Below are positions 1-64,000 of a DNA stretch of 64,000 bases, piece after piece. This DNA comes from Marixanthomonas ophiurae (GTDB lineage Bacteria; Bacteroidota; Bacteroidia; Flavobacteriales; Flavobacteriaceae). The position numbers and the translations under genes are program-made. The stretch spans positions 1-64,000 of the forward strand of contig NZ_QVID01000002.1 of assembly GCF_003413745.1 (NCBI RefSeq), given 5' to 3'. The first letter of the stretch is position 1; every line of letters begins with the position of its first letter. Below the pieces are notes generated by a model. It was given only the letters and a program-made list of their open reading frames with translations, was not told the origin of the DNA and did not search any database.

Positions 1-80
1 TCTTACCATTCCGAACAGAGTAGTTAAGCCCGTTTGCGCCGATGGTACTACACCGTGGGAGAGTAGGTCGCCGCCTTCTT
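1..80 (+). rRNA. rrf: 5S ribosomal RNA, 3' part
   Basis: The first 80 bases match the conserved 3' portion of bacterial 5S rRNA: the loop region reading CCGAACAGAGTAGTTAAGCC, followed by the GTGGGAGAGTAGGTCGCCGCC-type ending. The 5' third lies outside the window. It is followed at once by a strong hairpin terminator, so this is the end of an rRNA operon transcribed on the plus strand. The exact 3' end could differ by a few bases. Confidence 0.93.
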
Positions 81-82
81 AT

Positions 83-117
83 AAACCCCCTCATCATACC
101 GATGAGGGGGTTTTTTT
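83..117 (+). terminator. rRNA operon terminator
   Basis: A GC-rich 12-bp stem (AACCCCCTCATC paired with GATGAGGGGGTT) with a 5-nt loop runs into seven T residues. It sits directly after the 5S rRNA and is a textbook intrinsic terminator for the rRNA operon. Confidence 0.92.
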
Positions 118-264
118 ATGCATAAAATTTAAACAATCATAGCTAATTAGTTTTATAATTCAAAGTGAAACGTAGTAACTAGCATTTTCGTACCCCAATA
201 AATATCGTTTCTTCATGTGCATTATAGATTCTTTAGTCATATCTACAACGGAATAATCCATAAA

Positions 265-720
265 TTAATTTGTAAATGTTCCTTTTGTAATCAAACCAAT
301 GAGCGGTACAATGCTATTTGGTGGGTCGGGACCTTCAAATTTTATTGAAATGGTATCTTTTTCAGAAATTATCTGTAACGAACCTATAGATCCATCATCA
401 CAGCCCGGACAGCCATTTATTTTAGGTAAAACCCTTATAGAATCTAATATAAATGACTGGTTTATCTGTTGCCAATCGGTTTTTGTAAGCTTGATGGTAT
501 CTTTTTTTATCTTTAGCTCGGGACTAGGAATCGCTTTTCCTGGTGTTTGGATAACTTTCTTGAAATTTTTATTTATAATAAACGTGTAGTCACAATATCC
601 CTTGCACATCGCTGAGCTGTATTGTAATTTAATTTTGGTAATTGCTTCTTGTTTCTGTTGGCAAGAAGTGCTCCCATAAACCAATACAAAAAGGATTAAT
701 AGTGCTTTCATACTCTTCAA
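265..720 (-). CDS. small lipoprotein, possibly DUF6438-like
   Basis: A 151-residue exported protein. The N-terminus has a hydrophobic segment ending in a lipobox (STSC, Cys at about residue 20), so it is probably an outer-membrane lipoprotein; translation could also start at Met4. The mature part has two cysteine clusters, MCKGYCDY near residue 38 and NGCPGCDDG near residue 102, that could form disulfides in the periplasm. The first cluster followed by beta strands resembles DUF6438 proteins of Bacteroidota, but this is from memory of the pattern. It is a single gene between the rRNA terminator and the hybrid regulator. Function unknown. Confidence 0.75.
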   Translation of the reverse strand: MKSMKALLILFVLVYGSTSCQQKQEAITKIKLQYSSAMCKGYCDYTFIINKNFKKVIQTPGKAIPSPELKIKKDTIKLTKTDWQQINQSFILDSIRVLPKINGCPGCDDGSIGSLQIISEKDTISIKFEGPDPPNSIVPLIGLITKGTFTN

Positions 721-955
721 ATTTAAATAGGTTCGTTTATTAGTAGCTTCTTTAATTTTTTTAATTACTAGTTACTTTCTTATGAAAATTTCAGCAAATA
801 CATACCCGATGCAATTCACCTTACATCAATTTTATTACTTTCAATATTCAAGTATTTTAAAACGTGTTATAAAATTAATGTATTAGTGTACTTTGAGGTT
901 GTAGATATGTGCCAAAGGCTACTACAAATGTTCCAAGAACGAGGGATTAATTTAG

Positions 956-3900
956 TTATGAGTTTTTTGAAATATAATCAGTTGGTGTGCACCCATATAC
1001 TTCTTTAAAGCACCGAGTAAAATAGGATGGAGAATTAAAACCGGTTTGATAGGCAATTTCCGAAGAACTATTATCCGATTCTTTTAACATACGGCAAGCT
1101 AGTTTCAACCGTTGTGAACGGATAAATGCTGTTGTGCTCATACCGACAATGGAGGTCAGTTTTCGATGCAGTTGGGTACGACTCATATGCATGAGTTTTG
1201 AAAATTTTTCGCTGGTAAGTTCAGGGTCTGTAATGTGCTCGTCCAAGACCACCTGCATGCGGTTTAAAAAGTCTGTTTCGGTAGAAGTAATGGCGAGCTC
1301 TGGGTTTAGCTCGAATGTTTTGCCGAAATGTTCTTTCAGTTTTTGCCTGCTTTCAATCAGTTTTTCAACTCTTATTTTTAATTTTTCAATACTGAAGGGC
1401 TTAGTTATGTAGGCATCGGCTCCCGTTTTAAAACCTTCAATTTCATTTTCTTCACCGACTTTTGCGGTTAATAAGATGATGGGAATATGACTGGTCAGTT
1501 TGTCATTTTTCAGGGTGTGACACAGCTCTATTCCGTTGGTTAAGGGCATCATTATATCGCTGATAATCAAATCAGGTAGTTTTTTTTTGGCTTTGTTAAT
1601 TCCTTTTTCTCCGTTTTCCGCAGTAAAAACTTTATAAACTTTACTTAGGTTGGAAGCAATATAATCTTGAATTTCAAGGTTATCTTCAACGACCAATACA
1701 GAATAAGTAGGAGTGTCTTTTTTAAGTGTTTTAATCTGAGTTGCTTCGGTTTCGATACTGCTTTTATCTTTTTTGTAGATTTCACTTTCCGTAAAAGCAT
1801 TTTTGGTTATGGGTAAGGTGACGCTAAAAGTTATCTCATTAACATCATTTTCAGCAACCGATATAGTGCCTCTATGTAGAGCAACTAACTCTTTTACAAG
1901 TGCAAGTCCAACTCCCATCCCTTCTGAAGATGAGTCATTTTGATGAAAACGTTCAAACAGTTGTTTTAAATCGGTTTTTTTAGAATCACTTTTCACGTTA
2001 CTAACTGAAAGCCATACATTCCCTCCCTTTTCAAAAGCATTAAACTGAATATTCGTATTAGCAGGAGCATACTTTATGGCATTAGACAAAAGGTTTGAAA
2101 CCGTTTTTTCTATTATATCAGCATCAAACCAAGCTTCTTTTATTTCTTGAATATTAATTTCTATACTTTTTTCTTTACTATTTGCTGTATATTGAAATGC
2201 TGCTGTTATTTGATGTAAAAGAACTGAAAGGTCTGCTTTTTTAACGGTTAATTTTACTTCGCCTGAATCGATCAACGATAAATCCAACATTTGGTTTACC
2301 AAGCGCATCAACCGGTTGGAATTTTGTTGTATTAAATCAAGATCTTTTTTGTCCTCTGGTCTCAATTTTTGTTTCTTCAATTGGTTTTCCACTGGACCAG
2401 AAATCAAGGTTAATGGTGTTCGTATTTCGTGCGAAATATTGGTGTATAGTTTTGTTTTAAACTCGTCCAATTTTTTAAGCCGTTTGGTTTCTTCATGCTC
2501 CAACCGTAATTGAGCCTGTACATGCCAACGCCATTTTAAATAAGCATACAGAGCGTACATAAGCAATAAGGCTAAAAGAAAATATATCACCTTGGCAAGG
2601 TTTGTAGCATACCAAGGCTTTAAAATAGTAAAGGAATAGGAGGCCGGGTTGTTATTCCAGACTCCATCGTAATTACTTGATATTACTTGAAAAGTATAAT
2701 CTTCTGGTGGTAGATTGGTGTAATGCGCAGTATTGTTGTTGCCAGATGCAATCCAATCTTCATCATTATTAATAAGTCTGTATTTATATTGATTGCGTTC
2801 GGGTTGTGAATAATGCAACGAAGAAAAGTTAAAGGTTAAGGTGTTTTTATTATAAGGTAGTTTTTGGTTAGGAATCATTTTTCTTTCCTCATTAAAAACC
2901 TCTAAACCAGTAATAACAGTTTTTGGTTTTTTGGGATTAAAGGTCAACTGGCTGGGTTGAAACCAATTAATGCCTTCCAATCCGCCAAAATAAAGTGTGC
3001 CTTTTTCATCTCTGTAATAGGCTCCTGTATTATATTCTAAAGCCTGCAACCCATCATAATTACTGTAGTTTTCAATCGTGGGTCGGTAATTTGCATCGGT
3101 ATTTATTTTTGTTAATCCTTGGTTGGTGCTCAGCCAAAGATTGTTTTGACCATCTGGCAAAATACCATAGATAACATTATTAGGGAGCCCATCTTTTTTG
3201 GTATACGTTTGGACGTTTTTTTCGGCTATGTTATACAATTTCAGACCGTTTCCATTGGTGCCCACCCAAAGCAAGTTTTTGGAATAGTACAAACATTTAA
3301 TGTTATCTGGGACCGAATTAATTTTAGAAATGGAGTCTTTTGAAATATTCAACCTGTACAATCCATCGTTTTCTGTACCAATCCAGAGTGTGTTGTTGTC
3401 ACCTTGAGCTACAGTACGAATATTGTTGGTCTGTAAACTTGAATTGGTTACATCATATTTTTTTACAACTCCTTCCGTTTTATCATAAACAACAAGGCCT
3501 TGATTGCGGGTGCAAAGCCAAAAGGTGGCTTTATCGCGTTTCAGTATTTTCCAAATGGTAAGATTTTCAGTGCCTTTACAGGTTGTAATTGTATCATCTT
3601 CATGTAAGGTTTGTAAACCATTATTTTGATGACCAATTAAAACATTACCGTCGTTCATATAAAGACTCATAACCCTATCGCCGGCTAAATTTGAGTTCTC
3701 TTGTGTAAAGGTTTTAAATTTTTTACCGGATAAAGATGCTTTGGTCAAACCTTTTCCTGATGTACCCATCCATATTGTGTTGTTATCCACAACAATCGAA
3801 CGAATTACATCCACGTGAATATTAGGAGGAGTTTGGTTGTTAGTGAGTACATTGAACTTGACCAAATTTTCATCATAAAAACTTAAGCCTGCTCCGTCTG

Positions 3901-4879
3901 TACCCAGCCAAACGGTTTGAGTAAAATCTTTATAGAGGCATAGCACATCATTGTAATGAAGTGCGTAAGGGTCGGTTTTGTTTGCTATAAAATGTTGAAT
4001 ATATTTCTTTTTAAAGTCAATTAAATAGGCGCCATATCCGTAGGTTGCTACCCAAAGACGTTGTTGATTATCTAATAATAAATCTTGAATGTTTAAGTCT
4101 ATGGGGAAGGAATAATTCTCAAACCCAGAGAAGTGTGAAAATGTTTTTTCCTTTATTTTTTTGATAAATAGGCCTTTCCCATAGCTTCCAGTAAATAATG
4201 TAGTTTTATCATCTATTGACAAGGCACTGAGAGCTGTATTCTGAAATAATTCCCTTTCAAGAAAACCATAGTTATCATCTTTAATTTGCAACAGCCCTTT
4301 TGAAGTAGAAACAAGGATGGTTCCTTGCCATTCTATAATATCATAGCTGTTAAGTGAAAGATGCTCCTTTTTAAGAAGTTGTATCGTGTCTTTTGTAGCT
4401 GGATTAATTTTATACAAACCATTTCCGTAGGTACCTAAATAATATTCTTTTTTATCATCCTGAAAAAATACACTTGCACTTTTAATGCCTGAAGCAACTT
4501 TAAACGAGTCTTCTTCTTCTAGATAAACTTCCAAAATCCCTGTATTGGAGATAATCCATAGTTCTCCTTCTTTGTCCACATAAATTTTACCCAGTTTACT
4601 AAAATTAGGTCTTGTAATATCTTCAAACTGTCTGTCGTAATGCGTAAACTTTTTACCGTTGTACTTATTAAGCCCATCCTGCGTAGCAAACCACATAAAT
4701 CCGGTGCTATCTTGAGCAATACTCACTACACTGTTTTGTGATAAGCCTTGTTTTACTGTCAATTCACGAAAAGAAACTTGCTTTTGGACCACTTCATTTT
4801 GTTGCGATAAAGTTTCTTTTACACAAAATAGAGTCAATATAAGACTAAGAATATATGTATATGTGAGATTACTTTTCAT
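956..4879 (-). CDS. hybrid two-component system sensor/regulator (HTCS)
   Basis: A 1307-residue one-protein two-component system. Order: signal peptide (1-25); about 600 residues of beta-propeller repeats of the Reg_prop type (recurring LWIGT/GLY motifs); a Y_Y_Y domain near 695-757; one membrane helix near 763-785; a histidine kinase core with phospho-acceptor His817 in SHEIRTPL; an HATPase domain with GMGVGLALVKEL; a receiver domain with phospho-acceptor Asp1108 in ISDIMMP; and a C-terminal AraC-type DNA-binding domain (about 1210-1305). In Bacteroidota such proteins sense periplasmic glycans and switch on utilisation loci. No polysaccharide locus with SusC/SusD and glycosidases adjoins it, so its ligand and targets are not evident; murQ lies just upstream. 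All key residues are intact. Confidence 0.95.
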   Translation of the reverse strand: MKSNLTYTYILSLILTLFCVKETLSQQNEVVQKQVSFRELTVKQGLSQNSVVSIAQDSTGFMWFATQDGLNKYNGKKFTHYDRQFEDITRPNFSKLGKIYVDKEGELWIISNTGILEVYLEEEDSFKVASGIKSASVFFQDDKKEYYLGTYGNGLYKINPATKDTIQLLKKEHLSLNSYDIIEWQGTILVSTSKGLLQIKDDNYGFLERELFQNTALSALSIDDKTTLFTGSYGKGLFIKKIKEKTFSHFSGFENYSFPIDLNIQDLLLDNQQRLWVATYGYGAYLIDFKKKYIQHFIANKTDPYALHYNDVLCLYKDFTQTVWLGTDGAGLSFYDENLVKFNVLTNNQTPPNIHVDVIRSIVVDNNTIWMGTSGKGLTKASLSGKKFKTFTQENSNLAGDRVMSLYMNDGNVLIGHQNNGLQTLHEDDTITTCKGTENLTIWKILKRDKATFWLCTRNQGLVVYDKTEGVVKKYDVTNSSLQTNNIRTVAQGDNNTLWIGTENDGLYRLNISKDSISKINSVPDNIKCLYYSKNLLWVGTNGNGLKLYNIAEKNVQTYTKKDGLPNNVIYGILPDGQNNLWLSTNQGLTKINTDANYRPTIENYSNYDGLQALEYNTGAYYRDEKGTLYFGGLEGINWFQPSQLTFNPKKPKTVITGLEVFNEERKMIPNQKLPYNKNTLTFNFSSLHYSQPERNQYKYRLINNDEDWIASGNNNTAHYTNLPPEDYTFQVISSNYDGVWNNNPASYSFTILKPWYATNLAKVIYFLLALLLMYALYAYLKWRWHVQAQLRLEHEETKRLKKLDEFKTKLYTNISHEIRTPLTLISGPVENQLKKQKLRPEDKKDLDLIQQNSNRLMRLVNQMLDLSLIDSGEVKLTVKKADLSVLLHQITAAFQYTANSKEKSIEINIQEIKEAWFDADIIEKTVSNLLSNAIKYAPANTNIQFNAFEKGGNVWLSVSNVKSDSKKTDLKQLFERFHQNDSSSEGMGVGLALVKELVALHRGTISVAENDVNEITFSVTLPITKNAFTESEIYKKDKSSIETEATQIKTLKKDTPTYSVLVVEDNLEIQDYIASNLSKVYKVFTAENGEKGINKAKKKLPDLIISDIMMPLTNGIELCHTLKNDKLTSHIPIILLTAKVGEENEIEGFKTGADAYITKPFSIEKLKIRVEKLIESRQKLKEHFGKTFELNPELAITSTETDFLNRMQVVLDEHITDPELTSEKFSKLMHMSRTQLHRKLTSIVGMSTTAFIRSQRLKLACRMLKESDNSSSEIAYQTGFNSPSYFTRCFKEVYGCTPTDYISKNS

Positions 4880-4973
4880 ACCTAACTGATATATAAAGGT
4901 ATAAAAGTATTTTTATAACATACGAAATTGAAGCTTTTCAGTTTTGTTTAGCAACTGAAGAAAATTCTCTCTA

Positions 4974-5219
4974 TTATTTATTTTCACCGAAAAGAGCCTT
5001 AAGCATCCACTTTATTCCGTTAAAAAGAAGGTAGATGGTAGCGGCCATGCCAAGAATAGCGAGGGGTAAAAGATAGTATAATGGGATTGTCTCTTTATTT
5101 AAAAACGCAAACGTAAAAAGATAGGTAGTTAAGACCAATAATGGTAACGCAATGGCCAATCGTTTTAGGCCTTTAACAAGAAACTGTTTGTTGGTATATT
5201 TTTGGTTGGTGTCTTTCAA
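4974..5219 (-). CDS. small membrane protein, DUF6095 family
   Basis: An 81-residue protein with two hydrophobic helices (about 20-41 and 50-72) separated by a short polar turn and a basic N-terminus. The pattern matches the flavobacterial DUF6095 family. Its start overlaps the end of murQ by 4 nt, so the two genes are translationally coupled. This pairing is a hint, not proof, of a link to cell-wall recycling. Function unknown. Confidence 0.8.
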   Translation of the reverse strand: MKDTNQKYTNKQFLVKGLKRLAIALPLLVLTTYLFTFAFLNKETIPLYYLLPLAILGMAATIYLLFNGIKWMLKALFGENK

Positions 5220-6028
5220 TTTTTGTAATTGTTTACTGCCTTACGTACATTTCCGTGTTGTTGTAGTAGTTTTAATGCTTCTTCTGAAGAAATATTCAAT
5301 TCGCTCATAATCATTCTAGTGCCGCGATCAACTAATTTATTATTGCTCAATTGCATATCGACCATTTTATTGCCCTTTACACGGCCTAATTGAACCATCG
5401 CAGCGGTGGAAATCATGTTGAGTACTAATTTTTGAGCCGTTCCAGCTTTCATTCTCGAACTTCCTGTTACAAACTCAGGGCCGACGGTCACCACAACAGG
5501 AAATTGGGCTGTAGTAGCCAACGGACTTCCTTCATTACAGGTAATGCAACCAGTGGCAATATTAGTTTCATTACATTTTTTTAAAGCTCCAATTACATAA
5601 GGGGTAGTCCCTGAAGCAGCAATACCGATAACGATATCTTTTTCTGAAATATCGTAACTTTTAAGATCGTCCCAACCTTGGTTTTCGGAATCTTCGGCAA
5701 ACTCCACTGCATCCCGAATGGCTTTATCACCACCGGCAATCAGGCCGATTACCATTCCGTGGGGCACACCAAAAGTAGGTGGGCATTCACTAGCGTCTAC
5801 TATTCCTAATCGGCCACTAGTACCAGCACCAATATAAAATAAGCGACCTCCATTTTTTAATTTTTCTGAAACTATTTCAGAAAGAAGGGTGATCTCAGGA
5901 AGTGCTTTCTCAACAGCTAGGGGGACGGTTTTATCTTCTTTATTAATGTTATGTAGCAGTTCAGAAACACTCATCTTTTCTAGATGATCGTAATGAGAAT
6001 CTGCTTCGGTTGTTTTTTTGAAAGCCAT
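5216..6028 (-). CDS. murQ: N-acetylmuramic acid 6-phosphate etherase
   Basis: A 270-residue cytoplasmic enzyme that cleaves the D-lactyl ether of MurNAc 6-phosphate to give GlcNAc 6-phosphate and D-lactate, a step of peptidoglycan recycling. Seen: SIS-domain motif GAGTSGRLG at about 67-75, the DASECPPTFG signature with Glu81, Glu112 in the following acidic helix, and GSSRMKAGTAQK near the end of the SIS fold. Glu81 and Glu112 sit where the catalytic pair of the Escherichia coli enzyme would be, with a constant offset of two. Length is slightly short of E. coli MurQ (about 298) but covers the whole fold. It is followed by a 4-nt overlapping DUF6095 gene. A promoter-like element ends only 4 nt upstream of the ATG. 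Confidence 0.95.
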   Translation of the reverse strand: MAFKKTTEADSHYDHLEKMSVSELLHNINKEDKTVPLAVEKALPEITLLSEIVSEKLKNGGRLFYIGAGTSGRLGIVDASECPPTFGVPHGMVIGLIAGGDKAIRDAVEFAEDSENQGWDDLKSYDISEKDIVIGIAASGTTPYVIGALKKCNETNIATGCITCNEGSPLATTAQFPVVVTVGPEFVTGSSRMKAGTAQKLVLNMISTAAMVQLGRVKGNKMVDMQLSNNKLVDRGTRMIMSELNISSEEALKLLQQHGNVRKAVNNYKN

Positions 6029-6032
6029 ACTG

Positions 6033-6040
6033 CAAATTTA
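6033..6040 (-). promoter_or_regulatory. promoter -7 element of murQ
   Basis: On the minus strand this reads TAAATTTG, a perfect match to the Bacteroidota -7 consensus TAnnTTTG. It ends 4 nt before the murQ ATG, so the transcript would have almost no leader. The -33 side is not a clear TTG. Confidence 0.5.
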
Positions 6041-6065
6041 CAATACTTAAGAGAACTAATGTTTT

Positions 6066-6872
6066 TTATTGCACTGTATAATTTAAAATAGATGTTTCAG
6101 AAATGCGAAAATAACCTAACGGAAAATTATCAGGGTTTGTTTCATTTACAAGATTACCACGAACGGTAGCCGGTTGGGTCTCAAATGGACCGCCGCTACT
6201 ATCACTTCCTTGTTGCAGTAGAATAAACATAAAATTATAAAATTGCTCATTTGCCCCATGTAAGTAAAAAGCTACTTCGTCTCCAGTTTCTAAATCGTCA
6301 ACTACATAGAAACCGAAAATGGAATTCCCATCAAAAAACTCATCATCAAAAACATCATACACGTCTCCTCTTTGAGAGAGACCTTCAAAAAAGTAATAAT
6401 TTTCTGTGTTAGCAGGATCGGTAAAGAAGGCTTTTAGTTCAATGCTTTCTCCGTCAAAACCGCCATCGTTTCGTTGTTCTACAAATTCTAATGGAACAAC
6501 CGTTTGCAATTGTTCAGTAGCGGAATAGACTTCATCATTATAAACTACTTCAAGTGTGTAATCAGTATTCGATTGCGGATTAAAATCTTGATACTCATAT
6601 AACCCATCCGATGTGTTTTCAATAGTATAAATAGTTCCATTTTCAGCTGTGATGGTTACCGTTGCATTATTTACAGTATTAATTTCATTGTCGAAAAAAG
6701 GAATGGTCGTACTTAATTTAACACGTGCAACTGAAGAATCATTCTGGATGTTTTTGGTAATTTCAGCATCAATAACTAGCTTCGGTTTTCCTTCGTTTAA
6801 ATCTATATCGACCACTTCTTCACACGAAGCGAATATTCCGAAGCAAATAATACTTATTAAAAATTTCTTCAT
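6066..6872 (-). CDS. DUF4249 lipoprotein
   Basis: A 268-residue lipoprotein with lipobox FASC near residue 17. It resembles DUF4249 proteins: an N-terminal DLNEGKPKLVIDAEIT-type strand, then beta-sandwich-like sequence with the TITAENGTIYTIE region. These genes usually follow a TonB-dependent receptor in Flavobacteriia, as here, where the receptor stop is directly upstream. The pair probably forms an outer-membrane uptake or surface complex with unknown ligand. The reading frame offers GTG at 6875 immediately before ATG at 6872; ATG is chosen. Confidence 0.85.
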   Translation of the reverse strand: MKKFLISIICFGIFASCEEVVDIDLNEGKPKLVIDAEITKNIQNDSSVARVKLSTTIPFFDNEINTVNNATVTITAENGTIYTIENTSDGLYEYQDFNPQSNTDYTLEVVYNDEVYSATEQLQTVVPLEFVEQRNDGGFDGESIELKAFFTDPANTENYYFFEGLSQRGDVYDVFDDEFFDGNSIFGFYVVDDLETGDEVAFYLHGANEQFYNFMFILLQQGSDSSGGPFETQPATVRGNLVNETNPDNFPLGYFRISETSILNYTVQ

Positions 6873-6875
6873 CAC

Positions 6876-9236
6876 CTAAAATTTAAAATTATATGTTACA
6901 GCGGGAATAATACCAAAAATTGACAATCGCACTGCTTCGTTGCGTCCAATATCAGTATTTTCACTAAACGAAATAGAAGCGGCATTCATTCTATTGTACA
7001 CATTATAAATACTAAAAACCCATTCGCCTTTCCATCTTTTTTGTGAATTAGGCTTCGGTGTCCATGTTGCCGAGAGATCTAAATGATGGAAACTACTTAA
7101 ACGACTGCTATTTCTAGCTTCATAAACAGGTATTGTTAAATTATTAAATTCGTACTGTCCGTTAGGAAATGTAGTAGGTTGCCCTGTTTGAAAGATAAAA
7201 TTAGCCCCAAAAGACCATTTATTAGATAGCTCGTATTGTGCGGTAATGGAAATATCGTGCGTTTTATCCCAAGGCGAATTGTACCATTGGCCGTTGTTAA
7301 TGCCAATTTCTGCAGGTGTTCTTCCGGGTGTACGTTGTTCACTTTTTGATAACGTATAAGCAATCCAACCTTGTAATTTTCCTTCGTTTTTTCTAAATAA
7401 AACCTCTAATCCATACGCTCTGGCTTCTCCGTTCAACAAAATTTGTTCTACGGCATTATTGGCAATCAAATCGGCCCCGTCTACATAATCTAACCGATTG
7501 TCAACGGTTTTGTAAAAGCTTTCAATTTCAAATGAATAGTTGTTGAACTTCTTAAAATAACCTACAGCAACTTGATCGGCCAATTGCGGCTCAATGTATT
7601 TTCCGCTTGGAGCATAAATATCAAAAGGAGTAGGAGCGGTGGTGTTACTTATTAAATGAATATATTGTGCCGTCCTGTTATAACTAGCTTTTACAGAAGA
7701 TGTTTCGTTTAACTGATACGCAACGGAAAAGCGCGGTTCTAAATTGGCAAAGCTTTCAATGGTTTTACTTCTACTGAAGGAAACTGTATCAATAGGCGTT
7801 GCTTTTTGATAGATATCTAAATTCTCATCGTAGGCAACGGGATTATCGTTTGCATAAACATTTAATTCATCTTGGCCCAATCTATTAAAGGTTGAAAGTC
7901 GCAAACCGGCTTGTATGGCAAGTTTATCGGTTAATTCGATTTCGGCTTCTGCGTAGAGAGCATTTTCAAAAGCGTATTTATCTGTTAATTTAAAAGGGTT
8001 AATTCCTGAACTTTCGGTAGTAGGTTTTATATCTCCGGGATTGAATTTATAATAGATACTATTTAATCCATAACGTAATTCGACGTTATTTGAAAGAAAA
8101 TGTGTGAAATCGTATTTTAGATTGAAATTTCGAATACCGCTGTCAAAATCAAACTCTACAAAGCTTAACTCTAGCCCGTAATAATAGTCTGAATAGATTA
8201 AGCAGAGGTTAGAGAATAACTTTTCAGAAAAAAGATGATTCCACCGTAAATTTAAAGTCGTATTTCCGAAGCTATTTGAGAAGCTATCGGCTATATCAAA
8301 AACATCTCTCCCAAAATATCCTGAGAGGAAAAGTTTGTTGTTTTCATTCAGGTTATAGCTGATTTTTGTGTTTAAATCGTAGAAATACGCCACGTTATCA
8401 TTATCAAACAAGGGTAGAAAAAGATGTGCATAGCTACTACGGCCACCCACTAAAAAGGAGGCGGTGTCTTTTTTAATCGGGCCCTCTAACAACAAGCGGC
8501 TCGCTACTAATCCAATTCCTCCAGTCGCACCAAATTTACGTTTACTTCCATCTTTTTGATAAATATCTAATACGGAAGAAACACGTCCGCCATACCGTGC
8601 CGGAATTCCACCTTTATACAGCGTTAAGTCTTTAATCGCATCTGGATTGAAAACTGAAAAGAAACCGAATAAGTGATCACTGTTGTAAAGTGTCGCTTCG
8701 TCTAACAAAATAAGATTTTGATCGGCCGCCCCACCGCGAACGTTAAAGCCACTGGAACCTTCGCCAGCTCCCGTAACGCCGGGAAGTAATTTGATAGATT
8801 TAATAACATCTTTCTCACCTAAAACCACCGGAATTTTTTTGATGGTATTAGCAGAAAGCCTATTAATACTCATTTCTGGCTTTCTAATATTGAGCGCTTC
8901 GACATCCGATTTTATCAAAACTTCATCTAATGATTCAGTGTTGTTTTCTAGATAAATATTGTTTTGAATATTTTCTGAAAGCGATATCGTCTTTTGCTGA
9001 GTGGCAAAGCCAAGGCTACTGTAAAAGATTTCATATTCTCCTTCTGGTAATGTTATTGAATAATATCCATATTCATTAGTTGTGGTTCCTGTTTGTTGAG
9101 AAGGAATAAGAATATTTACTCCAATAAGCGTTTCGCCACTTTCTATTGCAGAAACTGTCCCGCTGAGAGTGAACTTTTCTTGAGCAAACGAAGAAATGCT
9201 AGCAAGAAAAAAGTAGAATAAAAATAATTTTTTCAA
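6876..9236 (-). CDS. TonB-dependent receptor with carboxypeptidase-like N-terminal domain
   Basis: A 786-residue outer-membrane beta-barrel transporter energised by TonB. Order: signal peptide ending SSFAQ (about 20 residues), carboxypeptidase-regulatory-like domain (about 22-100), plug domain with the FNVRGGAADQNLILLDEA region and RYGGRVSSVLDI, then a long barrel ending in a short aromatic C-terminus (YNFKF). Start choice: no ATG precedes the signal peptide. The TTG at 9236 gives a normal signal peptide (KKLFLFYFFLAS), whereas the longer in-frame TTG at 9281 lies inside the icd terminator hairpin. It is transcribed ahead of a DUF4249 lipoprotein with no gap. Substrate is not deducible. Confidence 0.92.
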   Translation of the reverse strand: MKKLFLFYFFLASISSFAQEKFTLSGTVSAIESGETLIGVNILIPSQQTGTTTNEYGYYSITLPEGEYEIFYSSLGFATQQKTISLSENIQNNIYLENNTESLDEVLIKSDVEALNIRKPEMSINRLSANTIKKIPVVLGEKDVIKSIKLLPGVTGAGEGSSGFNVRGGAADQNLILLDEATLYNSDHLFGFFSVFNPDAIKDLTLYKGGIPARYGGRVSSVLDIYQKDGSKRKFGATGGIGLVASRLLLEGPIKKDTASFLVGGRSSYAHLFLPLFDNDNVAYFYDLNTKISYNLNENNKLFLSGYFGRDVFDIADSFSNSFGNTTLNLRWNHLFSEKLFSNLCLIYSDYYYGLELSFVEFDFDSGIRNFNLKYDFTHFLSNNVELRYGLNSIYYKFNPGDIKPTTESSGINPFKLTDKYAFENALYAEAEIELTDKLAIQAGLRLSTFNRLGQDELNVYANDNPVAYDENLDIYQKATPIDTVSFSRSKTIESFANLEPRFSVAYQLNETSSVKASYNRTAQYIHLISNTTAPTPFDIYAPSGKYIEPQLADQVAVGYFKKFNNYSFEIESFYKTVDNRLDYVDGADLIANNAVEQILLNGEARAYGLEVLFRKNEGKLQGWIAYTLSKSEQRTPGRTPAEIGINNGQWYNSPWDKTHDISITAQYELSNKWSFGANFIFQTGQPTTFPNGQYEFNNLTIPVYEARNSSRLSSFHHLDLSATWTPKPNSQKRWKGEWVFSIYNVYNRMNAASISFSENTDIGRNEAVRLSIFGIIPAVTYNFKF

Positions 9237-9261
9237 GTTTAATGATGCGTTTATGATTGAT

Positions 9262-9305
9262 GAAAAAAAAAGAGTCTTCAAAATATTTTGAAGACTCTTT
9301 TTTTA
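9262..9305 (-). terminator. terminator of icd
   Basis: A long perfect hairpin: AAGAGTCTTCAAAAT pairs with ATTTTGAAGACTCTT, flanked by A-runs on one side and T-runs on the other. It lies just after the icd stop and before the TonB receptor start, and works as an intrinsic terminator on the minus strand (a T-run is also present for the other direction). Confidence 0.85.
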
Positions 9306-9312
9306 AAACGGA

Positions 9313-11640
<2,328 letters not shown>

Positions 11641-11695
11641 TTAACTATTTATATCGATGCCAACCTTTTAAGCTGTTTTTCTGAAAATGGATTGG

Positions 11696-12049
11696 TTATT
11701 TTGATGCGTTTTCTAAAGCGTCCCAATACTCATATGCTCTTCGTAAGTGTGGAATTACAATAGTGCCACCTATAAGAAGTGATACACTTAAGGCTTCTAC
11801 AACTTCTTCTTTTGAAACATCAAGCTTATAGCAGGCTTCCAAGTGATACCGTACGCAATCATCACATCGTAATACCATAGAATTACCCAAACCAATTAGC
11901 TCTTTGGTTTTTTTAGGTAGTGCTCCTTCGGTAAAGGCATTGGTATCCAGATTAAAAATACGTTTGATAATCTTATTATTATCTTTTAATATCGCATCGT
12001 TCATTTTTGACCGATAAGCATTGAATTCTTCTACAATATTATTTTCCAT
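11696..12049 (-). CDS. carboxymuconolactone decarboxylase family protein (AhpD-like)
   Basis: A 117-residue all-helical protein of the CMD/AhpD fold. The CDDC motif at about 59-62 followed by VRYHLEACYK is the CxxC...H arrangement of peroxidase-like AhpD relatives, so a thiol-redox role is more likely than aromatic-ring catabolism, for which there is no gene context. The gene starts inside the last 11 nt of tatC, so it is the third gene of the kdsD-tatC transcript. Confidence 0.88.
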   Translation of the reverse strand: MENNIVEEFNAYRSKMNDAILKDNNKIIKRIFNLDTNAFTEGALPKKTKELIGLGNSMVLRCDDCVRYHLEACYKLDVSKEEVVEALSVSLLIGGTIVIPHLRRAYEYWDALENASK

Positions 12050-12878
12050 TTTTCTTAGCTTCTTTTGCTTGTTTGCGGAGTACCGCTTTTGATATGTAAA
12101 TACTTATTTCGTATAAAATAACCACAGGAACTGCAACTATAACTTGACTAGCAATATCTGGCGGCGTTATCACTGCAGAAATAATCAATACGATTACTAA
12201 TGCAAATTTTCTATATTTCCGGAGTATTTCGGGGGTTACTAAACCTACTTTGGTTAAAAAATAAATAACAATAGGCAGTTGGAAAATTAGTCCGCTTGCT
12301 AATACAGAGGCCCGCACCAACGAAATATAACTACTTAAATCGAAATCGTTAAAAACTTCTTCACTTACGCGGTAACTTCCTAGAAAGTTGATAGAAAGTG
12401 GCGTTATAACGTAGTACCCGAATAAAACACCAATAAAAAACAAAAAGGAAGCTATAAAAATAAACCCTCTACTGTTTTTTCGTTCATTAGGCATAAGCCC
12501 TGGACTAATAAACTTCCAAAACTCAAAGACAATGTAGGGGAAAGCTACGATAATTCCTGCGGTAATGGAAGTCCAGATATGGGCTGAGAACTGCCCAGAC
12601 ATGGTTCTACTCTGAATACGAAACGGTAACTCATCAAAACAGAAACTGTCCATACCTATGAATTGAGCAGCTTTACAGAGTAATTTATAGGTAGGGAAAT
12701 TTGCGCTTTTCGGGCCAAATAATAAGACATCAAAAATAAAATCTTTAGCAATAAAGGCTAGCGTAGCAACGATGACTACGGCAATAGTTGAGCGTATTAA
12801 ATGCCAGCGAAGTTCTTCCAGATGGTCCAAGAAGGACATTTCCTTTCCAGAGTTTGGGTTTTCAAGTTGTTTTGCCAT
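12039..12878 (-). CDS. tatC: twin-arginine translocase subunit TatC
   Basis: A 279-residue inner-membrane protein, the receptor subunit of the Tat system that exports folded proteins with twin-arginine signals. Seen: the N-terminal MSFLDHLEELRWHLIRS motif typical of TatC, six hydrophobic segments, FEFWKFISPGLMPNERK in the first long loop, and the late AVITPPDIASQ motif. The segment around residues 50-90 is longer than in the E. coli protein, as in other Bacteroidota. It overlaps kdsD by one base (TAATG) and is overlapped by the CMD gene. No tatA is in this window. Confidence 0.96.
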   Translation of the reverse strand: MAKQLENPNSGKEMSFLDHLEELRWHLIRSTIAVVIVATLAFIAKDFIFDVLLFGPKSANFPTYKLLCKAAQFIGMDSFCFDELPFRIQSRTMSGQFSAHIWTSITAGIIVAFPYIVFEFWKFISPGLMPNERKNSRGFIFIASFLFFIGVLFGYYVITPLSINFLGSYRVSEEVFNDFDLSSYISLVRASVLASGLIFQLPIVIYFLTKVGLVTPEILRKYRKFALVIVLIISAVITPPDIASQVIVAVPVVILYEISIYISKAVLRKQAKEAKKNGK

Positions 12879-13843
12879 TAAATAATGCCTTCTTTAGTAA
12901 GGTTGTGGATATGGACAATACCCGCATATTTTCCATTTTTTTCGGCTAATAACTGCGTAATACCAAAATCGTCCATCGTTTTAATAGCCTCAACAGCCAT
13001 TGCATCATTTTCAATTTTCTTCGGATTTTTGGTCATAATATCTTTTGCAGTTATCCCTTTTAGGTTGTCCATTTTGCTTAACATTCTACGCAAATCGCCG
13101 TCGGTAATAATCCCGATAATTGTTCCGTTTTCAATAACAGCAGCAACACCAAGCATTTTTTCTGAAATTTCAACAATAACATCTTTAAGTTCGGTGTCAG
13201 GATGTACTTGTGGTTTTTCATTTAACGAAGTAAGGTCGCTTACCCGCAGGTATAATTTTTTTCCTAAAGATCCTCCTGGATGGAATTTTGCAAAATCCTT
13301 ACTAGAAAAACCGCGTAAATCTAATAATGCCATTGCCAAAGCATCGCCAATTACTAATTGTGCTGTAGTACTTGTTGTAGGGGCAAGATTGTTAGGGCAA
13401 GCTTCTTTTTCAACATAAGCGTGCATAACATAGTCTGCTTTTTGACCTAAAAACGAATCTTTATTAGAGGTTATGGCTATGAGTTTGTTATCACTGGCTT
13501 TAATTAACGGAACGAGGACTTTTATTTCAGGTGTATTCCCACTCTTAGAAATACAGATAACAGTATCGTTTTTTAGTATAGTACCTAAATCACCGTGAAT
13601 AGCATCTGCTGCATGCATGAATATGGCAGGCGTTCCAGTAGAGTTTAAAGTGGCAACTATTTTGGTGGCAATATTTGCACTTTTGCCTATTCCTGTAATA
13701 ATAACCCTACCTTGCGAGTTAAATATATAGTCTACTGCAGCAGCAAATTCAGCATCAACTAAAGGTGCTAAATTTGCAATAGCTTCACTTTCAGTCTCTA
13801 TAGTTTTTCTTGCTACAGAAATAATTTGTTGTTCTTTGTTCAA
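12878..13843 (-). CDS. kdsD: arabinose-5-phosphate isomerase (KpsF/GutQ family)
   Basis: A 321-residue cytoplasmic enzyme interconverting ribulose 5-phosphate and arabinose 5-phosphate, the first step of KDO synthesis for lipopolysaccharide. It has an N-terminal SIS domain (VIITGIGKSANIA near 48-60, HAADAIHGDLG near 78-88, CISKSGNTPEI near 96-106) and two C-terminal CBS domains (about 205-320, with the GIITDGDLRR motif). It is the first gene of a tight three-gene operon with tatC and the CMD protein. A good promoter lies about 110 nt upstream. Confidence 0.94.
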   Translation of the reverse strand: MNKEQQIISVARKTIETESEAIANLAPLVDAEFAAAVDYIFNSQGRVIITGIGKSANIATKIVATLNSTGTPAIFMHAADAIHGDLGTILKNDTVICISKSGNTPEIKVLVPLIKASDNKLIAITSNKDSFLGQKADYVMHAYVEKEACPNNLAPTTSTTAQLVIGDALAMALLDLRGFSSKDFAKFHPGGSLGKKLYLRVSDLTSLNEKPQVHPDTELKDVIVEISEKMLGVAAVIENGTIIGIITDGDLRRMLSKMDNLKGITAKDIMTKNPKKIENDAMAVEAIKTMDDFGITQLLAEKNGKYAGIVHIHNLTKEGII

Positions 13844-13955
13844 ATTTTAATCTTTTGAATGTTTGAAACTGTTTCAGAATTTAGTATATTGAAAATGCAA
13901 AATGCACTAACTGGCTTAAACTTCTGTTTAAAGATACGTTTTACATTGTTGGTTG

Positions 13956-13986
13956 CAAAATTACAATTGTTCCTGTGTTATGGCAA
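13956..13986 (-). promoter_or_regulatory. promoter of the kdsD-tatC operon
   Basis: On the minus strand TTG, 20 nt, then TAATTTTG: both elements of the Bacteroidota housekeeping promoter (TTG, N19-21, TAnnTTTG) at ideal spacing. The predicted leader is about 105 nt. It overlaps the recQ promoter on the other strand. Confidence 0.65.
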
Positions 13987-13996
13987 TTTAATTTTA
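13967..13996 (+). promoter_or_regulatory. promoter of recQ
   Basis: On the plus strand TTG, 19 nt, then TAATTTTA, one mismatch from TAnnTTTG. It would give a leader of about 33 nt before the recQ GTG. It overlaps the kdsD promoter, so the two polymerases would exclude each other. Confidence 0.42.
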
Positions 13997-14035
13997 CTTC
14001 CTTTTTATATTAATAATTAAAATTTATATAGCAGC

Positions 14036-16228
14036 GTGACCGATACCGAATTATACGCAGCACTCAAACAACATTTTGGATTTAGTGCTTTTAAAGGACT
14101 TCAAGAAGAAGTAGTTAAAAGTATTCTTGGTGGTAATAATACCTTTGTTATTATGCCAACAGGAGGAGGAAAATCCCTTTGTTATCAACTTCCTGCTCTT
14201 ATCGAAGAAGGTACGGCCATTGTGGTTTCACCTTTAATAGCCTTAATGAAAAATCAAGTAGATGCATTGCGCTCTCTTTCTTCGGAAGAAGGAATAGCAC
14301 ACGTATTAAATTCTTCATTAAATAAAACTGAAGTAAGAAAGGTGAAAAGTGATATTGAAAACGGTGTCACCAAATTGCTTTACGTCGCTCCGGAATCCCT
14401 TACCAAAGATGAATATGTCCAATTTTTACAAGGACAAACTATTTCATTTATGGCCATAGATGAAGCACATTGCATCAGCGAATGGGGCCACGATTTTAGA
14501 CCTGAATACCGAAATTTACGAAAAATTATTGAGCGCATAGGGGATAATATTCCTATTATAGGACTGACAGCAACGGCAACCCCGAAAGTGCAAGAAGATA
14601 TTTTAAAAAACTTAAGCATTCAAGATGCTAATACGTTTAAAGCTTCTTTTAACAGACCTAATTTATATTACGAAATACGGCCAAAAACCAAAAATGTAGA
14701 TGCAGATATTATTCGCTTTGTTAAAAAGAATGAAGGCAAGAGCGGGATTATTTATTGTCTTAGCCGAAAGCGGGTAGAAGAACTTGCTCAAACTTTACAG
14801 GTAAACGGTTTAAAGGCCGTGCCGTACCATGCAGGTTTAGATGCTAAGAGGAGAGTGAAGCATCAAGATATGTTTTTAAAGGAAGACACCGATATTGTGG
14901 TGGCTACTATTGCTTTTGGTATGGGTATAGATAAACCCGATGTGCGATTTGTAATACATAACGATATTCCTAAAAGCATTGAAAGTTATTACCAAGAAAC
15001 AGGTAGGGCAGGTCGTGATGGAGGAGAAGGACATTGTTTAGCTTTTTACAGTTATAAAGACATTGAAAAACTTGAAAAATTTATGAGTGGAAAACCAGTT
15101 GCCGAACAGGAAATTGGTCACGCCCTCTTACAAGAAGTTGTAGCGTTTGCCGAAACCTCCATTTCCCGTAGAAAATTTATTCTTCATTATTTTGGTGAAA
15201 AGTTTGACAATAAAACTGGTGAAGGTGGGAATATGGATGATAATATGCGCTATCCCAAAAAGAAACACGAGGCTAAAGAAGACGTATCATTATTATTGAG
15301 TATTGTAGAAAAAACCAAACAACAATATAAAGCAAAAGAAGTAGTAAATGTGCTGGCAGGTAAAGCCAACGCGATGATTAAATCGCACCGAACAGACACA
15401 CAACCTTTTTTCGGAGCAGGAAAAGAAAAAGAAGCTTCTTACTGGATGGCTCTTTTACGTCAGTTGTTAGTGGCTAGATATATACGGAAAGACATAGAAA
15501 CCTATGGTGTTGTTAAGTTAACCGAAAAAGGAAGAGATTTTATGCAATCTCCTTCTAGCTTTATGATGACCGAAGATCATAGTTTTAAAGAGGCTAATGA
15601 TGATACCATTATTACCAATCAAAAAGCAGGAGAAGCAGCCGATAAAAACCTTTTTAAACTATTAAAGGATGAACGTAAAAAAGTGGCAGACAAAAAAGAT
15701 TTGCCGCCATTTGTTATTTTTCAAGACCCTTCGCTAGAAGATATGGCGTTAAAATACCCTATAACCATGGACGAATTATCCAATGTTCATGGGGTAGGAG
15801 AAAGCAAAGCCAAAAAATTTGGGAAGAGCTTTATTGCTCTTATTGAACGATATGTTGAAGAAAATGATATTCTACGTCCAGATGATTTTGTGGTAAAATC
15901 TACAGGAAGCAACAGTGCCTTAAAGTTGTATATTATTCAAAACGTAGACAAAAAACTACCCTTAGACACCATTGCCAACGGTAAAGGATTAGCAATGAAC
16001 GATTTTATAAGAGAGATGGAAGCCATAGTTTTCAGTGGCACCAAACTCAATATCGATTATTGGCTCGAAGATATTTTAGATGAAGATCAACAAGAAGAAA
16101 TACATGAATATTTTCTAGAAGCTGAAAATGATAAGATAGATGAAGCCATGGAAGAGTTTGATGGTGATTATGACGAAGAAGAACTACGCTTCTACCGTAT
16201 TAAGTTTATAAGTGATGTGGCTAATTAA
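14036..16228 (+). CDS. recQ: ATP-dependent DNA helicase RecQ
   Basis: A 730-residue 3'-5' DNA helicase of recombination repair and replication-fork restart. Seen: Walker A MPTGGGKSLCYQLP near 41-54, DEAH box AIDEAHCISEWGHDFR near 140, GLTATATP, ATIAFGMGIDKPDVR, and the QETGRAGRDG arginine-finger motif. An RQC region and an HRDC domain (HGVGESKAKKFG near 583) follow, then an acidic tail with a HTH-like segment. The start is GTG at 14036 (MTDTELYAALKQHFGF); no ATG is closer. The canonical RQC cysteine ligands are not obvious in the region after the helicase core. Confidence 0.96.
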   Translation: MTDTELYAALKQHFGFSAFKGLQEEVVKSILGGNNTFVIMPTGGGKSLCYQLPALIEEGTAIVVSPLIALMKNQVDALRSLSSEEGIAHVLNSSLNKTEVRKVKSDIENGVTKLLYVAPESLTKDEYVQFLQGQTISFMAIDEAHCISEWGHDFRPEYRNLRKIIERIGDNIPIIGLTATATPKVQEDILKNLSIQDANTFKASFNRPNLYYEIRPKTKNVDADIIRFVKKNEGKSGIIYCLSRKRVEELAQTLQVNGLKAVPYHAGLDAKRRVKHQDMFLKEDTDIVVATIAFGMGIDKPDVRFVIHNDIPKSIESYYQETGRAGRDGGEGHCLAFYSYKDIEKLEKFMSGKPVAEQEIGHALLQEVVAFAETSISRRKFILHYFGEKFDNKTGEGGNMDDNMRYPKKKHEAKEDVSLLLSIVEKTKQQYKAKEVVNVLAGKANAMIKSHRTDTQPFFGAGKEKEASYWMALLRQLLVARYIRKDIETYGVVKLTEKGRDFMQSPSSFMMTEDHSFKEANDDTIITNQKAGEAADKNLFKLLKDERKKVADKKDLPPFVIFQDPSLEDMALKYPITMDELSNVHGVGESKAKKFGKSFIALIERYVEENDILRPDDFVVKSTGSNSALKLYIIQNVDKKLPLDTIANGKGLAMNDFIREMEAIVFSGTKLNIDYWLEDILDEDQQEEIHEYFLEAENDKIDEAMEEFDGDYDEEELRFYRIKFISDVAN

Positions 16229-16244
16229 AGATTATTAAAAAAAA

Positions 16245-16688
16245 ATGATTAGAGCATATTCATGTAAGGATAAACCAAAAGTACTAGAGCTTTTACAATT
16301 GAACATTCCTGAGTTTTTTGACGCTTCTGAAGAAAAAGATCTTGATCATTACCTTGAGAACGAAATAGAAGACTATTATGTAGTAGTAGAAGATAATAGA
16401 ATAATTGGCTCTGGCGGAATTAATTACCTTACCACAGAAAAAATTGCCCGAATTTCGTGGGATATAATTAATCCTAATTCACAAGGAAAAGGGATAGGTA
16501 AGAAGTTACTACAACATCGCATTGATCATTTAAAAGGGAATCAAAAGGTAGAATTAATCGAAGTGAGAACGAGCCAACTTGTGTATCAGTTCTATGAAAA
16601 AATGGGTTTTACATTAGAAAATATTGAAAAGAACTTTTGGGCAAAGGGTTTTGATTTATATCAAATGAAATTAAAGAATAAAGATTGA
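16245..16688 (+). CDS. GNAT family N-acetyltransferase
   Basis: A 147-residue acetyl-CoA dependent acetyltransferase of the GNAT fold. The acetyl-CoA binding loop is the NSQGKGIGKKLL motif near 79-90, and the C-terminal strand region has YQFYEKMGF. The acceptor is not deducible. It starts 17 nt after recQ and is probably co-transcribed; it meets the HsdR_N-like gene convergently with 10 nt between the stops. Confidence 0.9.
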   Translation: MIRAYSCKDKPKVLELLQLNIPEFFDASEEKDLDHYLENEIEDYYVVVEDNRIIGSGGINYLTTEKIARISWDIINPNSQGKGIGKKLLQHRIDHLKGNQKVELIEVRTSQLVYQFYEKMGFTLENIEKNFWAKGFDLYQMKLKNKD

Positions 16689-16698
16689 TTCCAATCTC

Positions 16699-17139
16699 CT
16701 ACTTAACAGGAAGATCCCTTAAAAAAATATACTTTTCATTTTCATAATCCATTTGGCAATAATAATGTTCTAGACCATTAGTGACCATTAAATACGTCGC
16801 GTTGGCTACCAAGTTGTAACGTGCAATTTGATCAAAAGTTTGTTGTGTTATAGCAATAGAAGGCGCTTTGCATTCTACAATTAAAAAGATGCTTCCATCT
16901 CGATTATAAATTACTACATCATATCTTTTTATCGTATCCTTGACCTTAAGTTGCTTTTCAACATTAATTAATGATTTTGGATACTTTTTTTCTGAAATTA
17001 AAAACTGAATTACATGTTGCCGAACCCATTCTTCAGGAGTGAGGATTATAAATTTTTTCCTAATTTCGTCAAAGATCAATGTTTTGTTTTCGCTACTTTT
17101 GAAACGAAACTGATATTTTGGAAAGTTTAACTGATGCAT
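16699..17139 (-). CDS. type I restriction R-subunit N-terminal domain protein (PD-(D/E)xK fold)
   Basis: A 146-residue stand-alone protein resembling the HSDR_N family. It has the nuclease-like pattern VEKQLKVKDTIKRYDVVIY (Glu and Asp) followed by FLIVECKAP (E-x-K) around 96-104, and QIARYNLVANATYLMVTNG. These single-domain proteins are common in Bacteroidota next to core genes and have no helicase, HsdM or HsdS partner, and none is seen here. It is therefore not a working type I system; nucleic-acid binding or cleavage is plausible but unproven. It is divergent from holA. Confidence 0.85.
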   Translation of the reverse strand: MHQLNFPKYQFRFKSSENKTLIFDEIRKKFIILTPEEWVRQHVIQFLISEKKYPKSLINVEKQLKVKDTIKRYDVVIYNRDGSIFLIVECKAPSIAITQQTFDQIARYNLVANATYLMVTNGLEHYYCQMDYENEKYIFLRDLPVK

Positions 17140-17230
17140 AGAGCAAAGTAACAGTTTCCTTTAGTAGGTTCAAAATTTGCCCGAAGCGTTTTTTCAAATA
17201 AATTATAAATCAAAAGCCTCACGTTTAAGC

Positions 17231-18235
17231 ATGCCCTTAGATAAAGCCAAAATCATCATAAACGATATAAAAAGCGGAAACATAAAACCCATTTATTTTT
17301 TAATGGGCGAAGAACCTTATTATATTGATGGTATCGCAAATTATATTGAGGATAAAATTCTTTCAGAAGAAGAAAAAGGGTTTAACCAAATGGTTTTATA
17401 CGGTCGGGATGTTACCATTGACGAGATTGTAAGTAATGCCAAACGATACCCCATGATGGCCGAAAGACAAGTGGTTATTGTAAAGGAGGCACAGGATCTT
17501 TCCCGAACTATTGAAAATCTGGTAGCCTATGTTAAAGATCCACAGCCTACCACCGTATTGGTTATTTGCTATAAATACAAAAAACTAGATGCTCGTAAAA
17601 AACTTGCCAAGGAAATTAAAAAAACCGGTGTTCTTTTTGAAAGTAAAAAACTATATGAAAATCAAGTTCCCGATTGGATTAAACGTGTTTTAGCAGGCAA
17701 AGGGTATACTATTACGCCTAAAGCAGCGCAGATGCTTACCGAGTTTTTAGGAAATGATTTAAATAAAGTAAACAACGAACTGCAGAAACTGCAACTTATT
17801 ATACAACCTGGTGAGCAAATAACGCCACAACTAATTGAGCGTAACATTGGCATAAGTAAGGATTTTAATAACTTCGAACTTCAAAACGCTATCGGTGCAC
17901 GTGATATTAAAAAGGCGTATTCCATTGTTCAGTACTTTGGGCAAAACCCAAAAAATAACCCTATGGTTATGACGGTGGCACTTATGTATTCATTTTTTTC
18001 AAAATTACTGAAATACCACGCATTAAGTGATAAAAACCAAGCTGCAAGAGCATTAGGAGTAAGCCCTTATTTTATTAAAGATTACCAACTTGCCGCTCGC
18101 AATTATCCTATGAAAAAAGTAAGCGCTATTATTAGTAGTATTCGTGAAGTTGATATGAAAAGCAAAGGAGTAGGCGCTGCCAATATTGAACAAGGCGATT
18201 TATTAAAAGAAATGTTAGTCAAGATTTTCAACTAA
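17231..18235 (+). CDS. holA: DNA polymerase III subunit delta
   Basis: A 334-residue clamp-loader subunit that opens the beta sliding clamp. Seen: the N-terminal IKPIYFLMGEEPYYIDGIANYIED region, the GRDVTIDEIVSNAKRYPMMAERQVVIVKEAQ strand-helix region, and the C-terminal helical collar domain. Start: ATG at 17231 (MPLDKAKIIINDIK) is preferred over an upstream in-frame TTG at 17177, whose extra 18 residues do not resemble the family N-terminus. It is divergent from the HsdR_N-like gene. Confidence 0.92.
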   Translation: MPLDKAKIIINDIKSGNIKPIYFLMGEEPYYIDGIANYIEDKILSEEEKGFNQMVLYGRDVTIDEIVSNAKRYPMMAERQVVIVKEAQDLSRTIENLVAYVKDPQPTTVLVICYKYKKLDARKKLAKEIKKTGVLFESKKLYENQVPDWIKRVLAGKGYTITPKAAQMLTEFLGNDLNKVNNELQKLQLIIQPGEQITPQLIERNIGISKDFNNFELQNAIGARDIKKAYSIVQYFGQNPKNNPMVMTVALMYSFFSKLLKYHALSDKNQAARALGVSPYFIKDYQLAARNYPMKKVSAIISSIREVDMKSKGVGAANIEQGDLLKEMLVKIFN

Positions 18236-18253
18236 CCATCTTTACTTTATCGA

Positions 18254-18625
18254 TTACCTTCTATCCAACGAAAACCGTCCCGAACCTAATAATGCGATTG
18301 CTGTAAAGCCAAATAAATAAAGCAAAGCCATTTCTTTAGTGCCAAGCGGGTCACTTCCATGAACAATAAAAGCAGCAACTGCCATAGTAATTATAGTAGG
18401 AATAGCTGCAATTCGTGTTTTTAACCCTAGAATGATAAGTAAAGGGCAAATAGCCTCGCCAATTACAGCTAAAATTAAAGAAACGGTAGGTCCTAACCCA
18501 ATAGGATCGCCAAACTGAATATCACCTTGAATAAGGTTCAGTAACTTCGGGATACCATGGGTGAGCATCATCCCTGAAAAAGTTAAACGTAAAAAAAGTA
18601 AACCTAAGTGGTAGGAAGCAGTCAT
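18254..18625 (-). CDS. DoxX family membrane protein
   Basis: A 123-residue protein with four hydrophobic helices and the family pattern LLFLRLTFSGMMLTHGIPKL near the N-terminus, then a central AVIGEAICPLLIILGLKTR helix-turn. DoxX relatives lie in the inner membrane and are linked to thiol or sulfur redox balance in some bacteria; no partner gene is adjacent. The stop lies 18 nt from the end of holA, on the opposite strand. Confidence 0.9.
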   Translation of the reverse strand: MTASYHLGLLFLRLTFSGMMLTHGIPKLLNLIQGDIQFGDPIGLGPTVSLILAVIGEAICPLLIILGLKTRIAAIPTIITMAVAAFIVHGSDPLGTKEMALLYLFGFTAIALLGSGRFSLDRR

Positions 18626-18829
18626 AAGTTGGGGTTTGATTAGTTATTGAGTATAAAAATAGAAATTTTCAGATTAAAAATGCACCTAACTATTTTTTTA
18701 CCTAAAATTAATATACTTCCAATATTACTTCATTTTAATTAAAATTCTTCACATTAATTTAAATTTCAGCTAATACTGCTAATACACCTCACTACTACTT
18801 TAGCTTCAAATTTAAAACCAACTATAATA

Positions 18830-21586
18830 ATGAAAAAAATTACTTTTTTGGCAGCTTTATTTATGAGTGCTGTCGCATTTTCACAAACTGAAACTAATCA
18901 CGTAGAAAATATTAAATTTGAAGACAAACCAGCAGCCCAATTTGAGCTTTCTATCACAGAAATCTTTTCAGGACAAAGTGGAACCGATTTAACAGCAGAT
19001 TGGTTCGAAATCACAAATAACGGAACAGTAGCTTGGGAAAGTGGTGTAAGTGCAGATTTATATTACGATGATGAGTCTGCTGAACCAGCCGATGCTGATA
19101 TCATTCAAGGAATTAGTGAAATTCAGCCAGGCGCTAAGGTAATTGTTTTAATTACAGACAACACGGCAGATATTACCACATTTACAGATGTTTGGAACCC
19201 CGTAATAGATTTAACAAGTGTTCAAGTAGGGTATACAGACGGTGCCGGTTTAGGTGCTGGTGGGGATGCTGTAACACTATGGGCAGGCGATCCTGTGAGC
19301 ACTTCTCCAATTGATAATGCTACATACCCAGATACCGATGCTAACGACGGTCAGTCATACGATGTTGAGTTAGCCGCTTTTAGTGTAGTTGGTAATGCAA
19401 ACGGTGCTGTAGAAACTATTGCTCAAGGTGGTGACGCTAATGATGTGCCTAATATTGCTTCCCCAGGTGATGGCTTAGCTGTTTCACAAACTGTTGTAGC
19501 TTTTGATGAAGCATATACTTCAGTTTCTGAAGACGCAACAGAAGTAACAATCACAGTAACCCCTTCAGAAGCTGTAGCTGTTGAAGCTACCGTAGATGTA
19601 ATATTGAATGGAGGCGGAACAGCAGTTGAAGGAACCGATTTTACCTTTACTGCTTCCGAGACGGTAACTTTTCCAGCCGGAAGTGATGCTCCACAAACGA
19701 TTACAATTCCTATTCTAGACAATACAGACGATAACAGCGATGTGTTTTTTGTAATTGAATTAGAAAATGCGATCAATGCAATTGTTTCGGGGAATGATGT
19801 TCACTCAGTATATATTTTAGATAATGATACCGTGGTTCCAGAAACGGATGCTTCTGTATTAGACGTTAATTACCTCGCTAGTTATTTGGTAGATGCAGAT
19901 GGTACTGCTGAAATCACTGCTTACGATGCTAGTACACAACGATTGTATGTAACCAATTCAGCTTCAATTGAAGTAGTAGATTTTTCAGATCCTGAAAATA
20001 TTCAACCGTTAGCTACTGTAAATGTATCAGATTTTGGCGGAGTAAGTGTACAGAGTGTGGCTACTAAAAATGGTATCGTAGCAGCTGCTGTTTCAGTAGA
20101 TCCCGTAACAGATAATGGTTTGGTCTTACTTTCAGACCTTGATGGAAATAACCCAGTTGCTGTTGAGGTTGGTGTTTTGCCTGATATGATTACATTTTCA
20201 CCCGATGGAAACCTATTATTATCAGCAAACGAAGGTCAACCAAGTGATGATTATTCAATCGATCCTGAAGGAACCATTTCAGTAATTGATGTAAGTGGAG
20301 GTTTAGCTTCTATTACACAAGCAAGTGTGACAACACTTAATTTTAATGCTTTCGATGCTTCTATAACAGACTTAATTGATGCTGGTGTTCGTATTTTTGG
20401 TCCGGGAGCTTCCGTTTCTCAAGATTTGGAGCCTGAATATATTGCAGTATCTAACGATTCTCAAAAAGCATATGTAACCCTTCAGGAAAACAACGCTTAC
20501 GCAATTGTAGATCTTGTAGCTATGGAAATTACAGATGTTATTTCTTTCGGACTAAAAGATCATAGCCTTCCTGAAAATTCATTAGACCTTTCAGACGAAA
20601 CAGATTTTATCTTCAATGCTTCTTGGCCAGTAAAAGGGATGTATATGCCTGATGCTATTTCTTTTTACGAAGTGAACGGAACAAGTTATATTGTTACTGC
20701 AAATGAAGGTGATGCTCGTGAGTATGATACATTTGAAGAAGAGCGAAAAATTGCGGATAGCGATTATACATTAGACCCTGCAGTTTTTAGTAATATTGAC
20801 ATTTTAGAATTAGACTCAAACCTCTCTCAAATAGCTGTAACAAATAGTTCTGGAGACGCTAATGGAGATGGGTTGTTTGAAGAGATTCACATTTTTGGAG
20901 GTCGTTCCTTCAGTATTTTTGAAGCGGAAACGGGAAACCTAGTTTTTGATAGTGGTAACGATTTTGAAGTTATTACAGCGGCCGATCCTGTTTACGGAGC
21001 AATTTTTAATGCAAGTAATGAAAATAACAACCTGAAAAATCGAAGTGATAACAAAGGTCCTGAGCCAGAAGGTGTATTGGTTCAAGAAATTAATGATGAA
21101 TATTACGCTTTTATATTATTGGAACGTATAGGTGGTGTTATGGTTTATAATATTACAGATCCTACTAATCCAGTATTCTTACAATATGTAAACAGTAGAG
21201 ATGCTGTAGAAGGTGGGGACGAAGCAGGCGATTTAGGTCCAGAAGGAATTGCCTATGTAACTGCTGAAGAAAGCCCCAATGGAAAAGCAATGCTTATTGT
21301 TTCAAATGAAGTAAGTGCTACGCTAAGTATGTATACTTTAGATAATGTGATACTTTCAACACCGGAGTTTGGAGTTACTTCAGGAGCGGCGTTTGTATTA
21401 TACCCCAACCCAGCTAATAATCAAGTATTTGTTAGCAAACCAGGAAGTTATAGTATTTTTGATATAAGCGGACGTTTAGTTGTTGAAGCGATTAATGTGG
21501 CTTCTATTAATATATCAAGCTTATCAAGTGGAACATATATAGTGAAAAACGAAGGAGGAGTTTCACAAAAACTTATTATTGAGTAG
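18830..21586 (+). CDS. T9SS-secreted choice-of-anchor I family protein with lamin-tail-like and Calx-beta domains
   Basis: A 918-residue secreted protein. Order: signal peptide ending VAFSQ (1-19); a lamin-tail-like beta-sandwich (about 35-180, with TADWFEITNNG); a Calx-beta domain (about 215-325, with VSEDATEVTITV and the GTAVEGTDFTFT motif); a large propeller-like choice-of-anchor I domain (about 345-840, with LLSANEGQPSDDY, TANEGDAREYDTF and NRSDNKGPEPEGV); and a type IX sorting domain (FVLYPNPANNQVFV to the end). It is probably exported by T9SS and anchored or released at the surface. Acidic, repeat-rich composition suits calcium binding. The catalytic role is unknown; some related domains have been compared with phosphatases, which I cannot confirm. 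Confidence 0.9.
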   Translation: MKKITFLAALFMSAVAFSQTETNHVENIKFEDKPAAQFELSITEIFSGQSGTDLTADWFEITNNGTVAWESGVSADLYYDDESAEPADADIIQGISEIQPGAKVIVLITDNTADITTFTDVWNPVIDLTSVQVGYTDGAGLGAGGDAVTLWAGDPVSTSPIDNATYPDTDANDGQSYDVELAAFSVVGNANGAVETIAQGGDANDVPNIASPGDGLAVSQTVVAFDEAYTSVSEDATEVTITVTPSEAVAVEATVDVILNGGGTAVEGTDFTFTASETVTFPAGSDAPQTITIPILDNTDDNSDVFFVIELENAINAIVSGNDVHSVYILDNDTVVPETDASVLDVNYLASYLVDADGTAEITAYDASTQRLYVTNSASIEVVDFSDPENIQPLATVNVSDFGGVSVQSVATKNGIVAAAVSVDPVTDNGLVLLSDLDGNNPVAVEVGVLPDMITFSPDGNLLLSANEGQPSDDYSIDPEGTISVIDVSGGLASITQASVTTLNFNAFDASITDLIDAGVRIFGPGASVSQDLEPEYIAVSNDSQKAYVTLQENNAYAIVDLVAMEITDVISFGLKDHSLPENSLDLSDETDFIFNASWPVKGMYMPDAISFYEVNGTSYIVTANEGDAREYDTFEEERKIADSDYTLDPAVFSNIDILELDSNLSQIAVTNSSGDANGDGLFEEIHIFGGRSFSIFEAETGNLVFDSGNDFEVITAADPVYGAIFNASNENNNLKNRSDNKGPEPEGVLVQEINDEYYAFILLERIGGVMVYNITDPTNPVFLQYVNSRDAVEGGDEAGDLGPEGIAYVTAEESPNGKAMLIVSNEVSATLSMYTLDNVILSTPEFGVTSGAAFVLYPNPANNQVFVSKPGSYSIFDISGRLVVEAINVASINISSLSSGTYIVKNEGGVSQKLIIE

Positions 21587-21607
21587 TTTTAAGTTTACTA
21601 TTTGAAT

Positions 21608-21643
21608 GAAAAGCCATCTCTATTTTTAGAGGTGGTTTTTTTA
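21608..21643 (+). terminator. terminator of the choice-of-anchor I gene
   Basis: AAGCCATCTC and GAGGTGGTTT pair (with G-T wobbles) around an AT-rich loop and lead into a run of seven T. It lies 20 nt after the stop codon. Confidence 0.75.
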
Positions 21644-21651
21644 TTTAACTG

Positions 21652-21659
21652 TATTTTTG
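21652..21659 (+). promoter_or_regulatory. promoter -7 element of menA
   Basis: Reads TATTTTTG, a perfect TAnnTTTG, 22 nt upstream of the menA ATG and directly after the preceding terminator. The -33 element is not clear because that region is the T-run of the terminator. Confidence 0.45.
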
Positions 21660-21681
21660 CAGTATTAAAACCATTGATTGC

Positions 21682-22584
21682 ATGACAAAATTACGTGCCT
21701 GGGTTTCTGCAGCCCGACTTAGAACGCTTCCATTATCCATTTCAGGAATTCTTACAGCGAGTGCTGTGGCTATTTCCGAAGAAAATTTTAACCTAACTAT
21801 TTGTATACTAGCAATTATAACAACATTGGGGTTTCAAATACTATCTAATTTCGCGAATGATTATGGCGATGGCGTAAAAGGTACCGATAATGCAGATAGA
21901 GTTGGGCCTATGCGGGCGATGCAAAGCGGGATTTTAAAAGCGAAAGACTTAAAAATAGGGATGATAGTTACTGGGGCATTAACACTTTTAATTGCTACTA
22001 TATTGATTTTTAGCGCTTTTGGTAATGAAAACTTTTTGCTTTCTTTTATATTTTTCAACCTAGGTATTGCTGCTATTATAGCTGCTGTTACCTATACGGT
22101 TGGTAAAAAGGCCTACGGATATAGAGGAATGGGGGATTTATTTGTATTTCTCTTTTTTGGGTTATTGGGAGTGATGGGGTGTTATTTTTTATTTAGTAAG
22201 AGTTTAGGAGATTTAATAGTACTTCCGGCAATAGTAATAGGATTGTTAAGTGCGGCAGTTTTAAATTTAAATAATATGCGAGACCGACTCTCGGATGCTA
22301 AAGTGAATAAAAACACCTTAGCAGTAGTTTTAGGCGGTGTAAGGGTTAAGCACTATCATACTTCGTTAATAATAGGGGGTTTTAGTATTGCGTCACTTTA
22401 CCTATTACTGAAAGCAGAAACGATATTTGAATTCATTCCGTTACTAGCATTTATACCTTTGTTTCTAAATATTATAAAAGTCTATAAAAACGACTCGCCA
22501 ACACTGTTAGATCCAGAATTGAAGAAAGTTGCTTTAAGTACGTTCTTATTTTCTATACTTTTTTTAATTACAGTGAGCTTATAG
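21682..22584 (+). CDS. menA: 1,4-dihydroxy-2-naphthoate polyprenyltransferase
   Basis: A 300-residue inner-membrane prenyltransferase of the UbiA superfamily that attaches the polyprenyl chain to dihydroxynaphthoate, giving demethylmenaquinone. It has eight to nine hydrophobic helices, the first aspartate-rich motif NDYGDGVKGTDNADRVGP near 55-72, and the second RDRLSDAKVNKNT near 203-215. It heads a plus-strand cluster that also holds menC and menE. Confidence 0.95.
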   Translation: MTKLRAWVSAARLRTLPLSISGILTASAVAISEENFNLTICILAIITTLGFQILSNFANDYGDGVKGTDNADRVGPMRAMQSGILKAKDLKIGMIVTGALTLLIATILIFSAFGNENFLLSFIFFNLGIAAIIAAVTYTVGKKAYGYRGMGDLFVFLFFGLLGVMGCYFLFSKSLGDLIVLPAIVIGLLSAAVLNLNNMRDRLSDAKVNKNTLAVVLGGVRVKHYHTSLIIGGFSIASLYLLLKAETIFEFIPLLAFIPLFLNIIKVYKNDSPTLLDPELKKVALSTFLFSILFLITVSL

Positions 22585-22652
22585 CTTTTTTTGAAAAACT
22601 TTAACGGTTTTCTTTACTGTGCTTAGTATATTTAAAGAAAAAACCAACACTC

Positions 22653-23333
22653 ATGAAAATTACATTCTACGGTCAAAACAGTCTTGCCATTGAAGTTGGC
22701 GGAAAACATTTAATTATAGATCCTTTTATTACGGGAAATGACCTTTCAAAAGATAAAGTTGATATCAAAAACTTAAAAGCTGATTACATTTTACTAACAC
22801 ACGCACATCAAGATCACATTCTCGATGCGGAAGCTATTGCTAAAAATACAGGTGCAACTATTGTTAGTAATTTTGAAATTGCTAATCATTATGAAGCAAA
22901 AGGCTTTGACGTTCATCCCATGAATCACGGTGGAGGTTGGCAATTTGATTTTGGTTATGTAAAATATGTAAATGCTATTCATACAAGCTCTTTTCCAGAT
23001 GGAAGTTATGGCGGACAACCTGGTGGATTTGTAATTGAAGGCGAACATAAAAATATTTACATTGCTGGCGATACAGCACTGACTATGGACATGAAACTTA
23101 TCCCAATGCAAACCAAATTGGATCTTGCTATTTTACCCATTGGCGATAACTTCACGATGGGCGTAGACGATGCAATTATCGCGTGTGATTTTATAGAATG
23201 TGACAAAGTATTGGGCGTACATTATGATACCTTTGGCTACATAGAAATCGATCACGAAGAAGCGAAAAAGAAGTTTTACGATGCCGATAAAGACTTGATG
23301 TTGTTAGATATTGGCGAATCTATTGAGTTATGA
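22653..23333 (+). CDS. metal-dependent hydrolase, metallo-beta-lactamase fold (UPF0173-like)
   Basis: A 226-residue cytoplasmic hydrolase. The zinc-binding motif THAHQDH (about 50-56) is complete, followed by IHTSSFPDGSYGGQPGGFVIE and the IAGDTALTMDM motif with the bridging Asp. It matches the UPF0173 family, whose substrate is unknown. It lies between menA and the four-helix-bundle gene, 68 nt after menA. Confidence 0.9.
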   Translation: MKITFYGQNSLAIEVGGKHLIIDPFITGNDLSKDKVDIKNLKADYILLTHAHQDHILDAEAIAKNTGATIVSNFEIANHYEAKGFDVHPMNHGGGWQFDFGYVKYVNAIHTSSFPDGSYGGQPGGFVIEGEHKNIYIAGDTALTMDMKLIPMQTKLDLAILPIGDNFTMGVDDAIIACDFIECDKVLGVHYDTFGYIEIDHEEAKKKFYDADKDLMLLDIGESIEL

Positions 23334-23334
23334 G

Positions 23335-23366
23335 TTTTTAGTATTTTAGATAGCTCGATTTTTAGA
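23335..23366. repeat. degenerate period-8 repeat upstream of the four-helix-bundle gene
   Basis: Four consecutive 8-nt units; three of the four fit NTTTTAGN (units at 23335, 23343 and 23359), the third unit does not. It begins just after the upstream stop codon and ends 10 nt before the next ATG. Confidence 0.45.
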
Positions 23367-23375
23367 TAAATAAAC

Positions 23376-23726
23376 ATGCATAGATTTAAACAATTAGAGG
23401 TTTGGAAAAAAAGTAGAGCTTTTTGTAAACACATATATAAAATAACAATACTATTTCCAGAGTCTGAAAAGTTTGGCTTAGTGAATCAGTTGCGAAGAGC
23501 CAGTGTGTCAGTTCCTTCCAATATAGCCGAAGGAGCTTCAAGAAAATCAAACAAAGATTTTGCTAGATTTTTAGAAATTGCGATAGGTTCTTGCTATGAA
23601 ATGGAAACGCAAATAATACTATCAAATGATTTAGGATTTATAGATAAAAAAACATGTAAACTAGTATTGGAAGATTTAGAAACAATTATTAAAATGACCT
23701 CAAAGTTCAAATCAACTTTAAAATAA
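23376..23726 (+). CDS. four-helix-bundle protein (23S rRNA intervening-sequence/Avd-like)
   Basis: A 116-residue helical protein of the S23/IVS family. Family marks are the N-terminal FKQLEVWKKSRAFCKHIY and the central QLRRASVSVPSNIAEGASRKS. Relatives are encoded in 23S rRNA insertions of some bacteria, as free genes in many Bacteroidota, and are structurally related to the Avd accessory protein of diversity-generating retroelements. No reverse transcriptase or rRNA is nearby. The gene splits an otherwise menaquinone-related cluster and is bracketed on both sides by period-8 degenerate repeats, which suggests it arrived by insertion. Function unknown; nucleic-acid binding through its basic surface is an inference. 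Confidence 0.9.
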   Translation: MHRFKQLEVWKKSRAFCKHIYKITILFPESEKFGLVNQLRRASVSVPSNIAEGASRKSNKDFARFLEIAIGSCYEMETQIILSNDLGFIDKKTCKLVLEDLETIIKMTSKFKSTLK

Positions 23727-23764
23727 TCCAACAATCTAATAATCCAATATACTAACAAGCTATC
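23725..23764. repeat. degenerate period-8 repeat downstream of the four-helix-bundle gene
   Basis: Five 8-nt units starting at 23725; the first four fit NNNCYAAY (on the minus strand RTTRG followed by three free bases). It overlaps the stop codon of the four-helix gene and runs to the menC start codon. Confidence 0.6.
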
Positions 23765-24808
23765 TTGAAAGCACATTACAAAAAACACATTCTAAATTTT
23801 AAACGTCCCAGCGGAACTTCCCGGGGCGTTTTGCGTACTAAAGAAACCTGGTTTTTAATTCTTGAAGAAGGGAATAGATGGGGTGTAGGCGAATGTGGAA
23901 TTCTACGAAGCTTGAGTATTGACGACCGTCCTGATTATGAAGAAAAGCTGAGGTGGGTTTGTGATAATATTGAAAAAGGAAAAGATTATTTATATAATAA
24001 TTTAACCGAATTCCCATCTATTCAAATAGGGGTGGAGACTGCTTTTAAATCACTTCAGGCAACAAATCCTTTTCAAATTTTTCCTTCTGAATTCTCTCAA
24101 GGCTCCAAAACCATTCCTATAAACGGACTTATCTGGATGGGGGATAAAAGTTTTATGAAAGAGCAAATTTCAGCAAAACTCAAAGAGGGGTTTCAATGTA
24201 TAAAAATGAAAATTGGCGCTATTGATTTTGCTACTGAAATTGAACTCTTGAAAAGCATCAGACAAGAATTTTCCGCTTCAGAAATTGAATTACGGGTCGA
24301 TGCCAACGGAGCTTTTGCCCCTTCCGAAGCATTGGAAAAGCTGAAAGTTTTATCAGAATTAGAATTACACAGTATCGAGCAGCCCATTAAACAAGGGCAA
24401 TGGCAAGAAATGGCACGGTTGTGTGAAGAATCACCGCTTCCTATTGCGTTAGATGAAGAATTAATAGGCGTATTTGCTTCCGAAGAAAAAGAAAAGCTGC
24501 TACAAACTGTACAACCACAATACATTATTTTAAAACCAAGCCTTGTTGGCGGATTTGCAGGAAGTGACGAGTGGATTAATATAGCTGAAAATCTGAACAT
24601 AGATTGGTGGATCACTTCAGCTTTGGAAAGCAACGTAGGTTTGAATGCTATTTCACAATATACTTTCACAAAAAATGCTACATTGCCGCAAGGTTTAGGA
24701 ACAGGTAGTTTATACACTAATAATATAGAATCGCCACTAAAAGTATGTAACGGAAGTATACAATATGATACTAACGAGCAGTGGGATCTTACCTTATTAA
24801 AAAGATAA
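23765..24808 (+). CDS. menC: o-succinylbenzoate synthase
   Basis: A 347-residue enolase-superfamily enzyme that dehydrates SHCHC to o-succinylbenzoate in menaquinone synthesis. The active-site set is complete: KxK motif Lys147/Lys149, metal ligands Asp179 (VDANGAF), Glu205 (IEQPI) and Asp230 (LDEE), and the distal Lys257 (ILKPS). The start is a TTG at 23765, which gives the usual N-terminal strand (AHYKKHILNFKRPSGTSRGV); no ATG is available before this region. Other superfamily members (dipeptide epimerase, N-acylamino-acid racemase) share the fold, but the menA/menE context decides the call. Confidence 0.9.
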   Translation: MKAHYKKHILNFKRPSGTSRGVLRTKETWFLILEEGNRWGVGECGILRSLSIDDRPDYEEKLRWVCDNIEKGKDYLYNNLTEFPSIQIGVETAFKSLQATNPFQIFPSEFSQGSKTIPINGLIWMGDKSFMKEQISAKLKEGFQCIKMKIGAIDFATEIELLKSIRQEFSASEIELRVDANGAFAPSEALEKLKVLSELELHSIEQPIKQGQWQEMARLCEESPLPIALDEELIGVFASEEKEKLLQTVQPQYIILKPSLVGGFAGSDEWINIAENLNIDWWITSALESNVGLNAISQYTFTKNATLPQGLGTGSLYTNNIESPLKVCNGSIQYDTNEQWDLTLLKR

Positions 24809-24853
24809 AAAGTATACCTACATCCATACTTATAACTATAAAACGAAAACTTA

Positions 24854-25828
24854 ATGTTCATAAAACAAGCTTTTAACTATTTACACGATTCGTGGCGTTA
24901 CGTGGTTGGCGCTATTGTAATTTTTTTAGTCTCGCAATTAGGGGCAATACCTTTTGCTTTAATTGCTGCTTTTAAATTAATGGAAGAAGGAGGAGACTTA
25001 ACCGATTTAGACAATCCAGCTACTTTAATGACGGTTTTAGACTCTAACTTGACGCTGTTTTTAATGCTATTGAGTTTTGTTTTTGGGTTAATAGCTGTGG
25101 TATTGGTGGTTAAATACCTTCACAAACAACCCTTAGTAGCTGCAACAACATCTAGAAAAAAAGTGGATTGGGGTCGTATTTGGTTTGGCTTTTTGTTGAT
25201 TGCTATAACTACCATTGTATTGACAGGAATTGATTATTACAGTAATCCCGACGATTATATATTACAATTTGAAGCGGTACCATTTATAATTTTAGCCGTT
25301 ATAGCTATTCTTATGATTCCGTTGCAAACCAGTTTTGAAGAATATCTATTCCGTGGCTATTTAATGCAAGGTATTGGCGTAATGGCAAAAAATAAGTGGT
25401 TGCCTTTAATCGTTACTTCGGTAATTTTTGGCGGACTTCACTTTTTTAACCCAGAAGTGGATAAAATTGGTAACATTATCATGGTTTATTACATTGGTAC
25501 CGGTTTCTTTTTAGGGATTATGACGTTGATGGATGAAGGGATGGAACTCGCTCTTGGTTTTCATGCTGGTAATAACTTAATCGCTGCTTTGTTGGTAACA
25601 GCAGATTGGACGGTATTCCAGACCAATTCTATTTTAAAAGATGTTTCCGATCCCACAGCAGGGTTTGATATTTTAGTACCAGTACTGGTTATGTACCCTG
25701 TTTTCTTGGGTATTATGGCTTGGAAATATAAATGGACTAATTGGGGTGAAAAGCTCTTCGGAAAAGTAACACCACCTGCACAACCCGTTCCTCAAATAGA
25801 CCAGGCAGAAGAACAAATAGAAAAATAA
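24854..25828 (+). CDS. CPBP-family intramembrane glutamic endopeptidase
   Basis: A 324-residue membrane protein with about eight hydrophobic segments and the three ABI/CPBP active-site motifs: EEYLFRGYL (EExxxR, about 165-170), GGLHFF with its histidine near 195, and HAGNN (HxxxN, about 235-239). Relatives cleave peptides within the membrane, for example prenylated proteins or bacteriocin-related substrates. It lies between menC and menE, 45 nt after the first and 12 nt before the second, so it is co-transcribed with them, but no direct role in menaquinone synthesis is known. Confidence 0.92.
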   Translation: MFIKQAFNYLHDSWRYVVGAIVIFLVSQLGAIPFALIAAFKLMEEGGDLTDLDNPATLMTVLDSNLTLFLMLLSFVFGLIAVVLVVKYLHKQPLVAATTSRKKVDWGRIWFGFLLIAITTIVLTGIDYYSNPDDYILQFEAVPFIILAVIAILMIPLQTSFEEYLFRGYLMQGIGVMAKNKWLPLIVTSVIFGGLHFFNPEVDKIGNIIMVYYIGTGFFLGIMTLMDEGMELALGFHAGNNLIAALLVTADWTVFQTNSILKDVSDPTAGFDILVPVLVMYPVFLGIMAWKYKWTNWGEKLFGKVTPPAQPVPQIDQAEEQIEK

Positions 25829-25840
25829 TAACCGTTTATA

Positions 25841-26908
25841 ATGGAACTCCCTTTTCATAAAGCATTTACGTTTAACGGGCTTCAATATGAAAGCAAGGAA
25901 GAGTTATATGCCTTTGCTGAAAGCTTGCAGAACGAAGGGGATGAATACGAAATTCATATAGGCGATTTTATAATAGCTTGGTTAGATGGTACCGACTTTG
26001 TAAAAGTAAAAACCTCAGGTTCTACAGGAAAGCCAAAAAAGATTCAACTGCCTAAAAAAGCAATGGTCAATAGTGCTAAAGCTACGGCTGCCTATTTTAA
26101 ATTAGGTGAAGGCACTTCGGCATTATTATGTCTACCGGCTAATTATATTGCCGGTAAAATGATGCTAGTACGTGCGATGGTTATGGGTTGGAACCTTCAC
26201 GTAGTGGCTCCAGAAAAAGATGCATTAACGCAGTATGATAATGATTATGATTTTGTGGCAATGGTACCATATCAAGTGCATTACTCGTTAAAAGATTTAA
26301 ATAAAGTAAAAAAAGTAATCATTGGTGGCGGACCTGTTTCAAAAGAGTTAGAAGAAGCTTTACAATCTGTTTCTACAGAAGCTTTTGGTACGTATGGAAT
26401 GACCGAAACTATTACACACGTGGCGGTACGGCGAATTAATGGTCCTGCACGTAGCGAAACATTTTCGGCCTTACCTAATGCGAAATTTTCACAAGACGAG
26501 CGGGATTGTTTGGTTATTTTGGCACCAGATATTTCCGAAGAAAAAGTGATTACGAATGACGTGATTAACTTAGAATCGCCAACTTCCTTTATATGGTTAG
26601 GACGCTATGATAATGTTATTAACAGCGGTGGCGTTAAAATATTTCCTGAAAAAGTAGAAGAAAAACTTTCCGAAAAAATAATGGAACCTTTTATCATTGC
26701 TTCTGAAAAAAATAATGAATTAGGAGAGCGCGTTATTTTGATTATTGAAACAAAATCTAATTCCATTCCCGATTACTCTGATGTGTTCAAAATACTTTCA
26801 AAATACGAACGACCTAAAAAAATTATTAGTCTTTCTAAATTTCCGTATACTGAAACCGGTAAAATCAAGCGTGGAGCCGTTTTAGAGTTACTTAAGAAAT
26901 ATAAATAA
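25841..26908 (+). CDS. menE: o-succinylbenzoate-CoA ligase (AMP-binding)
   Basis: A 355-residue acyl-adenylating enzyme that turns o-succinylbenzoate into its CoA thioester. Seen: the phosphate-binding motif KTSGSTGKPKK (about 51-61), the adenine-site motif FGTYGMTET near 183, and the C-terminal GRYDNVINSGGVKI hinge region. It is shorter than the usual 450-550 residues of the family because the N-terminal part is compact, which is typical for Bacteroidota MenE. Position next to menC supports the call. Confidence 0.9.
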   Translation: MELPFHKAFTFNGLQYESKEELYAFAESLQNEGDEYEIHIGDFIIAWLDGTDFVKVKTSGSTGKPKKIQLPKKAMVNSAKATAAYFKLGEGTSALLCLPANYIAGKMMLVRAMVMGWNLHVVAPEKDALTQYDNDYDFVAMVPYQVHYSLKDLNKVKKVIIGGGPVSKELEEALQSVSTEAFGTYGMTETITHVAVRRINGPARSETFSALPNAKFSQDERDCLVILAPDISEEKVITNDVINLESPTSFIWLGRYDNVINSGGVKIFPEKVEEKLSEKIMEPFIIASEKNNELGERVILIIETKSNSIPDYSDVFKILSKYERPKKIISLSKFPYTETGKIKRGAVLELLKKYK

Positions 26909-26942
26909 CTCTTTCTTTTTAGCTTTAAAACTAATCTAGTTT

Positions 26943-26950
26943 TAACTTTG
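26943..26950 (+). promoter_or_regulatory. promoter -7 element of the von Willebrand protein gene
   Basis: Reads TAACTTTG, a perfect TAnnTTTG, with TTTAG 20 nt upstream as a weak -33 element. It predicts a leader of about 53 nt before the ATG at 27010. Confidence 0.5.
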
Positions 26951-27009
26951 GTTTCATTTTTGATATTTCTTAACTAAGAATAACAAATCACTCTTAAAAC
27001 CAATTCATT

Positions 27010-28806
27010 ATGAAAATATTTGCTACCCTTATTTTTGCTTTTTTTGCTACAATTGCACTAGAAGCTCAAGAAATCACCGTAACCGGAACAGTAACTGATG
27101 AGAGTAAACTTCCATTAGTAGGAGTAAACGTATTGATAATGGGATCTAGTAACGGAACACAAACAGATTTTAATGGAAAGTATGAATTAAAAGCTAAAAT
27201 AGGACAGAAATTGAAGTTTAGCTATGTGGGGTACGAAACCGTAGAACGAAAGGTAAAAGACAAAAAACCTATTAATGTGCAGATGAACACTGGAGCACAA
27301 CTAGAGTCAGTTGTTGTGACTGCTTATGACGCAAGTCAAGTTATGAGATCAAAAGTGTCTGGTGTCTCAATTCCACGAGCTTCATACCCTGTAAACAATC
27401 AAGTTTCCAACAATGAATCATACGATAAGATTGAAGAGAACATTTTTAAAATGGTGACAACTTCACCACTATCTACTTTTTCAATTGATGTGGATAAAGC
27501 TGGGTATAGTAACATTCGCCGGATGATAAACAACGGTCAAAAAATACCAAAGGATGCTGTTAAGATTGAAGAAATGATTAATTACTTTAGCTACGATTAT
27601 CCGCAACCTAAACGTAACGAACCTTTTTCCATTATCACCGAAGTAGCCAACTCCCCTTGGAATAAAGGAACTAAATTGGTAAAAATTGGTTTAAAAGGAA
27701 AAGATATTGCGACTGAAAATACACCAGCGAGCAACTTAGTGTTTTTACTGGATGTATCGGGTTCTATGAATTCTGAAAACAAATTGGGGTTGTTAAAATC
27801 AGCCTTGGGCGTACTAGTTGATAATCTTCGAGAAGAAGACAAAGTGAGCATCGTTGTGTATGCAGGAGCTGCAGGAACGGTCTTGGAACCTACAGCTGGT
27901 AATAACAAGGAAAAAATAATGCAAGCTATTGACAAGTTAAGTGCTGGAGGTTCTACAGCTGGAGGACAAGGTATTAAATTAGCGTATAAAATAGCGGAAG
28001 AGAATTTTATAAAAGACGGCAATAACCGTGTGATTCTTGCTACCGATGGTGATTTTAATGTAGGTGCATCGAGTGACAGAGCAATGGAAGATTTAATTGC
28101 AGAAAAGCGAGAAAGTGGAGTGTTTTTAACATGTCTCGGTTTTGGTATGGGAAATTATAAAGATTCCAAAATGGAAACCTTAGCCGATAAAGGCAACGGA
28201 AACCACGCCTATATCGATACCATGCAGGAAGCCAAGAAAGTGTTGGGGACAGAATTCTTCGGAACCATTTACACCATAGCAAAAGATGTAAAACTGCAAG
28301 TAGAGTTCAACCCTAAAAAAGTACAAGCGTATCGATTGATAGGATATGAAAATAGACTCTTAAACGATGAAGATTTTAATGACGATACCAAAGATGCCGG
28401 CGAATTAGGTAGCGGTCATACCGTAACCGCTTTATATGAACTGATTCCAGTAGGAGTGAAAAGTGACTATTTAAAAAATATTGACGAGTTAAAGTATACC
28501 AATAACAAGAATGCTTCTAAAACAGATGAGTTGCTTACAGTAAAGTTTAGATATAAAGAACCAGATGGAGAAAAAAGTAAACTGATTGTCAAAACGTTGA
28601 AAGATAGTAATACTGATATTAAAAGAACCTCAAGTGATTTTCAATTTTCTGCAGCCGTAGCCTTATTTGGACAACAGCTTCGTGATTCTGAGTTTATTTC
28701 AACTAAAAGTAGAGAAGAGGTTATTCGTTTAGCTGAAGCTGGTAGAGGAAAAGACAAAGAAGGATACCGAGCTGAGTTTATTAGATTGGTAAAAAGTTAT
28801 AAATAA
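27010..28806 (+). CDS. von Willebrand factor type A domain protein with carboxypeptidase-like domain (YfbK-like)
   Basis: A 598-residue exported protein. Order: signal peptide ending LEAQ (1-20); a carboxypeptidase-regulatory-like beta-sandwich (about 22-95, with GVNVLIMGSSNGTQTDFNGKYEL); a conserved N-terminal flank (STFSIDVDKAGYSNIRRMI near 156); a vWA domain with intact MIDAS DVSGS near 250; and a C-terminal YfbK-type region ending in AEAGRGKDKEGYRAEFIRLV. These proteins bind partners through the metal-ion site and are exported or periplasmic. No MoxR or BatA genes adjoin, so the partner is unknown. It is a single gene with its own promoter and terminator. Confidence 0.93.
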   Translation: MKIFATLIFAFFATIALEAQEITVTGTVTDESKLPLVGVNVLIMGSSNGTQTDFNGKYELKAKIGQKLKFSYVGYETVERKVKDKKPINVQMNTGAQLESVVVTAYDASQVMRSKVSGVSIPRASYPVNNQVSNNESYDKIEENIFKMVTTSPLSTFSIDVDKAGYSNIRRMINNGQKIPKDAVKIEEMINYFSYDYPQPKRNEPFSIITEVANSPWNKGTKLVKIGLKGKDIATENTPASNLVFLLDVSGSMNSENKLGLLKSALGVLVDNLREEDKVSIVVYAGAAGTVLEPTAGNNKEKIMQAIDKLSAGGSTAGGQGIKLAYKIAEENFIKDGNNRVILATDGDFNVGASSDRAMEDLIAEKRESGVFLTCLGFGMGNYKDSKMETLADKGNGNHAYIDTMQEAKKVLGTEFFGTIYTIAKDVKLQVEFNPKKVQAYRLIGYENRLLNDEDFNDDTKDAGELGSGHTVTALYELIPVGVKSDYLKNIDELKYTNNKNASKTDELLTVKFRYKEPDGEKSKLIVKTLKDSNTDIKRTSSDFQFSAAVALFGQQLRDSEFISTKSREEVIRLAEAGRGKDKEGYRAEFIRLVKSYK

Positions 28807-28834
28807 TTCTTTTGAAATAAATAGTGTTTAAAAC

Positions 28835-28866
28835 AAAAGGAGCAGTTAACTGCTCCTTTTGTTCTT
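28835..28866. terminator. bidirectional terminator between convergent genes
   Basis: A perfect 26-bp palindrome (arms AAAAGGAGCAGTT and AACTGCTCCTTTT) lies between the stops of the von Willebrand protein gene and the carboxylase gene. T-rich runs lie on both sides, so it can end both transcripts. Confidence 0.85.
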
Positions 28867-28885
28867 TAATTTTATCAAGATTACC

Positions 28886-30529
28886 TTACACCTGCAAAAC
28901 CCCCATATTAAATTTCTTTTCAATAGGAGCATGGTTTGCAGCTTCAATTCCCATACTAATCCATTTTCGGGTATCAAGTGGGTCGATTACAGCATCAGTC
29001 CAAATTCTTGAAGCAGCGTAATATGGAGAAATCTGCTCGTCGTAACTTTTTTTAATCTTATCGAAGAGTTCTTTTTCTACTTCTGGAGTAATTTTCTCTC
29101 CTTTCTTTTTCAAAGAAGCAGTTTCAATCTGTAATAATACTTTAGCCGCACTATTTCCACTCATTACGGCTAGTTCTGCACTAGGCCAAGCAGCAATTAA
29201 TCGAGGGTCATATGCTTTCCCGCACATAGCATAATTACCAGCACCATAACTGTTTCCAATAACAATGGTGAATTTTGGTACGACACTATTACTAACGGCA
29301 TTTACCATTTTGGCGCCATCCTTAATAATACCGCCGTGCTCACTTTTACTGCCGACCATAAACCCGGTAACATCTTGTAAAAACACCAATGGGATTTTTT
29401 TCTGGTTACAGTTCGCTATAAAGCGCGTGGCTTTATCGGCACTATCACTATAGATTACACCGCCAAATTGCATTTCGCTAGGCTTGGTTTTAGCTTTCGT
29501 AGTTTTTACTAGTTTTCGTTGATTGGCAACAATACCAACTGCCCAACCGTCAATACGAGCGTACCCAGTTAAAATAGTTTGACCGTAGCCTTTTTTGTAT
29601 TCCTCGAAATCACTATCATCCACCAAGCGATGTATTATTTCACGCATATCATATTGTTCGGCACGTGATTTTGGTAGTATTCCATAGATTTCTTTTGGGT
29701 CTTCTTTTGGTTTCGCCGCTTTATCTCTATTAAACCCAGCTTTGTCAAAATCGCCTATTTTTGAAACAATATTCTGTATTTTGTTTAACGCATCTTTATC
29801 GTCTTCAGCTTTATAATCAGTTACACCGCTAACTTCAGAATGCGTGGTCGCACCTCCTAAATCTTCATTCTCAATGCTTTCACCAATGGCAGCTTTTACC
29901 AAATAACTTCCGGCGAGAAAAATACTTCCTGTTTTGTCAACTATTATTGCTTCATCGCTCATAATTGGTAAATAGGCACCTCCGGCAACACAGCTTCCCA
30001 TTACCGCAGCTATTTGAGTAATCCCCATACTGCTCATCACAGCATTGTTTCTAAAAATTCTTCCGAAGTGCTCCTTATCAGGAAAAATTTCATCTTGCAT
30101 CGGCAAATACACACCGGCACTGTCCACTAAATAAATAATAGGCAGTTTGTTTTCAATGGAAATTTCCTGCGCTCGTAGATTCTTTTTAGCAGTAATAGGA
30201 AACCAAGCCCCTGCTTTTACCGTCGCATCGTTTGCAACAACAATACACTGTTTGCCTTTTACATAGCCAATTTTGACAACAACGCCGCCACTTGGGCAAC
30301 CGCCGTGCTCTTCGTACATTCCGTCGCCGGCAAAAGCACCGATTTCAATACTAGGTTTTTTTGAATCAAGTAGATAATCAACACGTTCGCGAGCTGTCAT
30401 TTTACCTTTGGCGTGGTGTTTTTCTATTCGTTTTTCACCACCGCCCAATTTAACTTTGGCAAGTTTCTTTTTAAGATCAGAAACTGATAGTTTGTTGTGG
30501 TCTTCGTTTTTATTAAAGGTCATATCCAT
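28886..30529 (-). CDS. acyl-CoA carboxylase, carboxyltransferase (beta) subunit
   Basis: A 547-residue biotin-dependent carboxyltransferase (crotonase fold, two halves). Seen: GKMTARERVDYLLD near 45, GGVVVKIGYVKGKQCIVVANDATVKAGAW near 85, the IFPDKEHFGRIFRN and LGGATTHSEVSGVTDY motifs, and the C-terminal GNSYGAGNYAMCGKAYDPR. The last motifs resemble methylcrotonyl-CoA carboxylase beta more than propionyl-CoA carboxylase beta, so leucine degradation is the likelier pathway, with moderate confidence. The biotin-carboxylase alpha subunit is not in the window. Confidence 0.92.
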   Translation of the reverse strand: MDMTFNKNEDHNKLSVSDLKKKLAKVKLGGGEKRIEKHHAKGKMTARERVDYLLDSKKPSIEIGAFAGDGMYEEHGGCPSGGVVVKIGYVKGKQCIVVANDATVKAGAWFPITAKKNLRAQEISIENKLPIIYLVDSAGVYLPMQDEIFPDKEHFGRIFRNNAVMSSMGITQIAAVMGSCVAGGAYLPIMSDEAIIVDKTGSIFLAGSYLVKAAIGESIENEDLGGATTHSEVSGVTDYKAEDDKDALNKIQNIVSKIGDFDKAGFNRDKAAKPKEDPKEIYGILPKSRAEQYDMREIIHRLVDDSDFEEYKKGYGQTILTGYARIDGWAVGIVANQRKLVKTTKAKTKPSEMQFGGVIYSDSADKATRFIANCNQKKIPLVFLQDVTGFMVGSKSEHGGIIKDGAKMVNAVSNSVVPKFTIVIGNSYGAGNYAMCGKAYDPRLIAAWPSAELAVMSGNSAAKVLLQIETASLKKKGEKITPEVEKELFDKIKKSYDEQISPYYAASRIWTDAVIDPLDTRKWISMGIEAANHAPIEKKFNMGVLQV

Positions 30530-30549
30530 AGTTGTCGTTGCAATTTCCC

Positions 30550-30557
30550 CAAAAATA
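30550..30557 (-). promoter_or_regulatory. promoter -7 element of the carboxylase gene
   Basis: Reads TATTTTTG on the minus strand, a perfect TAnnTTTG, 20 nt upstream of the ATG. The -33 element is weak. Confidence 0.45.
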
Positions 30558-30703
30558 CGAAACTATGACATTTTGGTACGGCAAATCTCTATTTTATTCC
30601 CGATATTTGTCTCTGCTAATAAGTTAAGGCAAACCCGTGTCTAATTGTATTTAATATTTTTATTAAATTTAGTACGAAGACGCATTTTAAGAATGAAAAT
30701 TTT

Positions 30704-30883
30704 ATGATGAATAAGAATACCGTATTGGCGTGGGCCACTTTTATAATGATTGTAGTAGGCGTTGCTTTAATAGCAATGGGTGCTTTTAGATATGACGATG
30801 TAGCCGGATGGGGCTTTGCTTCTGTAGGGATTGGCTTTTTTGCGATTGCTTGGGTATTTAATGCCCTAAAAGGAAGGGTATAA
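30704..30883 (+). CDS. small membrane protein, CAL67264 family
   Basis: A 59-residue protein. It starts MMNKNTVLAWATF, has one hydrophobic helix (about 7-27), a polar turn with RYDDVAGWGF, and a second helix (about 38-52), ending LKGRV. This is the pattern of the short flavobacterial membrane proteins named after CAL67264. Two adjacent ATG codons are possible starts. It lies 15 nt ahead of the DinB gene. Function unknown. A longer reading frame on the other strand overlaps it but shows no protein-like composition. Confidence 0.78.
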   Translation: MMNKNTVLAWATFIMIVVGVALIAMGAFRYDDVAGWGFASVGIGFFAIAWVFNALKGRV

Positions 30884-30898
30884 CCACTCAATAAATAT

Positions 30899-31369
30899 AT
30901 GATTTCAGAAAATACCATTCGTACTGTACTGCAAAATCACCTTGCCGGTGGGAAGGCTTTTATGCCCTTAACGGATATGTTTTCAGAAATTCCTTTTGAA
31001 GAAGTAGGAGCGCGGCCCTATAATCTGCCGTATTCTTTTTATGAGCTGTTTTACCACATTACCTATGCACAGAAGGATATTTTAAATTTTTGTGTTTCTG
31101 AAGCATACACAACACCAAATTGGCCAGATGATTATTGGCCGAAACAACAAGCGCCAAAAAGTAAAACCGATTGGCAACAATTGCAAGAAGACTATCTACA
31201 GGATAGAAAAGAACTAGAACAGCTAGTAGAAAATAAATACCTTACGGAAATAGTTCCCACTGGGGAAAACCAAACCCTATTTCGGGAAATCCTTTTGGTC
31301 ATAGAGCATGCCGCTTACCATACAGGACAACTCGTGATAATATTACGATTATTAGGCCTACACAAATAG
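30899..31369 (+). CDS. DinB family protein
   Basis: A 156-residue four-helix-bundle protein of the DinB/YfiT superfamily. The three-histidine metal site is visible: YELFYHITYAQ near 50, and HAAYHTGQLVIILRLLG near the C-terminus, whose two histidines complete the site. Members are thiol-dependent transferases or stress proteins of unknown substrate. It is probably co-transcribed with the small membrane protein before it. Confidence 0.87.
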   Translation: MISENTIRTVLQNHLAGGKAFMPLTDMFSEIPFEEVGARPYNLPYSFYELFYHITYAQKDILNFCVSEAYTTPNWPDDYWPKQQAPKSKTDWQQLQEDYLQDRKELEQLVENKYLTEIVPTGENQTLFREILLVIEHAAYHTGQLVIILRLLGLHK

Positions 31370-31504
31370 TAGTGCCATTACATTAATAACAAACCAAAGG
31401 TGACTGAGTGTTTCGAGGAACAAGAAACGTATCGAAGCCTCCGACATCAAATAATAATAGAAACTAAGATTTTCGCCCTTGCGGAAATAAAAAATAAATT
31501 TTTT

Positions 31505-33196
31505 ATGTCTGACGATAAAAAAGTAATTTTCTCCATGTCTGGTGTAACCAAGACGTTTCCAAGCGCTCAAACACCGGTGCTTAAAAACATTTATTTAAGC
31601 TTTTTCTACGGCGCCAAGATTGGTATTTTGGGATTAAACGGAAGTGGTAAATCTACCTTATTAAAGATTATCGCTGGGAAAGACCAGAATTATCAAGGTG
31701 ATGTTGTTTTCGCTCCTAATTATAGTGTAGGGATGCTAGAACAAGAACCTGAACTGGACGAAGAGAAAACCGTGATGGAAGTAGTGAAAGAAGGTGTAAA
31801 GGAAGTGGTTGATGTCTTAGATGAGTATAACAAGATCAACGATATGTTCGGTTTACCGGAAGTCTATGAAGATGCAGATAAAATGCAGGAGCTAATGGAT
31901 AAACAAGCCAAGCTACAAGATAAAATTGATGCCACGAACGCTTGGGAGTTGGACACTAAATTAGAAATAGCGATGGATGCCTTGCGTACGCCTGAGAAAG
32001 ATAAAAAGATAAGTGTTCTTTCTGGTGGGGAGCGTCGTCGAGTTGCGTTATGCCGTCTGTTGTTACAACAGCCCGACGTTCTATTGCTCGATGAGCCTAC
32101 CAACCACTTAGATGCAGAAAGTGTACACTGGTTAGAACACCACTTAGCACAATATAAAGGGACGGTAATTGCCGTAACACACGATAGATATTTCTTGGAT
32201 AACGTAGCCGGTTGGATATTAGAATTAGACCGTGGTGAAGGTATTCCATGGAAAGGAAACTATTCGTCTTGGTTAGATCAGAAGTCCAAGCGGATGGCGC
32301 AAGAACAAAAACAAGCTAGCAAACGCCAAAAAACACTAGAACGCGAGCTAGAATGGGTAAAGATGGCTCCGAAAGGACGTCAGTCTAAACAAAAAGCCCG
32401 TTTGAACAACTATGATAAGTTGATGAGCCAAGATCAAAGTAAACTCGAAGATAAGTTAGAGATTTACATTCCTAACGGTCCTCGTTTAGGAACGAATGTG
32501 ATTGAAGCCAAAGGCGTTTCAAAAGCATTTGATGATAAATTATTATACGACAATCTTAACTTCAAATTACCACAAGCTGGTATTGTAGGGATTATCGGAC
32601 CTAACGGTGCTGGTAAAACGACCATCTTTAAAATGATTATGGACGAAATAGAGCCCGATAAAGGTTCTTTTGAAGTAGGGGAGACAGCAAAAATCGCTTA
32701 TGTAGACCAGTCGCATTCCAATATTAATCCTGAGAAGAGCATCTGGCAAAACTTTAGTGATGGACAAGAATTGGTGATGATGGGTGGAAAGCAAGTGAAT
32801 AGCCGTGCGTACTTAAGTCGTTTTAACTTTAGCGGTAGCGAACAGAACAAAACTGTTTCCAAACTATCCGGTGGGGAGCGTAACCGTTTGCATTTAGCCA
32901 TGACCCTAAAAGAAGAAGGGAACGTACTCTTGCTCGATGAGCCAACAAACGACTTAGATGTAAATACCTTACGAGCTTTAGAAGAAGGTTTGGAAAATTT
33001 TGCCGGCTGTGCGGTAGTAATCTCTCACGACCGTTGGTTCTTAGATCGTGTTTGTACGCATATCTTGGCGTTTGAAGGGAACAGTGAAGTGTACTTCTTT
33101 GAAGGTGGCTTTAGTGATTATGAAGAAAACAAAAAGAAACGTTTGGGTGGCGATGTAATGCCAAAACGAATCAAATACAAGAAGTTAATTCGATAA
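31505..33196 (+). CDS. ettA: energy-dependent translational throttle protein EttA
   Basis: A 563-residue soluble ABC-F ATPase that binds the ribosomal E site and couples translation to the ATP/ADP ratio. Two ABC domains are complete: Walker A GLNGSGKST and GPNGAGKTT, signatures LSGGERRRVALC and LSGGERNRLHLA, Walker B LLLDEPTNHLD and LLLDEPTNDLD. The linker between them contains the basic KGRQSKQKARLNNY segment of EttA. Start ATG at 31505 (MSDDKKVIFSMSGVTKTF) is preferred because the 35-residue upstream extension does not resemble the family. It is followed by a strong terminator. Confidence 0.95.
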   Translation: MSDDKKVIFSMSGVTKTFPSAQTPVLKNIYLSFFYGAKIGILGLNGSGKSTLLKIIAGKDQNYQGDVVFAPNYSVGMLEQEPELDEEKTVMEVVKEGVKEVVDVLDEYNKINDMFGLPEVYEDADKMQELMDKQAKLQDKIDATNAWELDTKLEIAMDALRTPEKDKKISVLSGGERRRVALCRLLLQQPDVLLLDEPTNHLDAESVHWLEHHLAQYKGTVIAVTHDRYFLDNVAGWILELDRGEGIPWKGNYSSWLDQKSKRMAQEQKQASKRQKTLERELEWVKMAPKGRQSKQKARLNNYDKLMSQDQSKLEDKLEIYIPNGPRLGTNVIEAKGVSKAFDDKLLYDNLNFKLPQAGIVGIIGPNGAGKTTIFKMIMDEIEPDKGSFEVGETAKIAYVDQSHSNINPEKSIWQNFSDGQELVMMGGKQVNSRAYLSRFNFSGSEQNKTVSKLSGGERNRLHLAMTLKEEGNVLLLDEPTNDLDVNTLRALEEGLENFAGCAVVISHDRWFLDRVCTHILAFEGNSEVYFFEGGFSDYEENKKKRLGGDVMPKRIKYKKLIR

Positions 33197-33218
33197 TCTG
33201 GATAGTTTTTCTGTATAC

Positions 33219-33270
33219 AAAAGGGTTCAAACAAATTATTTTTATAGTTTGTTTGAACCCTTCTTTTTTC
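33219..33270. terminator. terminator between ettA and the BNR-repeat gene
   Basis: A perfect 15-bp stem (AAGGGTTCAAACAAA at 33221 and its complement ending at 33262) with a 12-nt loop, followed by TTCTTTTTT on the plus strand and preceded by A-rich sequence. It serves ettA and may also serve the opposite gene. Confidence 0.85.
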
Positions 33271-33415
33271 TGCTAAATGTTACCAATAGGCAAGTAGCTA
33301 TGTAAGATGAACTATAGTCAAGAACTCCATATTGATTTTTTAATAGGTTTCGACTGCTAGCCCGAAAGTGTTTTCCATTCTGGTGGGCGTTCAACCAGAC
33401 ATCTGTAACTTTGTT

Positions 33416-35959
33416 TTACTTCACCACAAATTGTTTTGAAATAGTATTTCCTTTTGAAACAATTCGAATAAAATAAATTCCAGAAGGTAAATCAGCAATT
33501 GAAAAGGATTGTTGGCTTGATGCTTCTAAAGAACCTGAAAACAGATTTTTCACGCTTCGACCTGTGTTATCATACACCGTTATAGTTCCCTCGCTGGTTA
33601 ACGAATGACGTATATTCAGTTCTGTAGTAGCAGGAACAGGGTAGAGTGTTACTTCTTCTTCCGTAGTAGTGAAATTTTCAGTTCCTAATACAATGGTGCT
33701 AATATCATAACTGTGAATAGACCGCCCATACGTTCCTGCGTATAAAGTTTGGGTGGGTTCGTGCATTTTTAAGTCACGGGTAAGTGTCATAGGCAATTCG
33801 TTTCCTAATACCGTCCAATTAGCGCCATTGTTTTCAGAATACCAAACATTGACGTCGGTCGCTACAAACAAGAGGCTTTCATCTGCTGTTATTATAAGAT
33901 CATTAACAGGTATTTCGGGTAAATTTCCTGAAATATCAACCCAATTTTGTCCGCCGTCTTCCGTTTTAAATACGTGTGGTGTATAATCCAAACGATTATA
34001 ACCTGAAAAGGTTACATACGCTACCATATCATCACTAGGCGAAATAGCTACTGAAGTCACATACCGGTCTGGAAGGCTAGCACTTATATTTTCCCACGTG
34101 TCGCCCCCATCAAACGTTACGTTCACGTTTCCATCATCGCTACCTGTATAAATTGTTTCTAGATTTAAATATGAAGGAGCAATTGCAGTCAGGGTTCCGT
34201 AGGTAAGCGAACCACTCGGGTGCTGTCCATTAGTAAGGTCTGGACTTATTGGTGACCAAAATTCTGCGTGTGTTGATGAATATAAACGTTGGGTTCCGTA
34301 GTACACCATTTCCGTATTAAAAGGCGAAATTACTACTGGCGTGTTCCAATTGTTTCGGTCGCTGCCACTAATACCACTAGTTGCCCCTGAAAAGGTGGCG
34401 CCACCATTAGTAGAACGTCCTAAATTTCCGTATTGCGATTCTACATAAATATAATTATTGTCTACAGGGTCAATCCCTACGTGAAAACCATCACCTCCCC
34501 AAACTGCTTCCCAGTCATCAGTGCTCGCAGTTGTGGTTCTAATAGTATTGTTATCTTGAGTACCACCATATAGATTTTGTGGTGCTAAATTATCTACTTC
34601 GATATTGTAAAACTGCGTAATGGGTAGGTTTTCAAATTTCGTCCAATTATTTCCACCATTCTGTGAAATATAAGCCCCACCATCGTTTCCTGCTAAGAGA
34701 AAATCATTGTTATTGGTAGAATATTCTAAGGCGTGGTGATCTACGTGCATCCCACTTATGTTACTCCAACTATCACCGCTGTTATTACTTCTGGCTAACT
34801 GAAAACCGATCACCCAAACTGTTTCGGGATCGGTAGGGTCTATACGAACGTTTCCAAAGTACCATCCAAAACTGGAATCAATACCTGTTAAAGCACCTAA
34901 AGTAACTAGGTTCCACGTATCTCCATTGTCGGTAGATTTATACAAACCATTAAACTCGTTGGTTATTTCATCGGTAGTAAAACGAGCATATAAGGTTGAT
35001 GGGTCTGAAGCCGATACAGCCAAGCCAATACGCCCAGTTTGTGTAGAGGCAGCAGGTAAACCATTGCTAGCTCCCAGTTCTTCCCAAGTATCACCTCCAT
35101 CCATAGAACGGTGGATAACTGAGGTAACTCCTGCATAATCCCGTTGCCACGGTTGGCGAGTACGTTCCCACATAGCGGCATACAGTATATCGGTATTTTG
35201 GGGGTTCATCGCTACATCAATAGCAGCAGTAGAATCCGTTACGTGTAATACTTGCTCCCAATCTGTCCCGCCATTGGTAGTACGGTAGACACCGCGTTCT
35301 GGATTATGACCGTATAATGTTCCGGTAGCAGCTACAAAAAGACGATCAGGATTGGTAGGGTCCACAGCGATACGTCCAATATGCTGACTCTCCGCAAGAC
35401 CAATGTTACTCCAAGTGGCACCCGCATCATTAGAGCGATAGATACCGTCTCCAAAAAACGCACCTGAGTTGGAGCTTCCGTTTGCTTCTCCGGTTCCTAC
35501 ATATATAATATCAGCATTAGAAGGGGCGATGGCAAGATCACCAATGGACATAGGGCCTACTTCATCAAAAATAGGTGTCCAATTAGCACCTTGATCAGTT
35601 GTTTTAAAAATGCCTCCAGTGGCTGCGGCAACATAAAGTACATCGTCACTATCTGGTGAAATAGCTACATCGGTTATTCTACCGCCAGTATTTAAAGGGC
35701 CTGCCAATGTCCAATCACTTCCGTTTTGATTTCTATTATTTACAATAGACTTTACACGTGTTTTAGCTTTTTGTAAGGCCGAAACATCTATATAATTATC
35801 AGGATAGGCACGTTGGTAATACATCCAGTCGCTGGGGTATTCTTCAAAATAAGCTTCCGTTTCGTTTACACGGGCTTCTGGTTCTGTTTCTGAAAAGACC
35901 AAAATATAAGTAAGTATAGAGCTAATAGCAACTAGTAATAGGAAGTAAAAAGTTTTCAT
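33416..35959 (-). CDS. T9SS-secreted BNR/sortilin-like repeat protein
   Basis: An 847-residue secreted protein. After an N-terminal hydrophobic helix (1-20) and a short linker, it has many BNR or Asp-box repeats of the type STDNGDTW or TTDQGANWTPI, each typical of a blade of the beta-propellers in sialidases and VPS10/sortilin proteins. The C-terminal 80 residues (VTLYPVPATTELNIRHS onward, ending KQFVVK) are a type IX sorting domain. Such proteins are often annotated as glycosyl hydrolases from the propeller alone; no catalytic acids can be assigned, so binding or unknown hydrolase activity is all that can be said. Confidence 0.9.
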   Translation of the reverse strand: MKTFYFLLLVAISSILTYILVFSETEPEARVNETEAYFEEYPSDWMYYQRAYPDNYIDVSALQKAKTRVKSIVNNRNQNGSDWTLAGPLNTGGRITDVAISPDSDDVLYVAAATGGIFKTTDQGANWTPIFDEVGPMSIGDLAIAPSNADIIYVGTGEANGSSNSGAFFGDGIYRSNDAGATWSNIGLAESQHIGRIAVDPTNPDRLFVAATGTLYGHNPERGVYRTTNGGTDWEQVLHVTDSTAAIDVAMNPQNTDILYAAMWERTRQPWQRDYAGVTSVIHRSMDGGDTWEELGASNGLPAASTQTGRIGLAVSASDPSTLYARFTTDEITNEFNGLYKSTDNGDTWNLVTLGALTGIDSSFGWYFGNVRIDPTDPETVWVIGFQLARSNNSGDSWSNISGMHVDHHALEYSTNNNDFLLAGNDGGAYISQNGGNNWTKFENLPITQFYNIEVDNLAPQNLYGGTQDNNTIRTTTASTDDWEAVWGGDGFHVGIDPVDNNYIYVESQYGNLGRSTNGGATFSGATSGISGSDRNNWNTPVVISPFNTEMVYYGTQRLYSSTHAEFWSPISPDLTNGQHPSGSLTYGTLTAIAPSYLNLETIYTGSDDGNVNVTFDGGDTWENISASLPDRYVTSVAISPSDDMVAYVTFSGYNRLDYTPHVFKTEDGGQNWVDISGNLPEIPVNDLIITADESLLFVATDVNVWYSENNGANWTVLGNELPMTLTRDLKMHEPTQTLYAGTYGRSIHSYDISTIVLGTENFTTTEEEVTLYPVPATTELNIRHSLTSEGTITVYDNTGRSVKNLFSGSLEASSQQSFSIADLPSGIYFIRIVSKGNTISKQFVVK

Positions 35960-36083
35960 AAGTAGTAGGTAAAATTCTAAATTCTTTTAAAAATACTATA
36001 AATTAGCCTATTATATTGTTAAACCCGATATGTGACTTTTAGTTTAATATGTAAAATGAAGTATCTATCAACAAACCGACCTT

Positions 36084-36509
36084 ATGTTTAAAAAGTATTT
36101 GCTAGTAATAATCGTACTATCCCTTTTTACAGCTTGTGGCAGTAAAAAACAAATTGCTGAGGTGACCCTAGGTACCGAGCAGACTGTTGCCTATAAAAGT
36201 TTAGGAAATGGCGTAGCAGCTATTTCGTTGCTATTTTTTAAAAATAATACCTTCCAGCTGAATTTTAAAAGTATCCCTCAACCGGAAACTGATGACAAAC
36301 CAGTAGTACGTTCCGAGAAAGGAACCTACACTGCGGAGGGAAATTGGAAAACATTACAGTTTTTAAGCAATGGTTTTGATGCCACCGCTCTATTTGACGC
36401 CCAATACAACAACCCTAATGAGGTGGAAGTACTTAGTGAGAATACCGTGAAAGTAAATACTGATGAGCAGGCGATTACTATTTGGGGTATTTTATGTGAG
36501 CGGGAGTAG
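36084..36509 (+). CDS. lipoprotein of unknown function
   Basis: A 141-residue lipoprotein with lipobox FTAC (Cys18). The mature part is mostly beta strands and includes VRSEKGTYTAEGNWKTLQFL, a pattern seen in small lipocalin-like or NlpE-like domains in which a calculated threshold strand follows a charged turn. I do not recognise the family with confidence. It is a single gene between the BNR-repeat gene and the oxidoreductase. Confidence 0.75.
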   Translation: MFKKYLLVIIVLSLFTACGSKKQIAEVTLGTEQTVAYKSLGNGVAAISLLFFKNNTFQLNFKSIPQPETDDKPVVRSEKGTYTAEGNWKTLQFLSNGFDATALFDAQYNNPNEVEVLSENTVKVNTDEQAITIWGILCERE

Positions 36510-36772
36510 AAGAGAAGTCTTTTCTCATATCTTTTCTTCTTAATCCATTTATTATGCATCTCGATGCTAAGTTTAATATGTTTTCTTTTCTAGGAATCAG
36601 TACATCTAATAACTAGAAATTAGGCTATAGCAGATTTTGTTGTAGCTGCTTATTGCGCATAGTCTATTCTAAGAGGTGATTGAATAAATAAACACCGAAA
36701 AACGGAAATGGATACTCTTTTTTTAATTGAAGCACCTATTTAAATAAATCTCTTGAATTTCAGGTTTTAAAG

Positions 36773-36780
36773 TATCTTTG
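36773..36780 (+). promoter_or_regulatory. promoter -7 element of the FAD oxidoreductase
   Basis: Reads TATCTTTG, a perfect TAnnTTTG, with a TTG 17 nt upstream (a little close). It ends 7 nt before the ATG, so the transcript would be leaderless or nearly so. Confidence 0.5.
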
Positions 36781-36787
36781 ACAGCAC

Positions 36788-38347
36788 ATGAGCATATTGG
36801 TACAAATAAGAGTTTTGCCGCGGCAACAAGAAGATGAAGCTTACCTGCTAGAGTTAGCGTTGGAAAAAGCAAAGCTTCGGAAAAATGAAATTAAAGATTG
36901 GCGCATACGAAAACGTTCAATAGATGCCAGAAATAAAACGGTAAAGCTTAATCTGCAAATTGAATTATGGCAACATTCAGATACGCGCGAAATAATCCCT
37001 GCTTTTATACCCCAAGAAATTTCCAAAAAAAGAGAAATTGCTATTATTGGTGCAGGTCCAGCAGGTCTGTATGCTGCTTTGCGAGCTCTTGAAGCCGGAA
37101 TAAAACCTATTGTTTTTGAACGTGGAAAAGATGTGCGTTCCAGACGTCGCGATTTGGCAAAAATAAATAAGGAACAAACGGTAAATCCAGAGTCTAATTA
37201 TTGCTTTGGCGAAGGAGGAGCCGGTACGTACTCTGATGGGAAATTATATACGCGCTCTAAAAAAAAGGGTAATGTTTTAAAAGCGATGGAATGGTTTGTT
37301 CATTTTGGAGCAGATCCTGATATTCTGGTAGATGCGCATCCGCATATTGGTACTAATAAATTACCTCAAATTATAACCTCCATGCGAGAAGCTATTCTGG
37401 AATATGGAGGAGAGGTTCATTTTAACTCCAAGCTAACCGATTTAAAACTAAAAGAAAATCGAATAACCGGACTTCAAATTAATGAAACAAATTGGCATTC
37501 TTTTAATGATGTTGTGCTTTCTACAGGGCATTCTGCTCGAGATATTTTTCATCTTTTGCATAACAAACAGATTAAAATTGAAGCCAAGCCTTTTGCTTTG
37601 GGCGTTCGTGTAGAGCATCCGCAAGAGTTAATAGATCACATTCAATATCATGGAGATAACGATAATCCGTATTTACCACCGGCTTCCTACGCGCTTGTAG
37701 AGCAGGTAGATGGTTTAGGGGTGTATTCGTTTTGTATGTGTCCGGGCGGGATTATTGCCCCTTGTGCAACCCAGCAGGATGAGGTGGTTACAAACGGTTG
37801 GAGCCCCAGTAAACGCAATAATCCGTATGCCAATTCAGGTATTGTGGTTAGCATAGCGCCTCAAGATCTCCCAAATTATACTCCAGATGATCCTTTTGTT
37901 TGTTTGAACTTTCAAAAATCTGTTGAAAAATCTTGTTGGGAAGCTGCTGGAAAAACGCAGCAAGTTCCCGCGCAACGTATGATTGATTTTGTGGAAGGAC
38001 GATTGTCTACCGATTTTCCGAAGACATCTTACTTACCCGGAATTGTAGGAGCAGACCTCAATCTTGTTTTACCACCTTTAATTTCTAAAAGATTACGAAA
38101 AGCCTTTGTGTCTTTTGGTAGAAAAATGAAAGGGTATTATACCAATGAAGCTGTGTTACATGCTCCAGAAAGCCGAACGTCTTCTCCCGTTTCTATTCCG
38201 CGCAACCCAGAGACGTTAGAACATGTTGAAATAAAAGGGCTTTATCCTTGTGGGGAAGGAGCCGGTTATGCAGGTGGCATTATCTCGGCCGCTATCGATG
38301 GGATTAATTGTGTGGATGCGATTGCTAAGAAATATGCTGAGAAATAA
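36788..38347 (+). CDS. NAD(P)/FAD-dependent oxidoreductase
   Basis: A 519-residue flavoprotein. An N-terminal basic alpha/beta region (about 1-80) precedes the FAD-binding Rossmann motif IAIIGAGPAGLYAALRA (about 82-98). Further marks are GEGGAGTYSDGKLYTR near 144, VLSTGHSARDIF, and the C-terminal GLYPCGEGAGYAGGIISAAIDG flavin-contact motif. It belongs to the uncharacterised FAD-dependent dehydrogenase family (COG2509-like). Substrate unknown. Context gives no further clue. Confidence 0.9.
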   Translation: MSILVQIRVLPRQQEDEAYLLELALEKAKLRKNEIKDWRIRKRSIDARNKTVKLNLQIELWQHSDTREIIPAFIPQEISKKREIAIIGAGPAGLYAALRALEAGIKPIVFERGKDVRSRRRDLAKINKEQTVNPESNYCFGEGGAGTYSDGKLYTRSKKKGNVLKAMEWFVHFGADPDILVDAHPHIGTNKLPQIITSMREAILEYGGEVHFNSKLTDLKLKENRITGLQINETNWHSFNDVVLSTGHSARDIFHLLHNKQIKIEAKPFALGVRVEHPQELIDHIQYHGDNDNPYLPPASYALVEQVDGLGVYSFCMCPGGIIAPCATQQDEVVTNGWSPSKRNNPYANSGIVVSIAPQDLPNYTPDDPFVCLNFQKSVEKSCWEAAGKTQQVPAQRMIDFVEGRLSTDFPKTSYLPGIVGADLNLVLPPLISKRLRKAFVSFGRKMKGYYTNEAVLHAPESRTSSPVSIPRNPETLEHVEIKGLYPCGEGAGYAGGIISAAIDGINCVDAIAKKYAEK

Positions 38348-38353
38348 GCTTTG

Positions 38354-38719
38354 TTATCCTTCTCGCAAAATCTTGTCCATCTTTTTACCTTTTGCTAATT
38401 CGTCAACCAATTTGTCTAGGTACCGCACCTGTTTGGTGAGTGGGTTTTCAATTTCTTCTATTCTATAGCCGCAAATAACACCGGTTATTTTAGGAGCATT
38501 TGGGTTTAGAGTTGCTTTTTCAAAGAAGGTTTTAAAGCTCACTTTTTCATCAATCAATTTTTGCAGATCCTGTTCGTTAAAACCCGTCAACCACGCTATT
38601 ACTTGGTGTAGCTCTTTTTTTGTTCTGCCTTTACGTTCCACTTTGGTGATGTAGTGTGGATAAACCGAGGCAAAAGTCATAGTTGCTATTCGTTCGTTGT
38701 GTTTGGGTGTTGTTTTCAT
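38354..38719 (-). CDS. DUF2200 domain protein
   Basis: A 121-residue basic protein. The conserved parts are the N-terminal NERIATMTFASVYPHYITKVERKGRTK, the central VIAWLTGFNEQDLQKLI, and the TGVICGYRIEEIENPL region, all marks of DUF2200. Proteins of this family are frequent among mobile gene cassettes, but the function is unknown. It starts 1 nt after the stop of the DUF1801 gene, so the two are one transcript. Confidence 0.92.
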   Translation of the reverse strand: MKTTPKHNERIATMTFASVYPHYITKVERKGRTKKELHQVIAWLTGFNEQDLQKLIDEKVSFKTFFEKATLNPNAPKITGVICGYRIEEIENPLTKQVRYLDKLVDELAKGKKMDKILREG

Positions 38720-38720
38720 G

Positions 38721-39113
38721 TTATTTCAATCGTATTAATTCGCCTTTTCTTTTTACAACGTTTTTATAGTCCCATTGTATCGCTCTAGACTTTTTTAACC
38801 ATCTTTTTATATCGGTCAGCTTTATCTGATCTATTGCCGTGTATCGAATAGAGGCATCTTTAAATTTACCCGTACCGGTTTTAAGCTTTTCTTCTTCAAA
38901 ACCTGCCCCGCTCCAAAACATCAATCGAACACAGTCCTTTAATTTGCTATATCCCACAATAGGGTTGTCATTTAAAAACCAAACCGGGTGGGCGTGCCAT
39001 ATTTTGCTTTCAGCTTCAGCTAATTTACTATTAATGGTTGTAGCGAGTAGGTCACAAATCTCTTTGTCAGTTGGTGTTTGCTGGTTGTTATAAGATTGAA
39101 TGTCTGGCTTCAT
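38721..39113 (-). CDS. DUF1801 domain protein
   Basis: A 130-residue protein of the DUF1801 (YdhG-like) fold. It has the IWHAHPVWFLNDNPIVGYSKLKD segment around 38-60, followed by the FWSGAGFEE segment and a C-terminal basic helix. The family is small and uncharacterised, and often occurs on accessory DNA. It is directly upstream of DUF2200 on the same strand. Confidence 0.88.
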   Translation of the reverse strand: MKPDIQSYNNQQTPTDKEICDLLATTINSKLAEAESKIWHAHPVWFLNDNPIVGYSKLKDCVRLMFWSGAGFEEEKLKTGTGKFKDASIRYTAIDQIKLTDIKRWLKKSRAIQWDYKNVVKRKGELIRLK

Positions 39114-39149
39114 AGGTAGCTTGTTTTCTCCATATTGTCGGTAATTATT

Positions 39150-39740
39150 CTATTTTTCTAAAATCCCTTTGTCAACACTGTCCTCTATAAGGTCTTTAGC
39201 ATAACCCCATAGTGTTGTTGAACCTTTTTTAATTGTCTTTTGTTTCCCGTAAACGGTCTCATACTTCACTCCAAACTCTTTCCATGTTCCGCCGTTGTTG
39301 GAAGCGTTTTGCAACAAAGGTTCCAATCTATCCATTGATTTTGCAAACTTAGCTTCATTAGAAATACCGTCTTCAAATTCCATCCAAATTTGTAGATATT
39401 CCTCCGCTTGTTTTTCGGGTAGCATTCCAAAAATACGTTCCGCACATTTTTTTTCTTCTGTGGTGTTCTCGTGATTTTTAGTTTGGTCATATATAAAAGT
39501 GTCGCCAGCATCAATCTCAACAATATCGTGGATTAAAACCATTTTAATAACCTTTAACAAGTCAATATCATCATTGGAATGTTCACTTAAAACAATCGCT
39601 ATCATTGCCAAATGCCAACTGTGTTCCGCATCGTTTTCACGTCTGTCGCTATTAAACAGTTTTGTGCGTCTTTGAATGTATTTTATCTTATCTATTTCCT
39701 TAATGAAGGTTATTTGTTTTACTAAGTTTTCTGAGATCAT
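39150..39740 (-). CDS. HD domain phosphohydrolase (YfbR/HDDC2-like)
   Basis: A 196-residue metal-dependent phosphohydrolase. The HD motifs are visible: NDAEHSWHLAMIA near 36 (first metal histidine), LIHDIVEIDAGD near 68 (His-Asp pair and following acidic residues), and a later helix with ASNNGG. Relatives hydrolyse 5'-deoxynucleoside monophosphates; that activity is likely but not certain. It is in the minus-strand accessory tract, with 36 nt to the next gene. Confidence 0.88.
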   Translation of the reverse strand: MISENLVKQITFIKEIDKIKYIQRRTKLFNSDRRENDAEHSWHLAMIAIVLSEHSNDDIDLLKVIKMVLIHDIVEIDAGDTFIYDQTKNHENTTEEKKCAERIFGMLPEKQAEEYLQIWMEFEDGISNEAKFAKSMDRLEPLLQNASNNGGTWKEFGVKYETVYGKQKTIKKGSTTLWGYAKDLIEDSVDKGILEK

Positions 39741-39781
39741 TTTCAGATTTTTTTAATTATTGCCAGCGGTTTTTTGGTTTT

Positions 39782-40000
39782 TTAAAAAGTCAACACATGG
39801 GTCCATTTTAAAAGGTATAGTATAAAAAATGTGCCTCCTACACCCACGAATATAGCACCTTGCCAATAAAAGGTTCTCGTTCCCCATTGGTTCCACGTTT
39901 TATTACCCGATTCTTTTCTGAAATGAGCCCTTGTCGTCCTCCAAAAAAGAAAAGTGATTCCTAAAAAAAGCGCTATTGCTAGTATCCAAATATTTTCCAT
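39782..40000 (-). CDS. small membrane protein of unknown function
   Basis: A 72-residue protein with an N-terminal hydrophobic helix (about 3-20), a basic and polar middle (RTTRAHFRKESGNKTWNQWG), and a second hydrophobic helix (about 44-65). No family recognised. It lies between the HD gene and the S41 protease on the same strand, downstream of a perfect 14-bp palindrome (GCTATACGTATAGC, 40037-40050). Confidence 0.55.
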   Translation of the reverse strand: MENIWILAIALFLGITFLFWRTTRAHFRKESGNKTWNQWGTRTFYWQGAIFVGVGGTFFILYLLKWTHVLTF

Positions 40001-40064
40001 GCGTTCGGGTTTTTAGTGTATCTATTTTTAAGTGTTGCTATACGTATAGCATTAGTTATGGGTT

Positions 40065-40121
40065 AAATATAAACAAACCTTCTCGCTTCAATGGAGAAAT
40101 ATAAAGTCTGTGTGAGTTTCA
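40065..40121. repeat. direct repeat copy A (57 nt) downstream of the S41 protease
   Basis: About 49 of 57 positions agree with copy B at 41713-41769; the core from 40091 is identical over 28 of 29 bases. The two copies lie on either side of the S41 protease gene in the same orientation. Confidence 0.75.
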
Positions 40122-40163
40122 ATAATGAATACAGCAGTTATTTTAGTGAGTTATGTGTAATTT

Positions 40164-41672
40164 TTAATCTTCAGTACGTATCAAACTTTTTAATTTTTTA
40201 AGTTGTGTGTCAGACTTCCATAAAATTTGATTCATATCTCTTTCAATCTTTATGTCGGGTTCTGTTCCATATCCGTCAAAAATTTTTCCGTTTTTTTGAA
40301 ACGAAACCATGGTGCTTATTTTTCCAAATAACTCTGAATTTGGCAAATCAAACCATTCGCTATTTCCACTGGAGCCATCTGTTGTTACGCCAACAATTTG
40401 TATGTTAGGAATTCCCTTGAAAACAGAAACAAAAACTGACGCTGCACTGAACGTTTTTTCGTTGGCTAAAATGTAAACAGGCTTGTTGTAGTAGAAAGAT
40501 TGTTCAGATAATTTTTGTCCGTTAAATAAACCAAAATAATACTCGCTGAATTTTTTATCGTCCAACTCGTACATTGGTTTAAATGTTTTCAAAAATGTAT
40601 CTACGCTTGCTTGCTCTCGTTTCGTTAATTCAGAATAGGAAAACAAAAACCTGCCGTGTAAACGCTCTATATATTCTTCTAGTAATGGAACTGTTGCTCT
40701 TTGTTTTGTAGCGTTTACAACATATACAGAATCGGGATGCACTAAATAGTTGGCGAATTCATATATTAAATCTCTAGTTCCGCCACTGTTGCTTCTTACA
40801 TCAATAATTAGGGCTTTGCTGTCATTGCGGATAGATTTCATAAAAGAATTAAGCTCATCAAAAAGAAGAGGAGCTTCACCTTTACTAGACATAGCAGGAA
40901 TCTTGATGTATGCAATGCTATCTTTAATCTTAAAAAGTTGTTTTATTATCTCGGGCTTATTGTATTCTTCGTCGTCTACAAGAACGTATTTACTTTCAAA
41001 CTTTTCATCCCAAGGGCGTAACCTATTTGACCTATCAACAGGTGATACCAAAATTGTTGTATCTTTTTTAAATGCAACATCCGAAAGCGTTAATTTAACT
41101 TGTTTGGGCAATGGTTTGTTGAGAATCGTATAATTTTTCTGAATATCCCGAATATCTCTAACAGCCATGGTAAAGTACGTTTCTTCAGGTGCCTCTATAT
41201 CTTCGGGTCGTGTTTTTTGTAAGAAATCCTTAATTTCCATCCCATCGATTTTTTTGAGATAAGGAAATTTGGGGTTTAGTATTTTAAATTCTTTGTTCTG
41301 GTTTAAATTTAAAACGACTACTTTTCCATTGTGTGGTGCGTACATATAGGGTAGAAAAAGAGATTCATTTAAACTATACCCTCTTATAGTAGTTAATGAA
41401 GAATGTCTATCGCCAATTTTGGCCAAGGTTTTTGTAATAAACAGACCAAAATCTTCAAGTTTTGTAGTGTCACCTATTGTTTTTAGATAGTTTTCAAAAT
41501 CGGTATTAAAATTATACCCGTTTAAGTAGGTATAAGACGATTTATCATTTAGGGTGCTTGTCAGAAATTCAATGTCTTCGTTTATCTGTTTTTTGGTCAG
41601 GAAATTATGCTGTGCTTGTAAAGCGATAGCCCATAGGCTGAATAGAACTGTAATCAAGATTTTCAACTTCAT
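40164..41672 (-). CDS. S41 family peptidase
   Basis: A 502-residue exported serine protease of the C-terminal processing type. It has a signal peptide (MKLKILITVLFSLWAIALQAQ), a helical N-terminal domain, then the S41 core: IIDVRSNSGGTRDLIYEF near 290 (the oxyanion strand), ANEKTFSAASVFVS near 405 with the likely catalytic Ser in SAAS, and GTEPDIKIERD near the end. No PDZ domain is evident. The GVTTDGSSGNSEWFDLPNS loop stands where other members have a Lys-bearing segment, so the catalytic base is uncertain. Flanked by two copies of a 57-nt repeat. Confidence 0.88.
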   Translation of the reverse strand: MKLKILITVLFSLWAIALQAQHNFLTKKQINEDIEFLTSTLNDKSSYTYLNGYNFNTDFENYLKTIGDTTKLEDFGLFITKTLAKIGDRHSSLTTIRGYSLNESLFLPYMYAPHNGKVVVLNLNQNKEFKILNPKFPYLKKIDGMEIKDFLQKTRPEDIEAPEETYFTMAVRDIRDIQKNYTILNKPLPKQVKLTLSDVAFKKDTTILVSPVDRSNRLRPWDEKFESKYVLVDDEEYNKPEIIKQLFKIKDSIAYIKIPAMSSKGEAPLLFDELNSFMKSIRNDSKALIIDVRSNSGGTRDLIYEFANYLVHPDSVYVVNATKQRATVPLLEEYIERLHGRFLFSYSELTKREQASVDTFLKTFKPMYELDDKKFSEYYFGLFNGQKLSEQSFYYNKPVYILANEKTFSAASVFVSVFKGIPNIQIVGVTTDGSSGNSEWFDLPNSELFGKISTMVSFQKNGKIFDGYGTEPDIKIERDMNQILWKSDTQLKKLKSLIRTED

Positions 41673-41712
41673 CAGCTAAATTTTTTTAGAGTTTGCACAA
41701 GAGTTGCTGAAT

Positions 41713-41769
41713 AAATATACACAATCCTTTCTGCTTTTATGGAGAAATATAAAGTCGGTGTGAGTTTGA
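41713..41769. repeat. direct repeat copy B (57 nt) upstream of the S41 protease
   Basis: Partner of copy A at 40065-40121, same orientation. It lies in the 167-nt spacer between the S41 protease and the YobI-like gene. Confidence 0.75.
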
Positions 41770-41828
41770 TTTCAAAAATAAAATACTAATTTTAAAAAAC
41801 TGAACTAGTGCTTTTCATAGGATACGTT

Positions 41829-41843
41829 GTTAGGCACAGTTAT
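41829..41843. repeat. inverted repeat framing the YobI-like gene, downstream arm
   Basis: Reads GTTAGGCACAGTTAT on the plus strand; 13 of its 15 bases are complementary to the arm at 45542-45556. It contains the stop codon of the YobI-like gene at its inner end. Confidence 0.75.
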
Positions 41844-44800
41844 TTTCTTTTATGATTAACTCTTAAACCAAATATTCCAACAGAAAAACTTGAAATGTAA
41901 TCTTTTCGTTTCAAATTTGTCAATAGTTCTCTGTTGTCAGGATTGTCTTTAATTTTTGCCTTTTTATTTTTATTTGTAATTTTTTCATAATTACTAGCTA
42001 AGTTAATTAAGAATTTTTCTATGAAAGTTTCGTCAACGCTAAAAAGATTCTTGTTGAATAATTTAATTCTATTTACAATCGATACACTTTGGTCTATGAT
42101 TAAAGCTTTGAAAAGTAACTCATTTACACGAAATGAACTGTCATTTAATATAAGTTGACTTATTGACTTCAAATTTTCGGATTTTGATAAAATAGTATCA
42201 TTAGAACAAGATTCTAAAAACTTAAGTTTTTCTATATTGTTTAATTTTTTTGATTTTAAAATTAGTTCTACATCATTTGCATCTAAAATTAGTTCCTCAA
42301 TTTTTTCAATAAATTTAGCTTTGTGCTTTTCTAATAATTTAATATTTAACTTTTCATAGTTTTCCTTTAAGCTTTCAAAACTTTTAATCGTTGGACTAAT
42401 TACTCTATTATTTATTAATGAATGAACTTTTTCTTCATCAAGATTTGCAATGTCTAAGTCGCTATACCAGAAAGGTATTGAATTTGTAATTAAATCAAAT
42501 GACTCATTATTAATTTTGTTTGATTGCATTAATGCTTTGCAGAATACACCAAAAATGTTTTCATCATTAAATTTAGTTGCCATTTTTACTTTTGCTAATT
42601 CGTTCGCGTTTTCAATATTATTAATAAAGCCAATAGATGATTCTAATATTTTATTTTCGGATTCTTTGAAAAAGAACAATAAGTTTTCCCATTTAGGTTC
42701 TATCTTATTATTTTCGATAATATATGGCAACAAATTAGCTTCCTCAATAATTGAAATATCAGATATTTTTGTTGCTACTTTTTTAATGACTTCTTTTTTT
42801 AGTTTTAAACTTAAATCAGAGTGGTTTAATAGTTCTAAATACGATTTTTGTTCCTCATTAATATTCGTATCAAGCTTTAAGTAAATATTCGTTATGTAGT
42901 CATTTATGTAGTCTTCTATGTAGTTAATAAGGCTATTCGAATTTGAGTTTTTAATTGAAGAATAATTAGAATTATCAAAGCTTACTTGTTCGAATTCACC
43001 ATATTTTTTTATAATTTCACTAACCATTTTTTCGTTTATCTCATAATGATTATTCTCGTAAATAAACTCTAAAATGTTCTCTGGGGAATTCTTAAAGTCT
43101 AAGTCAATAAATTTTAGTTCTAAATCAGAGATGATATTTATTAGTTTATCATTGTTAGATGTGATGTTTAAAATTTCAGAATCTTTTGTTAGATAATTTT
43201 TGAGATTAGATTGTTTTTCTATTTTAATAATAGATTCAATTTCTGCATATTCTATGATGTATTTTAATATAGTATTTAATTGTTCATCAGAAAACGCAAC
43301 ATCATTCACATAATATTCCCAAATACCAATCCAATACTCGCATAGCGTTTTAATAAATAGATTTAAATTCTCTGTTATATCAACAAAGCCGTTTATAAAT
43401 AGAGTAGAAGTAGAGGATTCATCTTTTAACTTTGTAAAAACATAGTCTAAAGGAACCTTATTATTTCTATGGTTTTTAAGTAAGAAGTCTAACAAGTCAT
43501 AATTCAAGATAAATTCAGAGTTAAAATCAATTGGACTTATTTTTGGAATTACTTTGTCAATTTTTGAAAGTTTATAGTCAAATTCTAATTTTTGTTTATT
43601 TCTTACATTGATAATGAATTTATGATCATTTCTTGTAATACTACCTTCGTGAAATAAAGAAATGTAATCAATATAATCTTCCGAGATATATCCATTTCTA
43701 ATTATAGTTGTAATGAAATCTGCATCTAAATTTTCATTTATATTTAAATCAATTTTTTCATTTGATTGTAATAATTCAGAGATTTTTAAATTTCTAATCT
43801 TAATTTTTTGCCTCTCCAGTTCTTGTATTTCTTTTCTTGTAGAATTTGATTTAATTGATTTAAAATCAATAATCTCTTGTTCCTTAACATTATAAGATTT
43901 TTTCGAATCAACCTTTTTTTCAATTTCAGAAAATAAAATTTCTACTTTTTTAATTGGATAATCAGTTCTATTGTAACTTCTATTATGGAAAGATGATTTA
44001 TAAAATAAATCATTACTTTTTAAGTATTCAAAGTTTTCATCTTTTAATAAATCATTAAGTGTAATAGGTTCTTTGTTAATGATAAAATTATTAAAGTTGT
44101 CTAATGTTTCCATAACTCGAATGATATATAATTGTCGAAGTTCATTTGTGTTTTTAAAATTAATTAAATCCAGGTTTTTAATTTCATCTTTTAAAGTAGT
44201 TATATCTTTTTCTATTCGTTTTATTTCTTGATTTATATATTTTGATTTTGAGTTTAGAATACTGTATAAACTACCTTCATTTTTGCTTAATGAAACAAAG
44301 TCATTCGGGTATTTATTTTTATAAGTAATAATTGCGAATAATTTATCTTGATTTAAGGGTGTCTCACCTTGTTTCGTTTTGTATAAATAAAATTCATTAG
44401 TGATATTATGAAGTAAGCGCATATCATCAATAAAAAAAGATATGTCTTCTATAAAAGCATCTGTTAAATCATAAATATATTTTTTCTTTTTTTGTCTTAA
44501 AATTTCACTCGAATTTGATGAATTAATTACTGGAATAACGGGAATTATGAAATCAAAAAATTTAATTCTCTCATTGTCTGAAAACATATCGTCTCTTACA
44601 GCATAAATAAATGTGATATTTTTCTTTTTAGTTTTTTCAGAGTTGTTGAGTAGAAGGTTAATCTCCCTAAGCTTTGTGAAAATTTCGGTTTCTTCAAAAC
44701 GGTCAAGGTCTTCAATGATTACTACATTATAAGGTCTTATTGTAAAGAAATAAAGGATTTCATCTAAGTGATGGTTCAATATAGACTTGTTTATACTTTC

Positions 44801-45526
44801 TCCAATTCCTATTTCAGCATTATGAAACTTAAGTTTATTAATTGTTATAGAACTAATAATTCTAATTGATTTATATGTGATAAAGAATATACCAATTAAA
44901 ATTATTGCTATACTACCATAATGTAAAGCATCACAAGTAAAATCACTTAAAGGATTATCTTTAAAAACACTTTGGATGAGATAAGGGTAAAAATAATTTA
45001 GTAAGGCTATTATAAATATTAAAATACCAAGGGAGGTTAAAAACAATTTTTTAGCACCATAACTTTTAATTTTTTTAAATCTTGAATCAGGTATATTTTT
45101 ATCTTCTTCGTGATAAAAAATTTGTTGTAAAATGCTTGTTTCTATAAGCCGTAAAAGTTCTTCTTTATCTTTTTCAATAAGGTGTCCTTGTTCATTATAT
45201 TTTGGTTTTTCCTCTTTAAATGTTGCTAAAGAAATATTTAGAAATTCTAATTCAGTTCCTTTGTAGTTTTTTTGGAAAGTCTTCAGAATTGTACTTTTAC
45301 CAGAGCCATAAGACCCTGTAAGGGCAATGTTTTTTATATCCTCTTTTTCACGATTTTCAAGTGCCCATTGTAGAGCTTTTGAGTAATGACCTTCTTTGTC
45401 TCCATTAGAAATTGGAGAAAGAGATGAATAATCTAATTCTTCTGTATTTTTTTCAGATAATTTAAAATGTAATTTTTCAATTTTTTTTGAAGCAATTAAT
45501 AAGAAATCAAGTAGTTTTTTTTTCAT
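41840..45526 (-). CDS. YobI-like P-loop NTPase of the KAP type
   Basis: A 1228-residue membrane-anchored NTPase. The N-terminal YSSLSPISNGDKEGHYSKAL and the Walker A GSYGSGKST (about 71-79) match YobI-type NTPases. Two hydrophobic helices (about 160-185 and 205-225) lie between Walker A and Walker B (VVIIEDLDRF, about 265-275), the hallmark arrangement of KAP NTPases. The remaining 900 residues are Lys-, Asn- and Ile-rich, mostly helical, with a coiled-coil stretch near 430-470. KAP NTPases are linked to phage exclusion and plasmid biology in some cases; here defence is an inference. The gene is more AT-rich than its neighbours, and framed by an inverted repeat. ATG at 45526 is chosen over an upstream in-frame start because the 29 extra residues run through the repeat arm. 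Confidence 0.85.
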   Translation of the reverse strand: MKKKLLDFLLIASKKIEKLHFKLSEKNTEELDYSSLSPISNGDKEGHYSKALQWALENREKEDIKNIALTGSYGSGKSTILKTFQKNYKGTELEFLNISLATFKEEKPKYNEQGHLIEKDKEELLRLIETSILQQIFYHEEDKNIPDSRFKKIKSYGAKKLFLTSLGILIFIIALLNYFYPYLIQSVFKDNPLSDFTCDALHYGSIAIILIGIFFITYKSIRIISSITINKLKFHNAEIGIGESINKSILNHHLDEILYFFTIRPYNVVIIEDLDRFEETEIFTKLREINLLLNNSEKTKKKNITFIYAVRDDMFSDNERIKFFDFIIPVIPVINSSNSSEILRQKKKKYIYDLTDAFIEDISFFIDDMRLLHNITNEFYLYKTKQGETPLNQDKLFAIITYKNKYPNDFVSLSKNEGSLYSILNSKSKYINQEIKRIEKDITTLKDEIKNLDLINFKNTNELRQLYIIRVMETLDNFNNFIINKEPITLNDLLKDENFEYLKSNDLFYKSSFHNRSYNRTDYPIKKVEILFSEIEKKVDSKKSYNVKEQEIIDFKSIKSNSTRKEIQELERQKIKIRNLKISELLQSNEKIDLNINENLDADFITTIIRNGYISEDYIDYISLFHEGSITRNDHKFIINVRNKQKLEFDYKLSKIDKVIPKISPIDFNSEFILNYDLLDFLLKNHRNNKVPLDYVFTKLKDESSTSTLFINGFVDITENLNLFIKTLCEYWIGIWEYYVNDVAFSDEQLNTILKYIIEYAEIESIIKIEKQSNLKNYLTKDSEILNITSNNDKLINIISDLELKFIDLDFKNSPENILEFIYENNHYEINEKMVSEIIKKYGEFEQVSFDNSNYSSIKNSNSNSLINYIEDYINDYITNIYLKLDTNINEEQKSYLELLNHSDLSLKLKKEVIKKVATKISDISIIEEANLLPYIIENNKIEPKWENLLFFFKESENKILESSIGFINNIENANELAKVKMATKFNDENIFGVFCKALMQSNKINNESFDLITNSIPFWYSDLDIANLDEEKVHSLINNRVISPTIKSFESLKENYEKLNIKLLEKHKAKFIEKIEELILDANDVELILKSKKLNNIEKLKFLESCSNDTILSKSENLKSISQLILNDSSFRVNELLFKALIIDQSVSIVNRIKLFNKNLFSVDETFIEKFLINLASNYEKITNKNKKAKIKDNPDNRELLTNLKRKDYISSFSVGIFGLRVNHKRK

Positions 45527-45541
45527 AATTGAATTTTTCTC

Positions 45542-45556
45542 ATAATTGTGCCTAAC
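45542..45556. repeat. inverted repeat framing the YobI-like gene, upstream arm
   Basis: Reads ATAATTGTGCCTAAC on the plus strand. It pairs with 41829-41843 and lies 15 nt upstream of the YobI-like ATG. On the gene strand the frame is GTTAGGC...gene...GCCTAAC. Confidence 0.75.
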
Positions 45557-45752
45557 GGCTCCGTATATGAAAAGTAGCGCTGAAAATAAGCTGTTACTTT
45601 TCGGTTGAGCCACAAGCCAGATTTTTACATTTTACTATTTATCTTTTTTATTGGAAATCGTCAAATTTAAAAATTTGGCGACTTTCCAAAAATGCCAAAA
45701 CCATAGTGCTAGCTATGACTTGCGCTATTTTTTATATACATTGTTACCACAC
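45548..45752. repeat. self-complementary spacer, attC-like
   Basis: A 205-nt gene-free spacer with nested inverted repeats. Outer arms CCGTATATGAAAAGTAGCGC (45561-45580) and the segment at 45721-45740 pair over about 17 bases with three mismatches. An inner hairpin at about 45653-45687 pairs GGAAA-TCGTCAAATTT with its near-complement across a short A-rich loop, and a smaller palindrome around TGCTAGC lies near 45710. The ends carry the boundary motifs of the two neighbouring genes. The organisation resembles an integron attC site but is longer, and one end (GTTACCAC) does not fit the GTTRRRY core. Confidence 0.55.
45743..45752. repeat. inverted repeat framing the small secreted protein, downstream arm
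   Basis: Reads GTTACCACAC; it is a perfect complement of the arm at 46405-46414 on the other side of the gene. Confidence 0.7.
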
Positions 45753-45757
45753 GTTTT

Positions 45758-46402
45758 TTACAGTTTTTTCATTTCTCCAAATCCATATGTTCTGTCCGAT
45801 AAATTTGAATAATAGACGTAATTTCCATTTTCGAGAACGTCAATTATTTTTACATCTATTTTTTGTCCAATAAGGTATTCATATTCTGGTTTAGAAACTC
45901 TTAAATAAGTCAGAACGTAATTACAAGGTGAAATCCACTCAATTTCGTAAACCGATTTAGAGTCTTTTGTCTTCTCAATTTGTTTTCTTTTACGTCTTTT
46001 TATTTTCACGTCTTGATATTCAGGATTTATATACCTGTATTTTCCTTTTCCAAAATCAGCAACGCAATCTGTATTGAGCATTTCCATTGACTGATATTTT
46101 GAATTCACGATTGTGAATGGATAGTCAAAACATTTATTACTGTATTTACTTCCTTTTAAAAAATCAATTTCTTTTCGGTAATCTATAATTTGTTGGATTA
46201 CTTCTTTGTTTTTATATGTCGTTCTTTCTGGAATTTCAGTTACAGAAGTTGTTTCTCCGTTTTCTCCAATACAAATTTTCACATATAGATATTCAACAAC
46301 TTCCGCGTCATCAACGAAAAAGTATTGCTGTATTTGAGAATAAGTCAGTGAGGATTGTAAAATCAAAATCAGAAATATAATTTTTCGCATAGTTTTTCTC
46401 AA
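45758..46402 (-). CDS. small secreted protein of unknown function
   Basis: A 214-residue protein with an N-terminal signal peptide (cleavage probably after LTYSQ, about residue 22). The mature part begins with a strand pattern (YLYVKICIGENGETTSVTEIPE) that recalls TonB C-terminal-like domains, followed by charged and basic stretches (KIKRRKRKQIEK near 147). No clear family. It is AT-rich like the YobI-like gene downstream and is framed by its own 10-bp inverted repeat, so it behaves as a separate cassette-like unit. Whether it works with the NTPase is unknown. Confidence 0.7.
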   Translation of the reverse strand: MRKTMRKIIFLILILQSSLTYSQIQQYFFVDDAEVVEYLYVKICIGENGETTSVTEIPERTTYKNKEVIQQIIDYRKEIDFLKGSKYSNKCFDYPFTIVNSKYQSMEMLNTDCVADFGKGKYRYINPEYQDVKIKRRKRKQIEKTKDSKSVYEIEWISPCNYVLTYLRVSKPEYEYLIGQKIDVKIIDVLENGNYVYYSNLSDRTYGFGEMKKL

Positions 46403-46561
46403 ATGTGTGGTAACTTGTTTATATAAACACCTTTTATACTCTTATCAAGCATATTTGGCATGCTATGAGTAGGTTTTGTGCTTTTTATATATTCTTATTT
46501 AATAAATCAAAAAGGGGAGTACCCTTCAAATATACTCAAAAAACCCAAACCATAAAATCAT
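46403..46561. other. gene-free AT-rich spacer with small palindromes
   Basis: After the boundary arm at 46405-46414 comes a 12-bp perfect palindrome (GTTTATATAAAC, 46416-46427) and an interrupted AGCAT/ATGCT pair near 46448. An open reading frame of 60 codons runs through the following repeats, but its product is low-complexity and is not called a gene. Confidence 0.5.
46405..46414. repeat. inverted repeat framing the small secreted protein, upstream arm
   Basis: Reads GTGTGGTAAC, the perfect complement of 45743-45752, 2 nt upstream of the ATG of the small secreted protein. Confidence 0.7.
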
Positions 46562-46610
46562 ACCCTTGTGCCCTGACTCTTGGGTCTTGCTTCTTGTCTC
46601 TTGGTTCTTG
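46562..46610. repeat. degenerate tandem repeat, period 7
   Basis: Seven consecutive 7-nt units. The last five, from 46576, all end in TCTTG with the first two bases free (NNTCTTG); the first two units are ACCCTTG and TGCCCTG. Confidence 0.8.
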
Positions 46611-46629
46611 TCATCCCAAAACACCTCAT

Positions 46630-46677
46630 TTATTAATCATCCGATAACCCAATGTTCCAACAATCTAATTGCCAAAC
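46630..46677. repeat. degenerate tandem repeat, period 8
   Basis: Six consecutive 8-nt units fitting NNNCYAAY or one change from it (for example AACCCAAT and GTTCCAAC). A looser period-8 pattern with units ending in ACC or TAC continues to about 46720 in a different phase. Confidence 0.72.
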
Positions 46678-46740
46678 CCTAGTAACCCACACTACCAAAG
46701 CTACAACAACCCATTAAAACTTTTAATATCCTATAACTAA

Positions 46741-46860
46741 TTGACACCAAATGACGGCGTTTGACGACCCTTAACCAAGTCTGCTATCTGTTGCAGTCGT
46801 ATAATAGTAAATGACGGCCGTTGCATTCATTTGCATTTAGTTGACAACGGTTGCAGACTT
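46741..46860. repeat. degenerate tandem repeat, period 10
   Basis: Twelve 10-nt units starting at 46741. Ten have T at position 2 with a WTGAC, TTGCA or close variant in positions 1-5; positions 6-10 vary freely. Units 5 and 7 are the weakest. Confidence 0.75.
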
Positions 46861-46880
46861 CACCCCAAATTTTAGGGGTT

Positions 46881-46913
46881 TTGTTCGGGCTTCCTTCGGG
46901 GATCCTTCGGGAA
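46881..46913. repeat. degenerate tandem repeat, period 11
   Basis: Three 11-nt units with the pattern NNNTTCGGGNN. It is preceded by a small hairpin (CCCC and GGGG arms, 46863-46878) that ends in T residues. Confidence 0.65.
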
Positions 46914-46998
46914 TGGGTATGGGTTATTTTCCAAAAAACGACGTTTTACGAACAAATCCCGAAGCAAACTAATATAAAGGCAGGAAAACACTCGGCTT
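46914..46998. other. remainder of the gene-free stretch
   Basis: Holds a short palindrome AAAACG-A-CGTTTT (46935-46947) and otherwise nothing recognisable before the M50-like gene ends at 46999. Confidence 0.4.
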
Positions 46999-47547
46999 TT
47001 ACAGCAATTGAATACCCAAAAATTGATCAAGAAGGATAAGAAGAGAGCTAAAAGCCATAATAAGTAAGAGCGTGGTGGCTTGAAACTTCCAAGAAAGGGA
47101 GTATTGCTTGGTAATGTGGTACAGCAAATACAATAAAAAGACACTAACCAATACAGGTATGGTATAGGTGCCCCATCCTAAAAACTGACCGATGCGACCT
47201 TCATCATTTGGATTGATGGCATTCATACCACCGGCCAACAGCCGCATATAAAACGCAGTAAATAACAAGGGGTAGAGGTAGCCATTCCAGCGGTTATATT
47301 TCAAAAAGAGAAAAACCACTACGGCTTGTAATAAAGTAATAATAGGCCCGGCAGCTGAAATAAGGGTGTGATGCAGATCTGTTAGGTTTTCATGGGTAGC
47401 AAATGAAGTGCCGTTAAGGCTCATAAAAGCGGTATAGCCTAATGCTTCAGCAGTGCACCAGTGCGCAAACTCATGCAACAGCCATGTAAATAAGACAGCA
47501 ACAAACGTAGCTAGCACGTATTTAAAAGTAATGTCGGTCTTGCCCAT
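46999..47547 (-). CDS. M50-like integral membrane metalloprotease
   Basis: A 182-residue membrane protein with about five hydrophobic helices. The first helix carries LHEFAHW, a zinc-binding HExxH motif, at about 25-29, and a later helix-turn has NPNDEGRIGQFLGW near 115, which supplies an Asp in the position of the third metal ligand of site-2 proteases. This suggests intramembrane proteolysis or a degenerate membrane homologue. It is followed by a 116-nt gap from the HTH regulator on the same strand. Confidence 0.72.
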   Translation of the reverse strand: MGKTDITFKYVLATFVAVLFTWLLHEFAHWCTAEALGYTAFMSLNGTSFATHENLTDLHHTLISAAGPIITLLQAVVVFLFLKYNRWNGYLYPLLFTAFYMRLLAGGMNAINPNDEGRIGQFLGWGTYTIPVLVSVFLLYLLYHITKQYSLSWKFQATTLLLIMAFSSLLILLDQFLGIQLL

Positions 47548-47663
47548 AGAATAAAAATGATCCGCTTGGGGGTTATGATTAAACTAAAGAACAATAATCA
47601 TTAAAATTTCAGAAAAACAATTGAAAAGCGACCCGACAATAACCCGACACTATCCTGACAGGG

Positions 47664-48203
47664 CTATAAAAAACTGAAGGGTAACTTACAATAGAGCTTG
47701 TTGCGGCTATGGATTTCCCTTGCATTTAGAAGGATAATGATAAGATTAACGACCATCGCTCCCAGCAGTATAAAAATAATAGCTTGTTTGGGTAGCGAAA
47801 GCCAGTCGATAAGAAACGGACTCGCAATCATCAATAAGCATACTACAACCGTCCATAGGATTTGAATAGAAACAAGTTGCTTGGTAAGTGTGTTCACTTC
47901 TTTTTTAAGGTACATTATAACGAGTGGTACAATAATATTTCCAAACGGAAGAATAAGAAACGACAAGGACGATAGGTTGATGATTTTAACCATATGTGGG
48001 GTAGGGAAGTTTTCTGCTGGGGTATCTTCCCGTAAGGATGATTCGGGTATTCTCAATACCGAAGCGAGTGTTTTTAAGGTATAACCTTTGGGGGTGGCAC
48101 CAGCCTCTATGCGTTGAATGGTACGTACCGAAACTCCAGCTTTTTCAGCCAATTCTTCTTGGGTCAAGTTTTGCTGTTCTCGGTATTGGGTTAGTTTGGC
48201 CAT
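47664..48203 (-). CDS. XRE-type helix-turn-helix regulator with membrane domain
   Basis: A 179-residue protein. Residues 1-60 form a Cro/C1-type DNA-binding domain (LTQEELAEKAGVSVRTIQRIEAG). The rest has three hydrophobic segments (about 77-97, 112-131 and 135-157) like the DUF4870-type membrane domain, so the repressor is tethered to the membrane. This architecture is common in Flavobacteriia; the signal sensed is unknown. It may control the M50-like protease downstream, which would fit a membrane-release scheme, but this is a guess from proximity. Confidence 0.87.
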   Translation of the reverse strand: MAKLTQYREQQNLTQEELAEKAGVSVRTIQRIEAGATPKGYTLKTLASVLRIPESSLREDTPAENFPTPHMVKIINLSSLSFLILPFGNIIVPLVIMYLKKEVNTLTKQLVSIQILWTVVVCLLMIASPFLIDWLSLPKQAIIFILLGAMVVNLIIILLNAREIHSRNKLYCKLPFSFL

Positions 48204-48211
48204 TGTTTAAA

Positions 48212-48247
48212 ATATCAAAACCATCACGAAAGTAATGGTTTTGATAT
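48212..48247. terminator. hairpin between the MBL lipoprotein and the HTH gene
   Basis: ATATCAAAACCAT pairs perfectly with ATGGTTTTGATAT around a 10-nt loop. It lies 16 nt after the stop of the MBL-fold lipoprotein and just before the HTH gene ATG, so it may end the first transcript or act as an operator for the second. The T-run is weak. Confidence 0.5.
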
Positions 48248-48263
48248 AAAACTAGTCTATTTT

Positions 48264-49067
48264 TTATTGTTTAGGGTACCAATCTAATTGATTTACAGTA
48301 ATGGAGGTGTCTCCTTTGTTTACCAAATCTTTAAACTTACTTACATCGCTTAAACCTTCTGTACCTCTAAAGTGATAAGGGTATACAACATTGGGTTTAA
48401 AAGCTAACACGGCTTCAGCGGCCTTGTCAACCGGCATGGTGTAGGGTAAATTCATACATACAAAGGCAATATCAATATCGGTTAGGTTGCGCATTTCTGG
48501 GATGTCTTCCGTATCGCCAGAAATATAAACACGCTGATTATCTTTTTCAAGTATATACCCATTACCGCGTCCTTTTTCATGAAATTTTAGGGCTTCTTCG
48601 CGCAGGTTGTACATCGGCATCGCTTCAATAGCAATATCGCTATGGATGGCACTCTCTCCATTATTCATTACTTGCACGTTATCTTGTAATGTTTTTGGTA
48701 GTTTATCATGCACGGCTTGTGGTGCGATAAGTATGGTGTTTTCGGTTGCTACTGCTTGTAGGGTTTCAATATTTAAATGGTCGCCATGGATATCGGTTAC
48801 CAAAATCATATTAGGTTCTGGCTGGCCTTTAAATGCTTCGGCACCACCAACTGGGTCTACATAGAGTACGGTATCATCCCATTGCAATACCATCGTGGCG
48901 TGCTCAATAGGGGTGATGTCTATAAAATCTTCAGAAGCCGGTTCATCCATCGTTTCTGGTTGTTCCACTTCCGCAGTCAAGGAAGCTTCTTTCGTTTTCT
49001 TTTTTTCTGAATTGTTACAGCCTGTAAAAAACAGCACCGTTAGGGTAAGTAAAAATATACGTTTCAT
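48264..49067 (-). CDS. MBL-fold metallo-hydrolase lipoprotein
   Basis: A 267-residue lipoprotein with lipobox FTGC (Cys17) and a charged linker (about 18-50). The hydrolase domain has the motif TDIHGDH near 92-98, where the first His of HxHxDH is replaced by Asp, then the VYISGDTEDIPEM motif and a late VVYPYHFRG histidine. The change may alter the metal site but occurs in related proteins. It is exported, unlike the cytoplasmic homologue at 22653. Substrate unknown. Confidence 0.88.
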   Translation of the reverse strand: MKRIFLLTLTVLFFTGCNNSEKKKTKEASLTAEVEQPETMDEPASEDFIDITPIEHATMVLQWDDTVLYVDPVGGAEAFKGQPEPNMILVTDIHGDHLNIETLQAVATENTILIAPQAVHDKLPKTLQDNVQVMNNGESAIHSDIAIEAMPMYNLREEALKFHEKGRGNGYILEKDNQRVYISGDTEDIPEMRNLTDIDIAFVCMNLPYTMPVDKAAEAVLAFKPNVVYPYHFRGTEGLSDVSKFKDLVNKGDTSITVNQLDWYPKQ

Positions 49068-49254
49068 AATGTCTCTTTTTTCCGAAGGTACTATAAAACG
49101 TCTACTTTTAAAGACTGTTTTACACTATTTTAAGAGTTTGGTGAATGGCGTTTTAAATACTTTTAATTTTTTCTTAGGAAGCCCTATACTTATTGAATAT
49201 TCAATTTTTTAAAATTATAGAGGATTGGTTTTAAAACTTTCCTTTTTGGCCTAT
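49068..49254. other. gene-free spacer, proximal part
   Basis: Upstream region of the MBL lipoprotein gene. No clear promoter match or repeat was found in this part. Confidence 0.4.
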
Positions 49255-49398
49255 CGAAACTTTATCGTAAAATTTGAAATGAGTGCACCGTTAAAAATTT
49301 TAGGCTGTTTGAGCGGGTAGAATTATTAATGCTAGCGATTTCTTTAAAGCGAGTTCCTAAAATTTAGGGGCCGAGTGATGAATTTAGATAAAGTTTCG
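49255..49398. repeat. nested inverted-repeat element, possible structured RNA
   Basis: Outer arms CGAAACTTTATC (49255-49266) and GATAAAGTTTCG (49387-49398) are perfectly complementary. Inner arms AAATTTTAGG (49295-49304) and CCTAAAATTT (49356-49365) are also perfect. The 143-nt element thus folds as a stem with an internal stem. It lies in the 437-nt spacer between two minus-strand genes. Confidence 0.6.
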
Positions 49399-49504
49399 TC
49401 AACCTAGACTTTTTTGTTTCTTTTTTGGGCAATGCAAAAAAGATAGACAAAACATATTTATACGATGAACTGAAAATTATGCTAAGATAGTACTGGAGCT
49501 TAGT

Positions 49505-51994
49505 TTACAGTGTAAAAGCATTATTATTGACAAAAAGCAAGCTGTTTACAAACAACAATTTCCCATTCTGCCAAAACGAACGGAACAGCACATCGTCTAC
49601 CAAATAGATTACCGAACCTTGCCCTAAACGGTCTTCACCAAACACCAAAGAGTTGGTTAAACCTTTTTTGGCATCATCACCAGCAAAGCCAGAAACATTT
49701 ATCGCTTCGTCTTTCAAGTAACCAACGTTATAACCAGAATCTAAAAAGCTATAAGAGGTGTTGCCTAATTTTAAACTGAAATAGGTGTCGCCATATCCAA
49801 AAGCCATCGGGTGGGAGGGATCCATGGTGACTTTAAAAATACTTCCTGTAATCATGTTTTTTGTGCTTTCCTGCTCCCGTTGGTCATATGGAGTAAGATT
49901 ATCGCTTTTGATTGCATCGATACTTTCTTGTTCTGTTTTCTCTTTGTTTAGCTTTAAGGCAAAATCTTCCTTTCCTTCAAAGCTGTCTACTGCGTCACCT
50001 ATAGCAATAACTTTACCGCCACTACGAATCCAATCTTTTAAATTTTTAAAAGTGCTATTATTTAAAATACTACCATACCAACCATCGGGCATTACGAGTA
50101 CATCATAATTGCGTAGGTTAATATCATCAAAATCATCGGTGTTAATTGAAGTGATTGGGTATTGCAATTGCTTTTCAAAAAAGTGCCAAATAGCACCATA
50201 GCTTAACGAAGATGTACCTTCTCCTCGTAAAACGGCTATACGTTGCTTGTTAATCAATTTTATGTCTGGCGAACCAAAATCGGTCATTGTATCGGCAAAA
50301 CTAGTACTTGAAGCGTACAGTTCCCGTTTGTGTTTGTTGGCCAGTTCGGTAACGGCGGTATCAAAATCGGTATTGCTTTTATTGTCATTTCGGGTAATTA
50401 CCAAACTTCCACGGTCAAAGGTATTTCCGTTGAAACTTAGTTTCTTTTCTGAAAAACGTACGCGGATGTCGTGTTTCAGCAAATCAGCTAAAAAAGTAGC
50501 ATCGTCCATACTGTTCCACTTGGCAATATAACCGGCAGTTTTTGAAACCACAGTATTGGTTTTAAAAGTGGCAGGCGGGTTAGCGGTAGCCGACACCAAC
50601 GAGGTGCTCGCCACGGCATCCAAACCATAGGCATACGGGAGACTCCACGCGGTAATATCATACGTTACAGGTGTGGAGAGTTTTGTTTTCGGTTCAAATA
50701 ATACCTGTACCATTTTGCCTTTCGGTTGGTTAGTGCTTACTACTAATGCGTTTTCAGCCTTCATAGAGCCTGACTTGGCATCGGCGTAATTATACCCCGT
50801 AACAGAGCCATTATTAGTATATCCGTATTGTATTTGGTGCATGTCTAATAAATTAGTCAACGCACGGATATTATCAGCCTTTCCAGATAGTACGTAGCTT
50901 TTATATTTTGAATTGGTATTGGAAAAAAACTTTTTAAACTCTGAAGTCAATGTAGCTGCATTGTTAGAAGCTACTTCTATGGTAGAAAGTCCTGTAGTGG
51001 TATGGTGAGCCACACGGTCTTCTAGGGTAAGCTCAAAACCTTCATCGGTATTAATGCCCAAACCTGCAAATCCGTGACCGGCTTGTTCATAGGTCATACC
51101 AATTGCTCCCATATAAATAGGGTAGGTGTCTCCATAGCTAGGATATAATAAATCAAACCGTTCGCGGGTGAAGAATAACCAACCTTTTTCATCAAAATAG
51201 TTGGCATTATTTTTACCAATCTGTGTTTGAAAATCTCGCTGAAAGGGAGTGATAATTTCGTGAAACGGTTCGGCTGCTGGAGCAAAATAATACGGATTGT
51301 TAATACCTTGTTCGTGAAAATCTACGTGTATCTGGGGCATCCACTGATTGTATAGTTTAAGACGCTGACGGCTTTCTACCTGAGAAGCCCACGCCCAGTC
51401 ACGGTTTAAATCGAAAAGATAATGATTGGGACGACCACCTGGCCAAGGTTCATGGTGTTCGGTTGCTTCTTGCGAGGCATTATATGGAGATGCCTTCACT
51501 TGGTTGTACCAATTCACATAGCGATCACGACCATCAGGGTTGACAGAAGGATCGATTATAACAACGGTGTTTTGTAACCAATCTTGTTTTTCGGTAATTA
51601 ATTTGTAGAGGGTGTTTATTGCTGCTTCGGTACTGGAAGCTTCATTACCGTGAACATTGTAACTAAACCATACGATAGCGGTTTTAGGAGTGGCAGAACC
51701 AGTTGCTAACCCAATACTCTTTAAATTGTTAGTTCTAATGGTTTCAATATTCTTGATATTTTCTTCTGAAGAAACAATAGCGTAGGTAAGCGATCTCCGC
51801 TCATTGGTTTTACCATAGGTTTGGTAGGTAACCATATTGCTATTCTCGGCTACGTGTTCAAAGTAATTAACTACATCTGCGTGTCGCGAAAACTGAGTGC
51901 CGATTTTATAATCTAAAAACTCGTCAGGGGATTGAAGTTGTGCAAATGATATAACGGAAAGAAATAAAAAGAGGAGCGTAAAACGGGTTGTCAT
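49505..51994 (-). CDS. M14 family zinc carboxypeptidase-like metallopeptidase
   Basis: An 829-residue exported enzyme with signal peptide (MTTRFTLLFLFLSVISFAQ). The zinc site is seen as VHGNEASSTEAAI (HxxE, near 113-116) and the later histidine in HVDFHEQGINNPYY near 222; GMTYEQAGHGFAG near 298 supplies the likely catalytic Glu. The C-terminal 400 residues form a separate region with a glutamine-amidotransferase-like alpha/beta pattern (VLVMPDGWYGS, IRSGGKVIAIGDAV). Probably a periplasmic or surface peptidase. Single gene. Confidence 0.9.
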   Translation of the reverse strand: MTTRFTLLFLFLSVISFAQLQSPDEFLDYKIGTQFSRHADVVNYFEHVAENSNMVTYQTYGKTNERRSLTYAIVSSEENIKNIETIRTNNLKSIGLATGSATPKTAIVWFSYNVHGNEASSTEAAINTLYKLITEKQDWLQNTVVIIDPSVNPDGRDRYVNWYNQVKASPYNASQEATEHHEPWPGGRPNHYLFDLNRDWAWASQVESRQRLKLYNQWMPQIHVDFHEQGINNPYYFAPAAEPFHEIITPFQRDFQTQIGKNNANYFDEKGWLFFTRERFDLLYPSYGDTYPIYMGAIGMTYEQAGHGFAGLGINTDEGFELTLEDRVAHHTTTGLSTIEVASNNAATLTSEFKKFFSNTNSKYKSYVLSGKADNIRALTNLLDMHQIQYGYTNNGSVTGYNYADAKSGSMKAENALVVSTNQPKGKMVQVLFEPKTKLSTPVTYDITAWSLPYAYGLDAVASTSLVSATANPPATFKTNTVVSKTAGYIAKWNSMDDATFLADLLKHDIRVRFSEKKLSFNGNTFDRGSLVITRNDNKSNTDFDTAVTELANKHKRELYASSTSFADTMTDFGSPDIKLINKQRIAVLRGEGTSSLSYGAIWHFFEKQLQYPITSINTDDFDDINLRNYDVLVMPDGWYGSILNNSTFKNLKDWIRSGGKVIAIGDAVDSFEGKEDFALKLNKEKTEQESIDAIKSDNLTPYDQREQESTKNMITGSIFKVTMDPSHPMAFGYGDTYFSLKLGNTSYSFLDSGYNVGYLKDEAINVSGFAGDDAKKGLTNSLVFGEDRLGQGSVIYLVDDVLFRSFWQNGKLLFVNSLLFVNNNAFTL

Positions 51995-52048
51995 GAATTG
52001 GATATTTTTTAAGATTTTAAAGATAATTGAATTTATGGAAATATTTGC

Positions 52049-52183
52049 CTTCGATATACTTCAACAGGCTCAGCACAACGCACTCCTCCTATCGTCGGAG
52101 CACTCAGGCACCGAGGGTATCTGGAACTTAAGGTGTCTGAGTGAATTTGGGAGACCGGCAGGGATTACAAATTAGTATCGAAG
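52049..52183. repeat. nested inverted-repeat element, copy 1
   Basis: Bounded by CTTCGATA and TATCGAAG, with inner arms CACTCAGGCACC and GGTGTCTGAGTG (one mismatch). It shares long identical blocks with copy 2, including the segment with GTGTCTGAGTGAATTTGGGA. Confidence 0.75.
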
Positions 52184-52211
52184 ATACCGTTGTGAGTTAA
52201 TTGATAATGGC

Positions 52212-52359
52212 CTTCGATAAACCCCTCCTATCGTCGGGGCACTCAGGCGCCGAGACTGGTTGATATTTATTCATTTCTAATAGATGCTATAAGGCTAAAA
52301 AATAATAGGTGTCTGAGTGAATTTGGGAGACCAATAGGGATTACAAATTAGTACCGAAG
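52212..52359. repeat. nested inverted-repeat element, copy 2
   Basis: Same organisation as copy 1: CTTCGATA at the left, TACCGAAG at the right, and the same inner arms. A loop segment of about 40 nt differs. Together the two copies fill most of the 477-nt spacer before pcm. Confidence 0.75.
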
Positions 52360-52390
52360 ACCCAATAGCCCAATATACCAACAACTTACA
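52359..52390. repeat. degenerate tandem repeat, period 8
   Basis: Three 8-nt units fitting NNNCCAAY (GACCCAAT, AGCCCAAT, ATACCAAC) and a weaker fourth. It joins directly to the end of inverted-repeat copy 2. Confidence 0.6.
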
Positions 52391-52471
52391 AACAACAAAA
52401 AAGATAAGCTCATTTTAGCCTATTGATATGTAAAAAGTTCTTTATTTTGTAAAAACAAAAACCGATAAAAA

Positions 52472-53113
52472 GTGAAAGATACCTACACCCATAAAGGCAT
52501 GCGAAAACGTTTGGTTGAAACCTTAAAAGCCAAAGGAATAAAAAATAAAGCCGTATTGGAAGCCATCAATGCCATCCCAAGGCACTTGTTTATGGATTCG
52601 GGTTTTATTGAACATGCCTATGTGGATAAAGCATTTCCTATTGCTGCAGACCAAACAATCTCGCAACCTTATACCGTAGCCCGCCAAACGGAATTGTTGG
52701 AGGTTACAAAAGGTGATAAAGTATTAGAAATAGGCACTGGTAGTGGCTATCAAACCGCTGCATTGTTAGAGATGGGAATTATTGTGTTTTCTATAGAACG
52801 GCAAAATGAGTTGTTTAAAAAAACAAAACGCTTTTTACCAAAATTGGGATACCGCCCCAAACGTTTAATATTTGGCGATGGGTATAAAGGACTGCCAGAA
52901 GAAGCACCATACGATGGTATTGTTGTTACTGCCGGAGCACCTTTTGTGCCTAATCCATTATTGGCACAGTTAAAAGTAGGAGGTAGGTTGGTTATTCCAG
53001 TTGGGGAGGAAAATCAGATTATGACGGTTTTTACCCGTACTTCAGAAAAAGAATTTGAAAAAAACGAATACGGTGAGTTTCGCTTTGTACCGTTGTTAGA
53101 GGATAAAAATTAA
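52472..53113 (+). CDS. pcm: protein-L-isoaspartate O-methyltransferase
   Basis: A 213-residue SAM-dependent enzyme that starts repair of isomerised aspartate residues in damaged proteins. Seen: PRHLFMDSGF near 30, the AFPIAADQTISQPYTVARQ substrate-site motif, SAM motif EIGTGSGYQTAAL near 85-97, and IVVTAGAPFVPNPLL near 150. The start is GTG at 52472 (MKDTYTHKGMRKRLVETL). No surE or nlpD partner is adjacent. Confidence 0.93.
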   Translation: MKDTYTHKGMRKRLVETLKAKGIKNKAVLEAINAIPRHLFMDSGFIEHAYVDKAFPIAADQTISQPYTVARQTELLEVTKGDKVLEIGTGSGYQTAALLEMGIIVFSIERQNELFKKTKRFLPKLGYRPKRLIFGDGYKGLPEEAPYDGIVVTAGAPFVPNPLLAQLKVGGRLVIPVGEENQIMTVFTRTSEKEFEKNEYGEFRFVPLLEDKN

Positions 53114-53230
53114 TTATTCCTGCCTTCTATTGTTAAGGTAAGGTTAAATGCCGATTATAAGAAAACCAAAGAACATCCTTCTTTCGTAAGTAATTGATAA
53201 GAAACTATAAGTTTAATTAAAAATTACTCT

Positions 53231-56173
53231 ATGAAAAATTATTTTACTTCAATTATCGTCATTTTTTTGGCGGTATTTGTCACAAACACATCATCAGCCC
53301 AACTTGTAACGAGTGGAGACGATGATGGATCTGACGGAACTTTACGACAAGAAATAGCTGACACCCCCGCAGGTGGTGAAATCACCTTTGGTGTTTTAGT
53401 AACAAATGTTACTTTAAACAGTGAACTTGTTATAGATAAAGAGTTAACCATTACAGGAGGATTATTAGGTGTAACGATTGATGCTGACGAAAATGGTCGC
53501 GTCTTTAATATAACTGATGGTCTTGTTACTTTAAACGATTTAACCATTACTAATGGTTTAGAAGAAGATGGTGGAGCCATTTATATAATCGATGCCGATT
53601 TAATTATTAATGACTCCAATATTACAAATAGTGAGGCTAACGGACCATCAGGTTCAGGTGGTGGAATATTTGTTGATACTGGAGCAAGTTTAACGGTAAA
53701 TGATTCTGAAATTTCAGGAAACCAAGCGAATCGTGCTGGTGGCGGAATCGAAGATAACTCTAACAATGGTTTAAACATCATTCTTAATAACGTAAATCTT
53801 GATAACAATAATGCTGGGGTAGATCCTGCAACAGGAAACCCTGGAAACGGTGGAGGACTTCATATTACAGGAGCTGGTGATGCCGAAATTACGGGTGGTA
53901 CTGTAAATGGTAATAGTGCTGAACTTCAAGGTGGAGGCCTTTGGAACGGTACTGGAAACATGACTGTTGACGGTACAACCGTTGATGGGAATTCTGCTGA
54001 AGGAGACGAAGCTACCGATGGTGGTGGAGGTATTTATAATAGCGGTGGAACGCTAGAAGTTTTAAATGGAGCTACAATTACCAATAACATAGCAGATGGA
54101 ACATCAGGTTCTGGTGGAGGAATTTTTAATGACGAAGGAACACTTACAGTAAATGATTCTGAAATCTCTAACAACGAATCTAGCCGAGCTGGTGGAGGGA
54201 TAGAACATAATTCTGCCAATGGAGGTAGTATTATGTTAGATACCGTAACAATGGAGGGTAACAGCACTGCATCGAACCCAGGAAATGGAGGAGCATTGCA
54301 TATTAGCGGTCCAGGAGACTCTATGATTATGGATAGTACTATATCTAATAACACTGCCGATTTAGAAGGTGGAGGTCTTTGGAATGGTAGTGGTACCATG
54401 ACAGTAGACGGAACTACATTAGACGGAAATACCGCAAGTGGTAACATGGCCGATGAAGGTGGTGGCGGTATTTATAATAACGAAGGTACATTAAACGTAC
54501 AAGGAGCTACCATTACAGGTAATATAGCTGACGGCACCTCTGGTTCTGGAGGTGGAATCCTTAATAACTTAGGTACTCTTACAGTAAGTAGTTCTACTAT
54601 TTCCGGAAACACTGCAGTTAGAGCAGGTGGAGGAATTGAAGAGAATTCTGTTGCTGGAAATACAGTTACCTTAAATAATGTAGATCTTGATGGTAATGTT
54701 GCTGATAGTAATCCAGGAAATGGAGGAGCGTTACACATTAGCGGACCAGGAAATGTTGACATTACTGATGGTTCAGTAACAAATAATACAGCAAGCCGAG
54801 AAGGTGGAGGATTATGGAATAGTGTTGGTACTATGACGATTGATGGTGTTTTAATAGATGGAAATACTGCCGAAGGAAATGAAGCACACGATGGTGGTGC
54901 GGGAGTTTTCAATAATGGTGGTACGTTAACTATTATAAATGAAACTGAAATTACTAACAACCTAGCCACAGGTACTTCAGCTAGTGGTGGTGGAATATTA
55001 AGCACAGATGGTTCTGTAAATATTACAGAATCTATTTTAGATTCCAATTCTGCAAATCGTGCCGGTGGTGCTATCGAAATCATTGATGGAAATTTAATCA
55101 TTGATGACTCTGAATTAACAGCTAACGATGTTAATGGAGGAGCCGGAACTGCCAATCCAGGTAATGGTGGAGCAATTCACGTAACAGGAATGAGCGGTAT
55201 TATCAATATAGACGAAAGTGATATTTTAAATAATGAAGCTGCCAATGAGGGTGGTGGATTATGGAACCAAAGTGGAACAGCGATGAATGTAAATACAAGT
55301 ACCGTAGCTAGTAATTCAGCTCCAGATGGAGGAGGAATATACAACAACGGAGGAATGCTTGAGTTTAGGGCTTCTACACTTTCAAACAATTCAGCTACTG
55401 CAAATAGTGGTGGAGGATTAAACAACGATTCAGGTTCTGCAACGATACTTAGAAGTACGGTTTCAGGAAATGATTCAGCTGCCGATGGTGGTGGAATTTA
55501 TAATAATGATGAAATGGATGTCAACGCAGTAACGATAACTTTAAACACAGCCGTTGGAGAAGGTGGTGGAATTGAAGCAGAATCAGTTGTATCAATTAAG
55601 AACACAATTGTAGCTGATAATACAGCGGCAAATGGTCAAGATGTATCAGGCTCTTTTTCTTCAAATGGATATAACTTAATAGGTAACGATGATAATGATG
55701 AGTTTCCTGAAGCTTCAAATGATATTGAAGGAATTGCACCAAACTTAGGTCCTTTGCAAGATAACGGAGGTCTTACTTTCACTCACGAACTTTTATCGGG
55801 TAGTGAAGGAATAGACGATGGTGATCCAGCAGATACTTTTGTAGATCAAAGAAACTTCAGTTTAGTTGGAAATCGCGATATCGGTTCGTACGAACGTGGT
55901 GGAGTATTAGGAGTGAATAATGTTGAAGCAATTTCAACAAGTACTATTTATCCTAATCCAACAAATGGAATTTTTACTATAGAAGTGGCAGATAGTGTTT
56001 CAGGAAAAGTTTCGGTGACTATTGTAACGGTTACTGGGAAAGTAGTAAAACAAACTACTGTTGAAACTGGAGCGAATCAAATTAACCTTAGTGGAATGGC
56101 AGCAGGAATGTATATTGTAAATGTACAAACTGAAAATGCTTCCACTTCTCATAAATTACTTTTAAGTAAGTAA
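53231..56173 (+). CDS. giant right-handed beta-helix protein with T9SS sorting domain
   Basis: A 980-residue secreted protein: signal peptide (1-24, ending SSAQ), an opening segment with GSDGTLRQEI typical of choice-of-anchor/polymorphic beta-helix proteins, then residues about 100-840 rich in short GGGIYN/GGGLWN-type rungs and Asn-Asn turns that form a beta-helix, and a C-terminal type IX sorting domain (TIYPNPTNGIFTIEV to LLLSK). About four tandem super-repeats of 145-152 residues begin at about 141, 293, 438 and 585, each with TLTVNDSEIS, RAGGGIE, NPGNGGALHISG and EGGGLWN elements. It probably acts at the surface as an adhesin or glycan binder; no catalytic residues are assigned. Confidence 0.92.
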   Translation: MKNYFTSIIVIFLAVFVTNTSSAQLVTSGDDDGSDGTLRQEIADTPAGGEITFGVLVTNVTLNSELVIDKELTITGGLLGVTIDADENGRVFNITDGLVTLNDLTITNGLEEDGGAIYIIDADLIINDSNITNSEANGPSGSGGGIFVDTGASLTVNDSEISGNQANRAGGGIEDNSNNGLNIILNNVNLDNNNAGVDPATGNPGNGGGLHITGAGDAEITGGTVNGNSAELQGGGLWNGTGNMTVDGTTVDGNSAEGDEATDGGGGIYNSGGTLEVLNGATITNNIADGTSGSGGGIFNDEGTLTVNDSEISNNESSRAGGGIEHNSANGGSIMLDTVTMEGNSTASNPGNGGALHISGPGDSMIMDSTISNNTADLEGGGLWNGSGTMTVDGTTLDGNTASGNMADEGGGGIYNNEGTLNVQGATITGNIADGTSGSGGGILNNLGTLTVSSSTISGNTAVRAGGGIEENSVAGNTVTLNNVDLDGNVADSNPGNGGALHISGPGNVDITDGSVTNNTASREGGGLWNSVGTMTIDGVLIDGNTAEGNEAHDGGAGVFNNGGTLTIINETEITNNLATGTSASGGGILSTDGSVNITESILDSNSANRAGGAIEIIDGNLIIDDSELTANDVNGGAGTANPGNGGAIHVTGMSGIINIDESDILNNEAANEGGGLWNQSGTAMNVNTSTVASNSAPDGGGIYNNGGMLEFRASTLSNNSATANSGGGLNNDSGSATILRSTVSGNDSAADGGGIYNNDEMDVNAVTITLNTAVGEGGGIEAESVVSIKNTIVADNTAANGQDVSGSFSSNGYNLIGNDDNDEFPEASNDIEGIAPNLGPLQDNGGLTFTHELLSGSEGIDDGDPADTFVDQRNFSLVGNRDIGSYERGGVLGVNNVEAISTSTIYPNPTNGIFTIEVADSVSGKVSVTIVTVTGKVVKQTTVETGANQINLSGMAAGMYIVNVQTENASTSHKLLLSK

Positions 56174-56194
56174 TATTTGATTGTTAAGTAAATT

Positions 56195-56225
56195 AAAAGC
56201 CACTTGAAAAAGTGGCTTTTTTTAT
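56195..56225 (+). terminator. terminator of the beta-helix gene
   Basis: AAAAGCCACTT and AAGTGGCTTTT pair around GAAA, followed by T residues. It lies 21 nt after the stop and between convergent genes. Confidence 0.88.
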
Positions 56226-56255
56226 GCATTTTGTTTAAATATAACTTTTGAAAAC

Positions 56256-58733
56256 CTAATCTAAAAACCCTAAAAACTTCAACCCAAAAATAAAAGCACC
56301 ATCGCTTCTGCCATTATAATACGAACGAACGTAATCCAGTCGTAAGAAGCGGAAGTTTCCAACACCTAGATTGTCAATACCTACTGAAAATTCGCTGTAT
56401 GGCTTGTTGTTTTCAATGCTCAAAAGATGCGCTCCGGCTACCAAATTAAAGTTTAACTGATTAATACCAGGTATTTTACCTAGAATCCATCCTTTAAAAT
56501 CGTGTTCTACATGTCCTTCAAAATAGTTTTTGTTGGTACTTAATTGGTAATATGGAAGCAAGTTGAATACATTGGTGTAGTTTGAAGAAGTACCTATTCG
56601 TGTTTGGTTACCGTTAAAGTGCTGGTAATCTACAAAACTGATATTATCACCATTAAAAAACGTTCCTCCATTTAAGCGGTATGCAAACTCACCTTTGTTA
56701 CCTGTATTGATAGATTGAGATAGACTCGCTCGCAGTTGGCTGTAATTATAGTCATCATTTGAAGCGCCTAAACCGTTTTCAAAAGTTACAGAAAGCGCGG
56801 GATATTTATCGTTGCCTAAATTGTATTTTCCATCGGGGTAGGTCATATATTTTTGACCAAAGGTGATATCGGCTCTAATACCCGTTTTAAAAATATGATG
56901 TTCGTCAATCGCCGCATTATCAAAGTCTGAAGGATTCAATGGATTGTTCGAGGTGTACGAAACATCTTTGTTTGGGATGGTTACATAATCAGTGGTATTA
57001 AATAGTGGTTTCCGTTGTTCGTACCCAAAGTTGGTAAAAAGGCGCAGTCCGTTAAACAGTTCTTGGCTATAGGCTGCTTTGGCGTAATTCAATTCGTACA
57101 CCTTTATGTAATTTCGTTCAAAGAAAAGGGTAGAAACTGTGTTTACAATAGGCGAAATAGGTTCTTCAGCATTAAATTGTTGTACTTTGCTTCCGCCGAA
57201 AAGGGATAAACGCAATCTATTAGTACGATTAAAGTTCTTGGTAATGCCTCCAGTAAAACGTAACCTATCTTCTGAAATTCCATAGTTTGCATCACCGTAA
57301 ATAGAAAGCCATTCGGTTTGGTTTTCATCGTACCACTTAAAATATCGAAGTCCCGCACTCGCATTCCACCCTTGAACCGTATTGAAGTTAATACCCGGGA
57401 AAATTCCGTCATAACTCATGCTCCATTTGTCATAGCTATTCTTATACGAATATCCGGTGATTATATCTAACGGCTTCACTTTATTGGAAACGGCATCAAC
57501 CGAGTCTAAATACGTTTTAGATTTCCGAAGTTCTTGAATGCTATCTTTTCTTACATAGTCACGCAATTCTTCATCCGTTAATGGTACGGGGCGTGTTCCT
57601 TTCCAGAAAAGGCTGTCCTTTTTATTGGCTTCTTCAGCAAAAAGAAGGACTTCATTTGTAAATGATTTTTTAGAAAACGGTGGTTGAAAATCGTAATTAC
57701 TATACACGGCAATAAACTGCCCATCGCCTTGAAAGCCTAAGAATTTAAAACTAAAATCAATGGTCTGAGAGCGTTTTACCCAAGCCTCTGTATTGGGGTC
57801 GAACTTAAAATTTTGTTTAAACAACAGTTTATTTACCATCGGCACTTGAATAGCCGAACCAGTAGTATTAAGCTCCACACCATACAATTGCCAATCATCT
57901 TCTACAATATAGATGAAACCGTCCCAGACACGGTCTTTGGGGCGCTTTGGGGTTACTTTTACTTTGTTGATGAGCTTGTTGCCTTCGTAAAAAATTCCGT
58001 CGAGCTTGTACTGGTAATAATTAAACGCGTTATTGGCAATGGGCGAAACAATGGAAGCGTTGAGGTCAATCGAGTTTTTATAAAACGAAAAATTAGCATC
58101 TTGCGCACTATTAAAGCTAAAACCGTTGTCATTTCCACTTACTTTACTGGCGATAATCTTTTCCTTGAAATCATCGGGTTGTTGATAGGCAATTTCACTT
58201 ATCGTTTCAGAAAGATAAATAATTCCCGTACGGGTAGAATCCAGAGCACCATCAAAATCGCCTACTTCTTGACCTAACACTTTTTCAGGAAGGTCTTCTA
58301 CACGCCAAATGCCACGAGAATAGAAATCAGCAGTAAAAGCTGAAAGTTTATCAAGTGTTTCCTGTCGTTTGGCAATGGTTTCACGAATAATTCGATACGC
58401 AGGGTCTTCGTCATTGGAGACAATTACCTCGTCAAGGCTTACCGATTCCTCATCCATAGTAACATTTAAAACATAAGGAAATGAAGTGGCATTAATAGTT
58501 TTAGTCAGGGTTTTATAGCCTAAAAACTGAAAAATGACTTCATATTCAGTTGTTTCAGACACATCCAAACGAAAATTCCCGGTATCGTTGGTAGTAGTCC
58601 CTTTGTAGGAATCTTTTAAGTAAATATTTACGAAAGGAAGCGGATTGTCATTGGTGTCAGTTACTTTCCCAACTATTTGAGCTTGTGAGATAATGGTGGA
58701 AAGTAGGGCAATGGCGAGTACAAGTCTTGTCAT
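56256..58733 (-). CDS. DUF5686 outer-membrane protein with carboxypeptidase-like domain
   Basis: An 825-residue exported protein. Signal peptide (MTRLVLAIALLSTIISQAQ) is followed by a carboxypeptidase-regulatory-like domain (about 20-100, with GTTTNDTGNFRLDV and the VSLDEVIVS linker), then the large DUF5686 region, which alternates short strands and aromatic residues and ends in GFLD, as in outer-membrane beta-barrels. It has no plug domain, so it is not a TonB receptor. The function is unknown; the family is widespread and single-copy genes like this are common. Confidence 0.9.
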   Translation of the reverse strand: MTRLVLAIALLSTIISQAQIVGKVTDTNDNPLPFVNIYLKDSYKGTTTNDTGNFRLDVSETTEYEVIFQFLGYKTLTKTINATSFPYVLNVTMDEESVSLDEVIVSNDEDPAYRIIRETIAKRQETLDKLSAFTADFYSRGIWRVEDLPEKVLGQEVGDFDGALDSTRTGIIYLSETISEIAYQQPDDFKEKIIASKVSGNDNGFSFNSAQDANFSFYKNSIDLNASIVSPIANNAFNYYQYKLDGIFYEGNKLINKVKVTPKRPKDRVWDGFIYIVEDDWQLYGVELNTTGSAIQVPMVNKLLFKQNFKFDPNTEAWVKRSQTIDFSFKFLGFQGDGQFIAVYSNYDFQPPFSKKSFTNEVLLFAEEANKKDSLFWKGTRPVPLTDEELRDYVRKDSIQELRKSKTYLDSVDAVSNKVKPLDIITGYSYKNSYDKWSMSYDGIFPGINFNTVQGWNASAGLRYFKWYDENQTEWLSIYGDANYGISEDRLRFTGGITKNFNRTNRLRLSLFGGSKVQQFNAEEPISPIVNTVSTLFFERNYIKVYELNYAKAAYSQELFNGLRLFTNFGYEQRKPLFNTTDYVTIPNKDVSYTSNNPLNPSDFDNAAIDEHHIFKTGIRADITFGQKYMTYPDGKYNLGNDKYPALSVTFENGLGASNDDYNYSQLRASLSQSINTGNKGEFAYRLNGGTFFNGDNISFVDYQHFNGNQTRIGTSSNYTNVFNLLPYYQLSTNKNYFEGHVEHDFKGWILGKIPGINQLNFNLVAGAHLLSIENNKPYSEFSVGIDNLGVGNFRFLRLDYVRSYYNGRSDGAFIFGLKFLGFLD

Positions 58734-58866
58734 AGATAGGCAGTTTTCTAGTAAGACGAGAAACTAATTGCTTTGTTACGGTTTTGTGCTAATTTCGAAA
58801 TTAAAATGTGATATATTCTTTTAACTTGATAAAGTCTCACATCTAAAAGCGAAGCGGTTTATAGCC

Positions 58867-59331
58867 TTAGTTATTAAACGCTTTCTTAATCCTACTTAAA
58901 TCTCGTTTAGTTTCTCGCTTTTTAATAGCTTCACGTTTATCATACTCCTTTTTACCTTTACACAGTGCGATTTGCAGTTTTGCTAAACCACGGTCGTTAG
59001 TAAATAATTTCAGCGGAATGATAGTCAAACCTGTATTTTTTACTTCTTTTTCGAGCTTTTTAAGCTCATTCCGGTTTAAAAGTAATTTGCGCTCACTTTG
59101 TGGATTATGGTTAAAACTAGTAGCATGCGAATATTCTTGAACCGTCATGTTAATAGCAAACAACTCATTGTTCTGAAACTCACAAAAGCTCTCGGCAATA
59201 GAAGCTTTTCCCTCACGTATCGCTTTAATTTCGGTACCTGCCAAAACAATTCCCGCGACGTAGGTGTCTAGAATTTCATATTCGAACCTCGCTTTACGGT
59301 TTTTAATATTTACATTTTTCTGAAGTGCCAT
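58867..59331 (-). CDS. smpB: SsrA-binding protein
   Basis: A 154-residue protein that carries tmRNA to stalled ribosomes in trans-translation. Family marks: NRKARFEYEILDTYVAGIVLAGTEIKAIREGK near 10-40, the conserved ELFAINMTVQEYSHA strand, and the basic C-terminal tail KREAIKKRETKRDLSRIKKAF. ATG at 59331 (MALQKNVNIKNRKA) is chosen. A perfect -7 promoter element lies 6 nt upstream of it, inside the longer in-frame extension, which rules out the longer start. Confidence 0.97.
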   Translation of the reverse strand: MALQKNVNIKNRKARFEYEILDTYVAGIVLAGTEIKAIREGKASIAESFCEFQNNELFAINMTVQEYSHATSFNHNPQSERKLLLNRNELKKLEKEVKNTGLTIIPLKLFTNDRGLAKLQIALCKGKKEYDKREAIKKRETKRDLSRIKKAFNN

Positions 59332-59337
59332 AGAAAA

Positions 59338-59345
59338 CAAAAATA
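59338..59345 (-). promoter_or_regulatory. promoter -7 element of smpB
   Basis: Reads TATTTTTG on the minus strand, a perfect TAnnTTTG, ending 6 nt before the ATG. A leaderless transcript is likely. Confidence 0.5.
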
Positions 59346-59402
59346 ATAAGTTTAACACTAGTAACCTTTTAAAAGTATCATAAGATTTTAAATACGATTG
59401 CG

Positions 59403-59410
59403 TACTTTTG
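59403..59410 (+). promoter_or_regulatory. promoter -7 element of the DUF6503-like gene
   Basis: Reads TACTTTTG, a perfect TAnnTTTG, 16 nt before the ATG at 59427. It is divergent from the smpB promoter, 60 nt away. Confidence 0.45.
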
Positions 59411-59426
59411 ATATTAAAATTACCCA

Positions 59427-60203
59427 ATGAAAAAATTAGCCTTTCTTTTACTGCTCATCACGATAGTATCTTGTAAAGATTCGAAAACGGAAACAAACGA
59501 TGCAACGAATTCTGAAGAGAACATAACAGCTCAAACCATTATAGATAAAGCCATTGAAAAGGCTTGCGACGGAAATTGCGACCACGCTGAAGTATCATTC
59601 ACTTTTAGAGATAAAGTATATAAAAGCAAACGGTTACAAGGTGCTTACACGTTTGAAAGAATAACAAACGATTCTACCGGTCTAATTAGAGACGAACTGA
59701 GCAACGAAGGATTTATCCGCTCCGTAAACGATATCGTATTAGAGTTAGCCGATACAACAGCTTTAAAATTAAGCAATAGTGTAAATTCAGTTCATTATTT
59801 TGCACAATTGCCGTATGGATTAAATGCACCAGCAGTTCAAAAACAATTAATAGGAAAAGACACTATAAAAGGCGAGCCGTATTTCGAAGTAAAAGTGACC
59901 TTTACTAAAGAAGGCGGTGGTACCGATCACGATGATGAGTTTATGTATTGGATACATCAAAAAAACTTTACAGTAGATTATTTAGCGTACAGCTATATTG
60001 TTAATGAAGGTGGCATTCGTTTTCGCGAAGCTTATAATCCTCGCGTTGTTGAAGGAATCCGTTTTGTAGATTACAAAAACTATAAAGCTGAAGATTTAAA
60101 CACCCCATTATCAGATCTTGACGATCTTTTCGAAAATCATAAACTACCTTTGCTCTCCAAAATTGAAAATAAAAACATAGAGGTAAAACTGCTTAATCAA
60201 TAA
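59427..60203 (+). CDS. lipoprotein, DUF6503-like
   Basis: A 258-residue lipoprotein with lipobox IVSC (Cys16). It begins with CDGNCDHAEVSFTFRDKVYKSKR near 48, followed by beta strands with FEVKVTFTKEGGGTDHDDEFMYWIH, which fits the DUF6503 family of Bacteroidota, proteins that resemble lipoprotein-carrier (LolA-like) folds. A role in outer-membrane lipid or lipoprotein handling is possible. Its last 11 nt overlap the end of the convergent phosphatase gene. Confidence 0.8.
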   Translation: MKKLAFLLLLITIVSCKDSKTETNDATNSEENITAQTIIDKAIEKACDGNCDHAEVSFTFRDKVYKSKRLQGAYTFERITNDSTGLIRDELSNEGFIRSVNDIVLELADTTALKLSNSVNSVHYFAQLPYGLNAPAVQKQLIGKDTIKGEPYFEVKVTFTKEGGGTDHDDEFMYWIHQKNFTVDYLAYSYIVNEGGIRFREAYNPRVVEGIRFVDYKNYKAEDLNTPLSDLDDLFENHKLPLLSKIENKNIEVKLLNQ

Positions 60204-60717
60204 CAAGCACTTGCACTTTTGTTTTATCACCAACTACTGTTACTATGTATAAGGTACCGTTGTCATTATCATCCATATCTGGATAGCGATTTTCTTCTAT
60301 AATTTTATTTACGAATTGGGGCGTCGTATTACTATGACCCACTACTAAAACGGTTTTACCTTGCGTTCGCATTTTAAAATCTTCACTATATAAATGATCG
60401 GGCGAATAAGGTGTGAGTTTCACATCGCTCTGTAACGATATAGCTGAAACTGTTTGTTGGGTGCGTTTATAGTCGGTTGAATAAATTTCATCAAATTTTA
60501 CATCTTGAAACACCTTGCTCCATATAGCAGCACGAGCAATTCCTTTTTCGTTGAGGTCTGGGTTTTTATTGTCTGGGTTGGTTCGATCTTTTTCGGCGTG
60601 ACGTATTAAATAATAGGTGGTAATATCTGGAATGTCAGTATTTGGTTTTGGCTGCTTCCTGTCAACACAGGAAAACAATAAAACGGATAGAATACAAAAT
60701 GCAAATAGCTTTTTCAT
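60193..60717 (-). CDS. histidine phosphatase family lipoprotein
   Basis: A 174-residue lipoprotein (lipobox LFSC, Cys17) of the phosphoglycerate-mutase-like histidine phosphatase superfamily. YLIRHAEKDR near 40 carries the catalytic His in RHAE, the IYSTDYKRTQQT segment supplies the Arg, and VVGHSNT near 130 the second His. It is exported, unlike glycolytic mutases, so it is probably a surface or periplasmic phosphatase of the SixA-like type. It ends inside the stop region of the convergent gene. Confidence 0.9.
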   Translation of the reverse strand: MKKLFAFCILSVLLFSCVDRKQPKPNTDIPDITTYYLIRHAEKDRTNPDNKNPDLNEKGIARAAIWSKVFQDVKFDEIYSTDYKRTQQTVSAISLQSDVKLTPYSPDHLYSEDFKMRTQGKTVLVVGHSNTTPQFVNKIIEENRYPDMDDNDNGTLYIVTVVGDKTKVQVLVID

Positions 60718-60902
60718 TTTTTTATAATTTTAAAATCTCACGTCTTGAGTTTCCATACTCAATACTAACAAAGTAAAATAACAATTTTTAAGAAACTTTG
60801 GCAATAAAATAACGAAGTGTCTATAAAATTTATAAATACGTTAGGTAAAAACCGTGGTATTGAAAGGTATCTTTATAGTATAAACAAAAAAACAAAATTA
60901 TT

Positions 60903-61088
60903 ATGAACTCAGATCAATTAAAAGGAAAATGGAACCAAATTAAAGGAAACGTTAAACAGAAGTATGGTATTGAAATGAACGATGAAGAAGCCTACTCTGA
61001 AGGAAAGTACGATGAAATTGTTGGTAAAATCCAAGAAAAAACGGGTAAAGCAAAGGAAGATGTTAAAAAAGAAATTGATAGCTGGTAG
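60903..61088 (+). CDS. CsbD family stress protein
   Basis: A 61-residue hydrophilic protein. It has the family pattern MNSDQLKGKWNQIKGNVKQKYG, then GKYDEIVGKIQEKTGKAKEDVKKEI. Such proteins accumulate in general stress and stationary phase; the molecular role is unknown. A terminator follows directly. It stands alone between two transcription units. Confidence 0.92.
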   Translation: MNSDQLKGKWNQIKGNVKQKYGIEMNDEEAYSEGKYDEIVGKIQEKTGKAKEDVKKEIDSW

Positions 61089-61112
61089 GCTAACCTTCAG
61101 TCTGTAAATGTT

Positions 61113-61147
61113 AAAAACCGCTTATTATAATATAAGCGGTTTTTTTA
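61113..61147 (+). terminator. terminator of the CsbD gene
   Basis: AAAAACCGCTTAT and ATAAGCGGTTTTT pair around a 6-nt loop, followed by T residues. A strong intrinsic terminator. Confidence 0.88.
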
Positions 61148-61461
61148 TGCCCTTTTCCTAAAAGTTATAACTCTGTAGTAGTTTACTTTTTATTTTTCCT
61201 GTAACAAAAAGGGTGAAAACTCCCCCACAATTTCAAGTTTTAACCTCTCAAAAATTGTTTACAAGGTTTCTATGTTTGTAACGATGTATATTTCTATTGT
61301 AAACCCTAGTGACGTATGGATATTTGTAAAACACCTAAAACAAGGGTTTTATGCCGCTTGTTACATACGTGCAATACTTTGTAACATAGTTTATAGTCTA
61401 AATAACAAGGTAGCAGTAGTTTTAAAATATCAAAATAAAGAAACCCTTAAAAACTTGAATT
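61148..61461. other. long leader region of the exported-protein operon
   Basis: No gene is supported here. TGTAAC or its complement occurs four times (61200-61205, 61277-61282, 61360-61365 in reverse, 61380-61385), three of them as TTTGTAAC or its reverse context. They could be operator sites. An in-frame ORF of 67 codons (61272-61475) overlaps the next start and has no protein-like features. Confidence 0.4.
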
Positions 61462-62364
61462 ATGAAACCCATTAAAATTCTCCTTACCCTATTTTTTGCC
61501 ATAGCAATCTGTGGCACCTCAAACGCCCAATTTTTTAAAAAACTTAAAAAGCGCGCAGAAAATGCCGTGGAACGGACAGTGCTAAATAAAACGGATCGTG
61601 AAGTATCTAAAGAAACCGATAAAACCATCGATGGTGTTATAAAAGGTGATGGAAAAAAAGAAAAGACTAAATCAAAAGAGCTTACTGACGAGGAGAAAGC
61701 GAAAGCAGAGAAAAGAGCTATGTCCATTTTTGGAGGTGGCATGGAGGGCATTCCTGATACCTATAAATTTCAGTATGTAATGGATATGAAAATGACCTCC
61801 ACTCACAAAAAGAAGGAAGAAATGACACTGCAATATTTTATAGAGCCTAACGCCAGTTATTTTGGTAATGCCATACCGAATGAGAAATCCAACAGTGTCA
61901 TTGTGTACGATTTAGAAAATCAAGCTATGGTAACCTTTATGGATAATAACGGCCAAAAGATGGCGATGAAAATGCGTATTCCTTTAGAAGAAAAAATGCA
62001 GGAAATGATTGAAAAAACACAAAAAGGAGAAAACAAAGCTGCAAATACGGCTAATATAACACCTTTACCAAGCAAGACTATTTTAGGATATAACTGTAAA
62101 GGCTATTTAGTAAAACAAGATGAAGGCACCAGCAAAATCTACATTACGGACGAAGCTCCAGTAAGCTTTGTAGGTATGTTCGCCAACCTTGAAAAAATGC
62201 AAAAGAACATGAACACGGCTACCATTCCGTTTGGTAAAAACTCCTTGATGATGGAAATGGAATACACCTCCAACAAACGAAAAAGAGATAATGTACATAT
62301 GATATGCACAGCGTTAAAAGAAAAGCCTTTTACTATAAATAAAGCAGAATATAGCGGAATGTAA
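61462..62364 (+). CDS. DUF4412-type exported protein
   Basis: A 300-residue protein with signal peptide (MKPIKILLTLFFAIAICGTSNAQ). A short, Lys- and Glu-rich region (about 25-85) precedes the beta-rich domain with YKFQYVMDMKMTST, FIEPNASYFGNAI and GYNCKGYLVKQDEG, which resembles DUF4412. Such domains are periplasmic with a lipid-carrier-like fold. It is the first of three exported-protein genes in a row with gaps of 23 and 9 nt. Confidence 0.82.
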   Translation: MKPIKILLTLFFAIAICGTSNAQFFKKLKKRAENAVERTVLNKTDREVSKETDKTIDGVIKGDGKKEKTKSKELTDEEKAKAEKRAMSIFGGGMEGIPDTYKFQYVMDMKMTSTHKKKEEMTLQYFIEPNASYFGNAIPNEKSNSVIVYDLENQAMVTFMDNNGQKMAMKMRIPLEEKMQEMIEKTQKGENKAANTANITPLPSKTILGYNCKGYLVKQDEGTSKIYITDEAPVSFVGMFANLEKMQKNMNTATIPFGKNSLMMEMEYTSNKRKRDNVHMICTALKEKPFTINKAEYSGM

Positions 62365-62387
62365 AACCTGTTCAAACCAAGTAAATC

Positions 62388-63164
62388 ATGAAAACACTTT
62401 ATATAATATTAGGATTGTTTTTTTTAAATCTATCTACGACCTCATACGCACAAATAAGTGTTTTCGATATTGTTGAAGACGCCAAAAAAGAACGGGGCGA
62501 TGCTACAGATAATGCCGAAGAAGATGCCGATGCAAAGAAAATGAAAGAAGGGATGCAAAAGTTTTTCGGTGGTGTTAACGAGCTTGAAGACTTACCAATG
62601 GAAATTAAATGTCTCACCTTAATGAAATCTCATCAAAAAAGATTGCTTACTAATCAGAAAGAGATCGATAATACAAAAGGTTGTAAAAAGACGAAAGACT
62701 TGCTTGAAATGCAAGCATTATTGGTACTCTCTGCAGGTACCCAAATTTATTGTCCAGACGAGTTTAATACTGATAAAGAATATTATGGCCGATTAATTTT
62801 GAAAAAAAAGTACGCATATTTAATGAGGAGCGGCTATAATTCTGAAGAACTTGGTAAAGCTTTTTATGTATTACAAAAAACATCGGAAGAATTTGGTAAT
62901 CCTTATTCTAAAATAGCAGGAACGTTCCCTTTTATATTAAAAGAACTTCATGAAAGATGGATGAATGATCCAGACTCTGGTGAGTTAGATTTGGACACGA
63001 TTCTAAAAATTGCTTTTAAGTTGAATGAAGAAGAGTGGAATGATCAGAAAGAAGAATATTTTTCAGAATTGATAGACTATATAACCTATTTTCATTCTCC
63101 TGAGTTTATGGCGAAACGTTCGGGCGAAATTAATTCATTGACACAAAGCCTTCCCTGCGAATAA
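62388..63164 (+). CDS. exported protein of unknown function
   Basis: A 258-residue protein with signal peptide (MKTLYIILGLFFLNLSTTSYAQ). It is mostly alpha-helical and acidic, with a charged segment after the signal (DNAEEDADAKKMKE) and two cysteine-bearing helices (LPMEIKCLTLM and NTKGCKKTKD). I do not recognise a family. It is the second gene of the three-gene set. Confidence 0.7.
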   Translation: MKTLYIILGLFFLNLSTTSYAQISVFDIVEDAKKERGDATDNAEEDADAKKMKEGMQKFFGGVNELEDLPMEIKCLTLMKSHQKRLLTNQKEIDNTKGCKKTKDLLEMQALLVLSAGTQIYCPDEFNTDKEYYGRLILKKKYAYLMRSGYNSEELGKAFYVLQKTSEEFGNPYSKIAGTFPFILKELHERWMNDPDSGELDLDTILKIAFKLNEEEWNDQKEEYFSELIDYITYFHSPEFMAKRSGEINSLTQSLPCE

Positions 63165-63173
63165 AACCTAAAA

Positions 63174-63998
63174 ATGAAAATCATCAATACATATATAGTT
63201 TTATTAATAACAATTTTGTTCAGTATCAATCTATACGCTCAAAAAGTGGAAACCGTCCGCTTGGAAGTAGAAAAGGAAATTCCCGGTGAAACGTTTTCAG
63301 ATAATACTTTTGAAGTCGATTTTTGGGTACAGGTAGAAAGCTTTTCGGCCATCGACCCCGAGAATACCGAGTTACTGGAGCTAAAAGACGATACAGGGCA
63401 GGACCTGATTAAAGCGCACGAAAAAGGAGTACAAGCTTATGAAGAAGAAACCGAACGCCTGGCAAAAGAAGGTCGCTACCGGTTTTCATCTCGCACGGAA
63501 GCATTCATTCAACCAGATCAGTGGAAAAAAATGTACGATACCATTGGGTTTAAAGCCACCGTAAAATCAAATATGGTGGTACCGTCCCCCAAAGCAAGCA
63601 AAGTACATATTAAAATGAAAGTGGGTTATACTCAAGCTGCTGGAGAGGTTGAAAAATCGGCAACGGTAACCATTAATTCATTGGTTAATAAACCTTCAAT
63701 AGAACTGCTCGGGACAGAAGTTTCTCTTACCGATACCAATAGTATGACAACCCAAGAGGGAATCAAATATTTTTTTTACAGCATTCCCGAGAACAAGGCA
63801 CCAGTGGCAATTACTCGTATTGAACCAATAACCGAAGCCCTTAAAACTGCTATTGAAGAAACGAAGGTAAACAATAAATCAAACGAGTTTTTGGTAAAAG
63901 AAGGTGATAACACCAAGCCCGTTACCTTTAAGGTGTATTATCGAGAGGTAAAGAAAAAATCCCTTCTTATTGACAAATGGATAAGCTTGGGGCTTTAA
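63174..63998 (+). CDS. exported protein of unknown function
   Basis: A 274-residue protein with signal peptide (MKIINTYIVLLITILFSINLYAQ). The mature part is beta-rich with VRLEVEKEIPGETF and VHIKMKVGYTQAA patterns, and ends in a basic tail (KKKSLLIDKWISLGL). No family recognised. It ends two bases before the window edge, so it appears complete, with the stop at 63996-63998. Third gene of the exported set. Confidence 0.7.
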   Translation: MKIINTYIVLLITILFSINLYAQKVETVRLEVEKEIPGETFSDNTFEVDFWVQVESFSAIDPENTELLELKDDTGQDLIKAHEKGVQAYEEETERLAKEGRYRFSSRTEAFIQPDQWKKMYDTIGFKATVKSNMVVPSPKASKVHIKMKVGYTQAAGEVEKSATVTINSLVNKPSIELLGTEVSLTDTNSMTTQEGIKYFFYSIPENKAPVAITRIEPITEALKTAIEETKVNNKSNEFLVKEGDNTKPVTFKVYYREVKKKSLLIDKWISLGL

Positions 63999-64000
63999 TA

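What the first reader, a model, noticed from the sequence alone, without database searches (positions are those of the whole stretch)
46562..46913. Four side-by-side tandem repeats with constant and variable half-units, periods 7, 8, 10 and 11
Within about 350 nt of gene-free DNA there are, in order, NNTCTTG-type repeats (period 7, 46562-46610), NNNCYAAY (period 8, 46630-46677), WTGAC/TTGCA plus five free bases (period 10, 46741-46860) and NNNTTCGGGNN (period 11, 46881-46913). In each array the same positions stay constant while the others vary, which ordinary slippage does not produce: slippage copies whole units. Either a protein array binds with a fixed step, or a process writes variable bases between fixed ones. 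Different periods next to one another argue against a single decayed satellite.
Basis: seen in the sequence. Interest (0 to 1): 0.75.

Follow-up and report, generated by a model that had tools for sequence, protein, structure and literature searches.

The report
Helically phased protein-binding array, orphan copy
A stretch of DNA between two genes carries short motifs repeated once per turn of the double helix, and the same two-part pattern recurs in related bacteria, often beside an uncharacterised gene pair that includes a small DNA-binding protein, so it is probably a docking strip for such a protein and not a random satellite.

Summary
Real, in part. The period-7, -10 and -11 arrays exceed shuffles; the period-8 array does not convincingly. 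The period-10 array (12 decads) and the period-11 array form one composite element, found four times in this genome and with decads in 14 other genera. Whole units come and go, while T-G at two of ten phases stays nearly fixed and other bases drift.

Of 62 distinct period-11 sites, 26 have a period-10 signal (z>3) on the 5' side, 0 of 59 on the 3' side. Loci chosen by protein family show period-11 pairs upstream of one branch of DUF6266 genes in 27 of 36, of the other branch in 0 of 31. The decads go with a small HTH_17 gene beside DUF6266: 13 of 15 loci with decads, 0 of 21 without.

Best reading: the decads are head-to-tail operators, one per helix turn, for that BldC/excisionase-like protein. 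The window holds an orphan copy behind an integron-like platform. Period 7 is a widespread heptad microsatellite lying next to it. Binding is untested, and four well-assembled genomes with decads lack a close HTH match.

The parts
46412..46560 (-). Integron-like platform block (attI-like plus possible cassette promoter); left of it the copies are unrelated
   Evidence: Nine copies align from 46412 on and not to its left; beside a tyrosine recombinase frame in L012 and L026, and by eye in L016 and L020
46527..46534 (-). TATATTTG, resembling a Bacteroidota -7 promoter box, pointing into the cassettes
   Evidence: Sequence; the consensus TAnnTTTG is recalled; inference only
46562..46610 (+). Period-7 TCTTGNN array (five exact TCTTG units at 46578-46610)
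   Evidence: 0 of 2000 shuffles; heptad runs elsewhere
46630..46677 (+). Claimed period-8 array, not established
   Evidence: 66 of 2000 shuffles reach it
46741..46860 (+). Period-10 array, 12 decads of the form NTG[A/C][C/A]NNNNN
   Evidence: 0 of 2000 shuffles; phase-specific conservation; same array 5' of period-11 sites in other genera
46863..46878 (+). CCCCAAATTTTAGGGG linker, terminator-like on the + strand (followed by TTTTG)
   Evidence: Sequence; a similar linker in most copies, not all
46884..46911 (+). Left period-11 arm, three TTCGGG cores
46947..46967 (-). Right, inverted period-11 arm (CGAA cores at 46949 and 46960)
   Evidence: Sequence; inverted arms in other elements

Best explanation
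Shown: 46741-46967 is one composite element (period-10 direct repeats, linker, two opposed period-11 arms) of a family spread over Flavobacteriaceae; its period-11 part lies upstream of most branch-1 DUF6266 genes examined, and orphan copies such as this one lie elsewhere. Shown: loci with the period-10 part also carry a small HTH_17 gene beside DUF6266 in 13 of 15 cases. Inferred: the HTH protein binds the decads head to tail, one protomer per helix turn, contacting T-G-A/C-C/A and leaving the other bases free, as BldC and excisionase-type directionality factors do; the period-11 arms are a second set of sites tied to the DUF6266 branch; at the home locus the array controls DUF6266. Inferred: the window copy can be bound in trans by the HTH protein of G000:C2:630397-630636 and so influences the cassette platform next to it. 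Period 7 is a separate heptad microsatellite.
For: Phase: pairwise identity 0.99 and 0.85 at phases 1-2 against 0.39-0.58 at phases 5-9 and 0 over 13 copies; columns at least 90% conserved: 20 of 24 at phases 1-2, 13 of 96 elsewhere, p 1e-10. Polarity: 26 of 62 distinct sites 5', 0 of 59 3' (one search shows that two of its 64 sites were counted twice). DUF6266 loci chosen by family: 48 core pairs at spacing 11 upstream, 1 at 10, none at 11 downstream in 54 loci, of which 6 came from the motif search; 20 loci from 14 genomes: 13 have spacing-11 pairs upstream, 0 downstream. Decads z>4 upstream of DUF6266 in 12 of 36 branch-1 loci, 0 of 31 branch-2 loci, 0 of 67 downstream. HTH gene in 13 of 15 loci with decads, 0 of 21 without, p 4.5e-8. 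HTH matches of 59.9 bits or more in 12 of 199 genomes, each of which has decads; the next best is 55.8. Pfam HTH_17 over its cut-off in 3 of 3 tested. Within the genus the HTH is in G000, G002, G005 and G006, which have decads; G004, with no period-11 site, has none. BldC and Apl bind direct repeats 9-11 bp apart head to tail (passages of PMC5859096, and PMC7498355).
Against: No binding data. G030, G138 and G172 have decads but no HTH match near that level (G030 none at 1e-6; best 45.8 and 49.9 bits in the others), G001 has decads and only weak matches, and G003 has decads and no match, though it is 55% complete. Eight of the 12 high-scoring genomes supplied the eight rows of the alignment, and the genomes without a period-11 motif or DUF6266 were not scanned for decads, so the genome-level match is partly circular. 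Thresholds were set after seeing the values. Of the 62 sites, 36 have no decads, many of them outside Flavobacteriaceae. Three of the 15 genomes behind the DUF6266/period-11 co-occurrence (G033, G067, G135) have plain period-11 runs and, as far as fetched, only the other DUF6266 branch. The HTH gene of G006 has no array in cis. DUF6266 neighbours 9 of 41 period-11 elements. An automatic consensus did not recover a clear core at the home arrays of G000 and G008. BldC repeats are 9 bp, not 10.
Confidence: 0.58

Rival explanations
1. The decads are operators for another regulator that binds direct repeats about one helix turn apart, such as an OmpR/PhoB-type response regulator; the HTH gene is merely linked.
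For: BldC's authors name response regulators as other binders of direct repeats (passage). G030, G138 and G172 have decads without a close HTH match. Cores differ by genus.
Against: The HTH lies beside DUF6266 in 13 of 15 decad loci and 0 of 21 others. Twelve half-sites in a row is long for a response regulator (recalled).
Confidence: 0.22
2. A non-autonomous mobile or REP-like element: the decads are sub-terminal transposase sites and the period-11 arms fold into a hairpin.
For: Dispersed copies in one genome; inverted arms.
Against: Letters of the two arms outside the cores match no better within an element (0.447, 18 elements) than between elements (0.510, 669 pairs), and the RNA fold is not unusual (z -1.46 and -1.55). 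Copies at matching places in sister species share neighbour genes, and identity within type A is higher than over all types. No empty site was found; only one locus was examined and it is a variable hot spot.
Confidence: 0.1
3. Decayed satellites: all arrays are slippage products with no function.
For: Whole units are gained and lost. Period 7 behaves like this. Plain TTCGGGTTTNN runs occur in G033, G067 and G135 (no inverted arm found) and in G003 (arms not examined).
Against: Decay would erode all phases alike; T-G at a 10-bp step is held. The order decads, linker, TTCGRG arms recurs across genera in one polarity.
Confidence: 0.07
4. Centromere-like (parC/parS) or iteron arrays for segregation or replication.
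For: Plasmid centromere proteins bind 10-bp repeats or heptads in series (passages of PMC5016525).
Against: Low-copy arrays between chromosomal genes; no partition motor among the 10 window proteins and 5 neighbour proteins scanned with Pfam; not searched further.
Confidence: 0.03

Closest known systems
BldC of Streptomyces and its operators (PMC5859096, passages read)
   Same: Small MerR-like winged HTH protein; head-to-tail oligomers on direct repeats of varying number; part of each repeat constant, part free
   Different: BldC repeats are about 9 bp (AATTXXXX(C)); here 10 bp with a TGAC-type core, 12 units here and 8 to 13 by eye in others; the partner is an HTH_17 protein beside DUF6266 in another phylum; binding not shown
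Excisionase / recombination directionality factors such as Apl of phage 186 and lambda Xis (PMC7498355, passages read)
   Same: Six-bp operators in direct repeat, 10-11 bp apart, five to seven in a row; some also regulate transcription; HTH_17 is an excisionase-like family (recalled)
   Different: No recombinase was noticed at the DUF6266/HTH home loci (not searched for systematically); more repeats; no phage relative found for DUF6266 with one close-range query
OmpR/PhoB-type response regulator boxes (recalled)
   Same: Short constant motifs at 10-11 bp spacing
   Different: Usually a few half-sites (recalled); no linked gene of that kind noticed
Heptanucleotide simple sequence repeats (as discussed in PMC4679880, passages read)
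   Same: Fits the period-7 TCTTGNN array: intergenic 7-nt tandem units
   Different: TCTTGNN keeps five bases and varies two, within and between arrays

Membership tests
BldC/RDF-type operator array | Direct repeats about one helix turn apart with a conserved core and free spacer | tested here: met
   Lag 10, 0 of 2000 shuffles; phase conservation
BldC/RDF-type operator array | Cognate small HTH gene near the home array | tested here: met
   13 of 15 home loci; not at the window copy itself, the gene is at G000:C2:630397-630636
BldC/RDF-type operator array | Array present only where the HTH gene is present | tested here: inconclusive
   12 of 16 decad genomes in the 199-genome sample have it; G001, G030, G138, G172 do not at that level
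BldC/RDF-type operator array | Cooperative head-to-tail binding of the protein | not testable with these tools
   Needs purified protein
HTH_17 (PF12728) | Pfam match over gathering score | tested here: met
   31.4, 47.9 and 29.5 bits against 27 in 3 of 3 proteins
Selected hairpin (REP-like or attC-like) | Complementary arms beyond the repeated core | tested here: not met
   Non-core identity 0.447 within elements, 0.510 between elements
Known RNA family | Rfam match over gathering score | tested here: not met
   The only match in the window is 5S rRNA at 1-79
Integron integrase (TIGR02249), for the recombinase beside the attI-like block in L012 | Score over curated cut-off | tested here: not met
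   183.6 bits against 265; NF040815 195.7 against 220

The most novel reading that the evidence does not exclude
A previously unnamed chromosomal nucleoprotein system of Flavobacteriaceae: the HTH_17 protein coats 10-bp arrays, a factor tied to the DUF6266 branch uses the opposed 11-bp arms, both co-evolve with genus-specific cores, and orphan arrays elsewhere in the genome, such as this one behind an integron-like cassette platform, are trans docking sites that switch expression or recombination there.
Probability: 0.3. Interest if true: 0.8.

Novelty: new variant of a known kind. Interest (0 to 1): 0.6.

Why it matters
It gives a lead on DUF6266, a family named in no paper of the held library, and on a natural set of long operator arrays, one site per helix turn, whose cores differ by genus, so that the link between HTH protein and operator can be tested directly. 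It also shows a way to tell constant-and-variable tandem repeats from satellites: conservation by phase.

Tried and rejected
RNA structure: folds of both strands are not unusual and Rfam has no match there. Hairpin selection on the period-11 arms: not supported by the spacer test. Mobile element with an empty site: the type C locus between an AMP-ligase gene and an ssb-like gene holds different genes in each species, so no clean empty site was seen. DUF6266 as a phage protein: no PHROG match for two proteins and no relative in the viral collection with one close-range query. DUF6266 structure: five close sequences, mean pLDDT 57.8, so the fibronectin-III-like Foldseek matches (best E 1.6e-3, none at 1e-3) are only a hint; no PDB sequence match. 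Literature: eight searches showed no description of the element in their listings; the library holds only openly licensed PMC papers.

The reversed-pattern control for period 7 is not clean, because perfect TCTTGGT runs match the reversed pattern too; it is not used as a test.

Limits of the counts. In alignment A1 my coordinates cut L022 and L014 short, so those rows cover 7 decads. The first autocorrelation script stopped at its last item; one search repeats the test on all sites, two of which are double counts. Of 68 DUF6266 loci one (L224) was too short and dropped; five further matches listed were not fetched; L257 and L259 are partial hits. Three of the 20 loci (L244, L247, L252) had already been seen through the motif, and the L124 and L057 loci are the same. 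The 41 elements were picked by eye from the loci. The DUF6266 'branches' are my labels by N-terminal letters (MGKI/MGVI against the rest); no tree was built. One search stopped on an input error and repeats it.

Full report
What was checked. The window stretch 46403-46998 is intergenic. Periods 7, 10 and 11 exceed dinucleotide shuffles (0 of 2000 each); period 8 does not convincingly (66 of 2000; 27 of 500 over the whole stretch, with its best place elsewhere). Tandem Repeats Finder reports the period-7 and period-11 arrays there but not the 8 or 10 ones.

It is a repeated element. A DNA search of 60 genomes found that 46400-46559 and 46687-46981 recur separately. With the pattern search, the genome of the window has four copies of the right-hand part with TTCGGG cores: here, C1:139 kb, C1:982 kb and C2:629 kb; a fifth site, C2:901 kb, has TTCGAG cores and no decads by eye. 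Sister species could be named by matching contig lengths (Marixanthomonas spongiae HN-E44, Zunongwangia sp. ESRF-bin46, UBA3179, UBA3356). Thirteen copies were aligned. Large gaps are whole units: 10 nt gained in one copy, 40 nt and 11 nt lost in another. Letters are shared by descent, so the 'free' bases are not rewritten at random.

Conservation follows the phase. Over the 13 copies pairwise identity by phase is 0.99 (T), 0.85 (G), 0.72, 0.60 and then 0.39-0.58. Columns at least 90% conserved: 20 of 24 at phases 1-2 against 13 of 96 elsewhere, p 1e-10; in the six type A orthologs invariant columns are 37 of 48 at phases 1-4 against 28 of 72 elsewhere, p 4e-5. Two rows were cut short by my input. 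This is what a protein that touches the same few bases once per turn would leave.

It reaches across genera, with one polarity. A pattern from the period-11 part alone, scanned over the species genomes, gave 39 stretches, of which I judge about 19 by eye to have decads or their remnants. A wider pattern matched 17 of 199 Flavobacteriaceae genomes, with two control matches in two genomes. Pooling all sites of both searches, the 130 nt on the 5' side show lag-10 autocorrelation (z>3) in 26 of 64, the 3' side in 0 of 61 (p 1.4e-9). Two elements were counted twice, so the distinct counts are 26 of 62 and 0 of 59. Cores differ by genus: TTGAC, TATGAC, TGACAC, TGAGAC, TTGTCC, TTGTGC; the automatic consensus was unclear at the home arrays of G000 and G008.

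The opposed period-11 arms do not look like a selected hairpin. Outside the cores, arm letters match no better within an element (0.447, 18 elements) than between elements (0.510, 669 pairs). Cores with other letters on an 11-nt lattice (CCATAG/CTATGG by eye; lag 11 z 6.2) lie in front of a DUF6266 gene of G172 (L258).

The element goes with DUF6266. Nine of 41 elements picked by eye have a DUF6266 gene starting next to them. Genomes with the period-11 motif have DUF6266 in 15 of 17, others in 26 of 182, p 4.8e-10; three of the 15 (G033, G067, G135) have plain runs and, as far as fetched, only the other DUF6266 branch. Starting from the protein family instead: in 54 loci, 6 of them from the motif search and one locus present twice, core pairs upstream lie 11 apart 48 times and 10 apart once, and none lie 11 apart downstream. 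In 20 loci from 14 genomes, three of them seen before, 13 have spacing-11 pairs upstream and none downstream. Split by N-terminal letters, the branch with other than MGKI/MGVI starts has the motif in 27 of 36 loci and the MGKI/MGVI branch in 0 of 31; decads (z>4) in 12 of 36 and 0 of 31; one of 68 loci was too short. Thirteen of the 27 are from this genus.

A small HTH gene goes with the decads. In branch-1 loci with decads (z>2.5) a gene of about 80-95 codons lies near DUF6266 in 13 of 15, opposite to it and downstream in 12 and on the same strand upstream in one; in loci without decads a match of 50 bits or more is found in 0 of 21 (p 4.5e-8; cut-offs chosen after the fact; three of the 13 are orthologs within this genus). 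Of the two exceptions, G183 has its HTH about 2.5 kb away, outside the fetched stretch, and L253 of G030 has none. Three of three tested pass the Pfam HTH_17 cut-off. Over 199 genomes an eight-row alignment gives matches of 59.9 bits or more in 12, each with decads (G000, G008, G069, G097, G122, G125, G143, G145, G158, G162, G183, G208); the next is 55.8 bits. Against this: G001, G030, G138 and G172 have decads and no such match; eight of the 12 supplied the rows; genomes without the motif or DUF6266 were not scanned for decads. Within the genus the HTH is in G000, G002, G005 and G006, at most a weak match in G001, and none in G003 (55% complete, has decads) or G004. G006 has the HTH without the MATFEKG-type DUF6266 and still has two, shorter, arrays.

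Mechanism. Passages of two papers describe the mode I infer. BldC, a MerR-like protein of 68 residues, binds direct repeats of about 9 bp head to tail, in varying number (PMC5859096). Apl and other directionality factors bind operators 10-11 bp apart, cooperatively (PMC7498355). The decads look like a longer operator array of that sort, placed between the period-11 arms and the start of DUF6266. A promoter there is inferred from sequence only. Which protein binds which part is inference.

The window copy. It lacks DUF6266 and the HTH gene; a home locus with both is at C2:629647-630636 of the same contig. It lies 3' of an M50-peptidase-like gene (21.7 bits, under the Pfam cut-off of 27.2) and behind a block (46412-46560) that recurs beside a tyrosine recombinase frame in L012 and L026 and, by eye, in L016 and L020, with variable genes on its other side. 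That block looks like an integron attachment site with a promoter into the cassettes, although the recombinase tested (L012) scores below the integron-integrase cut-off. An effect of the orphan array on this platform is a guess.

Period 7. TCTTGNN runs of four units occur in 26 of 149 Flavobacteriaceae genomes, many with perfect units. The matching stretch in UBA3179 has a TCTTG array whose two-letter spacers differ by eye. This fits a heptad microsatellite with a constrained five-base part; its function is open.

Verdict. The locus type around it, DUF6266 and HTH_17 with 10-bp and 11-bp arrays, did not appear in the listings of eight literature searches of a limited library. On checking, the confidence was lowered slightly because G003 is a further decad genome without the HTH, though incomplete.

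Noticed in passing
window 41840-46560; L012, L016, L020, L026: Integron-like platform: a conserved attI-like block with variable genes on one side (here a 214-aa ORF and a YobI-like P-loop NTPase, AT-rich, with an inverted-repeat-looking spacer at 45541-45757) and, in L012 and L026, a tyrosine recombinase frame whose 3' end faces the block; the L012 protein is below the integron-integrase cut-off.
   Followed up: partly
L129-L133: The same attI-like block sits upstream of another DUF6266 gene with a TTCGAG period-11 element in five genomes of the genus.
   Followed up: partly
L023, G003:C49:63115-63252, L168, L183, L190: Plain TTCGGGTTTNN-like period-11 runs, in genomes that also have DUF6266.
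   Followed up: no
L258; L026 3400-3600; L059: By eye, period-11 lattices with a CCATAG/CTATGG core in place of TTCGRG, one of them in front of a divergent DUF6266 gene.
   Followed up: no
window 47631-47660: ACCCGACAATA, 2.7 copies of period 11, between the M50-like gene and the HTH/DUF4870 gene.
   Followed up: no
L071, L083 (G006:C1:72083-72528): Heptad arrays repeated three times inside a tandem unit of about 193 nt, next to a CCAACAAT-like period-8 run.
   Followed up: no
L013, L235-L239: Variable gene hot spot between an AMP-ligase gene and an ssb-like gene, with different cargo in the species of the genus.
   Followed up: partly
L039, L054 (Niastella): Strong lag-11 autocorrelation on the 3' side of the period-11 site (z 6.3 and 7.9).
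   Followed up: no
window 1-79: 5S rRNA match cut off at the window edge.
   Followed up: no
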